Shown here: positions 1 to 64,000 of the stretch, one piece after another
Layout of the letters: each line of letters begins with the position of its first letter
Numbering within the stretch: position 1 is the stretch's first letter
Source of the DNA: Cladochytrium replicatum
Taxonomy: Eukaryota; Chytridiomycota; Chytridiomycetes; Cladochytriales; Cladochytriaceae
Reading direction: 5' to 3'
Assembly (NCBI GenBank): GCA_025526935.1
Contig: JAHLKD010000022.1
Span: 479,560 to 543,559, forward strand
Length of the DNA: 64,000 bases
Made by a program: the position numbers and the translations under genes
Notes under the pieces: model-generated
Told to the model about the DNA's origin: nothing
Databases searched by the model: none
What the model saw: only the letters and a program-made list of their open reading frames with translations

Positions 1-2380
1 CGTCCATGTCCGGCACTGTGATCTTGACATAACATTGGGTGGGAAGAAGCGCGACCGTGTATGCGCGCGAGAACCCTTCGCCAGGCGTGGTCGGGCATAA
101 CATCAACGCCTCGATCTCGGCAAGAACAACGGGATTTTCGGCTGCCATCAACTTTCGCCACCCCGCATGCGAACCGTCGCCAAGCTCCGAGTAAGAGAAC
201 GCGTGGAGAGTGCTAAAGTCAACTACGGTCGTTGACTCGGTGGATTGCGTGGACATGACGATGGGGGATGTCCATATGTGTTTTTTGAGTAAAGGTGTCG
301 GGATGTGGGTGTGTGTCACCACAGCTGGCCATCGAACCCAGCCTTTTCGGAACATGTTGAGATTCATCGTAGTCATTCTCGTATTTGGATCGATCTGGAC
401 GTTTGGCGCGCTGCTGTTGGGTACGTACCAGTGTAGGACGTCCAGAAATTTGATGACGGTGGGACCGTCTCGGGGTGAAAGGCAGCATGGCATCCACACG
501 ATTTCGCCAGGATTGAAATTCTCCAGTTTGCCGACCAAATACTCAGGTGCCTTGGATAGGAATGCTGGAGGTGGTGCAGCAGGCTTGTTAGACTGAGGAG
601 CTGGGAGCAAATACATCAGCAAGGATTTCGGAGACATGTCTCGCGCGTCCCGCTTTTCCGCCACCGCAGAAGTCGGTCTGGGTTGGGGTTGAGCAACATG
701 AATGCTTGATCCGTTGTTGATTCGCTGCGGTGGTTGAGGAACACTTGTTGCTCCTGTGAGAGGAAGGAGACTTATAATCCCGCTCTCACGATTTGCAACA
801 GATAAACCTCCGTTCTTCGTGTTGGAAGCAATTGACATATTCAGACGATTTGCCGCAACAGCGCTGTTCGAAGCATGCTGGCTTGGGATATAATGCTGAA
901 CATTCTGTTGTGGTAGGGAGTGACGCTGCAATGCACCACCATCGTTGTTTCTGTGGTTGCCGTTGCCTGCAGATGGCGCGGGAGCATTGGTAGAATCAAT
1001 ACCAGAGATATTTGTGCGGCCGTCAGACGATTGATAATCATGCGGGAAACCTTCCGAAGAATGTTTTGCGGCGGTCTGGGGCCCTGATGGTATCGCAGAG
1101 CCGGGATGCAGGTGTTTCGTCTCACGATTGGCAGATGATTTAGCATTGCTAGTATGAAATTGTGATCCACTTTTTGGTGTTGGTCTGGTGCTCTCATTCC
1201 TCACAGCTTTCTGGTTTGTTTTCGGGGTCGAGACATTGGAATCATCACTGGTAATCCAGATTATATCGCTATCCTCATCCGTTTTCTGCGGCGAAGAGTG
1301 CGTTGTCTTTGCTCGTTTGCTCGGCGTTGCGTTTTCAATTTCAACTCGTCGCTTATTCTCTGCATTACTCGTGTTGTTGATCGGTGAGACTCCCGCTGGT
1401 GTAATTTTCACTGGTCCCTCCACTGTTTCCTCTGACGATTCGTCTGATATGACCATAAAGTTTGATACGGATCTATTATTGTGACGCTCCGAGTTGCTGA
1501 GGTTGGACATTTGGCGCTCTATGGCCGATGGTCGTTGTGTTCCCAAATCAGAAAGTCTGCGCGATTGCGCTTGTGGTTCTATTCCGGATCCAGAGTAAGT
1601 CTTTCGTCTAGCGTCGGCCCTCACTGTTGGATCGTCGGCCTGTTCGGCGGCATTCGCGACAGTTCCCATTTTTGGATTCTGTGGAATGGACATCTTACTC
1701 GATTTCTTCTGTGGTGTGCTGATCGCTGGAGTATCCCTCTTTGGTGTTCTCGCAGGACCCGGGTTGCAATATTTACAGAGGCAGGAAGAATGATCCAGAG
1801 AAGGAGTTTGGGCCATCCAGAGCAAGTGCGGTGTGAACTCTGGAACCGATTTGTACTTCCTGTTCCTGCAACAAATACACATATCAGATCCCATTAGATC
1901 GCCGGAGTCCGTGGAAAGTGCAACTCACATGGGATGCCCAAATATGTATAAATCCTTTCGTTCGCTGCTGGGAGGTTCATGATGAATCGATATAGGTCGC
2001 TCTGCAAATTTCACGTATTCAAACATTGCATAACCAGCGGGAATGTCTGCCAGAGCCGCTTCCTTGGAGAACACGACGGCAACCTTCGAACGATCAGTGC
2101 CCGACCACCCATGCTCTCTCAGTACACGTTCTGGGACCCATTGAGGATTCGCGCGGTACAAGCCCTTGAGCTGTGTAGACCACTGTGCCAGGTTTGTCTT
2201 CATGCGCGCCTGTTGAATCGGACGAAATCTGCGATTCATGCTGTCGTATTGCGTCAGCTGTTCTTGGGTTGGCCGCAAGGAGGCATCGCCGTCAGACGGG
2301 GAGGGGACCGGGACATACGAGAGCATCACGGTGACAATGTCGTCGCCCTCCGACGACGGCGAGGCGACGATGCCGTCCAT
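1..2380 (-). CDS. Clr2-like transcription-silencing protein (5' part; runs off the left edge)
   Basis: Two exons are visible: 2380..1929 and 1865..<1, with a 63-bp GTGAGT...TTGCAG intron. The second exon stays open to position 1, so the C-terminus is missing. The N-terminal ~190 residues end in the block LYIFGHPMNRKYKSVPEF, then PHLLWM and CLCKYC, which resembles the N-terminal domain of the Clr2 family, a subunit of the fission-yeast SHREC histone-deacetylase silencing complex. A Ser/Asn/Gln-rich, probably disordered stretch of about 430 residues follows. Near the left edge a second folded block begins (EYLVGKL, GEIVWMP, GWVRWPAVV), consistent with the Clr2 C-terminal domain. Family assignment is by motif memory; heterochromatin silencing in the nucleus is inferred from the family. 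It is transcribed divergently from HOM2. Confidence 0.65.
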
Positions 2381-2502
2381 AAGATTTCAGATTTCAAAAA
2401 CGAGAATAATTAATAAATAATAATTATTGATCTCCGTTGAGTCGATCCGAAACCAAAAACTGAAAACCGAACCCGACACCCCCCATCCATTCGATTCCCA
2501 TA
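2381..2502. promoter_or_regulatory. Shared divergent promoter region, Clr2-like / HOM2
   Basis: Only 122 bp separate the two outward-facing start codons. The segment includes an AT-rich stretch (taattaataaataataatta, about 2407-2426) that could hold core promoter elements for either gene. No specific factor site is recognised. Confidence 0.4.
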
Positions 2503-3612
2503 ATGGCTGAACCGAAGAAAGTCCCCGTCGCCATTCTTGGCGCTACCGGCACCGTCGGCCAGCGCTTCATCACCCTCCTCGCGAACCACCCGAACTTTGT
2601 CATTGCCGCCCTCGGCGCATCTGCTCGCTCCTCTGGCAAAACCTACGTCGAAGCGACCAAATGGAAGCAGACCCAACCCATCCCCGACTCCGTCCTTGCC
2701 ATGATCGTCCACCCCTGCGAGCCAGAACACTTCTCCCACTGCCGCGTCATCTTCTCGGGCCTCGACTCCGACGTCGCCGGCGACATCGAGGCCGCCTTCC
2801 TCAAGGCCGACTTTGCCGGAATCTTCTCCAACGCGAAGAACTATCGCATGCACGACGACGTGCCCCTCGTCGTTCCGGTCGTGAACCCGGACCACCTCGA
2901 CGTGATCCCAGCCCAGCGCAAGAGGAGAGGAATCTCGCGCGGATTCCTCGTCACAAACGCAAACTGCTCCACCACGGGCCTTGTCGTCCCGCTCAAGGCC
3001 CTCCAGGATAAATTCGGCCACCTCTCAAAAGTTTTTGTCGTCACTCTCCAGGCCATCTCTGGAGCTGGATACCCCGGCGTCCCCAGCCTCGATATCTTTG
3101 ATAATGTCGTCCCATACATCTCGGGCGAAGAAGAAAAGATGGAGATTGAAGCGTCAAAGATTCTCGGCACCATCAACTCCAATGCATTCGCTGATGCAAA
3201 CACCTCCTTCTTCGTCGACGCGCCGGAAATGAAAGTCTCTGCCCAATGCAACCGTGTCGCCGTGCTTGACGGTCACACTGAATGTGTCAGCTTGGAGTTT
3301 GCAAGGAGACCTGCTCCGTCTCTCGAGCAGATCCGTGAGGCACTCTCGGAGTTCTCTACCGTCTCCCAAAAACTCGCATGCTACTCCGCACCCCCACAGG
3401 CCATCATCGTGCGAAACGAAGCGGATCGTCCGCAACCGCGGCTAGACAGGGAGGCCGGAAAGGGACAGAGCGTCACTGTCGGCCGTATCAGGGATTGCAG
3501 CTTGCTCGACGTCAAGTTTGTCCTGCTCTCCCACAACACCGTGCTGGGTGCCGCTGGGAGCAGCGTATTGAATGCTGAGATTGCGCTGGCTAAGGGTTAC
3601 ATTCCCAACTGA
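2503..3612 (+). CDS. HOM2: Aspartate-semialdehyde dehydrogenase
   Basis: Intronless 369-aa protein, close to the usual fungal length of about 365. It reduces aspartyl-4-phosphate to aspartate semialdehyde with NADPH, the branch point toward threonine, methionine and (in fungi) homoserine. The N-terminal Rossmann motif GATGTVGQR (residues 13-21) binds NADP. The catalytic cysteine lies in NANCSTTG (Cys155), and GAGYPG and a downstream histidine (VLDGHTE) complete the active-site signature. The ATG chosen gives the typical start, a few residues before the first beta strand. Nothing is missing or frameshifted. Cytosolic; constitutive regulation cannot be read from the sequence. Confidence 0.97.
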   Translation: MAEPKKVPVAILGATGTVGQRFITLLANHPNFVIAALGASARSSGKTYVEATKWKQTQPIPDSVLAMIVHPCEPEHFSHCRVIFSGLDSDVAGDIEAAFLKADFAGIFSNAKNYRMHDDVPLVVPVVNPDHLDVIPAQRKRRGISRGFLVTNANCSTTGLVVPLKALQDKFGHLSKVFVVTLQAISGAGYPGVPSLDIFDNVVPYISGEEEKMEIEASKILGTINSNAFADANTSFFVDAPEMKVSAQCNRVAVLDGHTECVSLEFARRPAPSLEQIREALSEFSTVSQKLACYSAPPQAIIVRNEADRPQPRLDREAGKGQSVTVGRIRDCSLLDVKFVLLSHNTVLGAAGSSVLNAEIALAKGYIPN

Positions 3613-3796
3613 GATCTGAATAGTTTACACTAATTCAAAATATGCTCCGTGTTTGCTCGTATGTTAAACTACAAAACAAAAACAAGAACCATGAACAAAT
3701 AACTTGAGAAACAACGCACCAATACAAATATACTGAGATCAAGCTGATGCGTCTGCGTGCACCATCCCGCCAACACCATTCTCTCCATGCTCATTC

Positions 3797-6420
3797 TCAT
3801 TCACCTTTGGCACCTCGCTCGCGATACAATCGCACAATGATGTCGATGCGATTTGTGTTTTCGAGCTCGGACGGCGTGGTTGGACATGGCCACGTCTCGG
3901 AATCTCCATACCTGTGCCACGAACGCTTCGACAGTCTTTGCAACTGCTTATAGAGTCCGGTAAGCACACATAGCAACGCCAGGAACTCGTTTCCGGCGAG
4001 TTCGGAGCGGAGTTGTGTTAGCCAGGAGTCAAGTGCGAGTACTTGTTGAATAGAAATCTCGTCACCACAAAGTGCAGCACAGCGTCTCCTGAATCTCCAA
4101 AGCAGAAAACGTGTCAGTTCACTGGTGTATCGACGCTTTAACACCATTACCTAGCCGTTGGTACGAAACAACATGTGTTGACACTCTTCCATGCGTGAGT
4201 GCATCGCTCACCACCGTGGGTGGTGAAACTTGCAATCAAGCAGGTTCTCCACAATCTCAACCAATTCGGCATTGTGTGATGTATCCAACGAATGCCCGTC
4301 CTCCAATTTACCTTCAGGGAAATTTGACTCGTTAAGGCGAATCGAATTATAATACTCGATCCAATCGGTCGAATACTGAGAGTTCAAGATTTGACATGAG
4401 TTTGCAGCACATTTGATTCCTCCAGCGACCAGGCACGCCCCAATGACGCTTCAACCGAATCCGCAACAGCTTTGTTGTGCTCACGGTTTCCAATGCTTTG
4501 GATCGCTTCCCTGCTTTTTCGGCAATCGGCTAGTCTACCTCCATTGGCTGAGGTTCCAAATTAACACGTCGTCGTCAAACGGTGTCGTCTCGCTTGAAGA
4601 AATCTTGCTGCTATTCCTGCTCTTCGAACCGCTTCGTGACGTTGCCTTGCGAGCCCATCAGTAACGTACAGCGAATCCACAGATTCCTCGAACACCTCTC
4701 GGCAAGGATAAACTCTGGAATCGTCGTATTCCTCACCGCCTTAGTCATCAACGACTCGTTCCTCTCAAGCACGTTCCACATTTTCGACAGGAACCCTTCA
4801 TGTTGATCTGGATACCGCGAGTACAAATGCAACGCCAGCAGCAACTTGATGAAACTGTCTCAAAGTGTCTCCAGGAGCTCGTAGTCGAACGGGAGCGATG
4901 CAGATGCTGCAGTTGGTGCTGCGTCGAGATCCCAGAAGAGGTAGTTGCGCGTCAGCGCACCGCTACTCCTGTGTGCCGTGTCTGTGGACTGCAGATACGT
5001 CTCGCGTCGCAGGTTTCTAACTACCAATGGACGTGGCGATACGAGTCGCCCATCTGCAACGGTGTGGGAATGTTCAGGCACACGTGTTTGAGAAATTCGA
5101 GGGATTGAAAACGTCGCTGGAGCATTGGAGCGTCAAGGGCATGATCAGCATGCCGTCGACTCCGGGCCATGGGACGAGAATTGCAAAGCAGAACTGGGGG
5201 ATGATAAGGTTATCGTGGTAAGGAGACGTGAAGTCCAATCGAGGAGGGCGATACTCCGGTGCATCTCCCTCGACAAGCGTACCCGATTTCTTCTTGCAAC
5301 AGCGTCTGTATGCTTCTTCAACAACCAACTCCATCGCTCTCGCAACACATCAGCTCCCCCATTACAACTTGATTCCCAGACCTGCTTCAGATACTGCTCA
5401 AACGGCGGACCTTTTCCACCACCACCCTGCTCTGCAATGAAGCGAAATAACTCGGAAGATTTGTCGGCCTGGTAGTTCTCCCACGTTTCATGATACATGA
5501 GGATGAGTTCGCGTGGTCCTAATTCCGCCATATCCGCAGCCGTTATGGTGTCCGTGCAGATATTGTCTTGGATCATCATTATCAACCAAAATTGCGTATG
5601 AGTCGGTGATCTGGAATTGAACGCGATCGCCGTCGGCGCAAGAGCACGTACTTTATGGAGAGCCTGGTGTTCTGCTTCGACGGCGATGCGGATAAACCCA
5701 GCACACGAGGACGCTCATCTCGGTGACAACAGCCGTAATCCTGCATGATCTGATTGTATGGGAGCTCACCCCGTGTGTGATGGCACTCATCGAACGACGA
5801 TCGTGATCTACGCCACGATTTAAGCTTTGCCTTCATCTGTTCAAAAATGACCTCACCTTTTTGAAAGTAGTATAGGCGATTCGAAGTATGATCTGGAAAA
5901 TATCCCCGTCATCACCATCAAATCTGAACCATCGATCTTCGCTCGCCAATCCTTTATTGTCCACTATGAGAACTCAACGTCAGCACGAACTTAACGAATC
6001 ATGTAGAAAACCGTACACTGTCGACACCAATGTCGCCAAAGTAATGCGTAACTCGCAGGGAACTGTGGGCGGAGTATTGACTCTGCTGAATGACCAGATG
6101 AACAACAGGAACAATGAACACAGATATCCGTTGCTATGACAGACGAGTTAAGATCCATGGCAATTAGATTTGAGAATGTGCATACCCTTTTATGCTGTGC
6201 ATCAAGCTCGTGAAAGTTCATCATCATCAGGGCAATGAAGGTCCAGCATCTTGCAAGGACAAATCGCTTAGGTATCCAAAATATCGCACCTTTCCAGACC
6301 CAGTTCCAAACACAACAACTGTATTTCATTGCTTGGTTCGTTCAAACAGCTCCACCTGGTTAGGGCGAGACTGTTCGGCTGTGACGGAGTTCCACCGCCG
6401 CCCGCCATAGCAGCGCACCT
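3797..6420 (-). pseudogene. Degraded Dicer (helicase plus RNase IIIa/IIIb remnants)
   Basis: Pieces of a Dicer-type protein occur in the right order on this strand but in shifting frames. The first is an N-terminal VELFERTKQ stretch interrupted by TGA (6328-6326), then Walker A GTGSGK (about 6287-6312). The DECHH box follows (FDECHHTRGELPYNQIM, about 5750-5794, entered through a 1-nt frameshift), then GLSASP. RNase IIIa shows FDYELLETL, an in-frame TGA (4862-4860), then DSFIKLL, and later KAVADSVEASLG (about 4437-4486) followed by another 1-nt shift. RNase IIIb remnants include YQRL..GNGV and LRSELAGNEFLALLCV. Only ~260 codons lie between the helicase and RNase IIIa parts, so helicase-C, DUF283 and PAZ are largely gone. 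Multiple nonsense and frameshift lesions plus the deletion make this a relic, not a split gene. The functional family processes dsRNA into siRNA. Confidence 0.85.
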
Positions 6421-6662
6421 GATCAGCTAAAGCAGTAGTCAATCGTGATTGATTGGCAGCGAATCCGTCAAAGCGCCGGCTTCTCCTGTCAACCGCCGCT
6501 CAAAGTTGCCTTCGAGTGTCAAAACTCGCGCGTCGCTGCACTGCACGGTGTAGATTTCCTCCGTCACTTGGAAAATAATAGCGCAAGGGACAATCGGCAG
6601 AACCTGCCGTCAGCTCGCGCGTCACAGTCAATATATAACCAATCGTATTCTACCTCGCACGA

Positions 6663-7646
6663 ATGTCATCTCCAGAAACACCAAAGCCCGCTGCAGATCA
6701 CTCCCGCACATCCACAGAAATGGCACCCTCATTCCTCGCCGCAACAGCGCAATCAAAAGGCAACGCAAAGAGGAAACTATCCGATGACGTCGAGCACGAA
6801 CAAGGCGACAGCGCCAAAGTGACAACCAAACGCGCTCGCTCCGGCTGGGGGAAGAAGAAGGACACTCCAACAGCTGAAACCGCGGTGAAACCCGCGAAGA
6901 GATCAAGGAAACGTGCTGCGTCAGAGGAAGATGGCGAAGAAGCTGAGGAAGAGAAACCAAAGGCTGGGAAGAAGGCCGCGAAGAAGGAAGAGCCGGCGAA
7001 ACCCGTCGGGAAGCAGTTCTGGCTTATGAAGAGCGAGCCCGATTCGCGCGTGGTCGGCGGAAAGGACATCAAATTTAGCATCGACGACTTTGAGAAGGTC
7101 GGAACGACGATGTGGGATGGTGTGAGGAGCTTGGAAGGGAGGAAGTACATCCGTTCAATGCAGATCGGAGACCAGATCCTGTTCTACCACTCCAACTGCC
7201 GCAACCCAGGTGTGGCCGGGATCGGTAAGCATTCGATCTCAGCTTTAGACTATTCGTTGATCTTTCTCTTGTACTTGATAGCCGAGATCGTGGAGGAGGC
7301 GACACCAGACCAAACCGCGTTCGACAAGAACCACCCTTACTTTGACGCAAAGAGTGATCCCGAGAAGCCTAAGTGGGATGCTGTGGTGAGTCTTCTGAAG
7401 CGTAACGACTCACATATTGCTGATCGTGATTCCCCCTCTTCCTCGCAGCGCGTCAAGCTGATCCGTCGCCTTGACCGCTATGTGTCGCTTGCAGAGCTCA
7501 AGAAAGAGCGAGAGGAAGCTGAAGACGACAAGCCCATCAAGGGGATGAAGCTGTTCACACGCCCTCGCCTCTCAGTTCAACCCGTTGACGCGGAGGTCTT
7601 CCAGTACATTGTCAGACTCGAAACTCGCCCGCCTCCGGAACTGTAA
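6663..7646 (+). CDS. EVE-domain protein, thymocyte nuclear protein 1 (THYN1) type
   Basis: Three exons: 6663..7224, 7282..7385, 7449..7646 (introns of 57 and 63 bp, GTAAGC...GATAG and GTGAGT...CGCAG). The spliced protein is 287 aa. A basic, Lys/Ala-rich N-terminal ~115 residues with likely nuclear localisation signals precedes the EVE domain: FWLMKSEPDS, TMWDGVRS, MQIGDQILFYHS, PGVAGIAEIVEEA and HPYFDAKSDPEKPKWDAV. EVE domains bind modified bases in DNA or RNA; the eukaryotic THYN1 group is nuclear. Both introns are stop-free multiples of three, so unspliced message would still encode one continuous 327-aa protein with two insertions. Confidence 0.95.
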   Translation: MSSPETPKPAADHSRTSTEMAPSFLAATAQSKGNAKRKLSDDVEHEQGDSAKVTTKRARSGWGKKKDTPTAETAVKPAKRSRKRAASEEDGEEAEEEKPKAGKKAAKKEEPAKPVGKQFWLMKSEPDSRVVGGKDIKFSIDDFEKVGTTMWDGVRSLEGRKYIRSMQIGDQILFYHSNCRNPGVAGIGKHSISALDYSLIFLLYLIAEIVEEATPDQTAFDKNHPYFDAKSDPEKPKWDAVVSLLKRNDSHIADRDSPSSSQRVKLIRRLDRYVSLAELKKEREEAEDDKPIKGMKLFTRPRLSVQPVDAEVFQYIVRLETRPPPEL

Positions 7647-8008
7647 ATACTTGCAATCGTTTGCCTGTAGTTGGGGCATGAGAGACCTCAAGCTTTCTTC
7701 CTTCTCTAGTATTCTTAGAAGACCTTCCGTACACTGGAATCTGATTGCATCGTTCCGACGCACAGATTGGGAGGCATATTTGATATCTGTATACCTACAT
7801 CCTTTTTTTGAGCATACATAAATACATTAAGAATGGAAACTGAAGATGGTAGAAATGAGAGCAAGACGAAACGAGCGAGAAACAGAGTCCCAAACAGAAC
7901 AGCAAGCAACCAAACGTCGCAAAAATAAGCGCCATATATATAGAAAGATCGCACACTTAAAAAAAACACCAGCGTAGTAAACATCATTATCCCAAGCCGC
8001 ACCACGAT
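7647..8008. other. Intergenic, no gene seen
   Basis: 3' flank between the THYN1-type gene and the kinase relic. AT-rich with short ORFs only; no RNA gene or repeat recognised. Confidence 0.5.
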
Positions 8009-8800
8009 CTAGTCTACCGGAATCACATCACCTTTTCCCTCCACAGGCAAGCACGCTATCCCCCACTTCGCATCGATCTCCCCAGCATCCGTCACAGGGA
8101 GCGCCGTCGCCAAAACTCGAACGACATTCGCGGCTTCATTTTGATCTGCCTACGCCGAACCGCTGGCTTTTGCGTTTAGATCAGGTGTGCTGGCAGGTCG
8201 GGATTGTGGGCCCATGGAATTCAACCTTCGCACAGCATTGATCAAAGCAGTACTGCCCGCTGATTTGTGAGCGGGTTTCCAGAGCGCTCGAAGCCAAGGG
8301 CATGTAGCCTGAGAGGAGGATGAAGGGTGGGACCCCAATAGACCACATGTCCGCTGGAGTGCCATAGGTGGTGGGAGCGCCTCCGGTGCCATGTAGGCTG
8401 ATGTCTGCGCATGAAGCGTATTAGCACAGATGGCCAGATAAGCTCCAGACTCAAAATCAACCGAAGTACTCGAGCCAAACCGAAGCAGATGGTCATCAGC
8501 GCTAAAACTTGCAAACATCCCACATCAGTTCCAATTTCCAACAATGTCCAATTCTTCCTAAAAACCCACCTCGAGGTATGTAGATCACAATGTGTTTCAG
8601 CGCATGTTGATGCATCACAAGCTACAACGACGTCGCAGACTTTCCGATCCCCTTCAGCCCACCACCCACAACAAACTGCAACGCCGCGCCGTTTTCCGTT
8701 TTGAATGGGGCAATTCTGAGCGTGCCTTTGAGGAGCATGAGCGATTGTGTCGCAAATAATGCAAACTGCAAACAGACAGTCGAAAACATGGTGCATCAAA
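8009..8800 (-). pseudogene. Degraded CaMK-type serine/threonine protein kinase
   Basis: Kinase motifs appear on this strand in different frames. AYMAPEAL (subdomain VIII) is read in one frame. Immediately after, in another frame, comes YGTPADMWSIGV then FILLSGYMPLAS (subdomain IX-X, characteristic of Ca2+/calmodulin-dependent kinases) and QISGQYCFD. Upstream, a frame reads CFGLAR, possibly the DFG loop with its aspartate lost. Downstream the text changes frame again and ends in a plausible C-terminus (EIDAKWGIACLPVEGKGD, stop 8011-8009). No arrangement of GT-AG introns that I tried joins these frames without stops. It is best read as a relic of a kinase gene; the upstream limit is uncertain and fragments may extend toward 8950. 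Confidence 0.7.
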
Positions 8801-9418
8801 CTTCCGAAGATAGTCCCGGGGAACGCATTTCGGTCTTTTGCAGTTTGTGAGGGAGTTCTTCCACCGGTTTACTTTCAACAGCGGTGCGTTCCTCGCTTTC
8901 GTAACGACTCTAGCCGTCGCCATCGCACGGGATGGTGCGTGATGCGTCCAGATGCGATGTGCTGCAGATGCGCACGTGTTATAGAGATGTTTCACAAGCA
9001 CAGTCCGCTCTCCCCCCCGCCCGCGATCCCAGCTGCCGTCAACGAGAATGTTTTTGGAAAAGTAGCATGGAGCAATACTAAATAATCTGTTGGTTGTTTA
9101 GCTTTTTCTTTCCATTTCATCATCGAATGTGTTCCGCTTCTTGTTGTTTCTGCAAACAAGGCTCGAACTGCAGCCGCTCCATCCCAAAAACATACAACCC
9201 ACTGCCAAAACACCTACCATCTCCCGCAACAATCACAACAGAAAGTTACAAAGCACCGTTTCATAGTAAAAAGGAATAAAAACACTTCACTATTGGCAAT
9301 CATACCCAGCTGCCCATATGAGAAAATACACCCAACAAAATAAAATCAAAAAACAAACTGGTGCGACAAAAAAGCTTGCACTTTGCAGAAAGAAGCAAGG
9401 CTGATCCCCACGACCACG
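8801..9418. other. No intact gene seen; possible 5' remains of the kinase relic
   Basis: Short ORFs in all frames with no recognisable domain. The segment from 9090 to 9418 is the AT-rich 3' flank of the Zds-type gene. Confidence 0.4.
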
Positions 9419-12400
9419 CTACCGCTGAGGAGACTGCCGCCTCTTCTTGAGCTCACCTAACGGCACCAAATCGTCCTCTTCCTCCTCATCCGCCGTCGAA
9501 ATCTGTATCGGACTCGGCACGTACGGCGAAAACCCTCCACTCACAGCACCACCACCACCGCCGCCGTTCACCGCAACGCTGCTGTTCCCGCCCCAATTAT
9601 ACCCGCCCCACTTCTTCCCGCCCTCATCTTCGTCGCTCTCCCGGCTCGAGTCAGAGTCCGCGTCCGATCCAGAGAAATCGTCCTCGCCCGCACCTCCAGC
9701 TCCGGCGTAATTGAACCCGCTCGTCCACCGCGTGTATGTGTACGTCACCGCCCCGCCGCTCGCGCTTGTCGCGGGTGCGGGCGCAGGCGCTACCGCGATG
9801 ACAGGTACGGACGGCACCGATGTCGTAGCAGCTTTACTCGCGTTGCTCACGGGTCGATACTGCTCCGTCGGTTCGAACGAGAAACTCCCGCCTCCATACT
9901 GCTGCTGCACTTGCTGCTGCACATGCTGCACCTGAACCTGCACCTGCCCCAAACTCGACGTCCTCGTACCCACAAACACCTCCCTGAAATGCTTGTCCTT
10001 CATCCTCTCCCCGCCAGCACCAACCCCGTCCCCTTCCTGCTGCTGAGCCTCCCCGGACGCCTCCAAGCTCACGAGCTCGCGCATCCCGCGCCTCTTCTTC
10101 TTCTTCTTGCCCTTTTTCCGCCTCGGACCCCGTCGCTTCAGCGTCACGTCCGCATGTACAGAGATGATGTAGAGCATCAAGTTGCTGATGGAGACTTGCT
10201 CGGCCAGCGTCCGTCGCTGGTCCGCGAGCTTCATGTGCGAGACAGCGTAGATGTGCTTCTCGACGTGGAGCGGGTAGCGTGGGCCGTAGCCGCCAGCGGT
10301 CTCGTCGGAGGGTTCGGGTGGGTAGTAGTACGTGATTTCTGGTGGCGAGGGGCTCAGCGACGAAGTCGAGGAGGAGGAGGAGTTCGAGGGACGAATCAGG
10401 TTCATCAGCCACGACCAGCTGGTTTTCTTTGGACGTTTACTACTCCAAGACGATTCAGACGATTCAGACGACTCGTAGGTACGTATTGTGTCGATCGAGC
10501 TCCGATCCGATACAACCGAGTCTGCAGAACTCGACACCTTCTCTTCGGATTGAGCGGGTGCAGGCGAAGTAATGGGTTTCACGGGATCAGGACCCGGCAT
10601 CGCCATCGCGAGCGCATTTGTGAGCGCCTCCGCACGTCTCTGCATCTCCTCGTACCGCTGTATAGCTTCCTCCTCGCCCGTCTGCAGCGTAGCAAGCCCC
10701 AGCTCGCTCACCTCCGCTTCCGTCGTTCTCCGCTTCTTTTTCTTTTTCTTGTGGTGAGTCGGGCCGTCGTTAGAGTCAGCGGGCGGGTCTGGAAGTTGAA
10801 CTTCGAGAATCTCGCCGGTGTCGATCGATTTCGGGTGATCGTCCGTCGGAGATTCGGGGAACGTCGACGGTGTCCTGTTCATAGTCGGAACAGCCCGCTT
10901 CCCCTTCACAATCTTTCCTCGTTTGAGCGGCGGCAACCCCTTCACTCTCCGCTCGTGGTCCACCGCACTGTGCGTGGCCCAATCGTCGTCGTTCGACCCA
11001 AAATCAAACGAGTTCCGTGATCCCGCATCAGTCGTCTCCGGAACATTAACTTGCTCCTTTACTTCCTCTTTCTTTTCTTCCTTCTCCGCCACCTCCTTTT
11101 CCTCAATGGGCGACTCCAGGTCTGCAAACAAATCGATGGTGTCAGGTGTGATGCTCACATGCCGCTCAATAAACGATTTTGTCCTTCGGAGAGGTTTCCG
11201 ACTCAACGTCAACATGGCTCCAAGCCCGTCATCAATCTTTGGCGCGGCCGTCGTCCCGCTCCCCTCGGCCCCACCATCCCCCTGTTCCATATGGCTCGCA
11301 ATCCACTGCTTAAATTCCGTCGGGTGCAGTTCCGGATGCGCATGCGCGGGAACCCAGAACTGCTGCTGATGCTGCTGCGTCGAGTCCTCGACACTTGACG
11401 CCGTCGAGCTCGTCGATGTCGACGACGGATCATTCGTCAAGTTGGGCGGCGAGGACGACGGCGAAGAGGGGTCGATTTCCGCGCCGCCCGCCGTCGCGAA
11501 CTTCACAAGCTCCAGTTCGGGATCCGTGGGTTCCAGCGTGGCGGTTTCAAACATTTCGAACTTGGAGAGCGCGGCTCGACGGGAGGCGATGAAGGTCGGG
11601 TCGAGGGAGGAGGCGACGAGGTTGATGAGCTGCTCGTTGGGGGTTGCTTGAGACGGGAGCTGCTGCAGGAGAGCGGTCAGACCATCGGCGTCGAGGCTGA
11701 TGGATTTGGGGCGGAGACTTGGGACGAGGGAGGTGCGTGGGGAGGGGACGCGGGCGGGAGGGGTGGTGATGTTGTCGGAGTAGGGGACTTTGAGAGACCC
11801 TTGGCGGTTCAGGAGGGAGGAGTGCACTTGTGGAGTTGTGGATGGTTGTGGTTCTGCAAGGTAAGGCGTGTCGGTGCGAGAGGGCGAGACGGATGAGGTT
11901 GTGGATATTGTATTGCTGGTGCCGTAAAATGAATGAGGTGTGTTTTTTGCATATCCATCGCCAGTGGTTCCATTGATTGTTGGGCTATCTCCACGTTCAG
12001 GAAGCCAGCTGAAGCGAGTTGTCTGTACCTCTGGAAGGAATACTAAAAACGATGCATTCGTTTGAAAACTCCATTAACTTCGTTAAGAGTCAACCTACCG
12101 GGGACAGAAGGAGGGGCAGGTGGATCTGGCGACGGCGATGGAGATGGGTACGCCGGGTCGGACATCGGCACCGATGGTTCTGGAGAAAGTGCATTCGTCG
12201 AAGGAAGATCCTCAGTCGAAAGTGACGAATGGCGAACGGATAAAGAATGCTTTCTGATATGGCTTTTCAAGTTGGATGCGGAGAAGAAGTTCTTCAGCTT
12301 TGAAGAGATGCGGTTACCGAGACTGTCCGTTGATGCTTTTGAAGAGATAGACACAGCATCGTCGTTCGCGCTGGGGCCTCCGTCCTGCGAGGAGCGGAGC

Positions 12401-12453
12401 GACGAGCGAGAACCTATCCGAAACAGGCGGGGATGTGCCTGCCTGTCGCCCAT
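9419..12453 (-). CDS. Zds-type regulator of PP2A/Cdc14 (mitotic exit) protein
   Basis: Two exons: 12453..12099 and 12042..9419 (56-bp intron, GTAGGT...TTTTAG; phase checked), giving 992 aa. The protein is mostly low-complexity Ser/Pro/Gln text with two conserved blocks of the fungal Zds1/Zds2 family. The first is QFWVPAHAHPELHPTEF with a following RRTKSFIERH near residues 345-410. The second is the C-terminal Zds domain, YGPRYPLHVEKHIYAVSHMK and ADQRRTLAEQVSISNLM at about 705-745. Zds proteins restrain PP2A-Cdc55 and help activate Cdc14 at mitotic exit; the same role here is inferred. A polybasic KKKKKKRR stretch may be a nuclear signal. A C-terminal Gly/Ala/Asp-rich tail extends well beyond the Zds domain, which is longer than in yeast. 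Confidence 0.88.
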
Positions 12454-12498
12454 GATGTCCCGGTGGACTGTACAGCTAATGCAAATCGGTCGAGCAGT

Positions 12499-12546
12499 CC
12501 ACAGGTCCACACGTCCACACGTCCACAGGTCCACAGGTCCACAGGT
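12499..12546. repeat. 8-bp tandem repeat (CCACAGGT / CCACACGT) x 6 upstream of the Zds-type gene
   Basis: Six head-to-tail copies of an 8-mer: copies 1 and 4-6 read ccacaggt and copies 2-3 ccacacgt. The array ends 46 bp before the Zds-type ATG, so it lies in the 5' UTR or core promoter. Confidence 0.9.
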
Positions 12547-12804
12547 CGTTGCCAGTCGGTCTCGCAGTTGCTTAGCGTGGGAACTGGTTGACGGGTTTGG
12601 GGCTGCAAATCTTAAAAATAGAATTAGGAGATAGCGATGCAGTGGACTTGAATTGTACTGTTTAGAAACTTGATCATGAAGTCTATATCTGAAGTGAATG
12701 CTTTCATATCACCATCAAGTCCGGTTCTCGAACTTCCTGTCGGATCCAGTCGGCCCACTATAATCAGCAACAAATCGTAAGCAGTTCTCCGCTCCTTTCA
12801 GCTG

Positions 12805-13560
12805 CTATATACAAAGTTCAATCAACCCTTTAAGTGAATCATCGACCCCAGTGACCCCACGTCCATGCTGACCTTGAAGATCTTTGATCGCCACATGTGT
12901 CGGTGTATCCCGCTCATGAGCATTTGTAACTTTTGCGTGCAAGCTATCTGCACTTTGGATATCGGTAGCTTTCTTCTCGCTCGCTCCATTCGCGTCCGCC
13001 CCAGTGCCCGGTTTATGTTGGGTACTTGGTTCAGGCTGTCGTATCACGAAACACTCTTTGCGCGGTGTCATCTTACGATGCGACGTCCTTCGTTTACACC
13101 GTTTCACGGTTCCTGTCGGTTTTCGTGACCTCAATTCGTCAACCTTCTCCTTATTGGCGTCCAGTACATCGCCCTCTAGCTTTTCGTCAGCATGATCTTT
13201 CACTTAAACTCCTTCCACCTTCTCGTCGTCTTCTACATCACCTCCCTCCAACTCTTTATACGGCACTTCCATGAGGGTAAACACCGGCGCCTCCACCACT
13301 TTCCCAGACGCCATCTCCCCACCAGGATACATCACCCTCCACCTCAGATCCTGGTTCTCCTCCTCTCATCAGCACCTCCCCCAAAATGTCCATCTCCCCT
13401 TCCAACGCAACCCGTCCGATGCTCCTCGTCGAGCTCCGGCGCCTCTGCGCAAGCTCCTTCAGGAGTCCGTGGCACGTGTTCTGCGCTTTGTGCGCTCAAA
13501 GGTCGCGATGAGGGAGCGGAAGGCGGTCATGGCGGCTGCGGCGCCGAGGGGCTCGTCGGA
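12805..13560 (-). pseudogene. Possible decayed or unrecognised gene
   Basis: Codon use on this strand looks coding in three successive frames. MTAFRSLIATFERTKRR ends in TGA; then HGLLKELAQRRRSSTRS with EMDILGEVLMRGGEPG; then VMYPGGEMASGKVVEAPVF with TLMEVPYKELEGGDVEDDEK ending in TAA; then a hydrophilic 132-residue stretch ending at 12805. I found no GT-AG introns that clearly reunite these pieces. It could be a frameshifted gene or an intron arrangement I missed. The family is not recognised. Confidence 0.3.
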
Positions 13561-14144
13561 TGTGTATGTTTGTGCGGGGTCGGTGGGTTGTGCATGGTGG
13601 TGGTGGTCGTGAGGATGGAAACATGTTTGGCACGGTGAGGAGGGGTTGTGCGGGAAGGTGTAGTGATGCAGTTGGGGTGCTGCAGTGCGGAGTGCATACC
13701 GTTGTCTGGCGGATGCTCGTCGCTATTTACAAAATACGTGCGAGTGATAAAAACTTTCGCTGGTGGATGATAGGAAGCATTTTAGTTTGTGAGGGAGGAG
13801 ACAGTGTTGAACCATCTGCAGTGATTGCATAATGCACCACACAGTCGAGTCTTCCGAGAATAGTGTTGGATATCATATCTCGAGTGATCTCGGAGACGTT
13901 CGGCACTAGATCTCGGCTTCTTTCTTCTTTCACAGTGGAAACGCCGTACTTGGATAACCGCAGTGCTACGACTGGATTATCCGCTTTTGGACACTGTCAC
14001 GAAAATGCATTCGTGCGAATGTTATCTGACTGTCTTTAGCCGGCTCCCGTTAACTTATTACCTGTTTGGCAATAGCCTCACAAAAGCCAAGATCACTAAG
14101 CTTCAATTCACGTTATACATGCCATGCCATGCATTCTCTCTTCA
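13561..14144. other. Intergenic, no gene seen
   Basis: No convincing coding, RNA or repeat signal. It contains the 3' flank of the MPP-alpha gene. Confidence 0.5.
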
Positions 14145-15946
14145 TCATTGTCCCGACCCATACTGCTGCCTCTGCATCGCTTCACGGTTCTTCCTCCCAA
14201 TAGGCCACTGCCTCAAAGACGCCATCTCCTCCAAGTACTTCAAATCATTCCGTATCGGCCCCTGAATCACAACCGTCGGCTCCCCGCTCCCACTCCGCTT
14301 CCAATCCACCATCTCCCCTCCAAACCTCAACGGGCTCTTCTCCTCCGCTCCAAACACCGTTCTCCTCGCCACCCTCTTCAGATCCTCTGTCGTCAACGCC
14401 TCGATACGCCTACACATCTCCCGCGCGTCAACACGCTGCCCGTACAGCAGCACCTGCCGTCCGATATCCTCCACCTCCACAATCTTGCTCTCGAGCGTCA
14501 TGAGCAGGTTCGATTTGAGCTGGTTCTTGGCCCGCGAGAGCTCCTTGTCCGTGATCCTATTCGTCATCAGCAAAAGCTGCTCGCACAGAACCGGGATCAC
14601 GAAACGGTGCGCGTCGGGGTGGTCAGGGTCCACCGACGCCGAGATGCCAAAGAGGCCCGTGTCGGTGTACGCGTAGTTGAGCATGTTGCAGTTCTCGATC
14701 CAGTGGAACCGGTTCAGAACTTGCGTGTACAGACGCGTGTGCATGCCCTTGCCGGGACCCCCGGCCGAAAAGGACCCGCCGCCACCCATCAGCGACGTGA
14801 GCGTCGCGAGCGCGTACACGTCCGGGTCGCGGATCGAGGGCGCTTCGAATGCAATGTACACGTGTGTGAAGACACGTTGGTCGGGATTGCTCGGCGGGGG
14901 CATATCGGTCGTATCGAACAGCTGCACGTTTCCGCCATACAGTGGTTTCGCCGCGCTGGCCTGCATCGCCAGCGTCTCTTTCGATGGCTCGGGCATGTCC
15001 GCGAAATACTTGCCCACGAGATCCACAAGCTGCGCATGCTCCATCCCGATCCCGGCAACTACAATCCGGTTCGGCGTGAACCAGTTTGACCTGTACTTGC
15101 GCAGCGTTTCGGGGGTCATGGCTTCGAGCATGCCGGGCGGACAAAGTACGGAGAGACCCAACGTGTTCGGCTCCATTGTGCTCGGATCCGAAAAGGCGAC
15201 GTGGTGCAAGGCCTCGGGAAGCATCATCTCGGGTTTCTCGGCGAGCTCGGATATTTCGAATAAGGTCCCCTCTTTGACTTCGTCTAGTTCCTCTTTGAGG
15301 ATCCGTGGGTACCGCACGATCTGCGAGAATATGTCCACGATCGCTTCGGTGTCCTTTGGGAATACCGAGGCCTGGTACATGATCCCCTCGCGTGAGCTGT
15401 GTGCAATAACGTTCCCCCCAAGCGTCTCGAGTTTCCGGACCATCTCCTCCGATGACATATCCCGTGTCGACTAAATCAAAGAGTTGTAAAACCCCATAGC
15501 TTGCAAAAAAGCAGGGCGTGTTCACACACCTTGAAAGACATTCGATCGAGTACATGGCTCACACCCAACAGCTCCGGAGTCTCATACCGCGTCCCTGCGT
15601 CGATGTACACACCCAACGCCGCGAAATGGCCGGGTGAATTCACGGTTGCGACACGTATACCGTTCGGAAGCGATGTGACAACAGTTGGAGATGGAGTGTG
15701 GTCTTTGAGCGTGCTGGGTGCGGCTCCGGCGTCCCATAGCTTTGAGAGCCCGAGGAAATTTCTCGGTGGAAGGGAGGTGGTTAAGGGCCGGGTGAATAAA
15801 CATGACTGCAGTAGTGATGAATTGGCAAAGAATGAGACCAGAAATCATTGCGGTGAGGACAACACTCTTACCCGTAAGAGCGAATGCGAATGCAAATGCG
15901 AGCGTAGTCGGCAGAGAGCCCGCATTCCCTTCGGTGTTATCGCCAT
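14145..15946 (-). CDS. MAS2: Mitochondrial processing peptidase, alpha subunit
   Basis: Three exons: 15946..15872, 15805..15530, 15470..14145 (introns of 66 and 59 bp, all phase 0), giving 558 aa. Exon 1 encodes only the mitochondrial presequence, which begins MAITPKGMRALCRLRSHLH and is rich in Arg and His with no acids. The M16-peptidase fold follows (LPNGIRVATVNSPGHFAALG, GVSHVLDRMSFKSTRDM). The glycine-rich substrate loop specific to the alpha subunit, GGGGSFSAGGPGKGMHTR, is at about 346-363. The zinc-binding HxxEH of the beta subunit is absent, as expected. With the beta subunit it removes targeting presequences in the matrix. It starts 64 bp from the divergent LCP5 gene. Confidence 0.96.
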
Positions 15947-16010
15947 GACCGATCCGTTTTTGATTTGATTTTGAGACACGGCAACCACGTGTGCTTTTCT
16001 GACACTTGGA

Positions 16011-18050
16011 ATGGGACGACCAACAACCGACGAGGCATCCGCATTCCTGGGCAACCTGTTGCCAGCGAAAAGGCACCAGCGGCATGCTGACAACTCCAAC
16101 GATGAGTCAGACGGTATTTATCTCTTTCTTCTTGCTCTTTGAAACTACCCACGGGAGCGGGTCTGCACTTGGAACTTGTCGCAAAACACCTCAGATCGCT
16201 CGTGTATGGGAGGACTTGACTTGTTCCTTGTCGTGCGACTCAACAGTTTTTCGCCGTGCTCATTATTCTCCTAAAGCTGTGCGAAATGGTTAAACGTGGA
16301 AGATTATATTCTGGACTTTTTGGCCCAAGAGTGGTTTGAGGTTGGGTCAAGTAATGGACCCACTGGCTTCCTCGCGGGGCGCGAAGGCGTAGCGTTGCTT
16401 CGACTGCAAGCGGCTGCGTTGGGTAACTCCCATGTCCTACATTTTTTGCGTTGCGTTTCAGTCTTGTGTGTGTGTCTTTTTCCAGTTGTTGGAAGAATTG
16501 TGTGCTCACACTGATCATTTGCAGTGGAGGATCAGGAGCCGAGTCTTGATGGGGAGTCTCATTCTCCAACAACTCTCGCTACAAATGGAAACGCAAAGAC
16601 GCACGACGTTCCCGAAAACGACACCGTCGACACCGATGCGTTCGTAGCTCTAGTCCAAGATCTCACCACCAATGCCCAAGAAGTTCAAGGGCGTGTAAAA
16701 TCCCTTCTCGATCGGTAATAATGACCTTACGTCCCCCGGATTTGCATTCGCTCACGCCTCCACTGTTTTTAGCGTCCGCTCGAACGAACTTCCAACATCC
16801 AAAGGCATCTCCCTCCTCGACGTCAAGATCCACACCCTCCTAAGCTATATCACAAACCTCACCTACCTCATCCTCCGCAAATCCAACGGTTCATCCATCT
16901 TTCAACACAAATGCGTCGACAGGCTCGCCGAGCTCCGCGTCGTACTTGAAAAGGTCCGCCCGCTCGAGCTCAAGCTCAAGTACCAGATCGACAAGCTCGT
17001 GTCCCTCGCGACAACGCGGCCGGAGAACAAAGAAGGCGGGGCGAAGGAGGGCGCGAAGAAAGACACGATTGCTGCGGTCGTGGAGGATCCGCTGAGGTTC
17101 AAACCGAACCCCATGAACCTGGTCTCGAAATCCCGCGACGGTAGTTAGCTAACTCACACCTCGTTTTTCCGGTGTTCTCACATTCTTCATCCCGTTAGTG
17201 GGCCGATCGCGCGGTGGAGACGACGAGGGCGAGCCTGAACACACGGGCGTCTACAAACCGCCCAAACTCGTCCCGATGCGCTACGACGACGATCCGAAGC
17301 AAGCCGCCTCGTCGCGTCTCTCTGCTCGCATGCGCGAGCGCGCGTCCCGCTCGCGTCTCATGGGTGAACTCGCCTACGAGTTTGGGGACCGTCCCGAAGA
17401 GCTCACGGCCGAAGGTTCAGGCCGGCTCGCGAAATTCGCGAACGCGGGCAACGCGGACGACGAGCGCTGGGCCGAGCGGGAGCGGTACGAGGAGGAAAAC
17501 TTTGTGAGGCTGGCGGTCACGAAGGAGGATAAAAAGTATATGAGGAGGAAGACGAAGGAGCAAGGCATAAGCACTTTCGATGACGAGTTTTCGGTGAGTC
17601 CGTAATAGCGAAAGAAATTATTTCCCTTGCTGGAAGTTGACAGATGATGACTTTTTCCACTCTCAGAACCTGCAGTCGGACTTTGCCAAGTTTAACGACA
17701 TCAATTCAGCGCTGGATGCGGACGATGGGTCTTTGAATCGGAGAAAGCAGCGTGGGAGAGCTATGCTCGGCGATGACGGTGAAGACGATGATGATGAAGG
17801 CGCGGGAGGAAGGAAGCGCAAGTACAACGATGCCGGTGAGCTTGTGAGCACGCTCAGTAGCTTGGCACGGACAGGTGTTCGCAGCAAGTTTGACGAAGAT
17901 CTCGAGGAAATCGAGCGGGGCCATGTCGAGACATTAGAACCTGTTCGCGGACCGTCAAGAGGACGTGGGTCGAAAGGCAGCGGGAAGCGCGGTGGGCGTG
18001 TCAACAGTAGCAGGGGAAACAACAAAAGGAGAAGAGTTGGAGGGCGGTAG
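16011..18050 (+). CDS. LCP5: U3 snoRNP-associated Sas10/C1D-family protein, Lcp5/neuroguidin
   Basis: Five exons: 16011..16113, 16525..16714, 16773..17140, 17199..17593, 17667..18050; 479 aa, all phases checked. The Sas10/Utp3/C1D domain covers about residues 70-200 (GISLLDVKIHTLLSYI, RPLELKLKYQIDKLV, FKPNPMNL). After it come the family-typical TGVYKPPKLVPMRY and a basic RGRGSKGSGKRGGR tail that may act in the nucleolus. Lcp5 and neuroguidin associate with U3 snoRNA in 18S rRNA maturation. Exon 1 was chosen because its phase and acidic text (NDESD) join exon 2 directly, which begins inside a split codon. The first intron (411 bp) is six to seven times longer than the other three (58-73 bp). 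Confidence 0.92.
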
Positions 18051-18139
18051 ATTGAGTGCGCACACTTCCCGACTTCTGGCCTTACGCGGCCCATTTGGAA
18101 TGCATTTAACTTAAAACACACTACATTGATCCTGATTCA

Positions 18140-19099
18140 TTAAACAACTTTCTGGCTGAAGGCAAACAAGCAATACTCCTGCGTATCCGTAACCTTTGTC
18201 CTCACTGTTCCTTGCCCACCCGCCGGCGGGGCTGACTCCACAATCCTCGCAACGCTAAACTCAAACACGTTTAGCCCGGGCTCAACGTACACGGTAAAGT
18301 CATCAAAAGTCTTCGGTGTTGCCGCAGTAGCAGCTGCAGCCTGTGCCACCGCCGGCTCGAGTTTGCGTTTGTTCTGCCACCCAACAGCCTCGAACCGCAT
18401 GTTGGCCCTGCTGGCGTAGAGCAGACGGATGTTGAGGTTACTGATGCGAGGGTCGAGGGTGATCGAGTGGTGTGTCGTGTCGGTGGTGGAGAGGATCAGA
18501 GCTAGAAAGTTGTTGTTGGAGACGATACCCATCGATGAAACGAATCTGGACTTTGCTGTTAAAACAGTCAGTAAATCAATGGGTTTATAAAAAAAATGCG
18601 AGGGAGCTCGCTCGCTCACATTTTGCGGCAGATACGGCGGAACGAGGAACCGAAGGAGTTGTGCTCTGATTTCCGGACGCATCGCCTGTCCCGGCCCCGC
18701 CTTGTGAAGTCGCACCGCCACCAGAGGCACTCCCACCGGTCCCGCGTGAGCCAGAACCATCCGCTTGTGTGCTCCCAGATGCAACTGAGGCAGTCGTGGC
18801 ACTCGACCCGCCCGCAAGTTCAACCACACCATCGACCTTTTCGTCCAATCCATTTGTTTTTTCCGTATTTTCAGCGACGGGAACCTTTGAGTTTGATGTG
18901 GGTCGCGCTGGAATCTCTATTGGCCTGAACTCAGGCTCTGGAATAGCAGAATAGGAGAGGCTTGGTGGCTGTTTTGGATATGTTAGATCAGAGATTTATG
19001 ATTCTGCAATGTACTCACCTTAGAGCTGTGGGCTAGCCTGAGTCTCTTCGTCGGTGGGCCCGGGCGGTCGATTCCGCTGTGCTTGGCGAGGGTGAGCAT
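18140..19099 (-). CDS. Unrecognised fungal protein, 281 aa
   Basis: Three exons: 19099..19019, 18968..18620, 18555..18140 (introns of 50 and 64 bp; phases checked). The N-terminus begins MLTLAKHSGIDRPGPPTKRL with a KRLRL basic patch. A Gly/Ser/Thr-rich linker spans about residues 75-140. The C-terminal ~140 residues look like an all-beta domain (STDTTHHSITLDPRISNLNI, RANMRFEAVGWQ, FTVYVEPGLNVFEFSVARI). I do not recognise the family. The ATG is the first one after an apparent acceptor at about 19121, so an upstream exon is possible. It converges on LCP5 with 89 bp between stop codons. Confidence 0.75.
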
Positions 19100-19303
19100 T
19101 TCAAGGTCACGTGGGCATGGAGGGATCTGGAAATAAAGAAAAAGTCACTGCTATCATGCTCTACCGTAACCCAGGGGTTTCGGAATAGTGATCTGGTTGC
19201 TCGTATCGGATTTCGAAGTATTACGAGTGGCCCCCACTTTTTTAGTCGCAAGTTCGTGATGAAAATTTAAAAGGAACATCAAATTTTCAGGCAGGTGTTC
19301 TTT

Positions 19304-20860
19304 ATGAGACTTTCTTTGCGCACATTGTTAGCCTTTTTGGCCGCCTCGACAGTGGACGCTCGACCGCTCAATTCGCAAAATCGCGCTTCACTCCTCAATG
19401 ACCTCTCACTTTTGCGCCCCGCGGGCTGGGGAAGCGGAACCTTCGGAGGGCACGGAAACTTCTCCAATGCCGCAGTTTATGTGGTTAGAAACCGAGGTAA
19501 GGTCATTTCACTCGGCTTGGGATCTTCACTCATATCTTTCGTCAGTCGAGTTCAATGCATCATTAGCCAATAATGGGCGACCTTCAAGCCCAAAGATCAT
19601 TTTTGTGGAAGGCGATGTCGTCGGAGACCAGTCCGACGACTTGAACCCACTTGCGTTTGAAGACTATTCGCCAGGGTGTAGGTCCTTCAGTCCCGCCTTG
19701 AAATATTCATCCTAATTCTAGTTCGCAGACAAATTCACAGATTATCTGAGCTGCTTTGAAGACAATGGACTCAAAGACTTGACCACCGGACCGTACCAAA
19801 CTCCAGGATGCAAAAAGATCAATGATCAACGGTTGGCCGCTGCCGCAGTTCAGAAATCGAGGGTCGCCTTTGACATCCCGTCCTACACAACCATCATCGG
19901 TGTGGGCGAAACCGGACGGTTCTTAGGTGCGATGCTGCGAGTGGACAAGAAAACCCAGGTTGTTCTGTATAACCTGTACATCGAAGCACCTCGCGATCTG
20001 TTCACTGAATGGACTCCCACGGACGGTGCAGAGGGCAACTGGGTAAGCGGTCGGCTGAAACTATTTGAGACTCTCGATTAATTTTTGTGAAGAATGCTGA
20101 GTATGACGCTGTTCAAGTGACTGAGTCCACGTACATCTGGGTCGACCATTGTACCTTTACCGATGGAAGATTCCCCAAATCTCAAGCACCGACTGCGTTT
20201 GGTGCCCGGCGCGTCGAGTACCACGACGGTCATCTCGACATAACAAAATCCTCCGACTTTGTCTCTGTTTCCAACAACTTGTTTGCTTCCCACGACAAGA
20301 CCAACCTGATCGGTGGAAGCGACACCCGCACCGCCGATTCCGGTACTCTTCGCGTAACGTTCTACAATAACCACTGGAAATCATGCAACCAGCGTCTCCC
20401 GCGCGTGCGCTTCGGACGAGTGCACGTCTTTAACAACCTCTTCCAAGCATACACGGACGATCCAGACTACCCAGCAAAAGCCGGTTCGTCATATTTCTTG
20501 GGAATGGGACTAGAGGGGAAGATTTTCTCGGAATCAAACGTGTTTGAGTTTGTGGGTGCTGGGAACTCTTCAGACATCATCGTATCAGCGTTAAATGGAT
20601 ACGAGTTCTTTGATCGCAACTCGTTCTACAATGGACAGCCGGTGAACGTCGCGGCTATTGCGTACGATAAGTTCTTGAAGAGAAAAATGGACAGGCTTGA
20701 GAGCGATGCGAAGGCGGGGACAGTATCGCCGGAATGGGCGCTCAAGAACTTTACAACAAACAGCTGGGATCCGGCTCAGGCTTATCAGTATGATATTTTG
20801 AGTTTGGTAGATGTGATCAAAGCGAACGTGCTTTCGAATTCTGGCGTTGGTGCGAGATAG
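19304..20860 (+). CDS. Secreted pectate lyase, polysaccharide lyase family 1
   Basis: Four exons: 19304..19496, 19546..19677, 19729..20042, 20093..20860; 468 aa. A signal peptide (LRTLLAFLAASTVDA) starts the protein. PL1 hallmarks: GFGG-like GWGSGTFGGHG near the start, IGVGETGRFLG, VTESTYIWVDHCTF, DGHLDITKSSDFVSVSNN, HDKTNLIG, and the catalytic-arginine region NQRLPRVRFGRVHVFNN (about 312-328). The Asp residues in WVDHC and DGHLD are expected to bind Ca2+. The enzyme cleaves polygalacturonate by beta-elimination outside the cell, which fits growth on pollen or plant debris. All introns are 49-51 bp. Confidence 0.95.
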
Positions 20861-21407
20861 TGATGTCATCACGTCCGACATGTAGTGGCTTCTATCATTG
20901 TGCTCCATGCATAAACTTTCTTGGAAATATACGAATACGGGACTCTTAAAAATCAATGTGGAATACAGGGCAGGATCTGTTGGATCTTAAGTACGATACT
21001 TTGAGTTACCTGTTGGAACTTACGGACTCTTCTTTGAGTTTCTTGAGATTAAGACCAATTGCACTCCTTGAATGAGATAATTGAAGTTCCCATAGCTTCC
21101 GAGAATACTAACCGTGGGAAGCAGCTGCCGTGCCATTCTTCATGCCGACCAAAAGACAATGACCTTGCAATGATGCAGGCGAATTTGTAATGGCATGCGG
21201 ACTATTGATAAATTGGAATGTGTATCTGTAGCCTCCGGTGAGTCCGAACTACACTACCCAAGCGGCACGTCAAACTAAATTTTCCGGCTGAACTTTAAAA
21301 GGGCAATGATCTTCGTCTCGCCATCAACACAGACAGCAACATTTCTGCTTCCACCAAAAGAAACAGCAACATTTCTGCTTCCACCTAAAGAAATTCTTTG
21401 AGTAGAA
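20861..21407. other. Intergenic between PL1 and GST genes
   Basis: No gene seen. The right end holds a 30-bp tandem duplication directly upstream of the GST start. Confidence 0.6.
21333..21392. repeat. 30-bp tandem duplication in the GST promoter
   Basis: Two adjacent copies of a 30-mer beginning acagcaacatttctgcttcc; the second copy differs at one base (cctaaag for ccaaaag). It ends 15 bp before the GST ATG. Confidence 0.9.
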
Positions 21408-22388
21408 ATGGCAGAGAAAGCAGACGTTACCATCTACTTTGGTAAGACAGAGAAAAAAACCAAAAGCTCAAAGATTTATACTTTGATGTTTCATTTTGAT
21501 GGCTATAGCGCAAGGAGTGTGAGTACATTAAACGAGCTCTAGAATAATCAAACTGAAGATTCAATTTAAGGAATGGTATCAAGATACCTATTCTGTTGGA
21601 GTCGCTTGAGATACCGTACAAGATCCAATATGTCAACATCGACAAAGGAGAACAGTTCGCACCGGAGTACCTCAAGATCTCTCCCGTGAGTCTTTCCCTC
21701 GGTTCTTGATATGATTCTTCTAACTTGAAATACGCAGAACAACAAAATCCCTGCGATTGTTGATTCGTCGCCTCCGGACGGAAACGGGCCTCTGTCAATC
21801 TTTGAATCGGCGGCAATTCTTCAGTACCTTGCATACAACAAAGCAAAGCAGCTGGGAAAGTCTACGCATTTGTATCCAGCCGACGACGTGCGCGTCAAAG
21901 CTCTCACGGATCAATGGCTTTACTTCCAGAGCGCGTCCCTCGGGCCAATGGTAAAGATTACCACCAAGGTTCTAGGTCTGGTCTCTTAACTAATTTGAGT
22001 TCATGGAAGAGCGGGCAGTGGTTTCACTTTCTGGGATTACCCCAGCCCAACGATGCTGCTGCCAAGCGTTTCGAGGTCGAAGTGCACAGGAATTATGCTG
22101 TGATGGAGCGCCATCTCAATGAAGTCAAGTTCTTTAATGGTCACGACTTCAGTATTGCTGGTAAATCTGTTCAGGTTACAGCCCATTAGACGATATTGTT
22201 GACTTCTCTTGGCAGATATTGCGATCTACCCGTGGGTGAGTGGATTCCTTTCACGCGTCCCTGGAATCAAGAAGAAGTACCCCGCCATTGCCCAATGGCT
22301 GGCGCAGGTGGGCGATCAGAAAGGGGTCAAGGAAGGGTTGAGGAAGGGGGATGAGGCAGCAGCAGCTGCTGCTGGTGCCAAGATGTGA
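21408..22388 (+). CDS. Glutathione S-transferase, Ure2/nu-type, with a 10-nt microexon
   Basis: Six exons: 21408..21441, 21509..21518, 21571..21685, 21738..21950, 22010..22160, 22216..22388; 231 aa. The 10-nt exon (cgcaaggagt) restores the text IYFAQG then VNGIKIPILLESLEIPYKIQ, matching the N-terminal thioredoxin fold of Ure2-like GSTs. SIFESAAILQYLA is the glutathione gamma-glutamyl contact region (Glu-Ser). The C-terminal helical domain carries FSIADIAIYPWV, the conserved N-capping/Asp motif of GSTs. Probable cytosolic detoxification or disulfide reductase. A decayed relative lies about 1.3 kb downstream on the same strand and supports the microexon, since its remnant reads SFAQI then NGQKI. 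Confidence 0.93.
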
Positions 22389-22589
22389 AGATCTTGAAGA
22401 GATTTCAAAAGTCGGACTTTTCTTGTTTGTATTCGCACTGATATGATTTCCAACCCCTTTCAAATATCAATAAAACGTCAGAAATGTAATTCAACGTTGG
22501 TGTGGGCTGGCACAACGTCGGATTAAATAAATAGCCCTCAGATCCCCGCGAACACAAAGCAACAAGCTAAAGCGATATTCGCCTCATTC

Positions 22590-23540
22590 ATGTTGCTTAC
22601 GCATTTTCCGTTTGAGCTTGTGGACTACATTCTAGGGACATGGGCCAAAGTCTGCCTACGTATGTGCGGCCAATTTCGGAAGAAAGTCGGTACAAGTTGA
22701 CCTGATGCCTTTCTTGATCACCATGGGGCGAAGCGTGAAAACTCGTCCGCGTTGACCTTATCAGGATCTTGATTTCGAGCCGCCACTCCCCACCAACACA
22801 CACTGCATCAGCCCTCGATAACGCCAGCGCCAAAGGCCACATCCATCTTCTCGATTGGTGGAACTCGAGCTAAAGTGAAGCGCTCGTGCAATGGATTATG
22901 GGAGCAAAGCAGGGCACGTTCGTGTGCTGGTGTGGTGGAAATTGAGCGGGGAAGAGCTGCGCTGGAGCTCGAAGGCGATGGACTGGGCGAGTGGGAGGGA
23001 AAAACAGTGGGGTGGATTTGAGATGAAGTGGAATACAGATGCGGTTGATTATTCAACCCACGAAGGAAGAGTCGAAGTGCATGGACAAGGATGTCGATGG
23101 ACTGGGTGAATCGAACCTGGAATGGTAGAAGTCCTGTGGGTTTGAATAAAAGTAGACCGTACTTGTGATGGATTGGGCAAGCGGTGCCGGACGGGTCGAA
23201 ATGCTGGATTGGTGGACCTTTGAGATTTAGGATTCGATTCTGGTTGCACTGGGGACATGGGCAAACGAGCCCACGCTGGCTCACAGATGCGCCGCTCATT
23301 TCAGGAGAAGAGGCTTCCAGTCGGACCTGGTGCGCTTGCTGATCACCATGGACACAACATCCAAAATCGACCTTGCCGAACTCGCCGTCGATATCGCAAG
23401 CGGAAAGGTATATATCTCTGTCATCAATTGGTGGAAATCCAGCACCATTGAATTGCGTTACAGTTTCTGTGCAATGAATTACGCGAGTAGAGAGCGGCAA
23501 AGGGTGCATTTCAATTTTCCCACGATGGCCAATGGTTGAA
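22590..23540 (+). pseudogene. Relic of F-box / ankyrin-like WW-repeat protein(s)
   Basis: The segment opens with MLLTHFPFELVDYILGTWA, an F-box-like start. Frame-broken repeat units follow of the kind A-x-D-x-AS-x-x-GH-V-x-L-x-WW-x-x-SG-L-E-L: for example ALDNASAKGHIHLLDWWNSS, AMDWAS, VDYSTHEGRVEV, MDWASGAGRVEMLDWW and AVDIASGKVYISVINWW. Stops and frameshifts interrupt it throughout. A second, diverged copy of the early part (matching the 22,650-22,960 text) starts near 23,250, so two tandem genes may have collapsed here. Such repeats are often annotated as ankyrin-like in chytrid genomes; this is from memory. The 254-residue ORF on the opposite strand is a shadow. Confidence 0.65.
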
Positions 23541-23689
23541 AATTTGTTCAATTTCCCACGTAGCGTGTTCATATTTCAACCTGATGGGATGGTGGTCTCA
23601 CAGTTTACTTGGGTGTAGAGCTGAGAAGTGGTGTAGACAGCATTCTGAATACACGTCGGTTCTATTTCATCGGAAATATCCGCGGGTGG

Positions 23690-24470
23690 TGACTACATAC
23701 TCTTTTGCACAAATCAAGGTATCATTCAGCAACGGTCAAAAGATTGGAGGTCTCAAAATTGCCTACACGATCAAATACGTCAAAATTTCCAGAGATGAGT
23801 AGTTTGCTCCCGAATTCTTGAAGATTTCACCAGTACACTCGTTCATTTAGCCCCGTACTTCTGCTTTCTTGGCTGACGAATCACAAGATTCCCGCGATCG
23901 TCGACTCACTCTCCACCGACGGAAAAGGGTCCTCTCCATTTTCGAGTCTGCTGCGATCCCACTATGGCTTACACGAAAGAGAAGTAGACACGCACCTGTA
24001 CTTCCAGATCGCGTCCCTTGGCCCCATGGTACTAGCGTCAAGATCATGGGCTCTTGCACAGTGTTTTTGGCCATCATACCTCTAGAACGGCCAATGGAAC
24101 CACTTCAAGGGACTCTCAGAGCCCAACCCTGACAGCGTCCAACAGAGAGGTCCATCACATTTTTGGCGTGACGGGACGTCGTCTCAGCGAAGTAGCTTTC
24201 AACGGCCATTGCTACGCACAGGTGCGGAAATCTGGTCGAGTTTCGGAGATCCTAATAGGGTTTATTGTGTGATCCAGATATCGCCATCTACCCTAACGTA
24301 AAGTTCGTTGGGACGTATCCCCGACTTCCAAGAAAAGTACCCGGCTGTTGCCCAATGGCTGAAACGTGGTAACGGGCAGAAAGGTGCTTTGGAAGACCGT
24401 CAGAAGACTGCAGAGATGCCTGCTGCTGCCACACGTGAGCATCTGGAATCGCTGCACGCCCTTCGTTCTT
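23690..24470 (+). pseudogene. Relic of a second Ure2-type GST
   Basis: Ordered remnants match the intact GST at 21408: SFAQI, NGQKIGGLKI, YVKISRDE followed by TAG then FAPEFLKISP, KIPAIVDSLS in a neighbouring frame, IFESAAI in another, YFQIASLGPM, and KYPAVAQWLKRGNGQKG near the end. Reading frame is lost several times and at least two in-frame stops occur. Exon-intron layout is still traceable, so this arose by DNA duplication, not by retroposition. Confidence 0.85.
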
Positions 24471-24691
24471 AGATTGTAGAAAACATCGATTTTTGGTCTA
24501 GTTTTCTCTTAATTCTCATTGTTAGCCAAAGGTTAATTTACACATATCTAAACCTTCAGTTACACCGAAACTTGGAGAGTCAATCATAGAAGCGTAAAAG
24601 TTGCGATCCTCAAAACAGATCGATAAATCAAAAATGAAAAGACGATTCATACAAGATCTTAGCAAGAATATTGCGTAACATTGAAACGCAA

Positions 24692-25969
24692 TCAAGAGGA
24701 CTTGGGAGGGGTCCAACCCACTGGGATCTTGGCGAAGCGCACACGCTGGGGGTGGTATCCCACCGGCACCGAGCCGTACTTCTCACCCGTCTCAAAGTCG
24801 ATCGCCGTGATCCTGTTTGCACCAGCCTCGGAGACAACGCAGTGCTTCCCATCACCACTGATGGTGGCCCAGTACGGCTTCGTGGCGTTCACAAGGGCCT
24901 TATTCTTGAATGTGGTGAGGTCGACGACGGTCGCGTACGAGTCCATTGTACCCGCAACGCAGAGGGCGGTTCCGGAGGGGTTCATTGTGATCCCGTGGTG
25001 TCGGGAGTCAAGAAGCCACTTGGTTCGGTCTTTGGTCAAGTTGGGGTCCTCCGGGAGTGTCACCTGGCGGGTGATCTTGTCCGACGCGATGTCGTATTCG
25101 AAGAAGCCGTTGTAGAACGACACCTGGAAGTACAGTTTCGAAAAGTCGGGTGTGAACACGGCGGGACGGACGGCGTCGGAGAAGTCCTTCAACCCGATGG
25201 CGTTGAGACGATCGCGCATGTCGATGGTCTTCACGATCGCGTACGTTGTCGCATTGGCGATGGTGATGTGGCGGTCGCCTTTGGTCCAGTCTCCCGAAGG
25301 GTCGTCGAGCGAGGAGTCGACGTTCCCGATCGACATGTTCCAGATCAGCTTGCCCCCGTTCGTGAAGAAGTTCTCGTGGGGCTTGTCGCCGCCTTTGAAG
25401 ACGCCGAGCTGTGCGCCAGTGTTGATGTCGAGGATGTAGATGTTGTTGCCGAGCGAGTCGGAGACGGCGACGCGGGTGCCGTCGGGGGACACGGCCATGT
25501 GGTCGGAGCGGTAGCCGCTGACTTTGAAGCGCCAGTTGAGCTTGCCGGAGATCAGACTGATGGAGGCGACGTCACCGAACGACGGGCGGGAAACGACGAC
25601 ATTTTGGCCGTCGGGGGTGGCGTACAAGTCGTCAACCATTTGGTCGTTTCCTTCGCCGACTTGGTTCTTGACGGCGGTGTATACGATCCATTGGATTGGG
25701 TTGGCGTTGATCTCTTTGATTCGGTCCGCTTTGTCGGGAACAATGTTGACCAAACCAAGCGTGGTGAACGGAGCCGAAGCTGGACGAAGGGAGACATTTA
25801 GACATTTAGTACAGCAGCAAGTTCGAGTCACGTTGATTCTACCAGTAACCACAGTTGCAGTTCCGTCCCAGTTGTTGCCGACCAGCAAGACCGGCTGAAG
25901 GTCAACTGCTGCGACGCCCGCTACAAAGGCGGAGACCAAAGTTGAGACGATGACACCGGTTGTCCGCAT
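24692..25969 (-). CDS. Secreted beta-propeller (YVTN-like) protein
   Basis: Two exons: 25969..25843 and 25779..24692; 404 aa. The 63-bp intron has no stop in frame and contains a tactaaat branch-like sequence. A signal peptide (VIVSTLVSAFVAGVAAVD) is followed by blade-like repeats of the type PDG-x-x-V-x-VS: ATPDGQNVVVSRP, VSPDGTRVAVSDS with NIYILDINTGAQLG, MNPSGTALCVAGT with ATVVDLTTF, and ISGDGKHCVVSE with RITAIDFETGEKYG. Such repeats build seven-bladed propellers of the YVTN, lactonase or amine-dehydrogenase-beta superfamily. No catalytic set is evident, so no enzyme activity is claimed. Confidence 0.85.
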   Translation of the reverse strand: MRTTGVIVSTLVSAFVAGVAAVDLQPVLLVGNNWDGTATVVTGRINVTRTCCCTKCLNVSLRPASAPFTTLGLVNIVPDKADRIKEINANPIQWIVYTAVKNQVGEGNDQMVDDLYATPDGQNVVVSRPSFGDVASISLISGKLNWRFKVSGYRSDHMAVSPDGTRVAVSDSLGNNIYILDINTGAQLGVFKGGDKPHENFFTNGGKLIWNMSIGNVDSSLDDPSGDWTKGDRHITIANATTYAIVKTIDMRDRLNAIGLKDFSDAVRPAVFTPDFSKLYFQVSFYNGFFEYDIASDKITRQVTLPEDPNLTKDRTKWLLDSRHHGITMNPSGTALCVAGTMDSYATVVDLTTFKNKALVNATKPYWATISGDGKHCVVSEAGANRITAIDFETGEKYGSVPVGYHPQRVRFAKIPVGWTPPKSS

Positions 25970-26865
25970 GCTTGAAAGTTAGGCAAGCGGAAACGGGGCA
26001 CGATCCCATCCTTTTAATATTCCTTTAAGTGCACAAAATTTTATCGTTCGGCAATTCTGTTGTGCATGCCACGAAATAGGGGACAGCACATGAGCAGCGC
26101 ACATGCTGGTAGTATTTACGAAAAAATGGCTGGCTGTAAACTTGAGCTGGGCCGTACTTTTACAACACAGTGCTGACATCGCTGCTCCAACGGCTTCGGT
26201 GTGGGGTGTTGCCTTCACTACGCGAGCGAAAATTTTTATGCGTATCATTGAAGAACAGTACGCCTCACAAATATGCCCAAATAATCGGCAGAACTATTGC
26301 TGGTTGTAAGTGCTTGGTGCCTATACTATGGAGAGAGACAGGGCCCGTGTCCCCCAATAATGCACTTAGCACTCAACTCGGTTCTCTGTCCGTTTGCTTG
26401 TCCACGTGCCGAAACGACCCTGTGTGGCGTGCCTCCCAACCTAAAGTCAGTTTGTCTCGACATATGTGAACCGGCTCTCTCGGCTCCTCATACAATTTGG
26501 AAACAGAAAAACTTATCAGGTTGTGTGCTGGCTGGTTTCGGTAGTGGAAATGCATTCCTGTTACTGACAACACATTCATCTTCTCAAAAAAGAAAGCAGC
26601 TCAGTTCACCTCCACAGCGGGCCAACCATTGCGGACATTTACCTTGTCTATCCCCGACATCTCCCAACATCCACGATTCCGTGCTGAGAGTCTTGGAAGC
26701 TAACCTTTTCGAGTTTGGGTCAAAGAGAGAGAGAGAGCACGAAATTTCAGTTTGACAGTGTTCGACCGTTGACAGCCTATTTCAATACTCAGGTAAGATG
26801 TCCGCCTTCATCAGAAAATGCGAAAAATGTATCTAAACATCACAGGGTTTAGCACACGATAACCT
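25970..26865. other. Divergent intergenic region, no gene seen
   Basis: Almost 900 bp between two outward-facing genes. ORFs here are short and carry no recognisable domain. A gagagagaga run lies near 26,725. A GTAAG donor (26,793) and a CACAG acceptor (about 26,847) just before the next ATG could mark a 5' UTR intron. Confidence 0.5.
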
Positions 26866-28683
26866 ATGATGTCTTTTCGATCGATTCCAAGGCAACGTCG
26901 TGACGACGACAGCACAATAGACTCGACTGCGGCCGCCAACTCGGACACACAAACAGACCCAACCTCAAACACCGGTTCAAGTGTGGACGCAGACACGCTG
27001 ATGAATTCCAATCCAATAAACCAGGAGCTCGGCTTCTGCAGCAGCGTTTGCGTGGGCCAATCGAAGACATGGACACTGGGCAAACCATATCGGCTCTATT
27101 TCCCATACGGTCGCTTTTTCTCCTCAGCTACGACCTTAGAAAAGGTCAACGTCACCGTGTATGCCGGAAACCTCGGCTCGCCAAGACAGTCGGATTTCTG
27201 CAATATCAAAAGTCCACGACCTGTATTCTCTGTAGAGCTGGACCCAAGGAGTATGCAGGGACTTCCAAACTTGCTATACGTAGATTTGGATGTGCCGATG
27301 GGCTCAACAACGTGTGACTCGCTTATCGGCCAAATGAGCCGCAAGAACTCGTTCTTTTTCCAAGTTCGACGGGACACTATATGCTCCCTGGGACCAACCC
27401 TTTCACACGTTTCCATAAGTAAGTGTTGCATCTTTGGTTTAATTTCTCTGCTCACACCAAACTCATTAGAACTAGCGGCAAAAGCTTCCGGACCAATTTC
27501 ACAAACCGTAACGCTCCGTTCTCCAGGAAACGCAGCTCCGACAGACATAGTTGGGAGCCAGGGCAATCCCGAATCCCCCAGCGGCGACGATTCGAAAAAA
27601 AATGGCTCTGCAGGAAATGAGTTTGTCGTCGCAATCGTCGTCAGTCTGGTGGTCATTGCAATAGTAACGTGTACTGTTGTTCTGTTTATTCGGCGACGAA
27701 GGAACAAGCAGCAAAAGCATGAACACAGCGACACGAAGGCTCTGACCCTAGCAGCACTGGATATGTCCGCTGCGAGTGTAGAGAGAGGAAGCTGGTATCC
27801 CCGAGAAAGAAGCTCTTTGTACGCTGCGGTATCAAGAAGGGTAAGCGATCGGATGCCGCTTAACGTAGTTACCGAGCTCCGACGGGACGAGCTCCGGAAT
27901 GGTGTGCCTGAAGGAGAAGGTATCGGGACATACATCCAACCGGATTCCCTTCCTCGGCTCGCACCAGCACCGACCCCTATCTCACCTGAGGTCGCTGCAG
28001 CAACACTTCTTCGACAACGATACAACAACAACGATCAGGACGATCCGTTCAGTTGGGTAACAGAGGAACGTCCTTCAGGCGACAGTGAAGTATCCCGGGC
28101 TCCTCTTGCTGTCGTCATGTCAGACGAAGCGATCAGCCCCAAATCAGCTGGAACAATACCATTACGGCCAGAAGGTGATTTAGCAACCGAGACGTCTCTC
28201 AGTACTACGCTTCTCGGAAGCATCCACTCCACCGAGCGCGTGCACAACATCCCATCGTTACGAAGACCGGTTGACGGCTATGTCGGGCCATCGCTCGCAC
28301 AACAAGACAACAGCAGCCGAGCGTCGCTGATCACCACCGTCGAAGCGCGCAGGATTGCAGAAAGCTTTAGGCGGGAGCTGATCAGTCCGAACGCAAACTT
28401 TCCGCGGTCAGCGACAGGGAACCAATCGGTCGTGAGCTTGAAGAGGAATTTCTCGGTGTCGTCTGTCGGATCGATTGTTTCTGTTGGGACGGCCGGGACG
28501 GATGGTGACGCCAGCAGTGTGGAGGGAGTTGAAGATGGTGGGTGGAAGACGCTGTTGCGGTTGGGGATGGATGGTGAAGGTGTCGGAACCGAATCGGAAG
28601 AGAAGGGCGGTTATGGTGGGTTGGAGCCGTTGGTCGAAGAAGAGGATCCGTTTGCGGACGTGCATGCTTCGGAGGCGACGTAA
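26866..28683 (+). CDS. Single-pass membrane protein, unrecognised
   Basis: Two exons: 26866..27418 and 27470..28683 (51-bp stop-free intron GTAAGT...CATTAG); 588 aa. The N-terminal ~235 residues contain several Cys (58, 62, 112, 150, 173) and one N-glycosylation site (NVT, about 95). A transmembrane helix at about 236-258 (FVVAIVVSLVVIAIVTC...) ends in RRRRNK, a positive-inside stop. The cytoplasmic ~325 residues are Ser/Arg-rich and probably disordered, ending in an acidic tail. A TAA lies just before the ATG pair in frame, so no signal peptide can be added there. The protein may be a sensor or cell-wall-associated type I/III membrane protein; the family is unknown. Confidence 0.75.
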   Translation: MMSFRSIPRQRRDDDSTIDSTAAANSDTQTDPTSNTGSSVDADTLMNSNPINQELGFCSSVCVGQSKTWTLGKPYRLYFPYGRFFSSATTLEKVNVTVYAGNLGSPRQSDFCNIKSPRPVFSVELDPRSMQGLPNLLYVDLDVPMGSTTCDSLIGQMSRKNSFFFQVRRDTICSLGPTLSHVSISKCCIFGLISLLTPNSLELAAKASGPISQTVTLRSPGNAAPTDIVGSQGNPESPSGDDSKKNGSAGNEFVVAIVVSLVVIAIVTCTVVLFIRRRRNKQQKHEHSDTKALTLAALDMSAASVERGSWYPRERSSLYAAVSRRVSDRMPLNVVTELRRDELRNGVPEGEGIGTYIQPDSLPRLAPAPTPISPEVAAATLLRQRYNNNDQDDPFSWVTEERPSGDSEVSRAPLAVVMSDEAISPKSAGTIPLRPEGDLATETSLSTTLLGSIHSTERVHNIPSLRRPVDGYVGPSLAQQDNSSRASLITTVEARRIAESFRRELISPNANFPRSATGNQSVVSLKRNFSVSSVGSIVSVGTAGTDGDASSVEGVEDGGWKTLLRLGMDGEGVGTESEEKGGYGGLEPLVEEEDPFADVHASEAT

Positions 28684-28886
28684 GCTTGGTTGCGGTCTGC
28701 TTTGTTATCTATTAAATTGGTCGAGGACTTTTGAAGTTCGCTAAATTCTTTTCTTGGTTTATTCGTTAGTCAGAGTGAGTAACATGTATCGATACCATAC
28801 CACTGTGATCTACGCTAAGAAATTCACTTCTATATTGAGATGCTTTTTAATAAAACTGTGTCCTCGTCCAATCACCTGACCACCAG

Positions 28887-29546
28887 ATGGCATCCGACAG
28901 GTGAGAGTCTGAGGAGAGATTACCAGCGACGGATCGAATCTGGAAGAACAACCGTATGCGAGAGAGAGAGTGTGTGGGTTATTCTGATGTTGCTGTCCGT
29001 ATTGCTACCAGCGCATCTAAGGGAGCGAACGCACCCAAGGGCAAAGAATCGGGCCAGAGCGCACCATCAACTCCGCAGCTGAAGGGAGTGACACCACCAC
29101 AGCAACAGCAATTCACAGACGAGCGAGGACAACTCAACATTCAAGAGATATCTGAATTCCTAACCACCAGTGCGTTTGGAACCGCCGGGTTGAGAATCGA
29201 TGAATTGATGTGACCATCTGCCTGATAGACTTTCGTATTATTCTCCAATCTGCGAACGACCAGAGCCGCTCAGAGGAGGGTACGGTTTTGTGGGATGCTT
29301 GATGCGTCATTTGTGTGTCTTGACTCTCTATTTCCCTGATTAGATCGCCCGCAAGTCTATAAGAACACAGAAAAGGCCTGGACGAACCGAAACTCAACTA
29401 CTTCCGTCTGGTCTTCAGGTAAATCATCTGCTTCCTAGGGGTACCTTACCAACCACTTTGCGCTTGTAGGTGGGCAAACACTTGCTTCCGGTGAACCATT
29501 TTTGCAAGCTTTGGCAAAGAAGATCCCAGTTTCTCAGACTCAATAG
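28887..29546 (+). CDS. Small five-exon gene, 124 aa, unrecognised
   Basis: Exons 28887..28900 (14 nt), 29012..29169, 29229..29279, 29344..29418, 29470..29546; the sum is 375 nt and every junction is GT-AG with matching phase. The predicted protein starts MASDSASKGANAPKGKESG, continues with PQQQQFTDERGQLNIQEISE and FLTTNFRIILQSANDQSRS, and ends GEPFLQALAKKIPVSQTQ. The reading frame is sensible across all five exons, which argues for a real gene. The N-terminal third is low complexity and the rest is probably helical. No family is recognised. RNA evidence would settle the 14-nt first exon. Confidence 0.6.
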
Positions 29547-29704
29547 CAGGAACTCATAGCGTTCCCATTCACAAAAAATAAAGGCACATTTGCAAAAACA
29601 CATTCATCTAGAGAAACCCTGAGAAGAACAGGATCGTTCCTTATTTTCCACAACCTCCCGGGAATCACAAAGATCTCAACCAGATTCTTTCTTTAAGGCA
29701 AAAC

Positions 29705-32511
29705 ATGGCACATATTCCAACCAGCTTGTTGAGTGATATGGCCGCTTTGGACCGGAACGAAAAGTCAGAAAAGTCAAGAAGAGCAGAAGCTCAGAAGCTC
29801 TCGACTCGCCCGAAACTATCTCCCGGAGGAGTGAGTACCAGTTTGGAGGATCTGTCCAAACTCTCTCTTCCAACTCCCGGGAACTTGGCACCAACCCCAA
29901 TTCACCTTCGACCGCAGATCCGCACACCTTTGTCGTCCGTGCCTGAAAATGCGTACAACTATCCCACAACGGCTCGCCGGATCGCCCATCTTGTGAAGCG
30001 GGACTCTCAGATCGGGGAGGAGCTTGCATTTGTGTATGAATCTAAAGAAGCAGAGGGAAACAACTCCGGAACTGTTGGCGATGCCTTGGCAGCCGCTCAA
30101 ACGGTGGCTGCGGCGTCCAGAGCTGGAAAAGGAAAGAGCGTTTCTCAGGCGCAAGGAGGCCTTTCAGCCTTGAAAAAGGAGGATGAGAAGATGCATAGAC
30201 CGTCAATGGCTGCACGAAAGCCTGTGACGTTTCAAACACCTGAAGTTACAAAAGGAGAAGGATTGAGGGCAGAGGACTTGAACATCGTGGCTCCAGTTGC
30301 ACGCTTGAAGACGCAAACGACTGAGGTATGGTCGTTGCTGGCAAATCCATTATTAATCATCCATAACAAAGTTTCTCGCAGGTTATTGAACGTACGAAGG
30401 AGCCAGAGAGGTGCCCTCCTTCAGATACTTTTCCATTGCTCCGACCTACGACCAGAAAAGAAGTTGCGGTTTTGAAACAGACCATGATTGCTATGCTTCG
30501 CGAGCTTGGCACTGACGAAGACCAAGAGTACCCCACCGAAATGCACGCCTTCCTGTCGGTGATCCAGGACGAGCAAAAGATCTACGACTCTGTGTTTCAG
30601 GAAGTCGTTAGACAGGTGACGGTGAACATGGTAGAACGTGGTGAAGTGCTCGCTGAGATCCGGAATCGGTATGCGACCATGTTTGCCAAGATCCCAAGAC
30701 ACGTCCGACACCTCCACACGGAGCTCGTTGCGCAGCGACGTCTGAACCGCCGGCTCTCGGAGGAGCTCGTCCGGGCCAAAGACATTGCGGGGGAACTTTA
30801 CCAGGAACTCGACATGGTCCGTCAGCACGACGTGGATATCACCCGCCACGCGCGCGAGACCCAGGAGAAGCTTCTCTCTGTCCTCACGCAGTCGGACAAC
30901 ACCGACGAGATCCTCGCAGAGTTCCACAGGCTGTACAGGATGCAACGGAATCGTCTCGAGGAAGCCGTCCGGCAGTCCGAGCTCGAGAAGCGGATCTGGA
31001 TCGACGCGGCGACCAACCTCGCACTCCGGATCGGGCAGGATCAAGGCATCAACGACCTCGTGCAGCTGCAGAAACTCGAACACTCAAGACTCCGGTCCGC
31101 GAACCACATCATCGTGATCATCGGCAACACGAACGAGGCCGAGCTGACGGCGATCGAGCGCAAGATCGAAGGGTGGCGGGTCAGGCTCGTCCGGCTCTCG
31201 CAGTCGGTTGTGGACGAGGACAAGCAAAACATGGAGATCTTGGGGAAGATGCAGAGGGAGATGGCGCTTGTGCTGAGGAATTTGGATGTGAATGAGCCGA
31301 GGGAGATGGCGGAGACAGAACATGCGCTGTTGAAGCTGTTCCATGTCTTTGACGTGCACTCGCTCAGCAAGCATCTCCTGCGCTGGGTCGAGCAGACCAC
31401 GGCTGTGGCGATTCGGTTTACGTCTGACCGGGACCTGACGTTCCAGGAGGAGCTCGGTGGCATACGCAAGATGTCTGATACATGGATCGAGGCGAGTTTG
31501 AAGCTACTCCGTCGGAACGAGAAGAACATCAACGGGCAGGATTACGTTCCATTGATCGACCTTCTCTCAAAGATCGGTGTTGCTGTAGAAGATTGGTTGG
31601 GGAAACTTGAGACGAGGGTCTCTGGCGAAGACGGAATTGCGAGCAATGTAATTAGCCTTCAAAATCAGCTCGAAGATCGGTAATTCGCCTTTTGCTTTTT
31701 AGTTTCCTCGCAAACACTAATCTCAAGTGGGTTGCAACAGTTATACGACGTACAGCGCACGCGATGCGGACAAACCTTTGCCCCCATCTGAGCGCACCCA
31801 CTTGAAGGAGAGCCTGACACACTGGATCAATCAAATCGAAATTGTGATGAGTAAGCCATGGTCGTAGTTCTTCGACATCCCCTAATAATCGTTCAACAGA
31901 TACGCTGTCTAACACGACTGAAATGGAGCAAAATAAGGTTCCGATGCAAGTGGATAACTGGGTCTCTCGGTTGGTCGACCAGCTCAACACTGACACGGAC
32001 ATTCGAAACGAAGGTACCGAAACTAGATTTCTCTGAAGGGATTCATTGTTGAAATTGGTTTACGCAGAGAATCTGAAGCTCCACACTGCAATGATCAGCT
32101 GGATGGTCCAGTTGCTTGTGAAAGGAAGCAAGGAGTCTCCCACGGAATTGTGGGACCACGAGTTCCACCAACTTCACCAGGAGGTGCGTGAAAGTTTTGA
32201 ATGCATCCTTTGGTCAGTAGTCTAAACCTTCAATTAGCTGATCTCCAACAATATGAACCTAACTCGCGATGCAAGCGAGATGGAAGTAATTTCTGACGAT
32301 GGAAAGGATCTTAGAGAAGTCGTTCGGTAAGTTTTGGATATGCGTTCCACATTTAGTGCTAAAACCGCTGTTCAACCTTTGCAGCACTCATTGTGACAAT
32401 TGGCTTCAAGTTGCAAAACGGTTACTAAACACAGAAAAACGGAACGCGGGCAAGGTTCAGGGAGCAAGGGACATTTATCCGGAAAAGGAGACCAAGCCCG
32501 CAGATGATTGA
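29705..32511 (+). CDS. Axonemal dynein light chain domain-containing protein (AXDND1-like)
   Basis: Seven exons: 29705..30325, 30382..31679, 31741..31850, 31900..32013, 32068..32183, 32238..32326, 32385..32511; 824 aa, phases checked. The protein is helical with coiled-coil stretches. The region RPTTRKEVAVLKQTMIAMLR to VRHLHTELVAQRRLNRRLSE corresponds to the dynein inner-arm light chain (p33/p28-like) domain. The layout, an N-terminal disordered ~200 residues and long C-terminal helices (KLLRRNEKNINGQDYVPLID), fits AXDND1. This protein class is confined to organisms with motile cilia or flagella, so its intact state implies zoospores. Likely site: the zoospore flagellar axoneme. Confidence 0.8.
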
Positions 32512-32594
32512 GTTAGTGGGCTAGATCGAGAGGCATATGGGTCGTTTTTAGTTCATTGGCGTGTTCTAAAGGTCCCTTTTTGTTTTATGTTGTT

Positions 32595-35500
32595 TTACGA
32601 CTTATTGGTGCGAGATGACAGTTGTTGGGCCAACAAATCTTCCAGAATACGGAACCGATTGGTGCTTTCTGCACAGTCCTCATTCCTAAGATACCACCAC
32701 TTCTTCTTCCTTATCATATCTTTGGTCACAAAACATGATATCCACTGGAGCGCTCGATCAATCCGTTCATGATCCTTAGATGCGCCAGAAACAACCGCGT
32801 GCACCACCCTTTTCATATCAGCCTTATCAGACGAGTTGCTCATGTGCACCGTCAGATAGGCGCTGAGATGATGCACCGCGATGCCCCAGAGAAGCGAACT
32901 GCTTCCAGGACTAATCCGTCCGCATCCCAACGCTGACGCATACAAGCAAAGCACTTCGATATCCGTTTCTGCGGGAAACAAGAACGGCTTCACGCTTCTG
33001 ACAAACGCCAGTTCGGAGAAGTCCGTCTGTACAATTTGCAGGATTTCAGCTAGGTTGCCCCAGAAGACGCGGCGGTAGTCCGATGGGAAGGTCATCGGGA
33101 GTGGGATGAATAGATATCTGGCGAACACGGGATCACCGAACGAAACGGATCCAAACTGCTCCACCAGCTGGGTGTACAGAGTGTAGAATCGTCCTCCCAG
33201 GTCCCCAACGTCATCCATCGCAGGCAAGCTCAACGCTCCGTTGTCGTTGCTTTCTACAAACTTTCGGTCCGGTTTGCAGAACAGCACAAAGGCCTGATCC
33301 ATCAATTTGCGCACTACGTCGTGATGGAATATCTCTCCACGCGTGTCGCTCGGTAGTAGAAACACCTTCATCAAGACCATGAACGTCCCCCAAGCACCAT
33401 CTCTCCCATAAACAGCTCGATCACCCAGCAGTGTCGAAAGTTGAATGTGCAGCGTCAATGCAATGTACACAAGCCTGACAGTTGCTTCGTAATACCCTTC
33501 TTCTTCCGCGTCCACTTGCGATTCTATAGGCAGTAGCTCCCATGTATCCTCCAACGGAAGTCCCCCCGATGTGGTCGGCTCGATTGAAAGCGTCAGTAAT
33601 GGCTCAACCTTTTCGGTGTTCTTCGTGACTACATCGGACAACCTCTCGAGAGGATCGATCCGATTGAACGACTTAGATCGTCGCACAGTACGGGCGCCGA
33701 AAAGAAAGGCTCTATACACATCTGAAAGCTCTTGTTGGGTGAGCGGCTCGATCCCTTGGAGATCTGGAATAGAGATCGCTCGAAGGAGCAGTTGCATCGT
33801 CTCGATCGCTCTTACTTCATCGCCTGGTCCCATTATCATGAGCGCTTGTAAGCTGAACAACGCGACATCAGAACTTCGCCCACGTACAAGCAGTGGAGTT
33901 GAGATCACTTCGAGAAGATAACGTTTCAATCCTGGGAGAAAATGGGCCATGTGGAATCGACGTTGGGACCACTGAGCAAAATGTTCCTGTGATCTTTCAA
34001 CGATTGATCGCTCTTCAGAATCAAATTCGCCACGTTTTAACCGACAGAACCTCAGTCGGGCTGCGTGAACATCATACTGAGCCGATAATACTGAAAGTTT
34101 CCACAATGTTGCAAGGTCCACCTTGTTTCCTAAAGTTGCTGGGAATGGAGTTCCGGAAAGTACACCGTCATCGATGTTCATTCCCGTCCGTATGCCGATG
34201 TAGATTAACCATGTTTGAAGCTGATAACGCACAAGCTTGACGACTGGGTCTTCCTCCGCCGTCGTGGATTGAATTTGTGACAATATTGCACGACCTTTCT
34301 TATAGCTAATCCCACCAAGGGCTCCGCTATCGTCGGCGGAAACCGTTATATACGTAAGCGCAAGCTTGAGGATGGCATTTGTGGTGATATTTCGGTCGAG
34401 TGCGAGCCTTGTAGAACGAAGGCGTTCCAAAGCTTTCACGAGGAAGTTATTGATGTCAATTATGTCGCTTTTTTGTTCGTAGCAACATGAAATTGTGAGA
34501 ATCATTAGCAGTTCCCGGAGAAGCAAAGCGTCCGGGAGACATTCAGGTACTAATGCATTGTCGAGCGTCCCGACAAAGTCGGGCAAACGAATAACTTCGT
34601 TGGCAACATTTTTGTCAATCTGACATGCCAGGCGAACAACCTTCAGGGCCATCTGCATCCCTATCTCGCTCGAATCATCCCCTGCCCGGGTTTTTGATGA
34701 GTGAGTTCGAGCAAGCGAAACAAGACTACCCCAAAAAGGCTCAAGTGCAGCAAGCGTTTTCTTTGAGATCCGCGGGGAATGGCGAAAGAAAAGAATGAGC
34801 AAACGAATTGCTGAAAGCTTCAACGCGGGGGCGTAGCTCTTATCGAGGATATACCCAAGCCTAGACACTAGTCTGGTCATCGAAAGTCCCCTAATCTTGT
34901 CCATTTTGAGGACTCGCTGGATTTTTTCAATATCCATATCGTCGAAACCGGCCCCAGAAACATTCTTTTCAACTTCATCATCATCGTCCGCTTCATCGTC
35001 GTCAACTCTTCTTTGCTTTGGCAAACCAGCAGCCATTCGATTGAACACATCCTCCTGAGCGCGATTGTACCAAAACATTCTCTCGCCACTCGGAGAAAAG
35101 AACATCAGATCTCGCAAACCCTCCTGCGCCAAGACATCGACGGAGTCACCAGACTCGAGGATTGTTTCCAGTCCTGCCATTGCCGCCGAAACAATCGTCA
35201 TATGAGGATCATCCAAACCGATTCTGAAACACAACACAAACTTGTCCACGTTTTCTCTCAGCTCTGCACTCTCCCGTGAGCGGAGAGCTGGCTCTGCAGT
35301 TGGTAACGATATGCTGTTTGATCCAACTTGGCGTTCCCAGATTCGTGCGAGAACGCTCATGGCCAGAGCGCGCTGGCCTGGTACTGTGCTTCGACAAAGG
35401 TGAAGGAGCTCTTCCACTGTGTATCCGGGATCATCCGGGTTTTCTCCGTGGTGGTGCAAGCCGAGATATGTGGGCACCATCGCTTTGGGATCGATGAGCT

Positions 35501-36203
35501 CACCATCGAAAGTATATCGACCTTTCTTGGGCTGTAGTTCGTCGTTGGATGTTAATGGATCGGTTCTCAAATTGTTCGAAGCCGTGACGGGCACCTTCTC
35601 ATCATAATTGCTCATCATCCAACCAAGCTTGTCCATCTCCAGCCGATCCTTCGGAATCCAGGCAGGAAATTCATCCCCCGTTGCATAAGTTTCATGGACT
35701 GATGTTTTTGCATCCAGAGGGGGTGCAAACTTAACATGCCTTTGCTCAGTGATCCGGTTCTCTTTCGCAGCAATTGGTTTCTTGTTTCCCATTTCCTCAT
35801 CTGCAGTCCTGCGTTCAATCACGGCCTTCTTTCTCCCGGCTGGCGTATTGATCTGGGATTTCATGCCTTCATCTGCACTGACTTCTTTTTTGATTCGTCT
35901 ACTTCGCGGGACGTAATTGGTCACGCTGACAGCGGCGCCCAGAATACTACCAGGTGCCGGAAACGGTGCAACGAAAGGAAGAACTTCTCTCTCCACCACT
36001 TCCGACACTACCACATCGGTTTGTGCAACTGGTTTTGGTGCAATGGCATTTCTTCTCTCTGCATTGTCAGTCCTGGCGTGTGTTTCTTTGTGCGAGCGAA
36101 CTAACGGTGGTGCCGCACGCAGCACCGTCGCTGCCGCGGTCTCCTTCTTGCCAAAAAACTCCTCCTGCTCCCGGAGCAGCGCTTCTTCCTCGAGGTCTTC
36201 CAT
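32595..36203 (-). CDS. RPAP1: RNA polymerase II-associated protein 1
   Basis: Intronless, 1202 aa from the ATG at 36203 ([20 protein letters not shown]). RPAP1 hallmarks: the short N-terminal block with LREQEEFF and PPLVR; the central [10 protein letters not shown] with [19 protein letters not shown] and [19 protein letters not shown]; then a long alpha-helical, ARM-like C-terminal region. RPAP1 (yeast Rba50) helps assemble and import RNA polymerase II and couples it with Mediator. An upstream in-frame ATG at 36248 would run into the HIS6 coding sequence on the other strand and adds no conserved text, so it was not chosen. The HIS6 start is only 12 bp away. Confidence 0.93.
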
Positions 36204-36215
36204 CGCTGCGCCGCA
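36204..36215. promoter_or_regulatory. 12-bp gap between divergent RPAP1 and HIS6 start codons
   Basis: Both start codons are fixed by conserved N-termini. Any core promoter of either gene must therefore lie partly inside the coding sequence of the other, and the two mRNAs should overlap at their 5' ends. Confidence 0.85.
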
Positions 36216-36345
36216 ATGACAAAGTTTCGGCCGTGCATCGATTTGCACAGGGGGAAAGTCAAGCAGATCGTAGGGGGGTCGCTGAGCGATACAGCGCCGT
36301 CGCAGATGCAGACAAACTATGTGTCCAGGTATGCGGGATCACGTC

Positions 36346-36380
<35 letters not shown>

Positions 36381-37333
36381 GGTTCAAACGATTGAGTCCA
36401 CCAGTCAACCGTCTTCTTACTACGCCGAGCTGTACCGAACGCACAAGCTCGAAGGAGCCCATGTCATTAAGCTAGGAAATGACCCAGAGAACGATGCTGC
36501 TGCGAAGGAAGCACTGGCTGCATGGCCCGGTGGACTCCAGATTGGAGGTGGGATCACACTGGAGAACGCACAACAGTGGCTGGATTGGGGTGCTTCGAAG
36601 GTCCGTGGGGGTCTATCTCTTTAATATGGTCAATGATTTACGTTTTGACAAGGTAATTGTCACGAGCTGGTTGTTCCCGGATCGAAAGTTCAGCGAGGAA
36701 CGTCTCCGAAAGCTTTGCGACGCAATTGGGCTTGATAGATTAGTTGTGGATGTTAGCTGTAGAAGAAGACCGGGTGATCGATGGGTTGTTGCCATGAACA
36801 AGTGGCAAGATGATACCGACATGGAAGTCAACCGAGGTGTGCTGATGACTTACCAGTGCGACGTTCGTCTGACCTTGCTTCTCAAGAATCCCTGCTATTG
36901 CTATCGCGCTATTGCAGCGAATTCTTGGTCCATGCTGCTGATGTAGAAGGTCTTTGCAAAGGGATCGACCGCGATTTGGTGGCACGTAAGGCTCTCTGCC
37001 ATTTCCGCTTTCTCTGATACTTACGTACTTTCATAGGACTAGGGGAATGGAGTCCAATTCCCTGTACATATGCCGGTGGAGCCAACGGTGGGTAAACGTT
37101 CATTTGGGGTCGGGGATGCGTTGTGAACCAGAGGATTTTTAGATCTTCTTGACCTGGAGTTGGTAGAGCGACTATCGAATAAGAAAGTCGATCTAACATA
37201 TGGAAGGTGCAGTGGCGATAAAGCGTAATTGGATTATTTCTTACCTGTTTATAGTGCACTTGATATTTTTGGAGGGACTTTGGTCCGCTTTATGGACGTG
37301 ATCGACTGGATGAAGAAGGATCAAGAAAGTTAG
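36216..37333 (+). CDS. HIS6: Phosphoribosylformimino-5-aminoimidazole carboxamide ribotide isomerase
   Basis: Seven exons: 36216..36328, 36405..36600, 36653..36836, 36887..36985, 37037..37087, 37143..37206, 37255..37333; 261 aa, exactly the yeast His6 length. Fourth step of histidine biosynthesis (ProFAR to PRFAR). TIM-barrel landmarks: [20 protein letters not shown] with the catalytic Asp9, [66 protein letters not shown] and [11 protein letters not shown]. The second intron uses a weak donor (GTCCGT). Intron 1 carries a long (GT)n tract. Confidence 0.96.
36344..36379. repeat. (GT)n microsatellite inside HIS6 intron 1
   Basis: An almost pure GT run of about 16 units begins 15 bp after the donor GTATGC of a 76-bp intron, filling nearly half of it. 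Confidence 0.9.
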
Positions 37334-37534
37334 CACGAGGTTCCAGTTATGTGCGTCGCGCCAATGTAAACTTTGTCCCCCTTTTTAATCAGTGCGTTCA
37401 AATAGTGCTGTTGCTTCTCTGTTATAGTCACAACAAACAATAACACAGGTCAATGAGAGACGGGCACGCTTTATGTTTGCGACCATGAGGCTCACAAACC
37501 AACAAATGGGAATCATTAAAGCGAACAGCGACGA

Positions 37535-38404
37535 TCAGATATTGACTTGGGTTGAAAGATCGAGAATACATCGTTTGATCTGCTTTCTCATGTCCCTGAT
37601 CTGTTGAGGGGTTGCCCGCACTCTCCAGCTACCTAACTCGCCGGGCTGACCGACCCACTTCCCACCAGTCGAATCTCTCCACCTCTCCCAAAGCACTTTG
37701 GTGAAGTAAATTACAAAAACACCGCAATCCCAACCATTGTCTTGTGTCTGAGCACCGATATTGACAAAATGCGCATTAGTAACCCCAGCATTCAGTTCTG
37801 CTCGCGGCAGAAGAAATTCTGCCATCTTTTGGTGGACGCGTCGAGCTGCCTTTTCGCTGTACTGGCCGAGAGTATCATAGTAGTAGAATGTCCCGGATGA
37901 TCGATGAAAGACGAGTAATGACCTATGGAGGAGCTTTAAGACAACCAAAATAATCATTGCACGAAAAGATCGCACCAATGACTTCCTCCTGCGAGCGTGA
38001 GGGACGTGTTATCGTTGACTGGAATAAATACCAACTCGGCTTCCTTGAGTCCCGGTGGTGCAGCAGCGGCAATGTCACTCGGGTCTTTGATTAAATCCTT
38101 TAAAGTCGAAATACGATACGGATGATCGATTCTCTCCAACCTTGAACATTGGCCAGAAGAAACACCATAGTCGGACGCAGAAAGACTATCTCAGATCGTC
38201 TTACTCCAGATGCAACCTGTCGGGTTCGATCCTCGAGGTACTCGTAGTAAAAGTCGATGATTGCATCATTAATCCACTCGCCTTCTTCAAGTAGGTCAAG
38301 ATCGTCATCTCTCTATGTGCATCATTTCAATTACATTGTACCACACCCCAAGGCACACCTCTCTCCCTTACCAGACACACGTCTCCAAACGAGAATCCAA
38401 CCAT
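37535..38404 (-). CDS. NEDD8-specific protease (DEN1/SENP8 type, ULP1 family)
   Basis: Four exons: 38404..38372, 38312..38148, 38097..37976, 37922..37535; 235 aa. C48-family cysteine protease with the triad His106 (AGGSHW), Asp123 (TFYYYDTLGQ) and Cys173 (QDNGWDCGVF), plus Gln167 for the oxyanion hole. MVGFSFGDVCLRDDDLDLL and EGEWINDAIIDFYYEYLE match the N-terminal DEN1 pattern. It removes or matures NEDD8 on cullins and other targets. The second intron uses donor GTTCAA, the only choice I found that keeps the frame; it is the least certain junction. Divergent from the ARMT1-type gene (204 bp). Confidence 0.9.
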
Positions 38405-38608
38405 TCGATTGTGGCTTTGTGCGGAATGGATGCTGGATGGATCGCAGATAACAGATCATCGTAACAGTTCGCACTCGCTTCAACTTCCAAGAGCATGACT
38501 ATGTGATCACAGCATGCCGCTGCTCTTGCTTTGATGTTCCAACAATTCTCCTAATTGTTTGAATCGTCACCGTGTGGCTTACAAGCGGGAAGTTTCGTAA
38601 CGACCAGA

Positions 38609-40218
38609 ATGACCAGGCTCAGTCCGCCGCGGTACGTGCTGACAATGCAATCCGGAGCCATGCTTTCTTTTCTAAGTTCTCCTAAAGGCCTCCTCTGAGA
38701 GGTTCCTTGACCGATTCATTCGCATACATCACCATCCGCGACAGAATTCCAATCATTCTCACCAAAGCCATCGATCAAGTCTATCGCGACGCTCATTCTG
38801 GAGAAAAGTCTTCTGTGTCTTCGAATATATCTGCTTCCATCGCAAAATCTGTAGTCGAGAAGCTTGCTGTGTTGAAGTACGAAATTCAGCACGACAAGGT
38901 TCTCACACCATTTCCCGAAACCGGAGCCAGTGCGGGCAGCGACGCGAAACTCTGGAACGAGATGCTTTCAGACACAGTGGACATCGTGGACGGTGGAGAA
39001 AACACCTGGTTCAAGAGATCCTGGCTATTTATCGAGTGCTACATGTACAGACGGGTGCAGCAGGCATTCCTCGATAGTGACGATCATATCATCCGCCACT
39101 ACGACATCTTCGCGCATCAGAAGCAGAACGCTCTCAAAAACTCATCTGTGGGCATCATCGAGTTGATCAACCTGGTTGGAACTCGCACAGTGCAGGGATT
39201 GGCCCTTGAAGCGCAGAGGGACCTGGTTCGTGATTTCCTCCAGGTACAACGAGTACTTTAATTTTTAAGTCATCTCAAATGCGTACCGTTTTCCGCCAAG
39301 TTCTCTCTCTGGGGAAACATGGCAGACCTGTCATTGCATGCACACGGCGTACTACCCGAATCGACAACAAACCAACATCAGTTGTCAACTCGAAGCTCCA
39401 AAATTATTGTAGATCATACAGAGATGATCCTCGATCGATTGTTCACAAACTCCAACGCCGATGGCCGTATTGATATTGTGCTTGATAATGCGGGCTTTGA
39501 GTTCTTCACAGACTTAATGCTTGCAGATATCCTTCTTCAATTACGCTTGGCGAAATCGGTTGTTTTTCACACCAAGTGCTATCCGTGGTTCGTACGTATC
39601 AATTACGCCCCATCTTTGTTTCAACGCTGAAATTTCCAACGCCTAGGTGTCAGATACCACTAGGAGAGATATCGAATGGACCATGCAATACTGCGAGTCG
39701 TTGCTTCCAAAAGTACCGAATTTGTCGAGCATTTTACAACGCTGGAGGGACAACTTCAACACTGGTGCTTGGATTGTGAAGGAGCACGAGTTTTGGACTT
39801 TGCCGTGCTCGTTCTGGGACATGCCAACCGTTGCACCAGACCTGTATGATAACCTTAAGGCTAATAGCAAACTAGTCTTGTTCAAAGGTGATCTTAACTA
39901 TCGCAAGGTATGTGAGAGCACTAATTGGAACTCAGAAACCTGATCGCTGTATCGTAGTTGGTCTATGATTGCCAATGGCCCGTCAGCACTCCGTTTGAGA
40001 CTGCCATCGGCCCGCTGCATGGATCACTGCCCTTGGCGACATTGCGAACTTGCAAAAGTGATGTTGCAGTAGGTGTCGAGAAAGATCGACACAACGAGAT
40101 CGAAGCGCAAGATGCAGGATGGATGGTTAATGGAAAATGGGGTATTGGTTCATTCATCCTTATCAAATTTAGGTTCTAACTTACTTTAGGGCTAGTGCAA
40201 TGCTCCTTCGGTGTTTGA
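38609..40218 (+). CDS. Damage-control phosphatase, ARMT1 / DUF89 subfamily III
   Basis: Six exons: 38609..38631, 38688..39243, 39301..39591, 39647..39907, 39958..40141, 40190..40218; 447 aa, similar to human ARMT1 (441). Family text: PPLRGSLTDSFAYITIRDR, LKYEIQHDK, SWLFIECYMYRR, FSLWGNMADLS, VLDNAGFEFFTDLMLAD (Asp255/Asn256, metal site), VVFHTKCYPWFVSD, VLFKGDLNYRK, TPFETAIGPL and LATLRTCKSDVAVG. DUF89 III enzymes are metal-dependent phosphatases acting on phosphosugars such as fructose-1-phosphate. The carboxyl-methyltransferase label of ARMT1 is disputed, so only the phosphatase role is used. The first exon holds 23 nt. Confidence 0.93.
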
Positions 40219-40463
40219 ACAGCACTTTGGGCCTTGCTTGAACAATGCAAGTGTTTCAATGTCTTCGGAAAGCGGTTTGAAGAAATGATATTCAACTATG
40301 GTGTTGGGGGGATTTTAGTGTAGAAACCGAAAAAAAGTTACTTTCTTGAATATGTCCTCAACATATCACTTTGAAGAACTAGAGGACACTGTTTCGGGAA
40401 GAGGTATATTTGCAAATGGTACACCACTACCGAATATTTAGAATGGAATGAAGATCCTACTTT

Positions 40464-40545
40464 CGTCACCTGCAGGATTCGAACCTGCGCGGGCAGAACC
40501 CAACGCCTTAGCAGGGCGCCGCCTTAACCACTCGGCCAAAGTGAC
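40464..40545 (-). tRNA. tRNA-Ser(GCT)
   Basis: An 82-nt cloverleaf with a long variable arm. Acceptor GTCACTT pairs with AGGTGAC (one G-T), the D-arm box A is TGGCCGAGTGG, the anticodon stem GCGCC/GGCGT closes loop CTGCTAA (anticodon GCT), and T-arm GCAGG-TTCGAAT-CCTGC is perfect. Discriminator G, no intron. No run of four Ts occurs in the ~60 bp downstream, which is unusual for a Pol III gene. A truncated LINE begins within about 10 bp of its 5' end. Confidence 0.93.
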
Positions 40546-40551
40546 TTGTAA

Positions 40552-40965
40552 ATTTAACACCTTCCGCTTGATGTTAAAATTAATAGCCTTCGTCCACTTC
40601 GCATTGTCAACCCAGCGAATCTTGCACCGTGGTATCTAGTTTTTCGTTGTCTCCATAAGATTTGGCTTCACTGTATGGGTCTGCCATTAGAAGTTTCTCC
40701 TCCAGACTCCCTCTTTGGCCCTGCATTTGTGGATCTTTAACTGGTTCTATTTTCATTATTTATTACTCACCTGTTTTTTTGGCACCTTAGCAGTATCTGA
40801 TGGGTAGCCACAGGTTTGAGTTTACATTCTCTGTTTTGCTTTGTTGCTTTTCCTTATGCTGCGCGCGCATCCCTATGTGGTGGTCCATGACCATCTTGTA
40901 AGGCACTTTGGGTGTTGTTTTTGTTATGCATTGTATGTGCAAAATAAATAATAATATTGTTAAAA
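40552..40965 (+). mobile_element. LINE-A 3' fragment, 5'-truncated, abutting tRNA-Ser
   Basis: This matches the last ~60 codons and 3' UTR of the LINE-A at 52.7-57.6 kb in reverse orientation. Recognisable are LIAFVHFALSTQRILH, the terminal SLFGPAFVDL-like text (FGPAFVDL) and the UTR landmark ccttgtaaggcactttgggtg, ending in caaaataaataataatatt. Homology starts within about 10 bp of the tRNA 5' end. Confidence 0.85.
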
Positions 40966-40994
40966 TAACATCTGATTTGACCTTTTAGTTATAA

Positions 40995-41270
40995 TCTTCA
41001 ATTGCTCGAGCTTTTTGTTATCATGCACTATCTCGTCTTTTTTAGCTAGCCCATACCACTTCACGTGTTGGCTTGTTGCTGTTTCTAACTAACCCTTCCC
41101 ACATTTGAGTTCAGGCTGAAGTACCTTCAGGCACGTATGTTTGCTCGCTGGTCTGGTGATTCCAACCCTCTGTTGCCAGCTGCTGTGTTGCATCAATCAT
41201 ATCCAATTGGTTATGGTTCATCTCCTCCAACCCCTTTCAACGCTTATCTGATGGCATCTAGCGTAGCAAA
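40995..41270 (+). mobile_element. LINE-B internal fragment
   Basis: Translated text FRLKYLQARMFARWSGDS with LLPAAVL and YPIGYGSSP matches the LINE-B ORF2 C-terminal region found at 51.3-52.1 kb on the other strand. Both ends are truncated and the frame is broken upstream. Confidence 0.8.
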
Positions 41271-41924
41271 CTCATCTACAGCCGCTGGCGATACGATATA
41301 TCGCCACCTGTTAAAATCCACCTGGGTATCTGTTAACTTGGAAGGGTCTTAGGTTTTTAATGGTGTACTTGATGATGTATTTGGAATTCTGGATTGAGGC
41401 GGTCGTCAAAAGGCATCAAATATCACAGCATTATCTTGGTCACACAAATAGCCAATCCCAGCAAATTTTCTGTACTCATATCGCTTTTCGAGTCCATCTA
41501 TTGTGCCTCCAGTAGTGCTTTGGAGCAAATTTTGCCTCTAGAAATTTTGTATCAGCAACGAGCATCCAATGTATGTTAAAAGCGCAGATCTAATCTGTCG
41601 ACAACTGTATGGTTGTTTACTACGAAGACAGCGGATTGAAAAAAGGGATTCAGAAAGAAAAAAAGGCGGGAGAGCTCGACAGCTCAAACACGGACGACCC
41701 AAAATATATGCGTTCTGATATCGAAAACAAAAGCAAGGTTAAGAAAATAGAAAACTCGCACCAATAACCAGCTGCAACGCCAAAAGTAACAGAATTTGAA
41801 CGCAAAATGGTTGAAACCAAGCGAATAAACTACTACACGCATTTGTATCCAAGAAAACTGACGGAAATACAAAGTAATGTGCGATGTTGATATCGATTGG
41901 CACTAGGCGAAAAGACTTCTAAGT
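41271..41924. other. Intergenic, no gene seen
   Basis: AT-rich, with poly-A-like runs near 41,640-41,665 and no recognisable coding or repeat family. It includes the 3' flank of the DPBB-type gene. Confidence 0.5.
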
Positions 41925-42946
41925 TTATGCGGCGACCAAGATGAATCCAAAAGCACCAACAACTGCTCCGACGACCAGCCCCGAGAGCAGAGAATAGCGC
42001 GAAAAGTTCTGAATAGCCCCTGACGCACGGTACTGAGCAAGGTACCCACTGCCTTCGGCGCGTTCGCTGGGAGTCGACGAAGCAACAACGGCGGACGAAG
42101 CAACGGGGTCGGGAACAATTCCCGCGTCCGGTGACACTTCGGATTCAGAGCCGTGCTCAGCGACAGCGTCGGGAGAAGGAGAGGGTTTGGAAGTAGTGGT
42201 GGTGTGTGCCGGTGACGGCATCGGAGACGGGGAAGCAGGGGAAATCACAGCGGGGGCAGTGGTGCGGGGTGGGATTGGACTGGGTGATGCCGAGGTTCGC
42301 ACGATAGGGCTAGGGCTCGGAGACTTTGCGCTGGTCGGGCTAGGGCGAGGGGAAGGCTTCGGAGACTGGGCAGGGGACTGTCCGTTGCAAGAAACTTCCC
42401 TCCAAGACACTTGCATCAGACCCTGGCGGGTGGCGCCGCGGATACCGTCGCTCATCAAGTCTGCGAATGCCTGCTTCGAAACGTCCAAGTCATACTTATT
42501 GGGGCACGGAGGGCACGAGTCGACGAGCTGCACGACGGTCTTGGCACCGCGAACACAAGCACTATCGTTGCAGGTGATTTCAAGGCAGCGGTTGCAAAGA
42601 GGGTTCCTGTTCGGGTTACCGTTGGGACTGAACCCGTCGAAGAACTTGGTGGACAGGGCGGCGAAGCGGTTGTAGTAAGCCGGTGCAGGGTCTCGACCAC
42701 ATGCACCACATTGGTATTGGCCACAGTACGGCGGTGCGTCAGAACCGGCTGAAAGTAACAGTGTATGAGTATTGGACGCGTAAAGCGACTTTAGCAAAGT
42801 CTCTCCTCCAGCATGAACATACCCGGGTCCTCTCCGTAGTACGAAAGGCGGCCGTTAAAGGTGCCATCAAACGGGGAGGCGGCACGAGCGGAAGGAGAGA
42901 CGCAAGCCGAGAAAGCAGCAGCGAAGAGTAAAGTTGAGAAGAGCAT
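41925..42946 (-). CDS. Secreted DPBB (expansin/EG45-like) protein with Ser/Pro linker and hydrophobic C-terminus
   Basis: Two exons: 42946..42823 and 42748..41925 (74-bp intron); 315 aa. Signal peptide (LFSTLLFAAAFSACVSPSARA), then a double-psi beta-barrel-like domain: FNGRLSYYGEDPAGS, CGQYQCGACG, NPLCNRCLEITC, VVQLVDSCPPCPNKYDLDVS and AFADL. This resembles the N-terminal domain of expansins and EG45/barwin-type proteins, which loosen cell-wall polysaccharides without hydrolysis. A ~110-residue Pro/Ser/Thr linker follows, then a C-terminal hydrophobic stretch (LLSGLVVGAVVGAFGFILVAA) preceded by small residues. That pattern suggests a GPI anchor or membrane tail. Activity is not inferable. Confidence 0.8.
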
Positions 42947-43332
42947 TTTATGAAAGCTTGCACAGCGACGTAACGGAGAGCCTGGACTGGGTTTTTCAGC
43001 ACAGAGTTGGTGGATGGCGATTCTGGGAGGGAAAATTTGTCGCTGGCGGGAAAGTTTAAGGTCCGTGGGAAAGAAGAGAAAATGAATGTTTTGATGGTCT
43101 GTCAAGTCTGGGTTTGCAACCAAGAAACCATCGGTGTTTCATGTGCAAGTTAAGACTGTGCTGTTGATCATAAAAAATCAAGGCTATTCTATTGAAAGCA
43201 ACTTGTTTTGGCAGATGCTCAGCGATGCATCGGCAGCATATGAGGTTACAACATAGAGTGTAAATATGTCAGTAAAGTGCAGATTGAAAAAGAAGCTTGG
43301 AACTGAAACGTGGTGGCCCGTCTTGTAGTAAT
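42947..43332. other. Intergenic, no gene seen
   Basis: 5' flank of the DPBB-type gene and 3' flank of the next one; nothing recognisable. Confidence 0.5.
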
Positions 43333-45222
43333 TTAACCACGGGCAGTGACAGTCGAAGTCACGGTTTTGATGGATGAGGTCTTAGATGCGGGGGCAATCG
43401 TCACGGTCGTAGCTTGGCTCACACAGGTCCTCGTAAGCGCACCGTTCACCTTTACAACGTCAGGGAACGTGTGTTCGTACACAGAGAACTGCATTCCGAG
43501 GACGAACGCGTTGGACGAGATGCTGGGCACCAACGAGCAACCGTAGGTCAAAGTGACACCGCATTCAGCCCCAGCGGTGATGTTGGTGTTGGAAACACCA
43601 TCCCAAATGATGGTCGTTCCGGCGTTTGCGTATGCGCTCACGGAGTGAGGGACTGTGCCCGTGGCGGCCAAGGTAAGGTCGATTCCGGCAAGCGAGAGGA
43701 GATCGACACCAAAGGTGGCAACTGGTGAGATGATGGCTTCACCGTTGTAGTTGGCCAGGATGCTAGCAGATCTATTCAATAGAATTAGACTAGGGAAAAC
43801 TATTTGCACTTCGTTCAGCTAATGTCCTACCCAGTGGTCTCGGAAATCTTGCTGCTGTATGCGGCGGGGAGCTTGCCCTTTCCGTTCAGGAAGTCGATGG
43901 GAACACCCCAGTTCAAGCGGAAGCGCTCGCCGACGCGGACCACACCACCGGAGTTCCCAACGGACAATGCCGCCGTGTACGCAAGGAGGACACCGACCTT
44001 TGCGTTCAAGTTGAGCACACCGCCAAGGCTGTACGTGAATTGGGGCGAGAAGAAGTTCTATGTCACCAATATCAGTAACGAATACCATTGGAACAACAAT
44101 ACGTATCTCACCTTGGACCAGGTGTTGGAGAAAGTTCCCGAAGCAGCAACTTCAAGCTCGGCCATGACCTCAGCGGATCCCTCAAAGAATGCGTAGAACT
44201 CCGCGGTGCCCTGGTCAACCTTCTCTCCAAAGATACCAGTGTCAATGTGGATCTTCAGCTTTCCTTCAATCCTGTTTAAAAAGATCAGTTTAATGAAAAC
44301 CTTGCTTCATCGATTATAAACGAAAACATACCAGAAGTAGCAGTTGGAGCAAGAAATGTCGAGCTGGCCGTTAACTGTGCCCCCCGCAGCGCTGGCAGAC
44401 TTGGAGTAGATAGGGATCTTCGAGTCTGCGGCACCTGCGGCGTGAGCAGCGTTGTTCCAGTTCAGGTTCAAGATGTTCAAGGCGGCATCAGCGCGCTTGG
44501 TCAAGCTATAATGTACGATCAGATTGACCAGATTGACGTAAAACACACAATCCTCTCCCCATCCGAAGCCCACCTAGAAACCGATTGAGGTTGGCCTACT
44601 GCGACGTCAAGGTCCGCAACGACGCGCTGGAGGAAGTCGGTCTGGTTCGCCGGCGCGGTCGTGATCGTCACCTCCGCGCCGTCAGAGACAGGGGTAACAG
44701 TGTACGACTTCACGGTCCTGAAAACATGGGGGTCCTCGGAGCTGTATCGCATTCCCAAGCACGCCGCCGCGTTGGGGTTCTTCGAGTCAAAGTCGAGGGT
44801 TTCGAGTTTGACGCCCATGCCGGTGTACCAGCTCGACGCGACGCGCTGGTTCACGGAGCGCGCAACGTCCGAGGGGGACTGGCGGCCGGTGTTGAGGACG
44901 CTCGGCGCAACCTTGAAGGTCAAGGTGCTATTGAGCGGGTTGCAGGAGACGGTCGTCAGCGCATCGGCGGAGCTGAGAGCATCGAGATCGAGGGTTGGCC
45001 GCTTGTAGACAAAGTTGATGTTGGCTTTAGCACCGTCGGCCGAGTATTGGCGCTTGATGTCGGTCCCTGGGGCGACGTTGATGGTGGAAGAGGGAATGGC
45101 TGGAATGGATATGACACTGTTAGCGATGATCACAGTCAACAAATTTGTTTGCCGGAATTACAATCGGCGGCGGCGACCGCAACAAGAGCAGCGAGCAACA
45201 AGGGCTTGACCAGCAACATCAT
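43333..45222 (-). CDS. Secreted protein of unknown family, 528 aa
   Basis: Six exons: 45222..45162, 45099..44574, 44505..44332, 44271..44112, 44057..43831, 43771..43333; every junction is GT-AG and phases close. A signal peptide (MMLLVKPLLLAALVAVAAAD) is followed by beta-rich text with sparse cysteines: NFVYKRPTLDLDAL, CNPLNSTLTFKV, LDISCSNCYFW, EFYAFFEGSAEVMAELEV and CGVTLTYGCSLVPSIS. The C-terminus is Thr/Ser/Val-rich (TSSIKTVTSTVTARG). I do not recognise the family; a surface or cell-wall protein is a reasonable guess. It lies next to another secreted protein gene on the same strand. Confidence 0.8.
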
Positions 45223-45961
45223 AGAAATGTGGGACAGGGAACAGATGAGTTGCACACTGTCTCACATCAGGGCCGTTCATGCAATCTTATATTGCGGCCT
45301 ATCTCCCCTATAAGGACCCTCCCTAATTTATTATAACATAAAATGAGATAAGCACCGGCTCGTATTGATTTTGTTTCATGTTTCACAAATCGTTGCTGTT
45401 TTTCTTTACATGGAATAGGGACTTGCATATCCTAGTATCTGAATATGTTTACTACTTGTGACCAGGACGCAGCAGTTTGTCGCAAAACTATTCAGAAATC
45501 AGTTCCCATCTGCCCGGAATTTGGACTTTTCGCCGGCCCGGCACAGTCGCCCTCGGCTTCCTTCAATCAAATTTTCCAACAACCCGAAGGAAACTCAACG
45601 TCCCAACATGTTGGAAATTCGGACCCCCCAGAACCGAAACAAAATCGCATCCGCTCCGACCACTGACATGTTGGTATTGTTAGCCTTTCGTATGAGGTCC
45701 GAGATTGTTGTTTTCGAGGTAACAACTATGAGGTTTGTATTGGGGTTAGGAAAACTCGAAAGAAGCAATAAAAACAACATTGCTTCATCTCTCCGCAACC
45801 GACTAATCGAAAAAAAACTGAAATAGAAACACAAAATAGTAATAATAGTATCCCGAATCAAGAAAAGAATCGTGCACTTTCTGTCCACGCGGACACTTTC
45901 CAAGAAGACACAATCGAGATTTAGTTTTACCTTCTTCTAGTTCAAGTTAAAACGCAAAAGG
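45223..45961. other. Intergenic, no gene seen
   Basis: No convincing ORF, RNA or repeat before the GGGTC-rich foldback. Confidence 0.5.
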
Positions 45962-46114
45962 ACAGGGTCACGGTCAGGTACGGGTTTCGATAACTACGGG
46001 TCTGGGTTTGGTGCTGCTACCCGCAGACACGGCGGGTCCCTGGACATACATGACCCAACATTCAGGTATTTTTCAGGTTGACTTTCTAACCCAGACCTGA
46101 CCCGGACCCGACGG
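45962..46114. repeat. GGGTC-rich foldback, possible left hAT terminus or MITE
   Basis: About 150 bp that begin CAGGGTCACGGTCAGGTACG and end CCAGACCTGACCCGGACCCG, so the two ends are imperfect inverted repeats full of GGGTC/GACCC. A similar unit lies at 50,831-50,960. GGGTCGGGT-rich ends are common in eukaryotic hAT elements (from memory). Confidence 0.6.
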
Positions 46115-46429
46115 ACATTAGTCGCTATACAGAAATGGATGGTATGCATATCGCGAAATAGGCTGAGTCATGTGTCAATATGCTCGCACCATTATTAGGC
46201 AGTTGATAGCAGGGCCACAAAATGTGAGAACACAAAGGATATCTGACCAGTAGGTCACAACCAGGTACTGTGATCTCTGGTCGATCCGTCGACACAGGGA
46301 GACGAACCAATGATTTTGTCCTGATCATCCTCTCGCTCATATTTTTATCGATATTATTGTAGCAGTTATCTCCTCGGATTGTTATTAATTTAGATAATAT
46401 AATTTTATCTAATAAACTACATTCTTGAA

Positions 46430-47800
46430 TTTCGTTAAAAATCTTCATTTACTCACCGGATCTGGCAGGTATTGCCAGGTCGCTTGGACTGTTGGACACC
46501 GTCCCCAAGGGACAACAGACATTGAATTTTGGCTCACTGGAGAAGGAGCAAGACTTTGTGTGTTCAATCCAGACGTAGCGTGGCGATCGATTTTGGACTG
46601 GATTGCTGCAGACAATCAGCAACGAGTTCTTTATCAGCATGCTGAAGACTTTTCAGCCAAACTATACACCGAAGACGGCAAAAGCAGTGAAGCAAAAGAG
46701 ATGGATCTTTACGATAGGCAGAGGAGCTTGTCTGATTGTTGGTTCGCTTTCAAAAGTATCAATAACAGCTGACTGTTGGACATCGAAGAACCAGATTTCT
46801 TTTCTTGGAATTACTGCCCACTTCATCACAAAAGAATGGGAGCCGCAGGACTTGCTGCAGCAGATGATTCCGATGGCAGGAAATCATGAAGGCGTCGCCA
46901 TGGCTAATCAGCTTGTCACGTGTGTGGATGAATTTGGCATGCTATCGGGTGAACGCTTATTGTGCATTACAACCGACAACGGTTCAAACAACTTTGTGCT
47001 AAGCTGGAGACGCTATTGGAAGATAGGGATATTGCGTGGTCTGCAGAAACTCAACACATGTAGTGTATGGCACACATTATCAATCTTGCAGCAAAGGATT
47101 TCATCGATACATTCGGGCCTGCAGGGGACACAGTCGCACATGTCGATAACTCTGGCGCTAATGTCATAAACCTTCTTCGACGGCTAGTCAGAGGAATCCG
47201 GTTTTCCCCAAAATGACCGCGAAGCTCATTTATTGATTCGTGCCGATTTGTGAAACTGGTTCCTCTATTATCAATTATCAATGTGACAACTTGCTGGAAT
47301 AGCTCGTTCTATATGGTCAAATGAGCCTTACAGCTACGAGAGATTTGAGTGTTTTGGAGGTTATATCAAAGGCAATCGAGGGGTCTAGATATCCAACACT
47401 TCCACTTGTTATTCCATTTTAAAACAATCTTATTGATCAACTGGAGGACCTAGAGGAGGCAGAATTGGATGAAACTTTCACCAAAGCATTTTGAAATGCA
47501 CTAGATAAGCTGAGAATATATAACTCAATTGCTAAAGGCTCATGTTTAGCAGTTGCTACATCATTATTATCGATTTTCAAAAGCTTGGGAGAAAGATATA
47601 GGAAGGGATCAGGTCACCCTAGTGCGGAAAGTCTGGGAGGAATTGTATAAGTCACGGAAAATCAAGAACAGTGGTGCCGATGTTTTTGGAAACACACCAG
47701 AACGTCGACATGATTCGAGCAGAGCTTCCAGTGATAGACAAAAAAACCGGACTCTGAACGCCTGAGAGCCATTAGATTTGTTTTCATCTGGCAAGAAGAG
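46430..47800 (+). pseudogene. hAT-family transposase relic
   Basis: Classic hAT text is split over frames: FNPDVAWRSILDWIAADNQ, ISNEFFISMLKTFQPNYTP, VSITADCWTSKNQISFLGIT followed by AHFITKEWEPQDLL, GNHEGVAMANQLV, LCITTDNGSNN (catalytic DD[E] core region) and KLVPLLSIIN. Several frameshifts and stops follow (for example after LQLREI and in ETFTKAF). The C-terminal dimerisation domain is not clearly present. It cannot encode an active transposase. Confidence 0.85.
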
Positions 47801-47951
47801 ATTCCTGAGGAAAAAGATGAACTGGATTCGCTATCTTGGCGATCACGTACTCCGCGGTATTGATTCTGATGGGAAGCTAATCAATATTATGGACTAGTGG
47901 AAGACTGTTGGAAGTGTGAACTTTCCAGCCCTAAGCCAGATGGAAATGGAC

Positions 47952-48580
47952 TAGTTGAGAAAGTGTCTGCCTGGACAGAATCCTAATTTGTAGAGAGGGT
48001 AGTTGTATTTGGTAGGAGATCAGTGAAGTACCGTCAATGAGTTGAGAAAGTGTCCGGGTGGACAGAATCTTATTGCTACATTGATAGAGAGGTTAGTTGT
48101 ACTTGATAGAGACAACTGAGTACCATCAATGAGTTGGGAAAGTGTCCAGGTGGACAGAATCCTATTGTGAGTAGCATTTGTGGAGAGGTTGGTTGTACTT
48201 GATAGAGATCACTGAAGTACAATCAATGAGTTGAGAAAGTGTCTGGGTGGACAGAATCCTATTGCTAGTAACATTGATAGAGAGGTTAGTTGTACTTGAT
48301 AGAGATCACTGAAGTACCGTCAATGAGTTGAGAAAGTGTCCAGGTGGACAGAATCTTATTGCTAGTAGCAATATTAGAGAGGTTGAGTGTACTTGATAGA
48401 GATCACTGAAGTATCGTCAACGAGTTGAGAAAGTGTCCGGTGGACAGAATCCTATTGCTAGTAGTATTTGTAGAGAGGTTAGCTGTACCTGATAGAGATT
48501 ACTGAAGTACCATTAATGACTTGAGAAAGTGTCCTGGTGGACAGAATCTGGGAGACTGAGTGTCACTGTGTCTGGGTAGA
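47952..48580. repeat. 92-97-bp minisatellite, about seven copies
   Basis: Head-to-tail units begin GAGTTGAGAAAGTGTCCGGG or close variants and contain TGGACAGAATCCTATTGCTA and TTAGTTGTACTTGATAGAGA. Full units measure about 92-97 bp, the first unit is diverged and the last is partial. Each unit carries the dyad TGTCC-N4-GGACA. Confidence 0.93.
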
Positions 48581-48726
48581 CAGTTTCTTCCCTAGCTTAT
48601 TATTACTTTTCAAATTGGGTAGAAAAGTATAGGTATAGTGTCAGGGAAGTATTATAGCATACTTCCTTTAACATTCGGGCAAAGACGCCAGGCCTGTATC
48701 TTCCCACAACAAACTTTACCAACACC

Positions 48727-49173
48727 ATGCCTGGAACTACAAAGAAGCGAGCTTTGAAACAATCCAAACTATCATCTGAAATAGAATCAAGTGCAGAACC
48801 AGTGACTGCACCTGAAACATCTCTGGGATCAGGTTCTGAAGTGGAAGAAGCAGAAGTAGGCCGTGATGTGAAATCGACAGATGTCAAATCGACTGCTCCT
48901 TCAAGCAAAGCGGCGCGACGTAGTACTAAAGGGGATGCTGACTATTTACTAATCGACAGACTCTGTCCTGCTTCAGACATACTACTTTGGTATCGAAAAT
49001 TCAAAGCAAGCGGCCACAGCTATGACGCAGAGCACTTCATCAGCAAATGTCAAACAAATTGTGATGAATGCGACCCAAGATTTGTTCTTCTAGGCTTGAT
49101 CGACCGACACAACTCTGACAGCAAGCCAGTTCGTCAAGCCCTGAATGAAATTCACAACACATGCAGTGGATGA
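48727..49173 (+). CDS. Orphan 148-aa ORF in transposon territory
   Basis: Starts MPGTTKKRALKQSKLSSEIE, with an acidic/Ser N-terminal half and a C-terminal half containing LLWYRKFKASGHSYDAEHF and CQTNCDECDPRFVLLGLID. It could be an accessory ORF of a DNA transposon or a fragment of a longer one. The family is not recognised. It sits between the minisatellite and a further decayed ORF. Confidence 0.35.
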   Translation: MPGTTKKRALKQSKLSSEIESSAEPVTAPETSLGSGSEVEEAEVGRDVKSTDVKSTAPSSKAARRSTKGDADYLLIDRLCPASDILLWYRKFKASGHSYDAEHFISKCQTNCDECDPRFVLLGLIDRHNSDSKPVRQALNEIHNTCSG

Positions 49174-49699
49174 AAGGAGTTCATAACAGCAGCAAACGCC
49201 TATTGTATGGAGTGCTTGAAAGGAAACAACATTTCTGGACTTTTACAGGCGGCAGGGACACAAGTACGGCATTTACAGAGGAATGCCTGTCACTGCAAAG
49301 GTTGACAAGTTCCAAGCGACCTGTTAAGAGCTAGCATATCAGACTGTTCGATATATGGGTTATCCTTTGGGTTGTCTTTTTTCTCTTTGATCTGAGAGTT
49401 TTTTTGTCAATCCCTCTTCGTTCTTATTTATGAACTTCTATTTCATGTAATTATTTCCATGTTTGGCAGGTTCTGTGCAGAGTGATGTGGCATTTACTGG
49501 GGAATGTGGTGTGGCTTGGTCCTTTGAGTTGATGTGACCAATGTCTTTGACCACAGGTATGCCCACAGGCACTGTTCACTTGAATATAGGAGTTGATGTG
49601 ACCAATGTCTTTGACCACAGCATTCCCTGGTTGCCTGACCAGCTTGGGTGTAGTGTACAGCCTGTCTGATTATTAGGCATATACACACACCTGGGAGAA

Positions 49700-50698
49700 C
49701 AGGCTGTTGAACATGACAAAAGATCTTGAAGATGGCAATGAACAAGAGAGAAGGACTCGCATCGCAGCAGAAGTGCGAGAGAAGGCTCTCATTGATGAAT
49801 TGGGCAGGGCGGAGGTGCATTGATTCAGCAGGGCGAGCACGAAGATCTAGCAAGATTCAGGGAGATCACTGCTGCAATGGAAAGGGAGAAGCAGGTGGCG
49901 TTCCAGGAGATTTCATAATGGAAGTCACGTGTGATTTGCTGCTCTGAAACGACAGGCAGGTCATTCAGAAGCTGCTACACCTGCAGCGCCAACATCAACG
50001 GGCAGCCCAATAAGCATCTTGTCAGCTATCAAGGGGATTGGTAGAATTCCGAAGGTACAACAAACCAGTTCTCCAACCAGTTCCCTTGCATCGCTTAGCC
50101 TGCAGCAGCACCGTCGTACGGCTATCGTTTTGGTGAAAGAGGTCATCCAGGGCATCTGCTTCCAGATGCATAAGATCAATGAGGTTATTCCTGACCTTAA
50201 ATTGCTGTCTCTTCCACCATCAATCAAGTTTGTCAGCGTTAACTACGAAGGTCTCTCCCGAAATGAGTTCTTACGGCCCATATTTGTTGAATCTGACAAA
50301 GGCTCAAGCCGAACATCAACTTCAGTAGCAGTGCTCAGAGTGGCCTTACTCTTCTTATTCTGCACATTTTGCTCGGAAACTGGATACGGCACAACAATTC
50401 CCTAAATATGTCTGCCACTATCTATTGCATGTTCAGAGCATTAGTGGATGCATATCCTTCTGAGTGGCTAAGGTTCTGGACGGTATACATCCGGCATCTG
50501 TCATCCATCACGCTCCCTGAGGTGGATTGGAATCCTTGGAAGACAGATTTAGCCACGGATTTCATGCTTTCAACTGACGACATTGATCAGTTCATCAGGA
50601 CTGGGTTGGCGAAGGACGTAACCAGTGGTGGATGGGACTCTGATGATATGAATCACATACAGAAGCTGATTTGGGCTGTTCCACCCAGCAACTTGTGA
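49700..50698 (+). pseudogene. Decayed orphan ORF(s) of probable transposon origin
   Basis: Three frame-shifted pieces can be read in order: EQERRTRIAAEVREKALIDE; then ILSAIKGIGRIPKVQQTSSP with IVLVKEVIQGICFQMHKINE and SIKFVSVNYEGLSRNEFL; then NMSATIYCMFRALVDAYPSE with DIDQFIRTGLAKDVTSGGWD and LIWAVPPSNL before TGA at 50698. No family is recognised. Confidence 0.45.
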
Positions 50699-50830
50699 TT
50701 GTTCGGTGGAGTTGTGTTCATCTTTACGATAGTGTTTGCAAAAAACACACTGTCCACACAGACACAAAGTGTTCATGTAAAAATCACAGGTGTTCTAACT
50801 CAAGTTCAATCACTCCTGGGCCGCAAAAAC

Positions 50831-50960
50831 CTGGAGGGTCAGGGTCGGGTACGGGTTTCAACCACTTCAGGTCCAGGTATTCCCTTCGTACACGTCAGTA
50901 ACCTCGCAGGTGCCTGAACAAACACGACCTGCCACCAAAACCCTGGACCCGACCGGACCA
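50831..50960. repeat. GGGTC-rich foldback, possible right hAT terminus or MITE
   Basis: Begins GAGGGTCAGGGTCGGGTACG and ends CCTGGACCCGACCGGACC. It resembles the unit at 45,962-46,114. Confidence 0.6.
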
Positions 50961-50983
50961 CCTGAACCTTATTGCTCAGGTGA

Positions 50984-51125
50984 ATGAACAGACCCAGAAC
51001 GATGCTGCCCAGGGTCAAAAAGATCAACAGGCACCTCATCACCTGGAAAAATGTCTTTGCGGAGCTTGTCAGCACAGTCAGAAGTACAAACAAAGTCTGC
51101 AATGTTACGCCTGGTAAAACTAACA
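50984..51125 (-). mobile_element. LINE-A ORF1 fragment
   Basis: Near-identical to part of LINE-A ORF1 at about 56,447-56,590, including the complement of gacccagaacgatgctgccc and of gcggagcttgtcagcacagt. Both ends are truncated. Confidence 0.85.
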
Positions 51126-51178
51126 AGGTGAATCCAAGCGGAAATTAGTTAATTATATAATATATAACAATACGAAGA

Positions 51179-52682
51179 TTTTTTTTGAACTTCATAATAT
51201 GTATTTATTGTCCAACCAATACATATCACGCGCCGGCGCAAAATCCAAATGCAAGTGTAAAAATACACATAAATTGGCAGCACATGGGGAGCCGTGCGAG
51301 CCGTAGGAAAAGTAAAATGTTTCAAAACACTAAGGCATATCCAAATCAACAAAAGCAGACAATATAGAATCAGGAGCTGGAGACAAAACTAGGTCATACC
51401 CAAGACAGTTTGACCAAATGCGGTTAAGTGCACGAAGAACAAGAACCCACTGGGGAAAAGCAGGGGAAGGATAAAAAGGCCGTGGTGAAAGCATATCAAT
51501 TGCAATGTCAAGAGATAGGCAGGGATCGTCAGGCAGGCCCAAATCAAAACTAGCAGACAAACTAACACGCAAATGTAGACACACAGAGACATGGGCACGT
51601 GACACTTCAGGGGCATCATGACAGTTCCTACAATAAGGTCGGGGGTTTGGAAACAGGCGGCCAAGCCGATATAGCAGGAACAAACGAAGACATACTGTTG
51701 GGAGATGTTGGTGTGGGGGTAGCAACAAAGGGTGGCGAAGTTTCAAATTGCGGACAGGGGCAAACGAAACTGCAATTGGTCCATTATGCGCAACAGCTAA
51801 AGACTGAAAATGCAACATCAACGGATGAAGTGGGGGCACAACAGGCATAGGAACAATGAGATCATTGTGACAAGCAGAAAAATAAGGAGATGAACCATAA
51901 CCGACTGGAGATGACCGATAGAATTGCAACACAGCAGCTGGTAACAGAGGGCTGGAATCACTAGACCAGCGAGCAAACATACGTGCCTGAAGGTATTTCA
52001 GCCTGAACTCAAAAGTAGGAATTTGCGCTAACAGCAACAAACCAACACGCGAAGTGGTATGGGCTAGCGAAAACAGACGACACAGTGCATGTTAACAAAA
52101 ACGCTCGAGTACCTGAAGCTGAGCAGTGGAAGGCCGAATAAGTGCTAAACCAAACTCAAGTGAAGGTCTAATAAAAGACAAAAACAACAACCTGGCAACA
52201 CGAGGAGTAGACCCACCAAAGTACGAGACATAAGGTGCAAAAAGATACAATGAGGCACGAGCTTTCTCTAAGCGATGATCAATAGTTGCAGCAAGATCAA
52301 ACCCTTCAATAGTAAAATAGTGACCAAGGTATCTAAATGAGACCTCTACAGGGAGGGCAGAGCCATGAAGCTTCAAGGGGGTGGGTAACCGTTGAGAAGA
52401 TAACACAGCACACTTTGAAGGTGAAAACACAAAATGAGAAGCTAAAGCAAAATCTTCACAAATTTTCAATGCACGTTGGCTTGCTCAGGGTGGCAGAAAA
52501 CAAAGCTATGTCATCAGCAAAAAACAACGAATTGAAAACAGGAGTGTTATAAGAAAACCTAGCAAGATGAGAGGCTTCACGACGAAGGAGCTGTGCTAAA
52601 GGATTGATGAAAACTGAGTACAAAAACGGAGACAAAACAGAACCTTGAAAAAGACCTTGTGGAAGCGAAAACAAATCAGAAG
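51179..52682 (-). mobile_element. LINE-B, 3' half (RT palm onward), 5'-truncated
   Basis: Read on this strand, the copy starts in SDLFSLPQGLFQGSVLSPFL, followed by the RT catalytic FFADDIALFS. It continues through thumb and C-terminal parts (SFRYLGHYF, FIRPSLEFGLAL), frameshifts between 52,030 and 52,100, a CxxC-H-C knuckle (YCRNCHDAPEVSRAHVSVC) and the 3' tail with the GAGCCGTGCGAGCCGTAGG complement, ending in poly-A. It is disabled by truncation and frameshifts. Confidence 0.88.
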
Positions 52683-52950
52683 ATAGGTTTTTTTATAGGT
52701 TTTTTTATAGGTTTTTTTTTATTTTTTTTAACCATATTATTATTTATTTTGCACATACAATGCATAACAAAAAACAACACCCAAAGTGCCTTACAAGATG
52801 GTCATGGACCAGCACATAGGGAAGCGCGCGCAGCTAAGGAAAAGCAACAAAGCAAAACAGAGAATGTAAACTCAAACCTGTGGCTACCCGTCAGATACTG
52901 CTAAGGTGCCAAAAAAACAGGTGAGCAATAAATAATGAAAAAAGAAACCG

Positions 52951-55900
52951 TTAAAGATCCACAAATGCAGGGCCAAAGAGGGAGTCTGGAGGAGAAACTT
53001 CTAATGGCAGACCCATACAGTGAAGCCAAATCTTATGGAGACAACGAAAAACTAGATACCACGGTGCAAGATTCGCTGGGTTGACAATGCGAAGTGGACG
53101 AAGGCTATCAATTGCAACGTCAAGCGGAAGTTGTAAAACAGGAACAGGAACAGGAGGCAACAATAGGTCAAGACGCAAACATTCTGAAACATGAGATCTG
53201 GAGAGAGTTGCAGTGCGGCAGCGACAACACTGCTTGCGGGGGTGATAAAACAAACGTCCAAGGCGATACTGCAGAAGCCTCAAGATTGACGAAATAGGGA
53301 AGCATGGAGGAGCAATTGCTAGCGCATGAGGGTGTGCAGATGCGAGGGGAGCAAAGCTAGCAGCTATAGAACCATAGGCAGATGAGGCTACTTGGTGAAA
53401 GTGATTTGCGATAACATCAGAAGGTTTGTGAACTACAACATTTGCAGCCGGGAAGAGGAAGTGATTGTTGAAAGGGACAGGAGAACAACGAAAGTGCTTT
53501 CCCTGGTGAAGAAAGAATGACAACATAGAGTGAACCATATCAGGGGCATCATCATCCAGCCAACGTTGAAACATCTGAAACTGCAGATATTGAAGCCGAA
53601 ACTGAAGGTCAGGAAACTTAAAAAACAGTAAAACCCCAGCAATTGAAGTGGAAAATGAAAGGTGAAGAAATCGACACAAACATTGGTGAATAAAAGTCTG
53701 AACTGGTTTGCAAACAGCAACAGAGGGAAGAATAAAATATAAACCAAATTCAAGCGTAGGTCGAATAATAGACAAAAACAAATGACGAACCACAACCAGA
53801 GAATGAGAACCAAACATCCTTGAAGAAGAAAGCAAAGCAAAAGAAGCTGCGCGCGCTTTGGCAAGTCGATGGGAAATAGTCAGTGAAACATCAAATCCAG
53901 TATCTCCAAAAAAGCAACCCAGATAACGAAATGAAGGCTTGACAGGCAGAGTTTGACCATGAAGAAGCAAAGGCAAATTAGCAGGAATAGGAATTTTTGT
54001 GAGAATCACAGACTTCAAAGGAGCAAAAGAAAAACCACGAGCTTGGGCAAACTGGTCACAAACAGAGAGAAGAACCTGCATAGCATCCAAAGTAAGTGCA
54101 AACAACCCCAAATCATCTGCAAATAAAAAAGAATTATATCGTGGTTTGGCAGGATGAAAGAGTGTTATAGGTGGGGCAAATGGTCGGAGGAGCCCAGGTA
54201 GAGGATCAAGAAAAGTGATATAGAGAAGTGGACTGAGAACAGAACCTTGAAACAAACCTCTAAACAAATCAAAAGCATCTGAAAAACAATTTGCAACAAC
54301 CACTCTGGAAGAACAAAAATCAAACAGAGACTTCAAAACAAAAACAAATGGCAACGGTACTCCCCTAGAAAGAAGCTCAGCCCAAAGAATTGCACAATTT
54401 GTGGTGTCATAAGCTGCTTGAATATCTAAAAAACCAGCAACCCAAGGAACCTTGGCATTAGACGCACGGGAGATACATGCCTGAAGACCAAAAACACATT
54501 CCATTCCCGAGCGGTGTGACTGAAATCCCGCTTGGGCAGCATCAAGTGGGCGTTGAGACGTGATAGCAGAATAAAGATGTGGCAACAAAGCTCGCTCAAA
54601 AATTTTTCGGGCAACACACGAAAGAGTAATGGGGCGACAATTAGTAATGTCACCAAGCGTACCACGTTGCTTCCAAACTGGGTGCAAAAGCCCAAGATTC
54701 CATGAAGTGGGTGTAAGACTACTGTGAAAAATGGACTGAGAAAGTTGCAAGAACAATGGAGCAAGAATAGCTGAAATTGGGCGATAAAGTTCTGCAGGCA
54801 GACGATCATGACCCGGGGCAGACTCCAAAGGGCAGTCCCTAATAGCTAGAACAAAAGCTTCAACATCCAATGGCAGCTGAAAATCACACAGGACAATTGA
54901 AGGTGAAACTGGGTCAGCAGCCTGAGCATTGTAGACCCTAGCAAAATGATCAGCATATTTGGCTAAAGACTGAGGATCAAAATCTAAACCATTAGCTGAA
55001 GTACGAAAGTTAGCACAGCGCCGAGCATAAGACACATGTTTCAGAAGAGAAGGCACTGATGAAGAACTAGGGTCATCAAAAAAATTTGCTTTTGTCTTAC
55101 GCCTGTGTGATCTCAGAGCTGATTTGAATGCTTTGTGACTATCACGTTGGCGAGTTCTTAGAAAAGGAAGAAGAGGGTCAGAAGAATTGTGGTGCAAGAG
55201 GGAATAATAGTCACGGAATGCTGAACAAGCCTTACTACGCAACAAAGCAATCTCAGGGGGCAAAGGAGTGGTCGCTGGTGCTCTACGACGAGTGTTTGGG
55301 GTCCCAATGTCAGAACTGCTGCTGCCTCAACAAAATCAACTATAATTTGAAATGCGGAATCAATTGCTCCCTGGGCCACTGCACGAGAAAGAGAAGTCCC
55401 CACAGGGACCTGAAGTGGTTCCAATGCTGCTGTTAGCGCCTCTGATGTTGGAGGAAGCAGAATCTTAGCAGTTTCTCTGTGCGACTTACGAATAACTTCA
55501 TCCTTTAACAATCGGAGATTCCAAGAAGGTAGAGGAGGAGGCACAGTGGCCTGAGGATCTGGGCCAGCTAAAGAAAATGAACAGGTCACTGCAAAATGGT
55601 CTGAAGGATGGGGAGCCATAGACTGGGGTTGATCATGCACTAAATAAGAGGAAGCTGTCACATAAGTAGAAGCAAAAAACAAATCAATAATTGAACTCCC
55701 TAAGTGGGAACGAAAAGTTGGGCGACGAGCTGAAGAAGAAGCTGGGACAACCAATGAAAGTGAGTGGGCTGTAAAAAAAGGAAGAAGTGCTCTGGCACGG
55801 GCATTAGTAACATGATCACCAGTGCTCTGAGTTCTAAAATTGAAGTCACCCATCAAAACTACTGGTGTATCCGAATTCGAAACAAATTGAGGAAAATCAG

Positions 55901-56261
55901 ATAATGCACCCAAACAGTCTTCCGCAGTCCAACGTGGGGGAAAATAAAATCCACCAATCACGACCTGACGAAACCTAAACCACAAACCAAACCCAGAAGG
56001 AACTGATGCAATCAACCTAAATTGATAAGTACTGCAACGATGTGGGTTAATAAGAAGAGCAACACCAGATGCCAAAGGAGCGTCTGGTGGAGGACGAGAA
56101 TCAAACAACAAATACTCAGAAGAAACACTGTCTAAAGTTAACTGATGAGTTTCTGTTAAAACTAAAAAATCAAGCTGATGAGTAACAAGCCAAGCAAGTA
56201 AATCTGAAAAATCCAGAGGCAAACCTCTACAGTTGAAGGTTCCAGAACGAAAGGTCCACAT
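52951..56261 (-). pseudogene. LINE-A ORF2 (endonuclease-reverse transcriptase) with one frameshift
   Basis: The first reading frame (56261..55158) encodes the APE endonuclease: GTFNCRGLPLDFSDLL, LTETHQLTL, LMGDFNFRTQST and APHPSDHFAVTCS (catalytic Glu, Asp, Asp-His). The text passes into the second frame near 55,290. The RT frame then runs to 52951: SAPGHDRLPAELYRP, CRPITLSCVARKIFERAL, VAGFLDIQAAYDTTNCA, GLFQGSVLSPLLY, FLFADDLGLFAL (FADD), SFRYLGCFF, then CCRCRTATLSRSHVSECL. Compared with LINE-B, a single 1-nt indel explains the shift. No slippery heptamer in the right phase is present, so programmed frameshifting is unlikely. Confidence 0.88.
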
Positions 56262-56263
56262 TA
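56259..56263 (-). promoter_or_regulatory. TAATG stop-start overlap joining LINE-A ORF1 and ORF2
   Basis: On the minus strand the text reads CGCAATTAATGTGGACC: TAA ends ORF1 and the ATG sharing its last A opens ORF2 (MWTFR). This UAAUG arrangement is known to support termination-reinitiation in the silkworm LINE SART1. Confidence 0.9.
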
Positions 56264-57550
56264 ATTGCGAGATGTAGGTTCAGAACGCGAAGAACGGGCT
56301 AAAGAAACAGTAGCTTCAAAGTCTGCAGCAGGAAGATTAGAACGAAGATAATGAAAAACTGCAGGATCATGAGTAATTCGCAAGAGGTGAGCAAATCTTT
56401 TGTGAACAGCCTTTGCTACAGCAACTTGACGTTGCTCAAGTGATTGAACAGACCCAGAACGAAGCTGCCCAGGGTCAAAAAGATCAACGGGGACCTCATC
56501 ACCTGGAAAAATGTCCTTGCGGAGCTTGTCAGCACAGTCAGAAGTACAAATAAACTCAGCAGTGTTACGCCCAATAAAACTAATATGGCGAATGTCACGC
56601 GAAAATTGAGGGTTTCCAGAAATTCGATTAATCAGAGTGCGGAGTTGATTAAGTGGCTGACGACTAATTTCCTTAAACCTCACAGTAGCAAAACCAGCAG
56701 CACAATCACGAACAGGCTGAGGAGGATTGATCAAAATTGGTGACTCAGCCGGGTAATCAATCACCAATCTGGGTGGCCGTAGTGATATGCGAGATAGGGG
56801 TTCCACTCCAGCAACCACTGAGCGATAAAGGGTGGGTTGAGCATCAGCTTCGGCAGCTTCAATACGAACAATAGCATTTGATGCACGAGAGGCAAATTTT
56901 GCAGTGCTGAAAGGCCCAGGATTGCGAGTAGCAGGGGCAGGTGGCGGTCGGCTAGCACTCGCAACTTGAGCATAGGAAGGCACGGCAGAGACAGCAGCAG
57001 GAGGGCAGCTGATAGTTTCAACCAACGGAACTACAGCAATAGTCAATGCAGCAAAGAAGGCAGCCTCAGTTTCTGGTTCCAATACTGGGAGAAATTGCAT
57101 TGCACGAGTGAAAGCAGACATCACTAATGGATGAGATCCAGAAGTTTGAGCAGGGGCCAGCATATGCAGAGCATCCAAGAATCGGTCACGAGGAGTGGGC
57201 AAGGGAGAGGTAGCATGATCAGCTGCAGAGGCATTCTTCTCGACCCTGGCACGAGAGGCAGGTCGGCCAGTCGGGGGTGATTTTGAGGTTCGACGTTTCC
57301 CTTTGGGATCAGCATCAGCAATGGTAAGTGACATTTCGACTGTATCATTCATGTGAACATCAACGATACTTGCGGGGGATCTTCCTCTAATTCCAGGCGG
57401 TTCTGAAGTGGATGATGGTTGGTCACGTGATTGGTGGTCACGTGATTTGCGAGGAGAATTCACTTCATCTGCCCACAGAAAATTTTCTCCATCAAAGTTG
57501 CTGGGCTGAGAGTCAGGAATAATTTCCTGAGGGGCGCGAGGGTGGGACAC
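56261..57550 (-). CDS. LINE-A ORF1 (gag-like RNA-binding protein)
   Basis: An uninterrupted 429-aa frame starting MSHPRAPQEIIPDSQPSNFD. The N-terminal half is hydrophilic with basic patches (KGKRRTSKSPPTGR). The C-terminal half holds a conserved region shared with LINE-C ORF1: CAAGFATVRFKEISRQPLNQ, IRHISFIGRNTAEFICTS, DKLRKDIFPGDEVPVDLFD and VAKAVHKRFAHLLR. In other LINEs ORF1 packages element RNA; that role is inferred. No zinc knuckle is seen. Its stop overlaps the ORF2 start. Confidence 0.88.
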   Translation of the reverse strand: MSHPRAPQEIIPDSQPSNFDGENFLWADEVNSPRKSRDHQSRDQPSSTSEPPGIRGRSPASIVDVHMNDTVEMSLTIADADPKGKRRTSKSPPTGRPASRARVEKNASAADHATSPLPTPRDRFLDALHMLAPAQTSGSHPLVMSAFTRAMQFLPVLEPETEAAFFAALTIAVVPLVETISCPPAAVSAVPSYAQVASASRPPPAPATRNPGPFSTAKFASRASNAIVRIEAAEADAQPTLYRSVVAGVEPLSRISLRPPRLVIDYPAESPILINPPQPVRDCAAGFATVRFKEISRQPLNQLRTLINRISGNPQFSRDIRHISFIGRNTAEFICTSDCADKLRKDIFPGDEVPVDLFDPGQLRSGSVQSLEQRQVAVAKAVHKRFAHLLRITHDPAVFHYLRSNLPAADFEATVSLARSSRSEPTSRN

Positions 57551-57643
57551 AGAGGGAGCACGGGAGCGAGCACGGCCAGAAGCGATGAAATTTTGGAGGG
57601 GGGTACGGCGGGCGGCGCGGCATGCGGCGCGTCAGGCGGCATT

Positions 57644-57712
57644 GAGTGTGAGAGAGTGTGAGAGAGAGAGAGTGAGAGAGAGAGAGAGAGTGAGAGAGAG
57701 AGTGTGTGTGTG
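57644..57712. repeat. (GA)n/(GT)n microsatellite between LINE-A and LINE-B
   Basis: About 70 bp of gagaga runs interspersed with gtgtg, directly between the LINE-A 5' end and the poly-T of the neighbouring LINE-B. Confidence 0.92.
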
Positions 57713-60060
57713 TTTTTTTTTTTTGAACTTCATAATATGTATTTATTGTCCAACCAATACATATCACCCGCTGGTGCAAAATCCAAATACAAGTGTAAAA
57801 ATACACGTAAATTGGCAGCACATGGGGAGCCGTGCGAGCCGTAGGAAAAGTAAAACAAAAAGACCTCGTGGAAGCAAAAAAAAATCAGAAGCACGATTCT
57901 CTATAACAACCTGAGAAGAACAACGATCAAACATACTCATCAAAACAGAGATCAAACGGTTTGGAATTCTGGGAAATTGACGAAGACGTTCCCACAAAAG
58001 AGGCCTATGCACAGTATCATACGCTGCTTTAATATCTAAGAAAGTAACACAATAAGGAAGAGCAGTGCGGGAAGCTCGTCGAAGGGTAGCATCTAATGCA
58101 AAAACACACTCAACACCTGAACGATTGGCCTGGAAACCAGCTTGGGTGGGATCAAGTTTACCAACATGAGCTACAAGCATAGGAAGCAGGGTACGCTCAA
58201 AGATTTTTCTATCAACATTGGTTAAAGTAATGGGGCGGTACTGACTAATATCACCAATGGAGCCCTTATTCTTCCAAACAGGTAACAACAAGCCAGCATT
58301 CCAGGCAGAGGGCGACAAACCTGAACAGAAAATAGCGTTTGAAAGTTGAACAAAAAGGATAGCAACATCAGAAGCTAACGGCTTAAATAACTTAGCTGGA
58401 ATATGGTTTGGGCCAGGAGCAGAGTTGTTTGGGGAAGAACGAATAGCACAAACAAAGTCACTAACACTAACTGACACAGAATCATTCAGCGCATGTAGAC
58501 GAACGTGTTCTGCACTGGCAGAGGATTGTGCAAACTGAGTCTGATAAACGGAGGCAAAGTGATTGCGATAATGAGATAAAGAGGCAGGATCAGACAATAA
58601 ACCACTTGCAGCTGAGCGCCGTTGATGACACCTACGCGCTGTGGAAAGAACTTTGCTAACCTCAGTTAAAGAACTAGGAGAAGAATTATACATTTTGTTG
58701 CCAGAAGCCTCTCGAGCTCGCTGAGAAAGAGACCAAGTACGAAAAGCTTTGACACGCTCACGCGATAGCCGGTCATGCTCCAAGCGGCAATACTCAACTA
58801 AACCAGGATCAGGATCATCACAGGAAGAAACAGCTAAATAGTGCTTATGAGCAAGTAAGTAGCTCCGTCGCAAGGCCACTAAATGCGGCGGCAACAATGG
58901 CAGGGCAGGGCGACGGCGAACTAAACTGGGGGGTCCAATGACACAAGCAGCACACGAAGTAACAAAGGACAAAATAATATCCAATGCAGAGTCAATAAAT
59001 CCCTGTGCAACATCCACAGACATTTGGGCAAAGGCGGGAGCTTCTAAATTGGACTGAGCGCAGCATTGACATCAGCAAGGGTGGGATCAAAAAACAAAAT
59101 GTCCCACATCCTCCATTGCTTGAAAGACAGCAGGTTCACGCAACAGATGAGCAGCCCAGCGCTTGTGGGGGGGTGCAGCAGAGGGAGCGCTGGCATTGGG
59201 AGGAGCAAAAGAAAAAACAGCTGTAACCGGAAAATGGTCAGAAGCCCAAGGCATAAACTCGCTGTCGGCTAGACGACTATGAACTATGTAAGAAATAGGA
59301 TCACATTGAAGCAGAGGATTGACAAACAACAAATCGATAATGGAGTCACCATTGCGAGAAGAAAATGTGGGGTTATGACAGGAAGGGTGCTTAACTAGAG
59401 AGAAACTAGCGGCAGAAATAATTGCTCAAACAACCTACCCCTATGATTTGAAGAATGATCACCAGTAGCTAAAAAACGGGCATTGAAATCGCCCAACAAA
59501 AGAACAGGGCACGGAGACGACGGGACATGTTGAGGAAGTGAAGCAATAAACTCTTCAAGGAAGGGGTCCTGAGCAATACCACACGGAGGCAAATAATACC
59601 CTCCAACCAAAAGCCCACGAAATGTAAACCATAGAGAGGTGCCACCATAACTAGAAACGAGACGGAAATCAGAAGCTCTACAAAGACTGCGATTGATCAA
59701 GACTCCCACACCAGCCCGTCGTGTACCCGATGACCCAGGAGAAAAACGAGTGTCAAAAATCAAATCTGGAGAAGGCAGCGGGTCTAAAGGAAAAAGGTGT
59801 GTTTCAGTCAGGAGCAGAAAACAATGTGATTTGCGCGCATAAACGAAACAGTGAATCAAGAAACTCCAAAGCTCAAATTGCGACAATTGAAGGTACCAAC
59901 TCGAACACTAATCATTGACGAAGATGGGTTGAGCGAGGCTGACGCGCAATCCAGCGGGCACTGTCCAGCACAGTTTTCCTGAGCATCCCATGGGGAGCTG
60001 ACCCAAGGGACATACCGGAAAATAGCTAGGATCAGTAACTGAACCTGAGGATATGTGCAT
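57713..60060 (-). mobile_element. LINE-B, internally deleted copy (3' tail joined to mid-RT)
   Basis: From the right: a degraded ORF1 end (SVHKRYAHILRF) and an endonuclease split by frameshifts (GTFNCRNLSFG, LLLTETHLFPL, LLLGDFNARFLATGDHSSN, FMPWASDHFPVTA). Then an open 5' RT portion (59023 to about 57,860) runs through KIFERTLLPML, FLDIKAAYDTVHR and FFLLPRGLF. There the coding text stops and joins directly to the 3' UTR with the GAGCCGTGCGAGCCGTAGG core and poly-A. The RT catalytic FADD half is missing, so the copy is dead. Confidence 0.85.
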
Positions 60061-60545
60061 ATCTCTTGTGGACACTTCCCTGACCGCAGCCTCCCGGCTG
60101 CTTCAAAGGCAGCAGAGTAGAGGCTCCGGCGACAGGGACGTCAGGGGTTTGATTCGTCACGTGGAAGCTTCCTGGGGGGAGAAGGTGCTCACGTGAGAGC
60201 AATTGCGCGTTGAGCGAATACAGATAAAGGAAGCAATGTTGCGACCAAAAAAACCTGATGTGGCCGGATACCACGCACCACCTCCTCATCGCCCAAGAGA
60301 GCCCTCAGCATGGTCCGCACAAAGCCGAGCCGCTGTCTCATGATGTCCTTGATGTACACACGTGGTCAGATCATCCACAACGGGCCCTGAAGATCAGCAG
60401 GTGGGGAGACCAGCAGCGGAGAGGTCAGTGGATAGAATACAACAGGCTGAGGCCACGTTAGGAGAATACAACAGGCTGAGGGCCACGTTAGGAGAAGAAC
60501 TAACATATTGTCGCCAGAAGCCTCTCGATGTGCTTGAGAGAGGTG
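60061..60545 (-). mobile_element. Jumbled LINE-B fragments
   Basis: ORF1-like text precedes SVHKRYAH. A short piece near 60,500-60,540 (LSQAHREASGDNM) matches the LINE-B RT N-terminus (LSQRAREASGNKM). Inside is an imperfect tandem duplication of about 29 bp (aatacaacaggctgaggcca...) at about 60,436-60,495. Element limits cannot be defined. Confidence 0.5.
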
Positions 60546-60553
60546 ACAAGCCC

Positions 60554-60855
60554 TTTTTTTTTTTTTGAATGTTATCAACATGTATTGGACAATGCTTAAT
60601 CAGTACATGTCACCCCACGTGTACTTTCAACCAAGATTTGGAATCTTCAGTACTTGGGGAGCCGTGCGAGCCGTAGGAAAGAGGAGCGAAGGCAATGGCG
60701 ATCGAAGGAGGTGTGGCGCTGGTACTTGCACGTGCCACGATATTGCGAGAGATATAATTTCGTAGGAAATTCGAATCCAGTCCCCTATAGGATTCGAACC
60801 GCGGAGTTTAGCTTCGAAAAGTCGCATTTCGTACCGACTGAGCCACATGAGGCCC
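60554..60855 (-). mobile_element. tRNA-derived SINE with a LINE-B-like 3' tail
   Basis: About 300 bp. Its 5' end reads GGGCCTCATGTGGCTCAGTC with Pol III box A TGGCTCAGTCGG and, about 40 bp later, a perfect box B GGTTCGAATCC. The anticodon arm and acceptor stem do not fold, so this is not a functional tRNA. A central body follows, then the 19-mer CCTACGGCTCGCACGGCTC found in LINE-B tails. The last segment (GGGGTGACATGTACTG ... CAATACATGTTGATAACATT) parallels the LINE-B end (GCGGGTGATATGTATTGG ... ACATATTATGAAGTTC) before poly-A. Confidence 0.8.
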
Positions 60856-60950
60856 TTTTTTTTCTTTTTTTTTTTTTTTGAACTTCATAATATGTATTTA
60901 TTGTCCACAACCATAGCATCCATCACCCGCTGGTTGCAAAATCCAAATAC
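60856..60950 (-). mobile_element. Very short 5'-truncated LINE-B tail
   Basis: Only the last ~70 bp of the LINE-B 3' UTR plus poly-A remain. Its poly-A end abuts the 5' end of the SINE (AAAAGGGCCTCATG). Confidence 0.85.
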
Positions 60951-60956
60951 AAGCCC

Positions 60957-62243
60957 TTTTTTTTTTTTTTTTTTGTTTTTGAACAATATTATTTATTTAT
61001 TGTGCACATACAATGCATAACAATAAACAACACCCAAAGTGCCTTACAAGATGGCGTGGACCAGGCACATAGGGAAGCGCGCAAGTCGGAGGGCAAAGCG
61101 AAATAGAAATCAAGATCTAAAAACTCCTTCCTTGTGACTACCCGTCAGGGGCTCTGCTCAGGTGTCAAATACAGGTGAGGGATAAAGAAAAGAAAGACAA
61201 CTCAACATTGTGAAGAATATAACAGCAAATCACTGGGTCAATACGAAGGTCAGAAGCTGAGGTCATCGACGGGGCATATCATACGATCGAGATGCAACAG
61301 CGTAGAAAGATGAGCAACGGATCAACAAGATTGCGGTAGAACAATGCAACAGCTGGCTCAGACGTAGTAGCAATCGCCTTGGCACTTCGATGGAGCAGAG
61401 AGTCATAGCGTTGCAGAGAGTCGGAACTGTCAGAATACGAAGGAGGGGACACATCCAAATCAGTGATTTCTCGACCAGGTATGTGTTTGCGGATCAGATC
61501 AGCAGCATAAGAACGACAAAGAAATTCAACAGAATCAGAGCCGAGAAATGAGATGTAGCGGATGCCATGGTAAGCGGTATACGGAAGATCTTTGCGAAGC
61601 AACACACGAAGGTCCCTGATTGGGCGACGAGTAAAACCAGAAAATCGGAGAGTAGTGAAGGATTCGGCACATTCTTTGACAAATTTGAAGCTTCTATGCG
61701 AGGTCGGCAGGTCGTCCAAGAGGAAGTGCGAACAAGTAAGCTCATTCATGGAATCATTGGTGGCAGGTGATGAGGCTGGAGATGGGGCTGAGCAGGTGGC
61801 TGAACTGTCAAGAGTGGTGGTGGCAGTGGGTGGGTGCATCAGGGGCAGTGTGCTGGTGGCAGTGTTGGTGGCACCAAGGGCACAGGTGGCAGCGACGTGT
61901 AAATGTGGAGGAGAAGCAGTGGAGAGTTGGAAGCAGATCAGGGTTGAGGGTAGCAGGGGAGAGAGCAGAAAGGGAGCGCAATAGAAGTGCATAGCACTTT
62001 AGAAGGTCAGGTGAACTTGCAAAGTCAGAGGCAGAGCAGAGGGCAAGTGAGAGAGATAGAGGATGATGCAGAGGAGTAGCCCCGGCTAGTCAGCAGACTG
62101 CTCAGAAGAGAATGCAGGTGAGAGGGTCAAGGGAGAGCTAAGGGAGAGAGGAGCAGAGGTGAAAAGAAGGGCAGCATGGGGTACAAGGCTCACAGTTGCG
62201 ATGGATAACAGGAGGTGAGGTGCAAATGATCATGGCAAGAGAA
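60957..62243 (-). mobile_element. LINE-C, half-LINE carrying ORF1 and 3' tail only
   Basis: A LINE-A-like 3' UTR (caatgcataacaataaacaa and caacacccaaagtgccttac on the + strand) with poly-A at 60,957 is followed within about 100 bp by an ORF1 end. No endonuclease or reverse transcriptase sequence lies between. The leader upstream of ORF1 extends to the poly-T of the next element at 62,244. Confidence 0.8.
61279..61992 (-). CDS. LINE-C ORF1
   Basis: Open frame of 237 aa. The N-terminal third is Thr/Ala/Pro-rich. The rest aligns with LINE-A ORF1: ECAESFTTLRFSGFTRRPIR, GIRYISFLGSDSVEFLCRS, DLIRKHIPGREITDLDVSP and LLHRSAKAIATTSEPAVALF. It has stayed open although the element lacks ORF2. The start codon is uncertain. 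Confidence 0.7.
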   Translation of the reverse strand: MHFYCAPFLLSPLLPSTLICFQLSTASPPHLHVAATCALGATNTATSTLPLMHPPTATTTLDSSATCSAPSPASSPATNDSMNELTCSHFLLDDLPTSHRSFKFVKECAESFTTLRFSGFTRRPIRDLRVLLRKDLPYTAYHGIRYISFLGSDSVEFLCRSYAADLIRKHIPGREITDLDVSPPSYSDSSDSLQRYDSLLHRSAKAIATTSEPAVALFYRNLVDPLLIFLRCCISIV

Positions 62244-62565
62244 GGGGCCCTTTTTTTTTTTTTTTTTGAACTCATAATAGGTATTTATTGTCCAACCAAT
62301 ACATATCACCCGCTGTGCAAAATCCAAATACAAGTGTAAAAATACACGTAAATTGGCAGCCATGGGGAGCCGTGCGAGCCGTAGGAAAAGTAAAATGTTT
62401 CAAAACACTAAGGCATATCCAAATCAACAAAAGCAGACAAGATACAATCAGGAGCTGGAGCTGGAGACAAAACTAACTCATAACCAAGACAGTTTGACCA
62501 AATGCGGTTAAGTGCACGAAGAACAAGAACCCACTGGGAAAAGGCAGGGGAAGGATAAAAGGCCG
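62244..62565 (-). mobile_element. LINE-B tail, 5'-truncated, abutting a tRNA-Arg-like sequence
   Basis: Same sequence as the start of the 51,179 copy (poly-T, caaccaatacatatcacccg, the GAGCCGTGCGAGCCGTAGG core, then the ORF2 end). Homology stops at ggataaaaggccg (62,565), six bases before the tRNA-like sequence. Confidence 0.88.
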
Positions 62566-62571
62566 AGTCAA

Positions 62572-62643
62572 GGGGCTGTAGCGCAGTGGATAGCGCGTTC
62601 GACTTCGGATCGAAAGGTCGAGAGTTCGACCCTTCCTGCCTCG
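62572..62643 (+). tRNA. tRNA-Arg(TCG)-like, imperfect
   Basis: D-arm GCGC/GCGC and anticodon stem TTCGA/TCGAA are perfect and the loop CTTCGGA gives anticodon TCG. Box A (TAGCGCAGTGG) and box B (AGTTCGACCCT) are present. The acceptor (GGGGCTG with CTGCCTC) has a T-T mismatch and the T-arm is off by one base; no T-run follows. It is either a decayed tRNA-Arg gene or a tRNA-derived repeat head. Confidence 0.6.
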
Positions 62644-62898
62644 AATGTATAACTCTAGCATCTCCTTACGTAGGAGATGTTGGATATTACTCTGGTCCCA
62701 TACCCTTTGAAATCCAGCATGGGAGTGCCGTTGATAAATTTCCTCCACTCCATTCACCACCTGGGGGCAGTCTGGTCTTAGCGGTTGGGTATACTCCTAA
62801 TATAGTGATAGCGTCTAATCAAATCATAATCGTTGGTTTACGCATCTCTCGATTTTTCTGGGCGATACTTTCTACTTATCGATAATTTACATGTCTTT

Positions 62899-64000
62899 TC
62901 AGTTCTTCGACCCCAACACAACCACCTTCTTGTCTAGCCCGCTCGTAAAGATGTGTTTTGCACCATCTCCAAACTGCAGCCCAGTGATCTCCCCATGATG
63001 CACGTCGTTGAACTGCGAAACACGTTCAAACGTCTTGTTTGCATATACCCTGGAGGAAAAGGTTGTTATTCACTCCAATTAATCCCTGAAGACATCCAGC
63101 ATACCTAACGATGTTTTGACGTGCTTCGGCCAAGTACTGCCCTGTTCGGTCCCACACAGCCTTGCTCACTCCAGCTCCGCCTTCGTCACCCTCCAACAAG
63201 CGCCTCAGTCATCTTTCGCAGATCCCACACCTTCACTGAGGAATCGCCTGTGCTCGCCGTTGCGAGCAAGTATCCGAGCTCTGAGAACGAGAGTGCGGTG
63301 ATCTTTCCAGTGTGTCCGCCTACAGTTGAACGGGCTTGTCGGTACGCTTAAGATCCCAGATGTGAACTGCAGAGGAGCCGTCGCCGGTTCCAAGAATCAT
63401 GCCATCGGGGTGGAAACTCGATCTTCGTGAAACCTGAACAGAAGTTCTCAGAAACCAAAGGGCATTGGGACTTTTCAGAAGGATTCACCTTGTGCGGCGT
63501 CATATGCAACAGTTGAAAGTGCCTTCCCGCTCTTCAGGTCCCAGAAGACCCACTTCGAATCCGCACCAGCACTTGCAACGTACTCTCCATTGGGATGAAC
63601 GCTCAATGATGTGACTTCCCGTCGTGACCTTTCCAGGTTCCAACATTTGAGCAATTCCATCCACCATCTTTCTGTTCAGCGTTCCACACGCGCACAACCG
63701 AATCAGCTCCGCCAGAGAAGAATGTCCCTATGTAAGAAGCATTGCTTCCAGCATCATGCCATTTCAAAGCGTTGACCTTCGCGCCGGTTTTGCAGTTGCG
63801 AGAGTTTTAGACTTGACGGGCCACGAAACGAGTAGAATGTTTCCGTCCTTTCCTCCTGTCAGAATGGTGTCTTTGAGGGCCGGATTTGGTGGCCACTGAA
63901 GAACGGATAGACGTCCAGAGAAAGAATGCCAGCCGGGGACGTGGAGTGCAGCGATGGGATGGTAACTATTGGGGTGTATGAGGCGACGCTCTCTGCAGGA
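62899..64000 (-). pseudogene. PRP19-like WD40 region, frameshifted (runs off the right edge)
   Basis: Ordered Prp19 landmarks: IPSLHSTSPAGILSLDVYP, ILTGGKDGNILLVSW, KVNALKWHD with FFSGGADSVVRVWNAE, SLSVHPNGEYVASAGADSKW followed by VFWDLKSGKALSTV, SFHPDGMILGTGDGSSAV with [34 protein letters not shown] with [11 protein letters not shown], and a final FERVSQFNDVHHGEIT ending in GSKN and TGA. Prp19 is the spliceosomal U-box E3 ligase; its U-box half would lie beyond 64,000. At least five single-base frame changes separate these blocks, and introns do not explain them. It is a pseudogene or an error-rich contig end. Confidence 0.75.

Follow-up and report, generated by a model that had tools for sequence, protein, structure and literature searches.

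An array of non-LTR elements at a tRNA gene

The window, by which we mean the whole stretch of 64,000 nucleotides of the Cladochytrium replicatum genome that was analysed, contains two tRNA genes, one of which, tRNA-Arg(TCG), borders an array of retroelements near the end of contig C22, within its final few kilobases (Table 1). In order from tRNA-Arg, the array comprises a LINE-B piece, an ORF1-only element, a LINE-B remnant, a SINE, LINE-B, LINE-A, and a LINE piece; every one of them lies on the minus strand. At the junctions GGGC or GGCC recurs, as would be expected if successive newcomers had inserted at identical target bases next to the tRNA gene. Both tRNA genes of the window have an antiparallel LINE upstream. 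A sequence-only reading of this DNA had placed the SINE and a LINE partner in the same cluster; the LINE-B copy is indeed present, and the cluster is an array at a tRNA gene, a point absent from that reading. Outside the array, a repeat of about 97 bp occurs in five to six tandem copies (47953–48557, plus strand).

Table 1. Coordinates of the elements, promoter motifs, and tRNA genes in the window
Feature	Position	Strand	Remarks
SINE copy	60554..60851	(-)	head at 60851, end of A-tail at 60554
box A TGGCTCAGTCGG	60834..60845	(-)	from the sequence
box B GGTTCGAATCC	60790..60800	(-)	from the sequence
SINE tail, homologous to LINE-B 3' end	60567..60680	(-)	26-nt identical core and 3'-terminal hairpin
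A13 tail of SINE	60554-60566	(-)	from the sequence
Short direct repeat GCCC, 3' side of SINE	60550..60553		likely target-site duplication
Short direct repeat GCCC, 5' side of SINE	60852..60855		from the sequence
LINE-A copy	52713..57706	(-)	ORF1 56261-57631, endonuclease 55158-56279, RT 52951-55326, CT-rich 5' end
LINE-B copy	57713..60549	(-)	endonuclease and RT reading frames broken
ORF1-only (non-autonomous) LINE derivative	60957..62246	(-)	LINE-A type tail
73-bp remnant of LINE-B type 3' end with its A-tail	60856..60952	(-)	abuts the SINE side; from the sequence
5'-truncated LINE, LINE-B type tail	62251..62560	(-)	11 bp upstream of tRNA-Arg, antiparallel; repeat families D4, D11, D13
tRNA-Arg(TCG)	62572..62643	(+)	borders the array; ARAGORN/Rfam
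LINE 3' part, LINE-B type tail	51175..52091	(-)	far end of array
tRNA-Ser(GCT)	40464..40545	(-)	second tRNA gene of the window
5'-truncated LINE-A	40553..40968	(+)	7 bp upstream of tRNA-Ser, antiparallel
Older LINE-B type piece	40996-41226		follows the LINE-A at tRNA-Ser

LINE-A encodes an endonuclease (Exo_endo_phos) and a reverse transcriptase (RT) in two overlapping frames; only RVT_1, and no RNase H domain, was found in the 791-residue RT frame. Where the reverse transcriptases of LINE-A and LINE-B align, 148 of 342 residues are common to both. The named relatives of the RT are proteins of Mucor, Rhizopus, and Chytriomyces (27–36%), and comparison with the PDB places R2 and L1 about equally close. 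The best named relatives of one host enzyme come mostly from chytrids and include kin of Mortierella, at about 65%, and mark the host as probably a chytrid. On its own strand, LINE-A opens with a CT tract (57634–57706); CT tracts beside tRNA genes may mark full-length LINEs. The ORF1-only element, about 1.26 kb long, has an ORF1-like frame only and a LINE-A type 3' end, and copies with a 5' end like its own occur at loci on C91, C76, C44, C125, and C77; at locus L044 it lies 33 bp upstream of a tRNA-Cys gene.

The array has a near-duplicate on contig C91 (window 56215–62372 versus C91:76827–82943), with 38 mismatches and 69 gap openings over 6.2 kb and with the same truncated LINE arrangement at tRNA-Arg (locus L117). 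So gap-rich a difference, lying at the end of a contig, seems to point to sequencing error left uncorrected, or else to a second haplotype, and sequencing error may account for part of the broken LINE frames in the window's array.

The SINE and its copies

Read on the minus strand, the SINE is a repeat unit of about 300 bp in which a head with both promoter boxes is followed by a body, a LINE-like tail, and an A-tail, with GGGC flanking it on both sides. Box A matches the consensus TRGYNNANNNG and box B the consensus GGTTCGANTCC, and the two boxes together would supply the internal Pol III promoter of a SINE. The head had been interpreted as tRNA-derived. Neither ARAGORN nor Rfam calls a tRNA in it, although its best match among 58 tRNA genes, tRNA-Lys(UUU), scores 52, compared with a mean of 32 and a maximum of 49 for 200 shuffled heads scored in the same way (best of 58). 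The RNA fold of the head is not above that of shuffles (z = 0.75). A tRNA origin is thereby retained in qualified form, as a putative one based on the two boxes and a modest alignment.

The 50.5-Mb genome contains 99 matches to the head (40 bases, at most two mismatches) and 118 exact matches to 23 bases of the tail, and the backwards-pattern control gave 0 in both searches; scoring 40 of 137 candidates gave at least 45 SINE matches genome-wide. These counts are far above chance and confirm a repeat with many dispersed copies. The reading of this minus-strand unit as a genuine multicopy SINE is borne out: it is not a single-copy sequence, and head and tail are not found apart everywhere else, as 49 full copies attest.

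These 49 copies comprise the best-scoring ones and those in tRNA and LINE loci, and are not a random sample; over 279 nt, 33 of them are letter-identical, and pairwise identity has a median of 99.6% and never falls below 92.6%, figures that suggest recent activity. The SINE in the C91 duplicate equals the commonest copy without a difference, and the one in the window departs from it by one mismatch and nine indel bases. At least four pairs of loci among the 49 have common flanks (C22/C91, C18/C24, C48/C111, and C79/C105). Four of ten fetched copies that lack the head are clearly 5'-truncated with the tail kept. On C43 (330228–331427), the positions of head and tail patterns indicate a tandem row of four SINE copies with a spacing of about 305 bp.

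Target-site duplications of the SINE are short or absent. The shared flanks of the 49 copies average 3.98 nt; mispaired controls average 3.06 nt, and none of 500 reaches the observed value. The observed mean is inflated because tandem SINEs use the head of the next copy as flank, as is the case for the two longest shared flanks (10 nt). In 20 of the 49 copies, the shared flank is 2 nt or less.

Position of the elements at tRNA genes

The 5' ends of 21 of the 49 full SINE copies lie 3–22 bp from a tRNA gene, all antiparallel to it, at genes for 13 amino acids. A further 21 copies stand directly behind the A-tail of another element (12 of LINE-A type, 5 LINE-B, and 4 SINE); for nine of these an antiparallel tRNA gene follows further up, at 60–2177 bp, and for 12 no tRNA gene was found in the approximately 1 kb examined. 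The seven copies in neither class have as neighbour a tRNA-Cys at 37 bp (one), a LINE-A-like tail (one), a tRNA-like sequence recognised by eye (two), or a LINE in head-to-head arrangement (three). The tRNA-like sequence facing two copies receives no call from ARAGORN or Rfam; for Rfam this holds at L027 and L035. By a rough estimate, chance would bring fewer than 0.1 of the 49 copies so close, even if all 2278 tRNA candidates are counted as genes.

The same relationship is seen from the side of the tRNA genes, in a sample chosen independently of the elements. It consists of the best-scoring Rfam tRNA matches, 62 after scoring 63 of the 2278 candidates. Counted were 30 of these together with flanks of 1.5 kb, and 20 more for which about 150 bp of upstream sequence was used; the other 12 were left out. 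With purine/pyrimidine runs masked and with a library taken from the window's own array, which other LINE families escape, 41 of the 50 genes have a LINE or SINE in antisense orientation no more than 150 bp upstream (26/30 and 15/20, the latter including L117, the C91 duplicate of the window's array). No gene of the 50 has a sense-orientation LINE or SINE in this interval, none of the 30 has any within 150 bp downstream, and none of 300 random 150-bp stretches from the first 40 kb of the window contains one. Within 1500 bp of the first 30 genes, elements are found upstream (antisense) at 29 and downstream (any orientation) at two. Nine of the 50 genes are without a masked-library match within 150 bp, although one of them, L068, has a match at 129 bp in a longer search; L045 and L121 have no upstream match even unmasked.

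An origin of this association in (CT)n/(GA)n matches was considered and rejected, since the count, 48/50 unmasked (29/30 within 1500 bp and 19/20 within about 150 bp), still stands at the 41/50 given above once such runs are masked. The unmasked matches nearest the tRNA lean on GA runs at L042, L068, L109, L110, L113, and L120. The elements hold a fixed position upstream of tRNA genes, in the opposite orientation, and the SINE and the LINEs have this target in common at many loci.

Head-to-head SINE/LINE loci

At C127, C24, and C18 (loci L022, L037, and L038), where the first ~900 bases of each LINE were examined, a LINE-A on the opposite strand has its CT-tract 5' end about 5–10 bp from the SINE head, which is the arrangement normally found at tRNA genes. 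The flanks of C24 and C18 are equal, and the three loci are probably two events. At C127, a LINE-A 3' end is reached at the expected distance, and behind it comes the 5' end of a second LINE-A-like element, which points the same way and has the junction motif in common. The tRNA gene predicted behind the first LINE was not found in 351 bases there, where a longer LINE run would hide one.

The geometry suggests that the LINE machinery reads the SINE head as a Pol III promoter, so that the head itself may have served as a LINE landing site. We put forward tentatively the notion that the SINE head is doubly used, as promoter and as landing site for LINEs, in a relation of mutual support and not of plain parasitism on the LINE. 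If this is true, tRNA-targeted SINEs would multiply the safe targets of LINEs and seed two-directional arrays. It is quite conceivable, if short of an even chance, that the SINE head is no landing site and that the pairs arose when a SINE inserted beside a LINE 5' end, or by rearrangement: the loci are only three, two of them with the same flanks, and no tRNA gene is reached beyond the C127 LINE. Set against this origin are the distance and head-to-head geometry, which equal those at tRNA genes, and the second, like-directed LINE at C127 with its common junction motif.

Tail homology and the probable LINE partner

The SINE tail had been described as matching the LINE-B 3' end. The last ~125 bp of the SINE, aligned with that end, reach a local score of 74 (maximum of 29 in 300 single-base shuffles), and at the start of the tail 26 of 26 positions are identical; end to end, 82 of 126 alignment columns agree (65%). 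The tails are homologous without being identical, and the LINE-A tail is distantly related as well, more weakly than that of LINE-B (local score of 43, maximum of 29 in 300 shuffles). The claim of a shared tail survives as one of kinship.

A hairpin directly before the A-tail is possible in the SINE, LINE-B, and LINE-A (fold z = -1.55, -0.66, and -2.32, respectively); that of LINE-B appears in the centroid structure and is absent from the minimum-energy structure. The hairpin was further assessed in an alignment of 16 distinct tails (5 SINE and 11 LINE-B, with the family typed by hand from the loci). In this alignment 98.1% of cells are paired, a level reached by 2 of 500 shuffles; the covariation score and the number of cells changed on both sides are each reached by 1 of 500, in shuffles that disregard the division of the tails into two related groups. 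The number of pairs with a two-sided change (reached in 440 of 500 shuffles) and the number of pair types (497 of 500) are not exceptional, and a +2 slide yields a covariation score nearly equal to that of the hairpin (0.137 versus 0.154). The sole two-sided change is U-A in LINE-B versus C-G in the SINE. On this one covarying pair, the hairpin and the related tail would fit, thinly, a LINE/SINE pair of the stringent type.

A LINE carrying the exact tail of the SINE has been rejected as a candidate so far: the headless tail matches number about 25 by hand count among the first 100 of 118 listed, and the ten that were fetched are all SINEs. LINE-A, LINE-B, and a family outside the sample are all candidates for the true helper. 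That the SINE is mobilised not by LINE-B but by LINE-A or an unsampled LINE, with three tails of common ancestry, seems to us rather unlikely. LINE-A too is found at tRNA genes, including tRNA-Ser of the window, its tail can be aligned with that of the SINE, and 12 of the 21 array neighbours have LINE-A type tails, a class to which the ORF1-only element belongs; the SINE tail, however, is nearer to LINE-B in score and in its identical 26-nt core, and its hairpin stem differs from that of LINE-B by the one compensatory pair only. A SINE/LINE partnership is likely because a related tail and a shared target are found together.

Proposed mechanism

We consider it highly probable that the SINE, putatively tRNA-derived, is carried by the endonuclease and RT of a LINE resident in the genome whose 3' end resembles that of LINE-B, the SINE and this LINE being a putative pair that integrates at Pol III promoters. 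Boxes A and B of the head would recruit Pol III to produce SINE RNA, and the LINE protein would recognise the common 3' tail with its hairpin, as the tail homology, the compensatory pair, and the precedents of stringent type suggest. The protein would then be brought to Pol III promoters, where reverse transcription started at a nick that lies a few bases before the tRNA coding sequence would leave the element antiparallel with its 5' end toward the tRNA gene. The position and orientation are observed directly, with the 5' end facing the gene at 3–22 bp for the SINE, and TFIIIB sits near this distance. Later insertions would reuse the site between the tRNA gene and the older element; the head-to-tail anatomy of the resulting arrays is observed, and by the presumed order the youngest member would stand next to the tRNA gene.

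Most simply, it would be the LINE protein, rather than the RNA, that finds the Pol III promoter, since the SINE and the LINEs have little in common beyond tail and target; if the pair is real, target choice would be set by the protein. Very improbable by comparison is random insertion with survival under selection only beside tRNA genes. Harmful elements may be purged in a gene-dense genome, but the single orientation, the narrow range of distances, the 0/30 downstream, and the reuse of the same spot speak against purging as the cause, as do the many identical SINE copies, which leave little time for it. It is scarcely credible that the unit is a retropseudogene, a chimera of a tRNA and the 3' end of a LINE, multiplied by segmental duplication alone: the four locus pairs with both flanks in common are set against the other copies, whose flanks and tRNA genes differ and whose A-tails and extent of 5' truncation vary.

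Comparison with known systems

UnaL2 and UnaSINE1 form a stringent-type LINE/SINE pair, and we know of no pair of this type that targets tRNA genes; the system described here is unlike such pairs in that the SINE and LINE-B tails agree in 65% of columns only. The likeness, which extends to the zebrafish ZfL2 LINEs (PMC4176376), is that the LINE protein recognises a hairpin in its 3' tail and that this tail is common to SINEs.

Among fungi, SINEs with a defined LINE partner had been called scarce, a statement to be tempered by AfuSINE2-1a of Aspergillus fumigatus, already described with a tRNA-related head and a 3' end similar to that of the resident LINE I-1_AF; the term "tRNA genes" is absent from the available text of PMC5063351, which under that term describes no such placement. 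Ylli, a LINE of the fungus Yarrowia lipolytica, is of the APE type, has A-tails, is subject to 5' truncation, and shows no target-site duplications that can be recognised, whereas the available part of PMC5014426 reports no tRNA-gene placement and identifies no SINE of Ylli. Tj1, Ty3, Tyl3, Ylt1, and other yeast LTR elements integrate a short way upstream of tRNA genes, either at the start site or within a few bases of it, but by an LTR/integrase mechanism and with no SINE (PMC5911963). Among the matches listed in the open-licence literature, no title or abstract opening names a LINE or SINE of a fungus with tRNA genes as its target, which describes that material and does not imply absence from print.

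The nearest counterparts are found in dictyostelid amoebae, to which all tRNA-targeted non-LTR elements tabulated in a 2018 review belong (TRE5, TRE3, NLTR-A, and NLTR-B; PMC5911963, as far as available). TRE5-A of Dictyostelium discoideum resembles the elements described here in its APE-type endonuclease and RT, its A-tail, its position upstream of tRNA genes in opposite orientation, and its non-autonomous, ORF1-keeping form TRE5-A.2, of which our ORF1-only element is reminiscent; it needs a functional box B, and its ORF1 protein binds TFIIIB subunits. It differs in its amoeba host, as opposed to a fungus, and in its distance of ~40–54 bp upstream, compared with 3–22 bp for 21 SINE copies here, and a TRE5-A SINE is not mentioned in the available portions of these sources (PMC5911963, PMC5391098). 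By this analogy, the fungal system would work like TRE5 and, by distance, would not be TRE5. NLTR-A of Dictyostelium purpureum inserts 2–6 bp upstream of the tRNA coding sequence, a distance near that of the elements here, but has an RNase H domain, versus none found in the LINE-A RT frame; the word SINE is absent from the accessible text of PMC5006619.

The SINE and the LINEs are ordinary in build, and what is new in the searchable literature is the tRNA-gene target common to both in a fungus, apparently independent of the dictyostelid case. Targeting of tRNA genes by non-LTR elements is otherwise described, in that literature, only for dictyostelid amoebae, and here the target is common to a SINE and its presumed helper. 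With recent activity, it would become possible to test, in a second kingdom, how Pol III promoters are located by a LINE protein, in a genome where many tRNA genes carry their own insertion history alongside.
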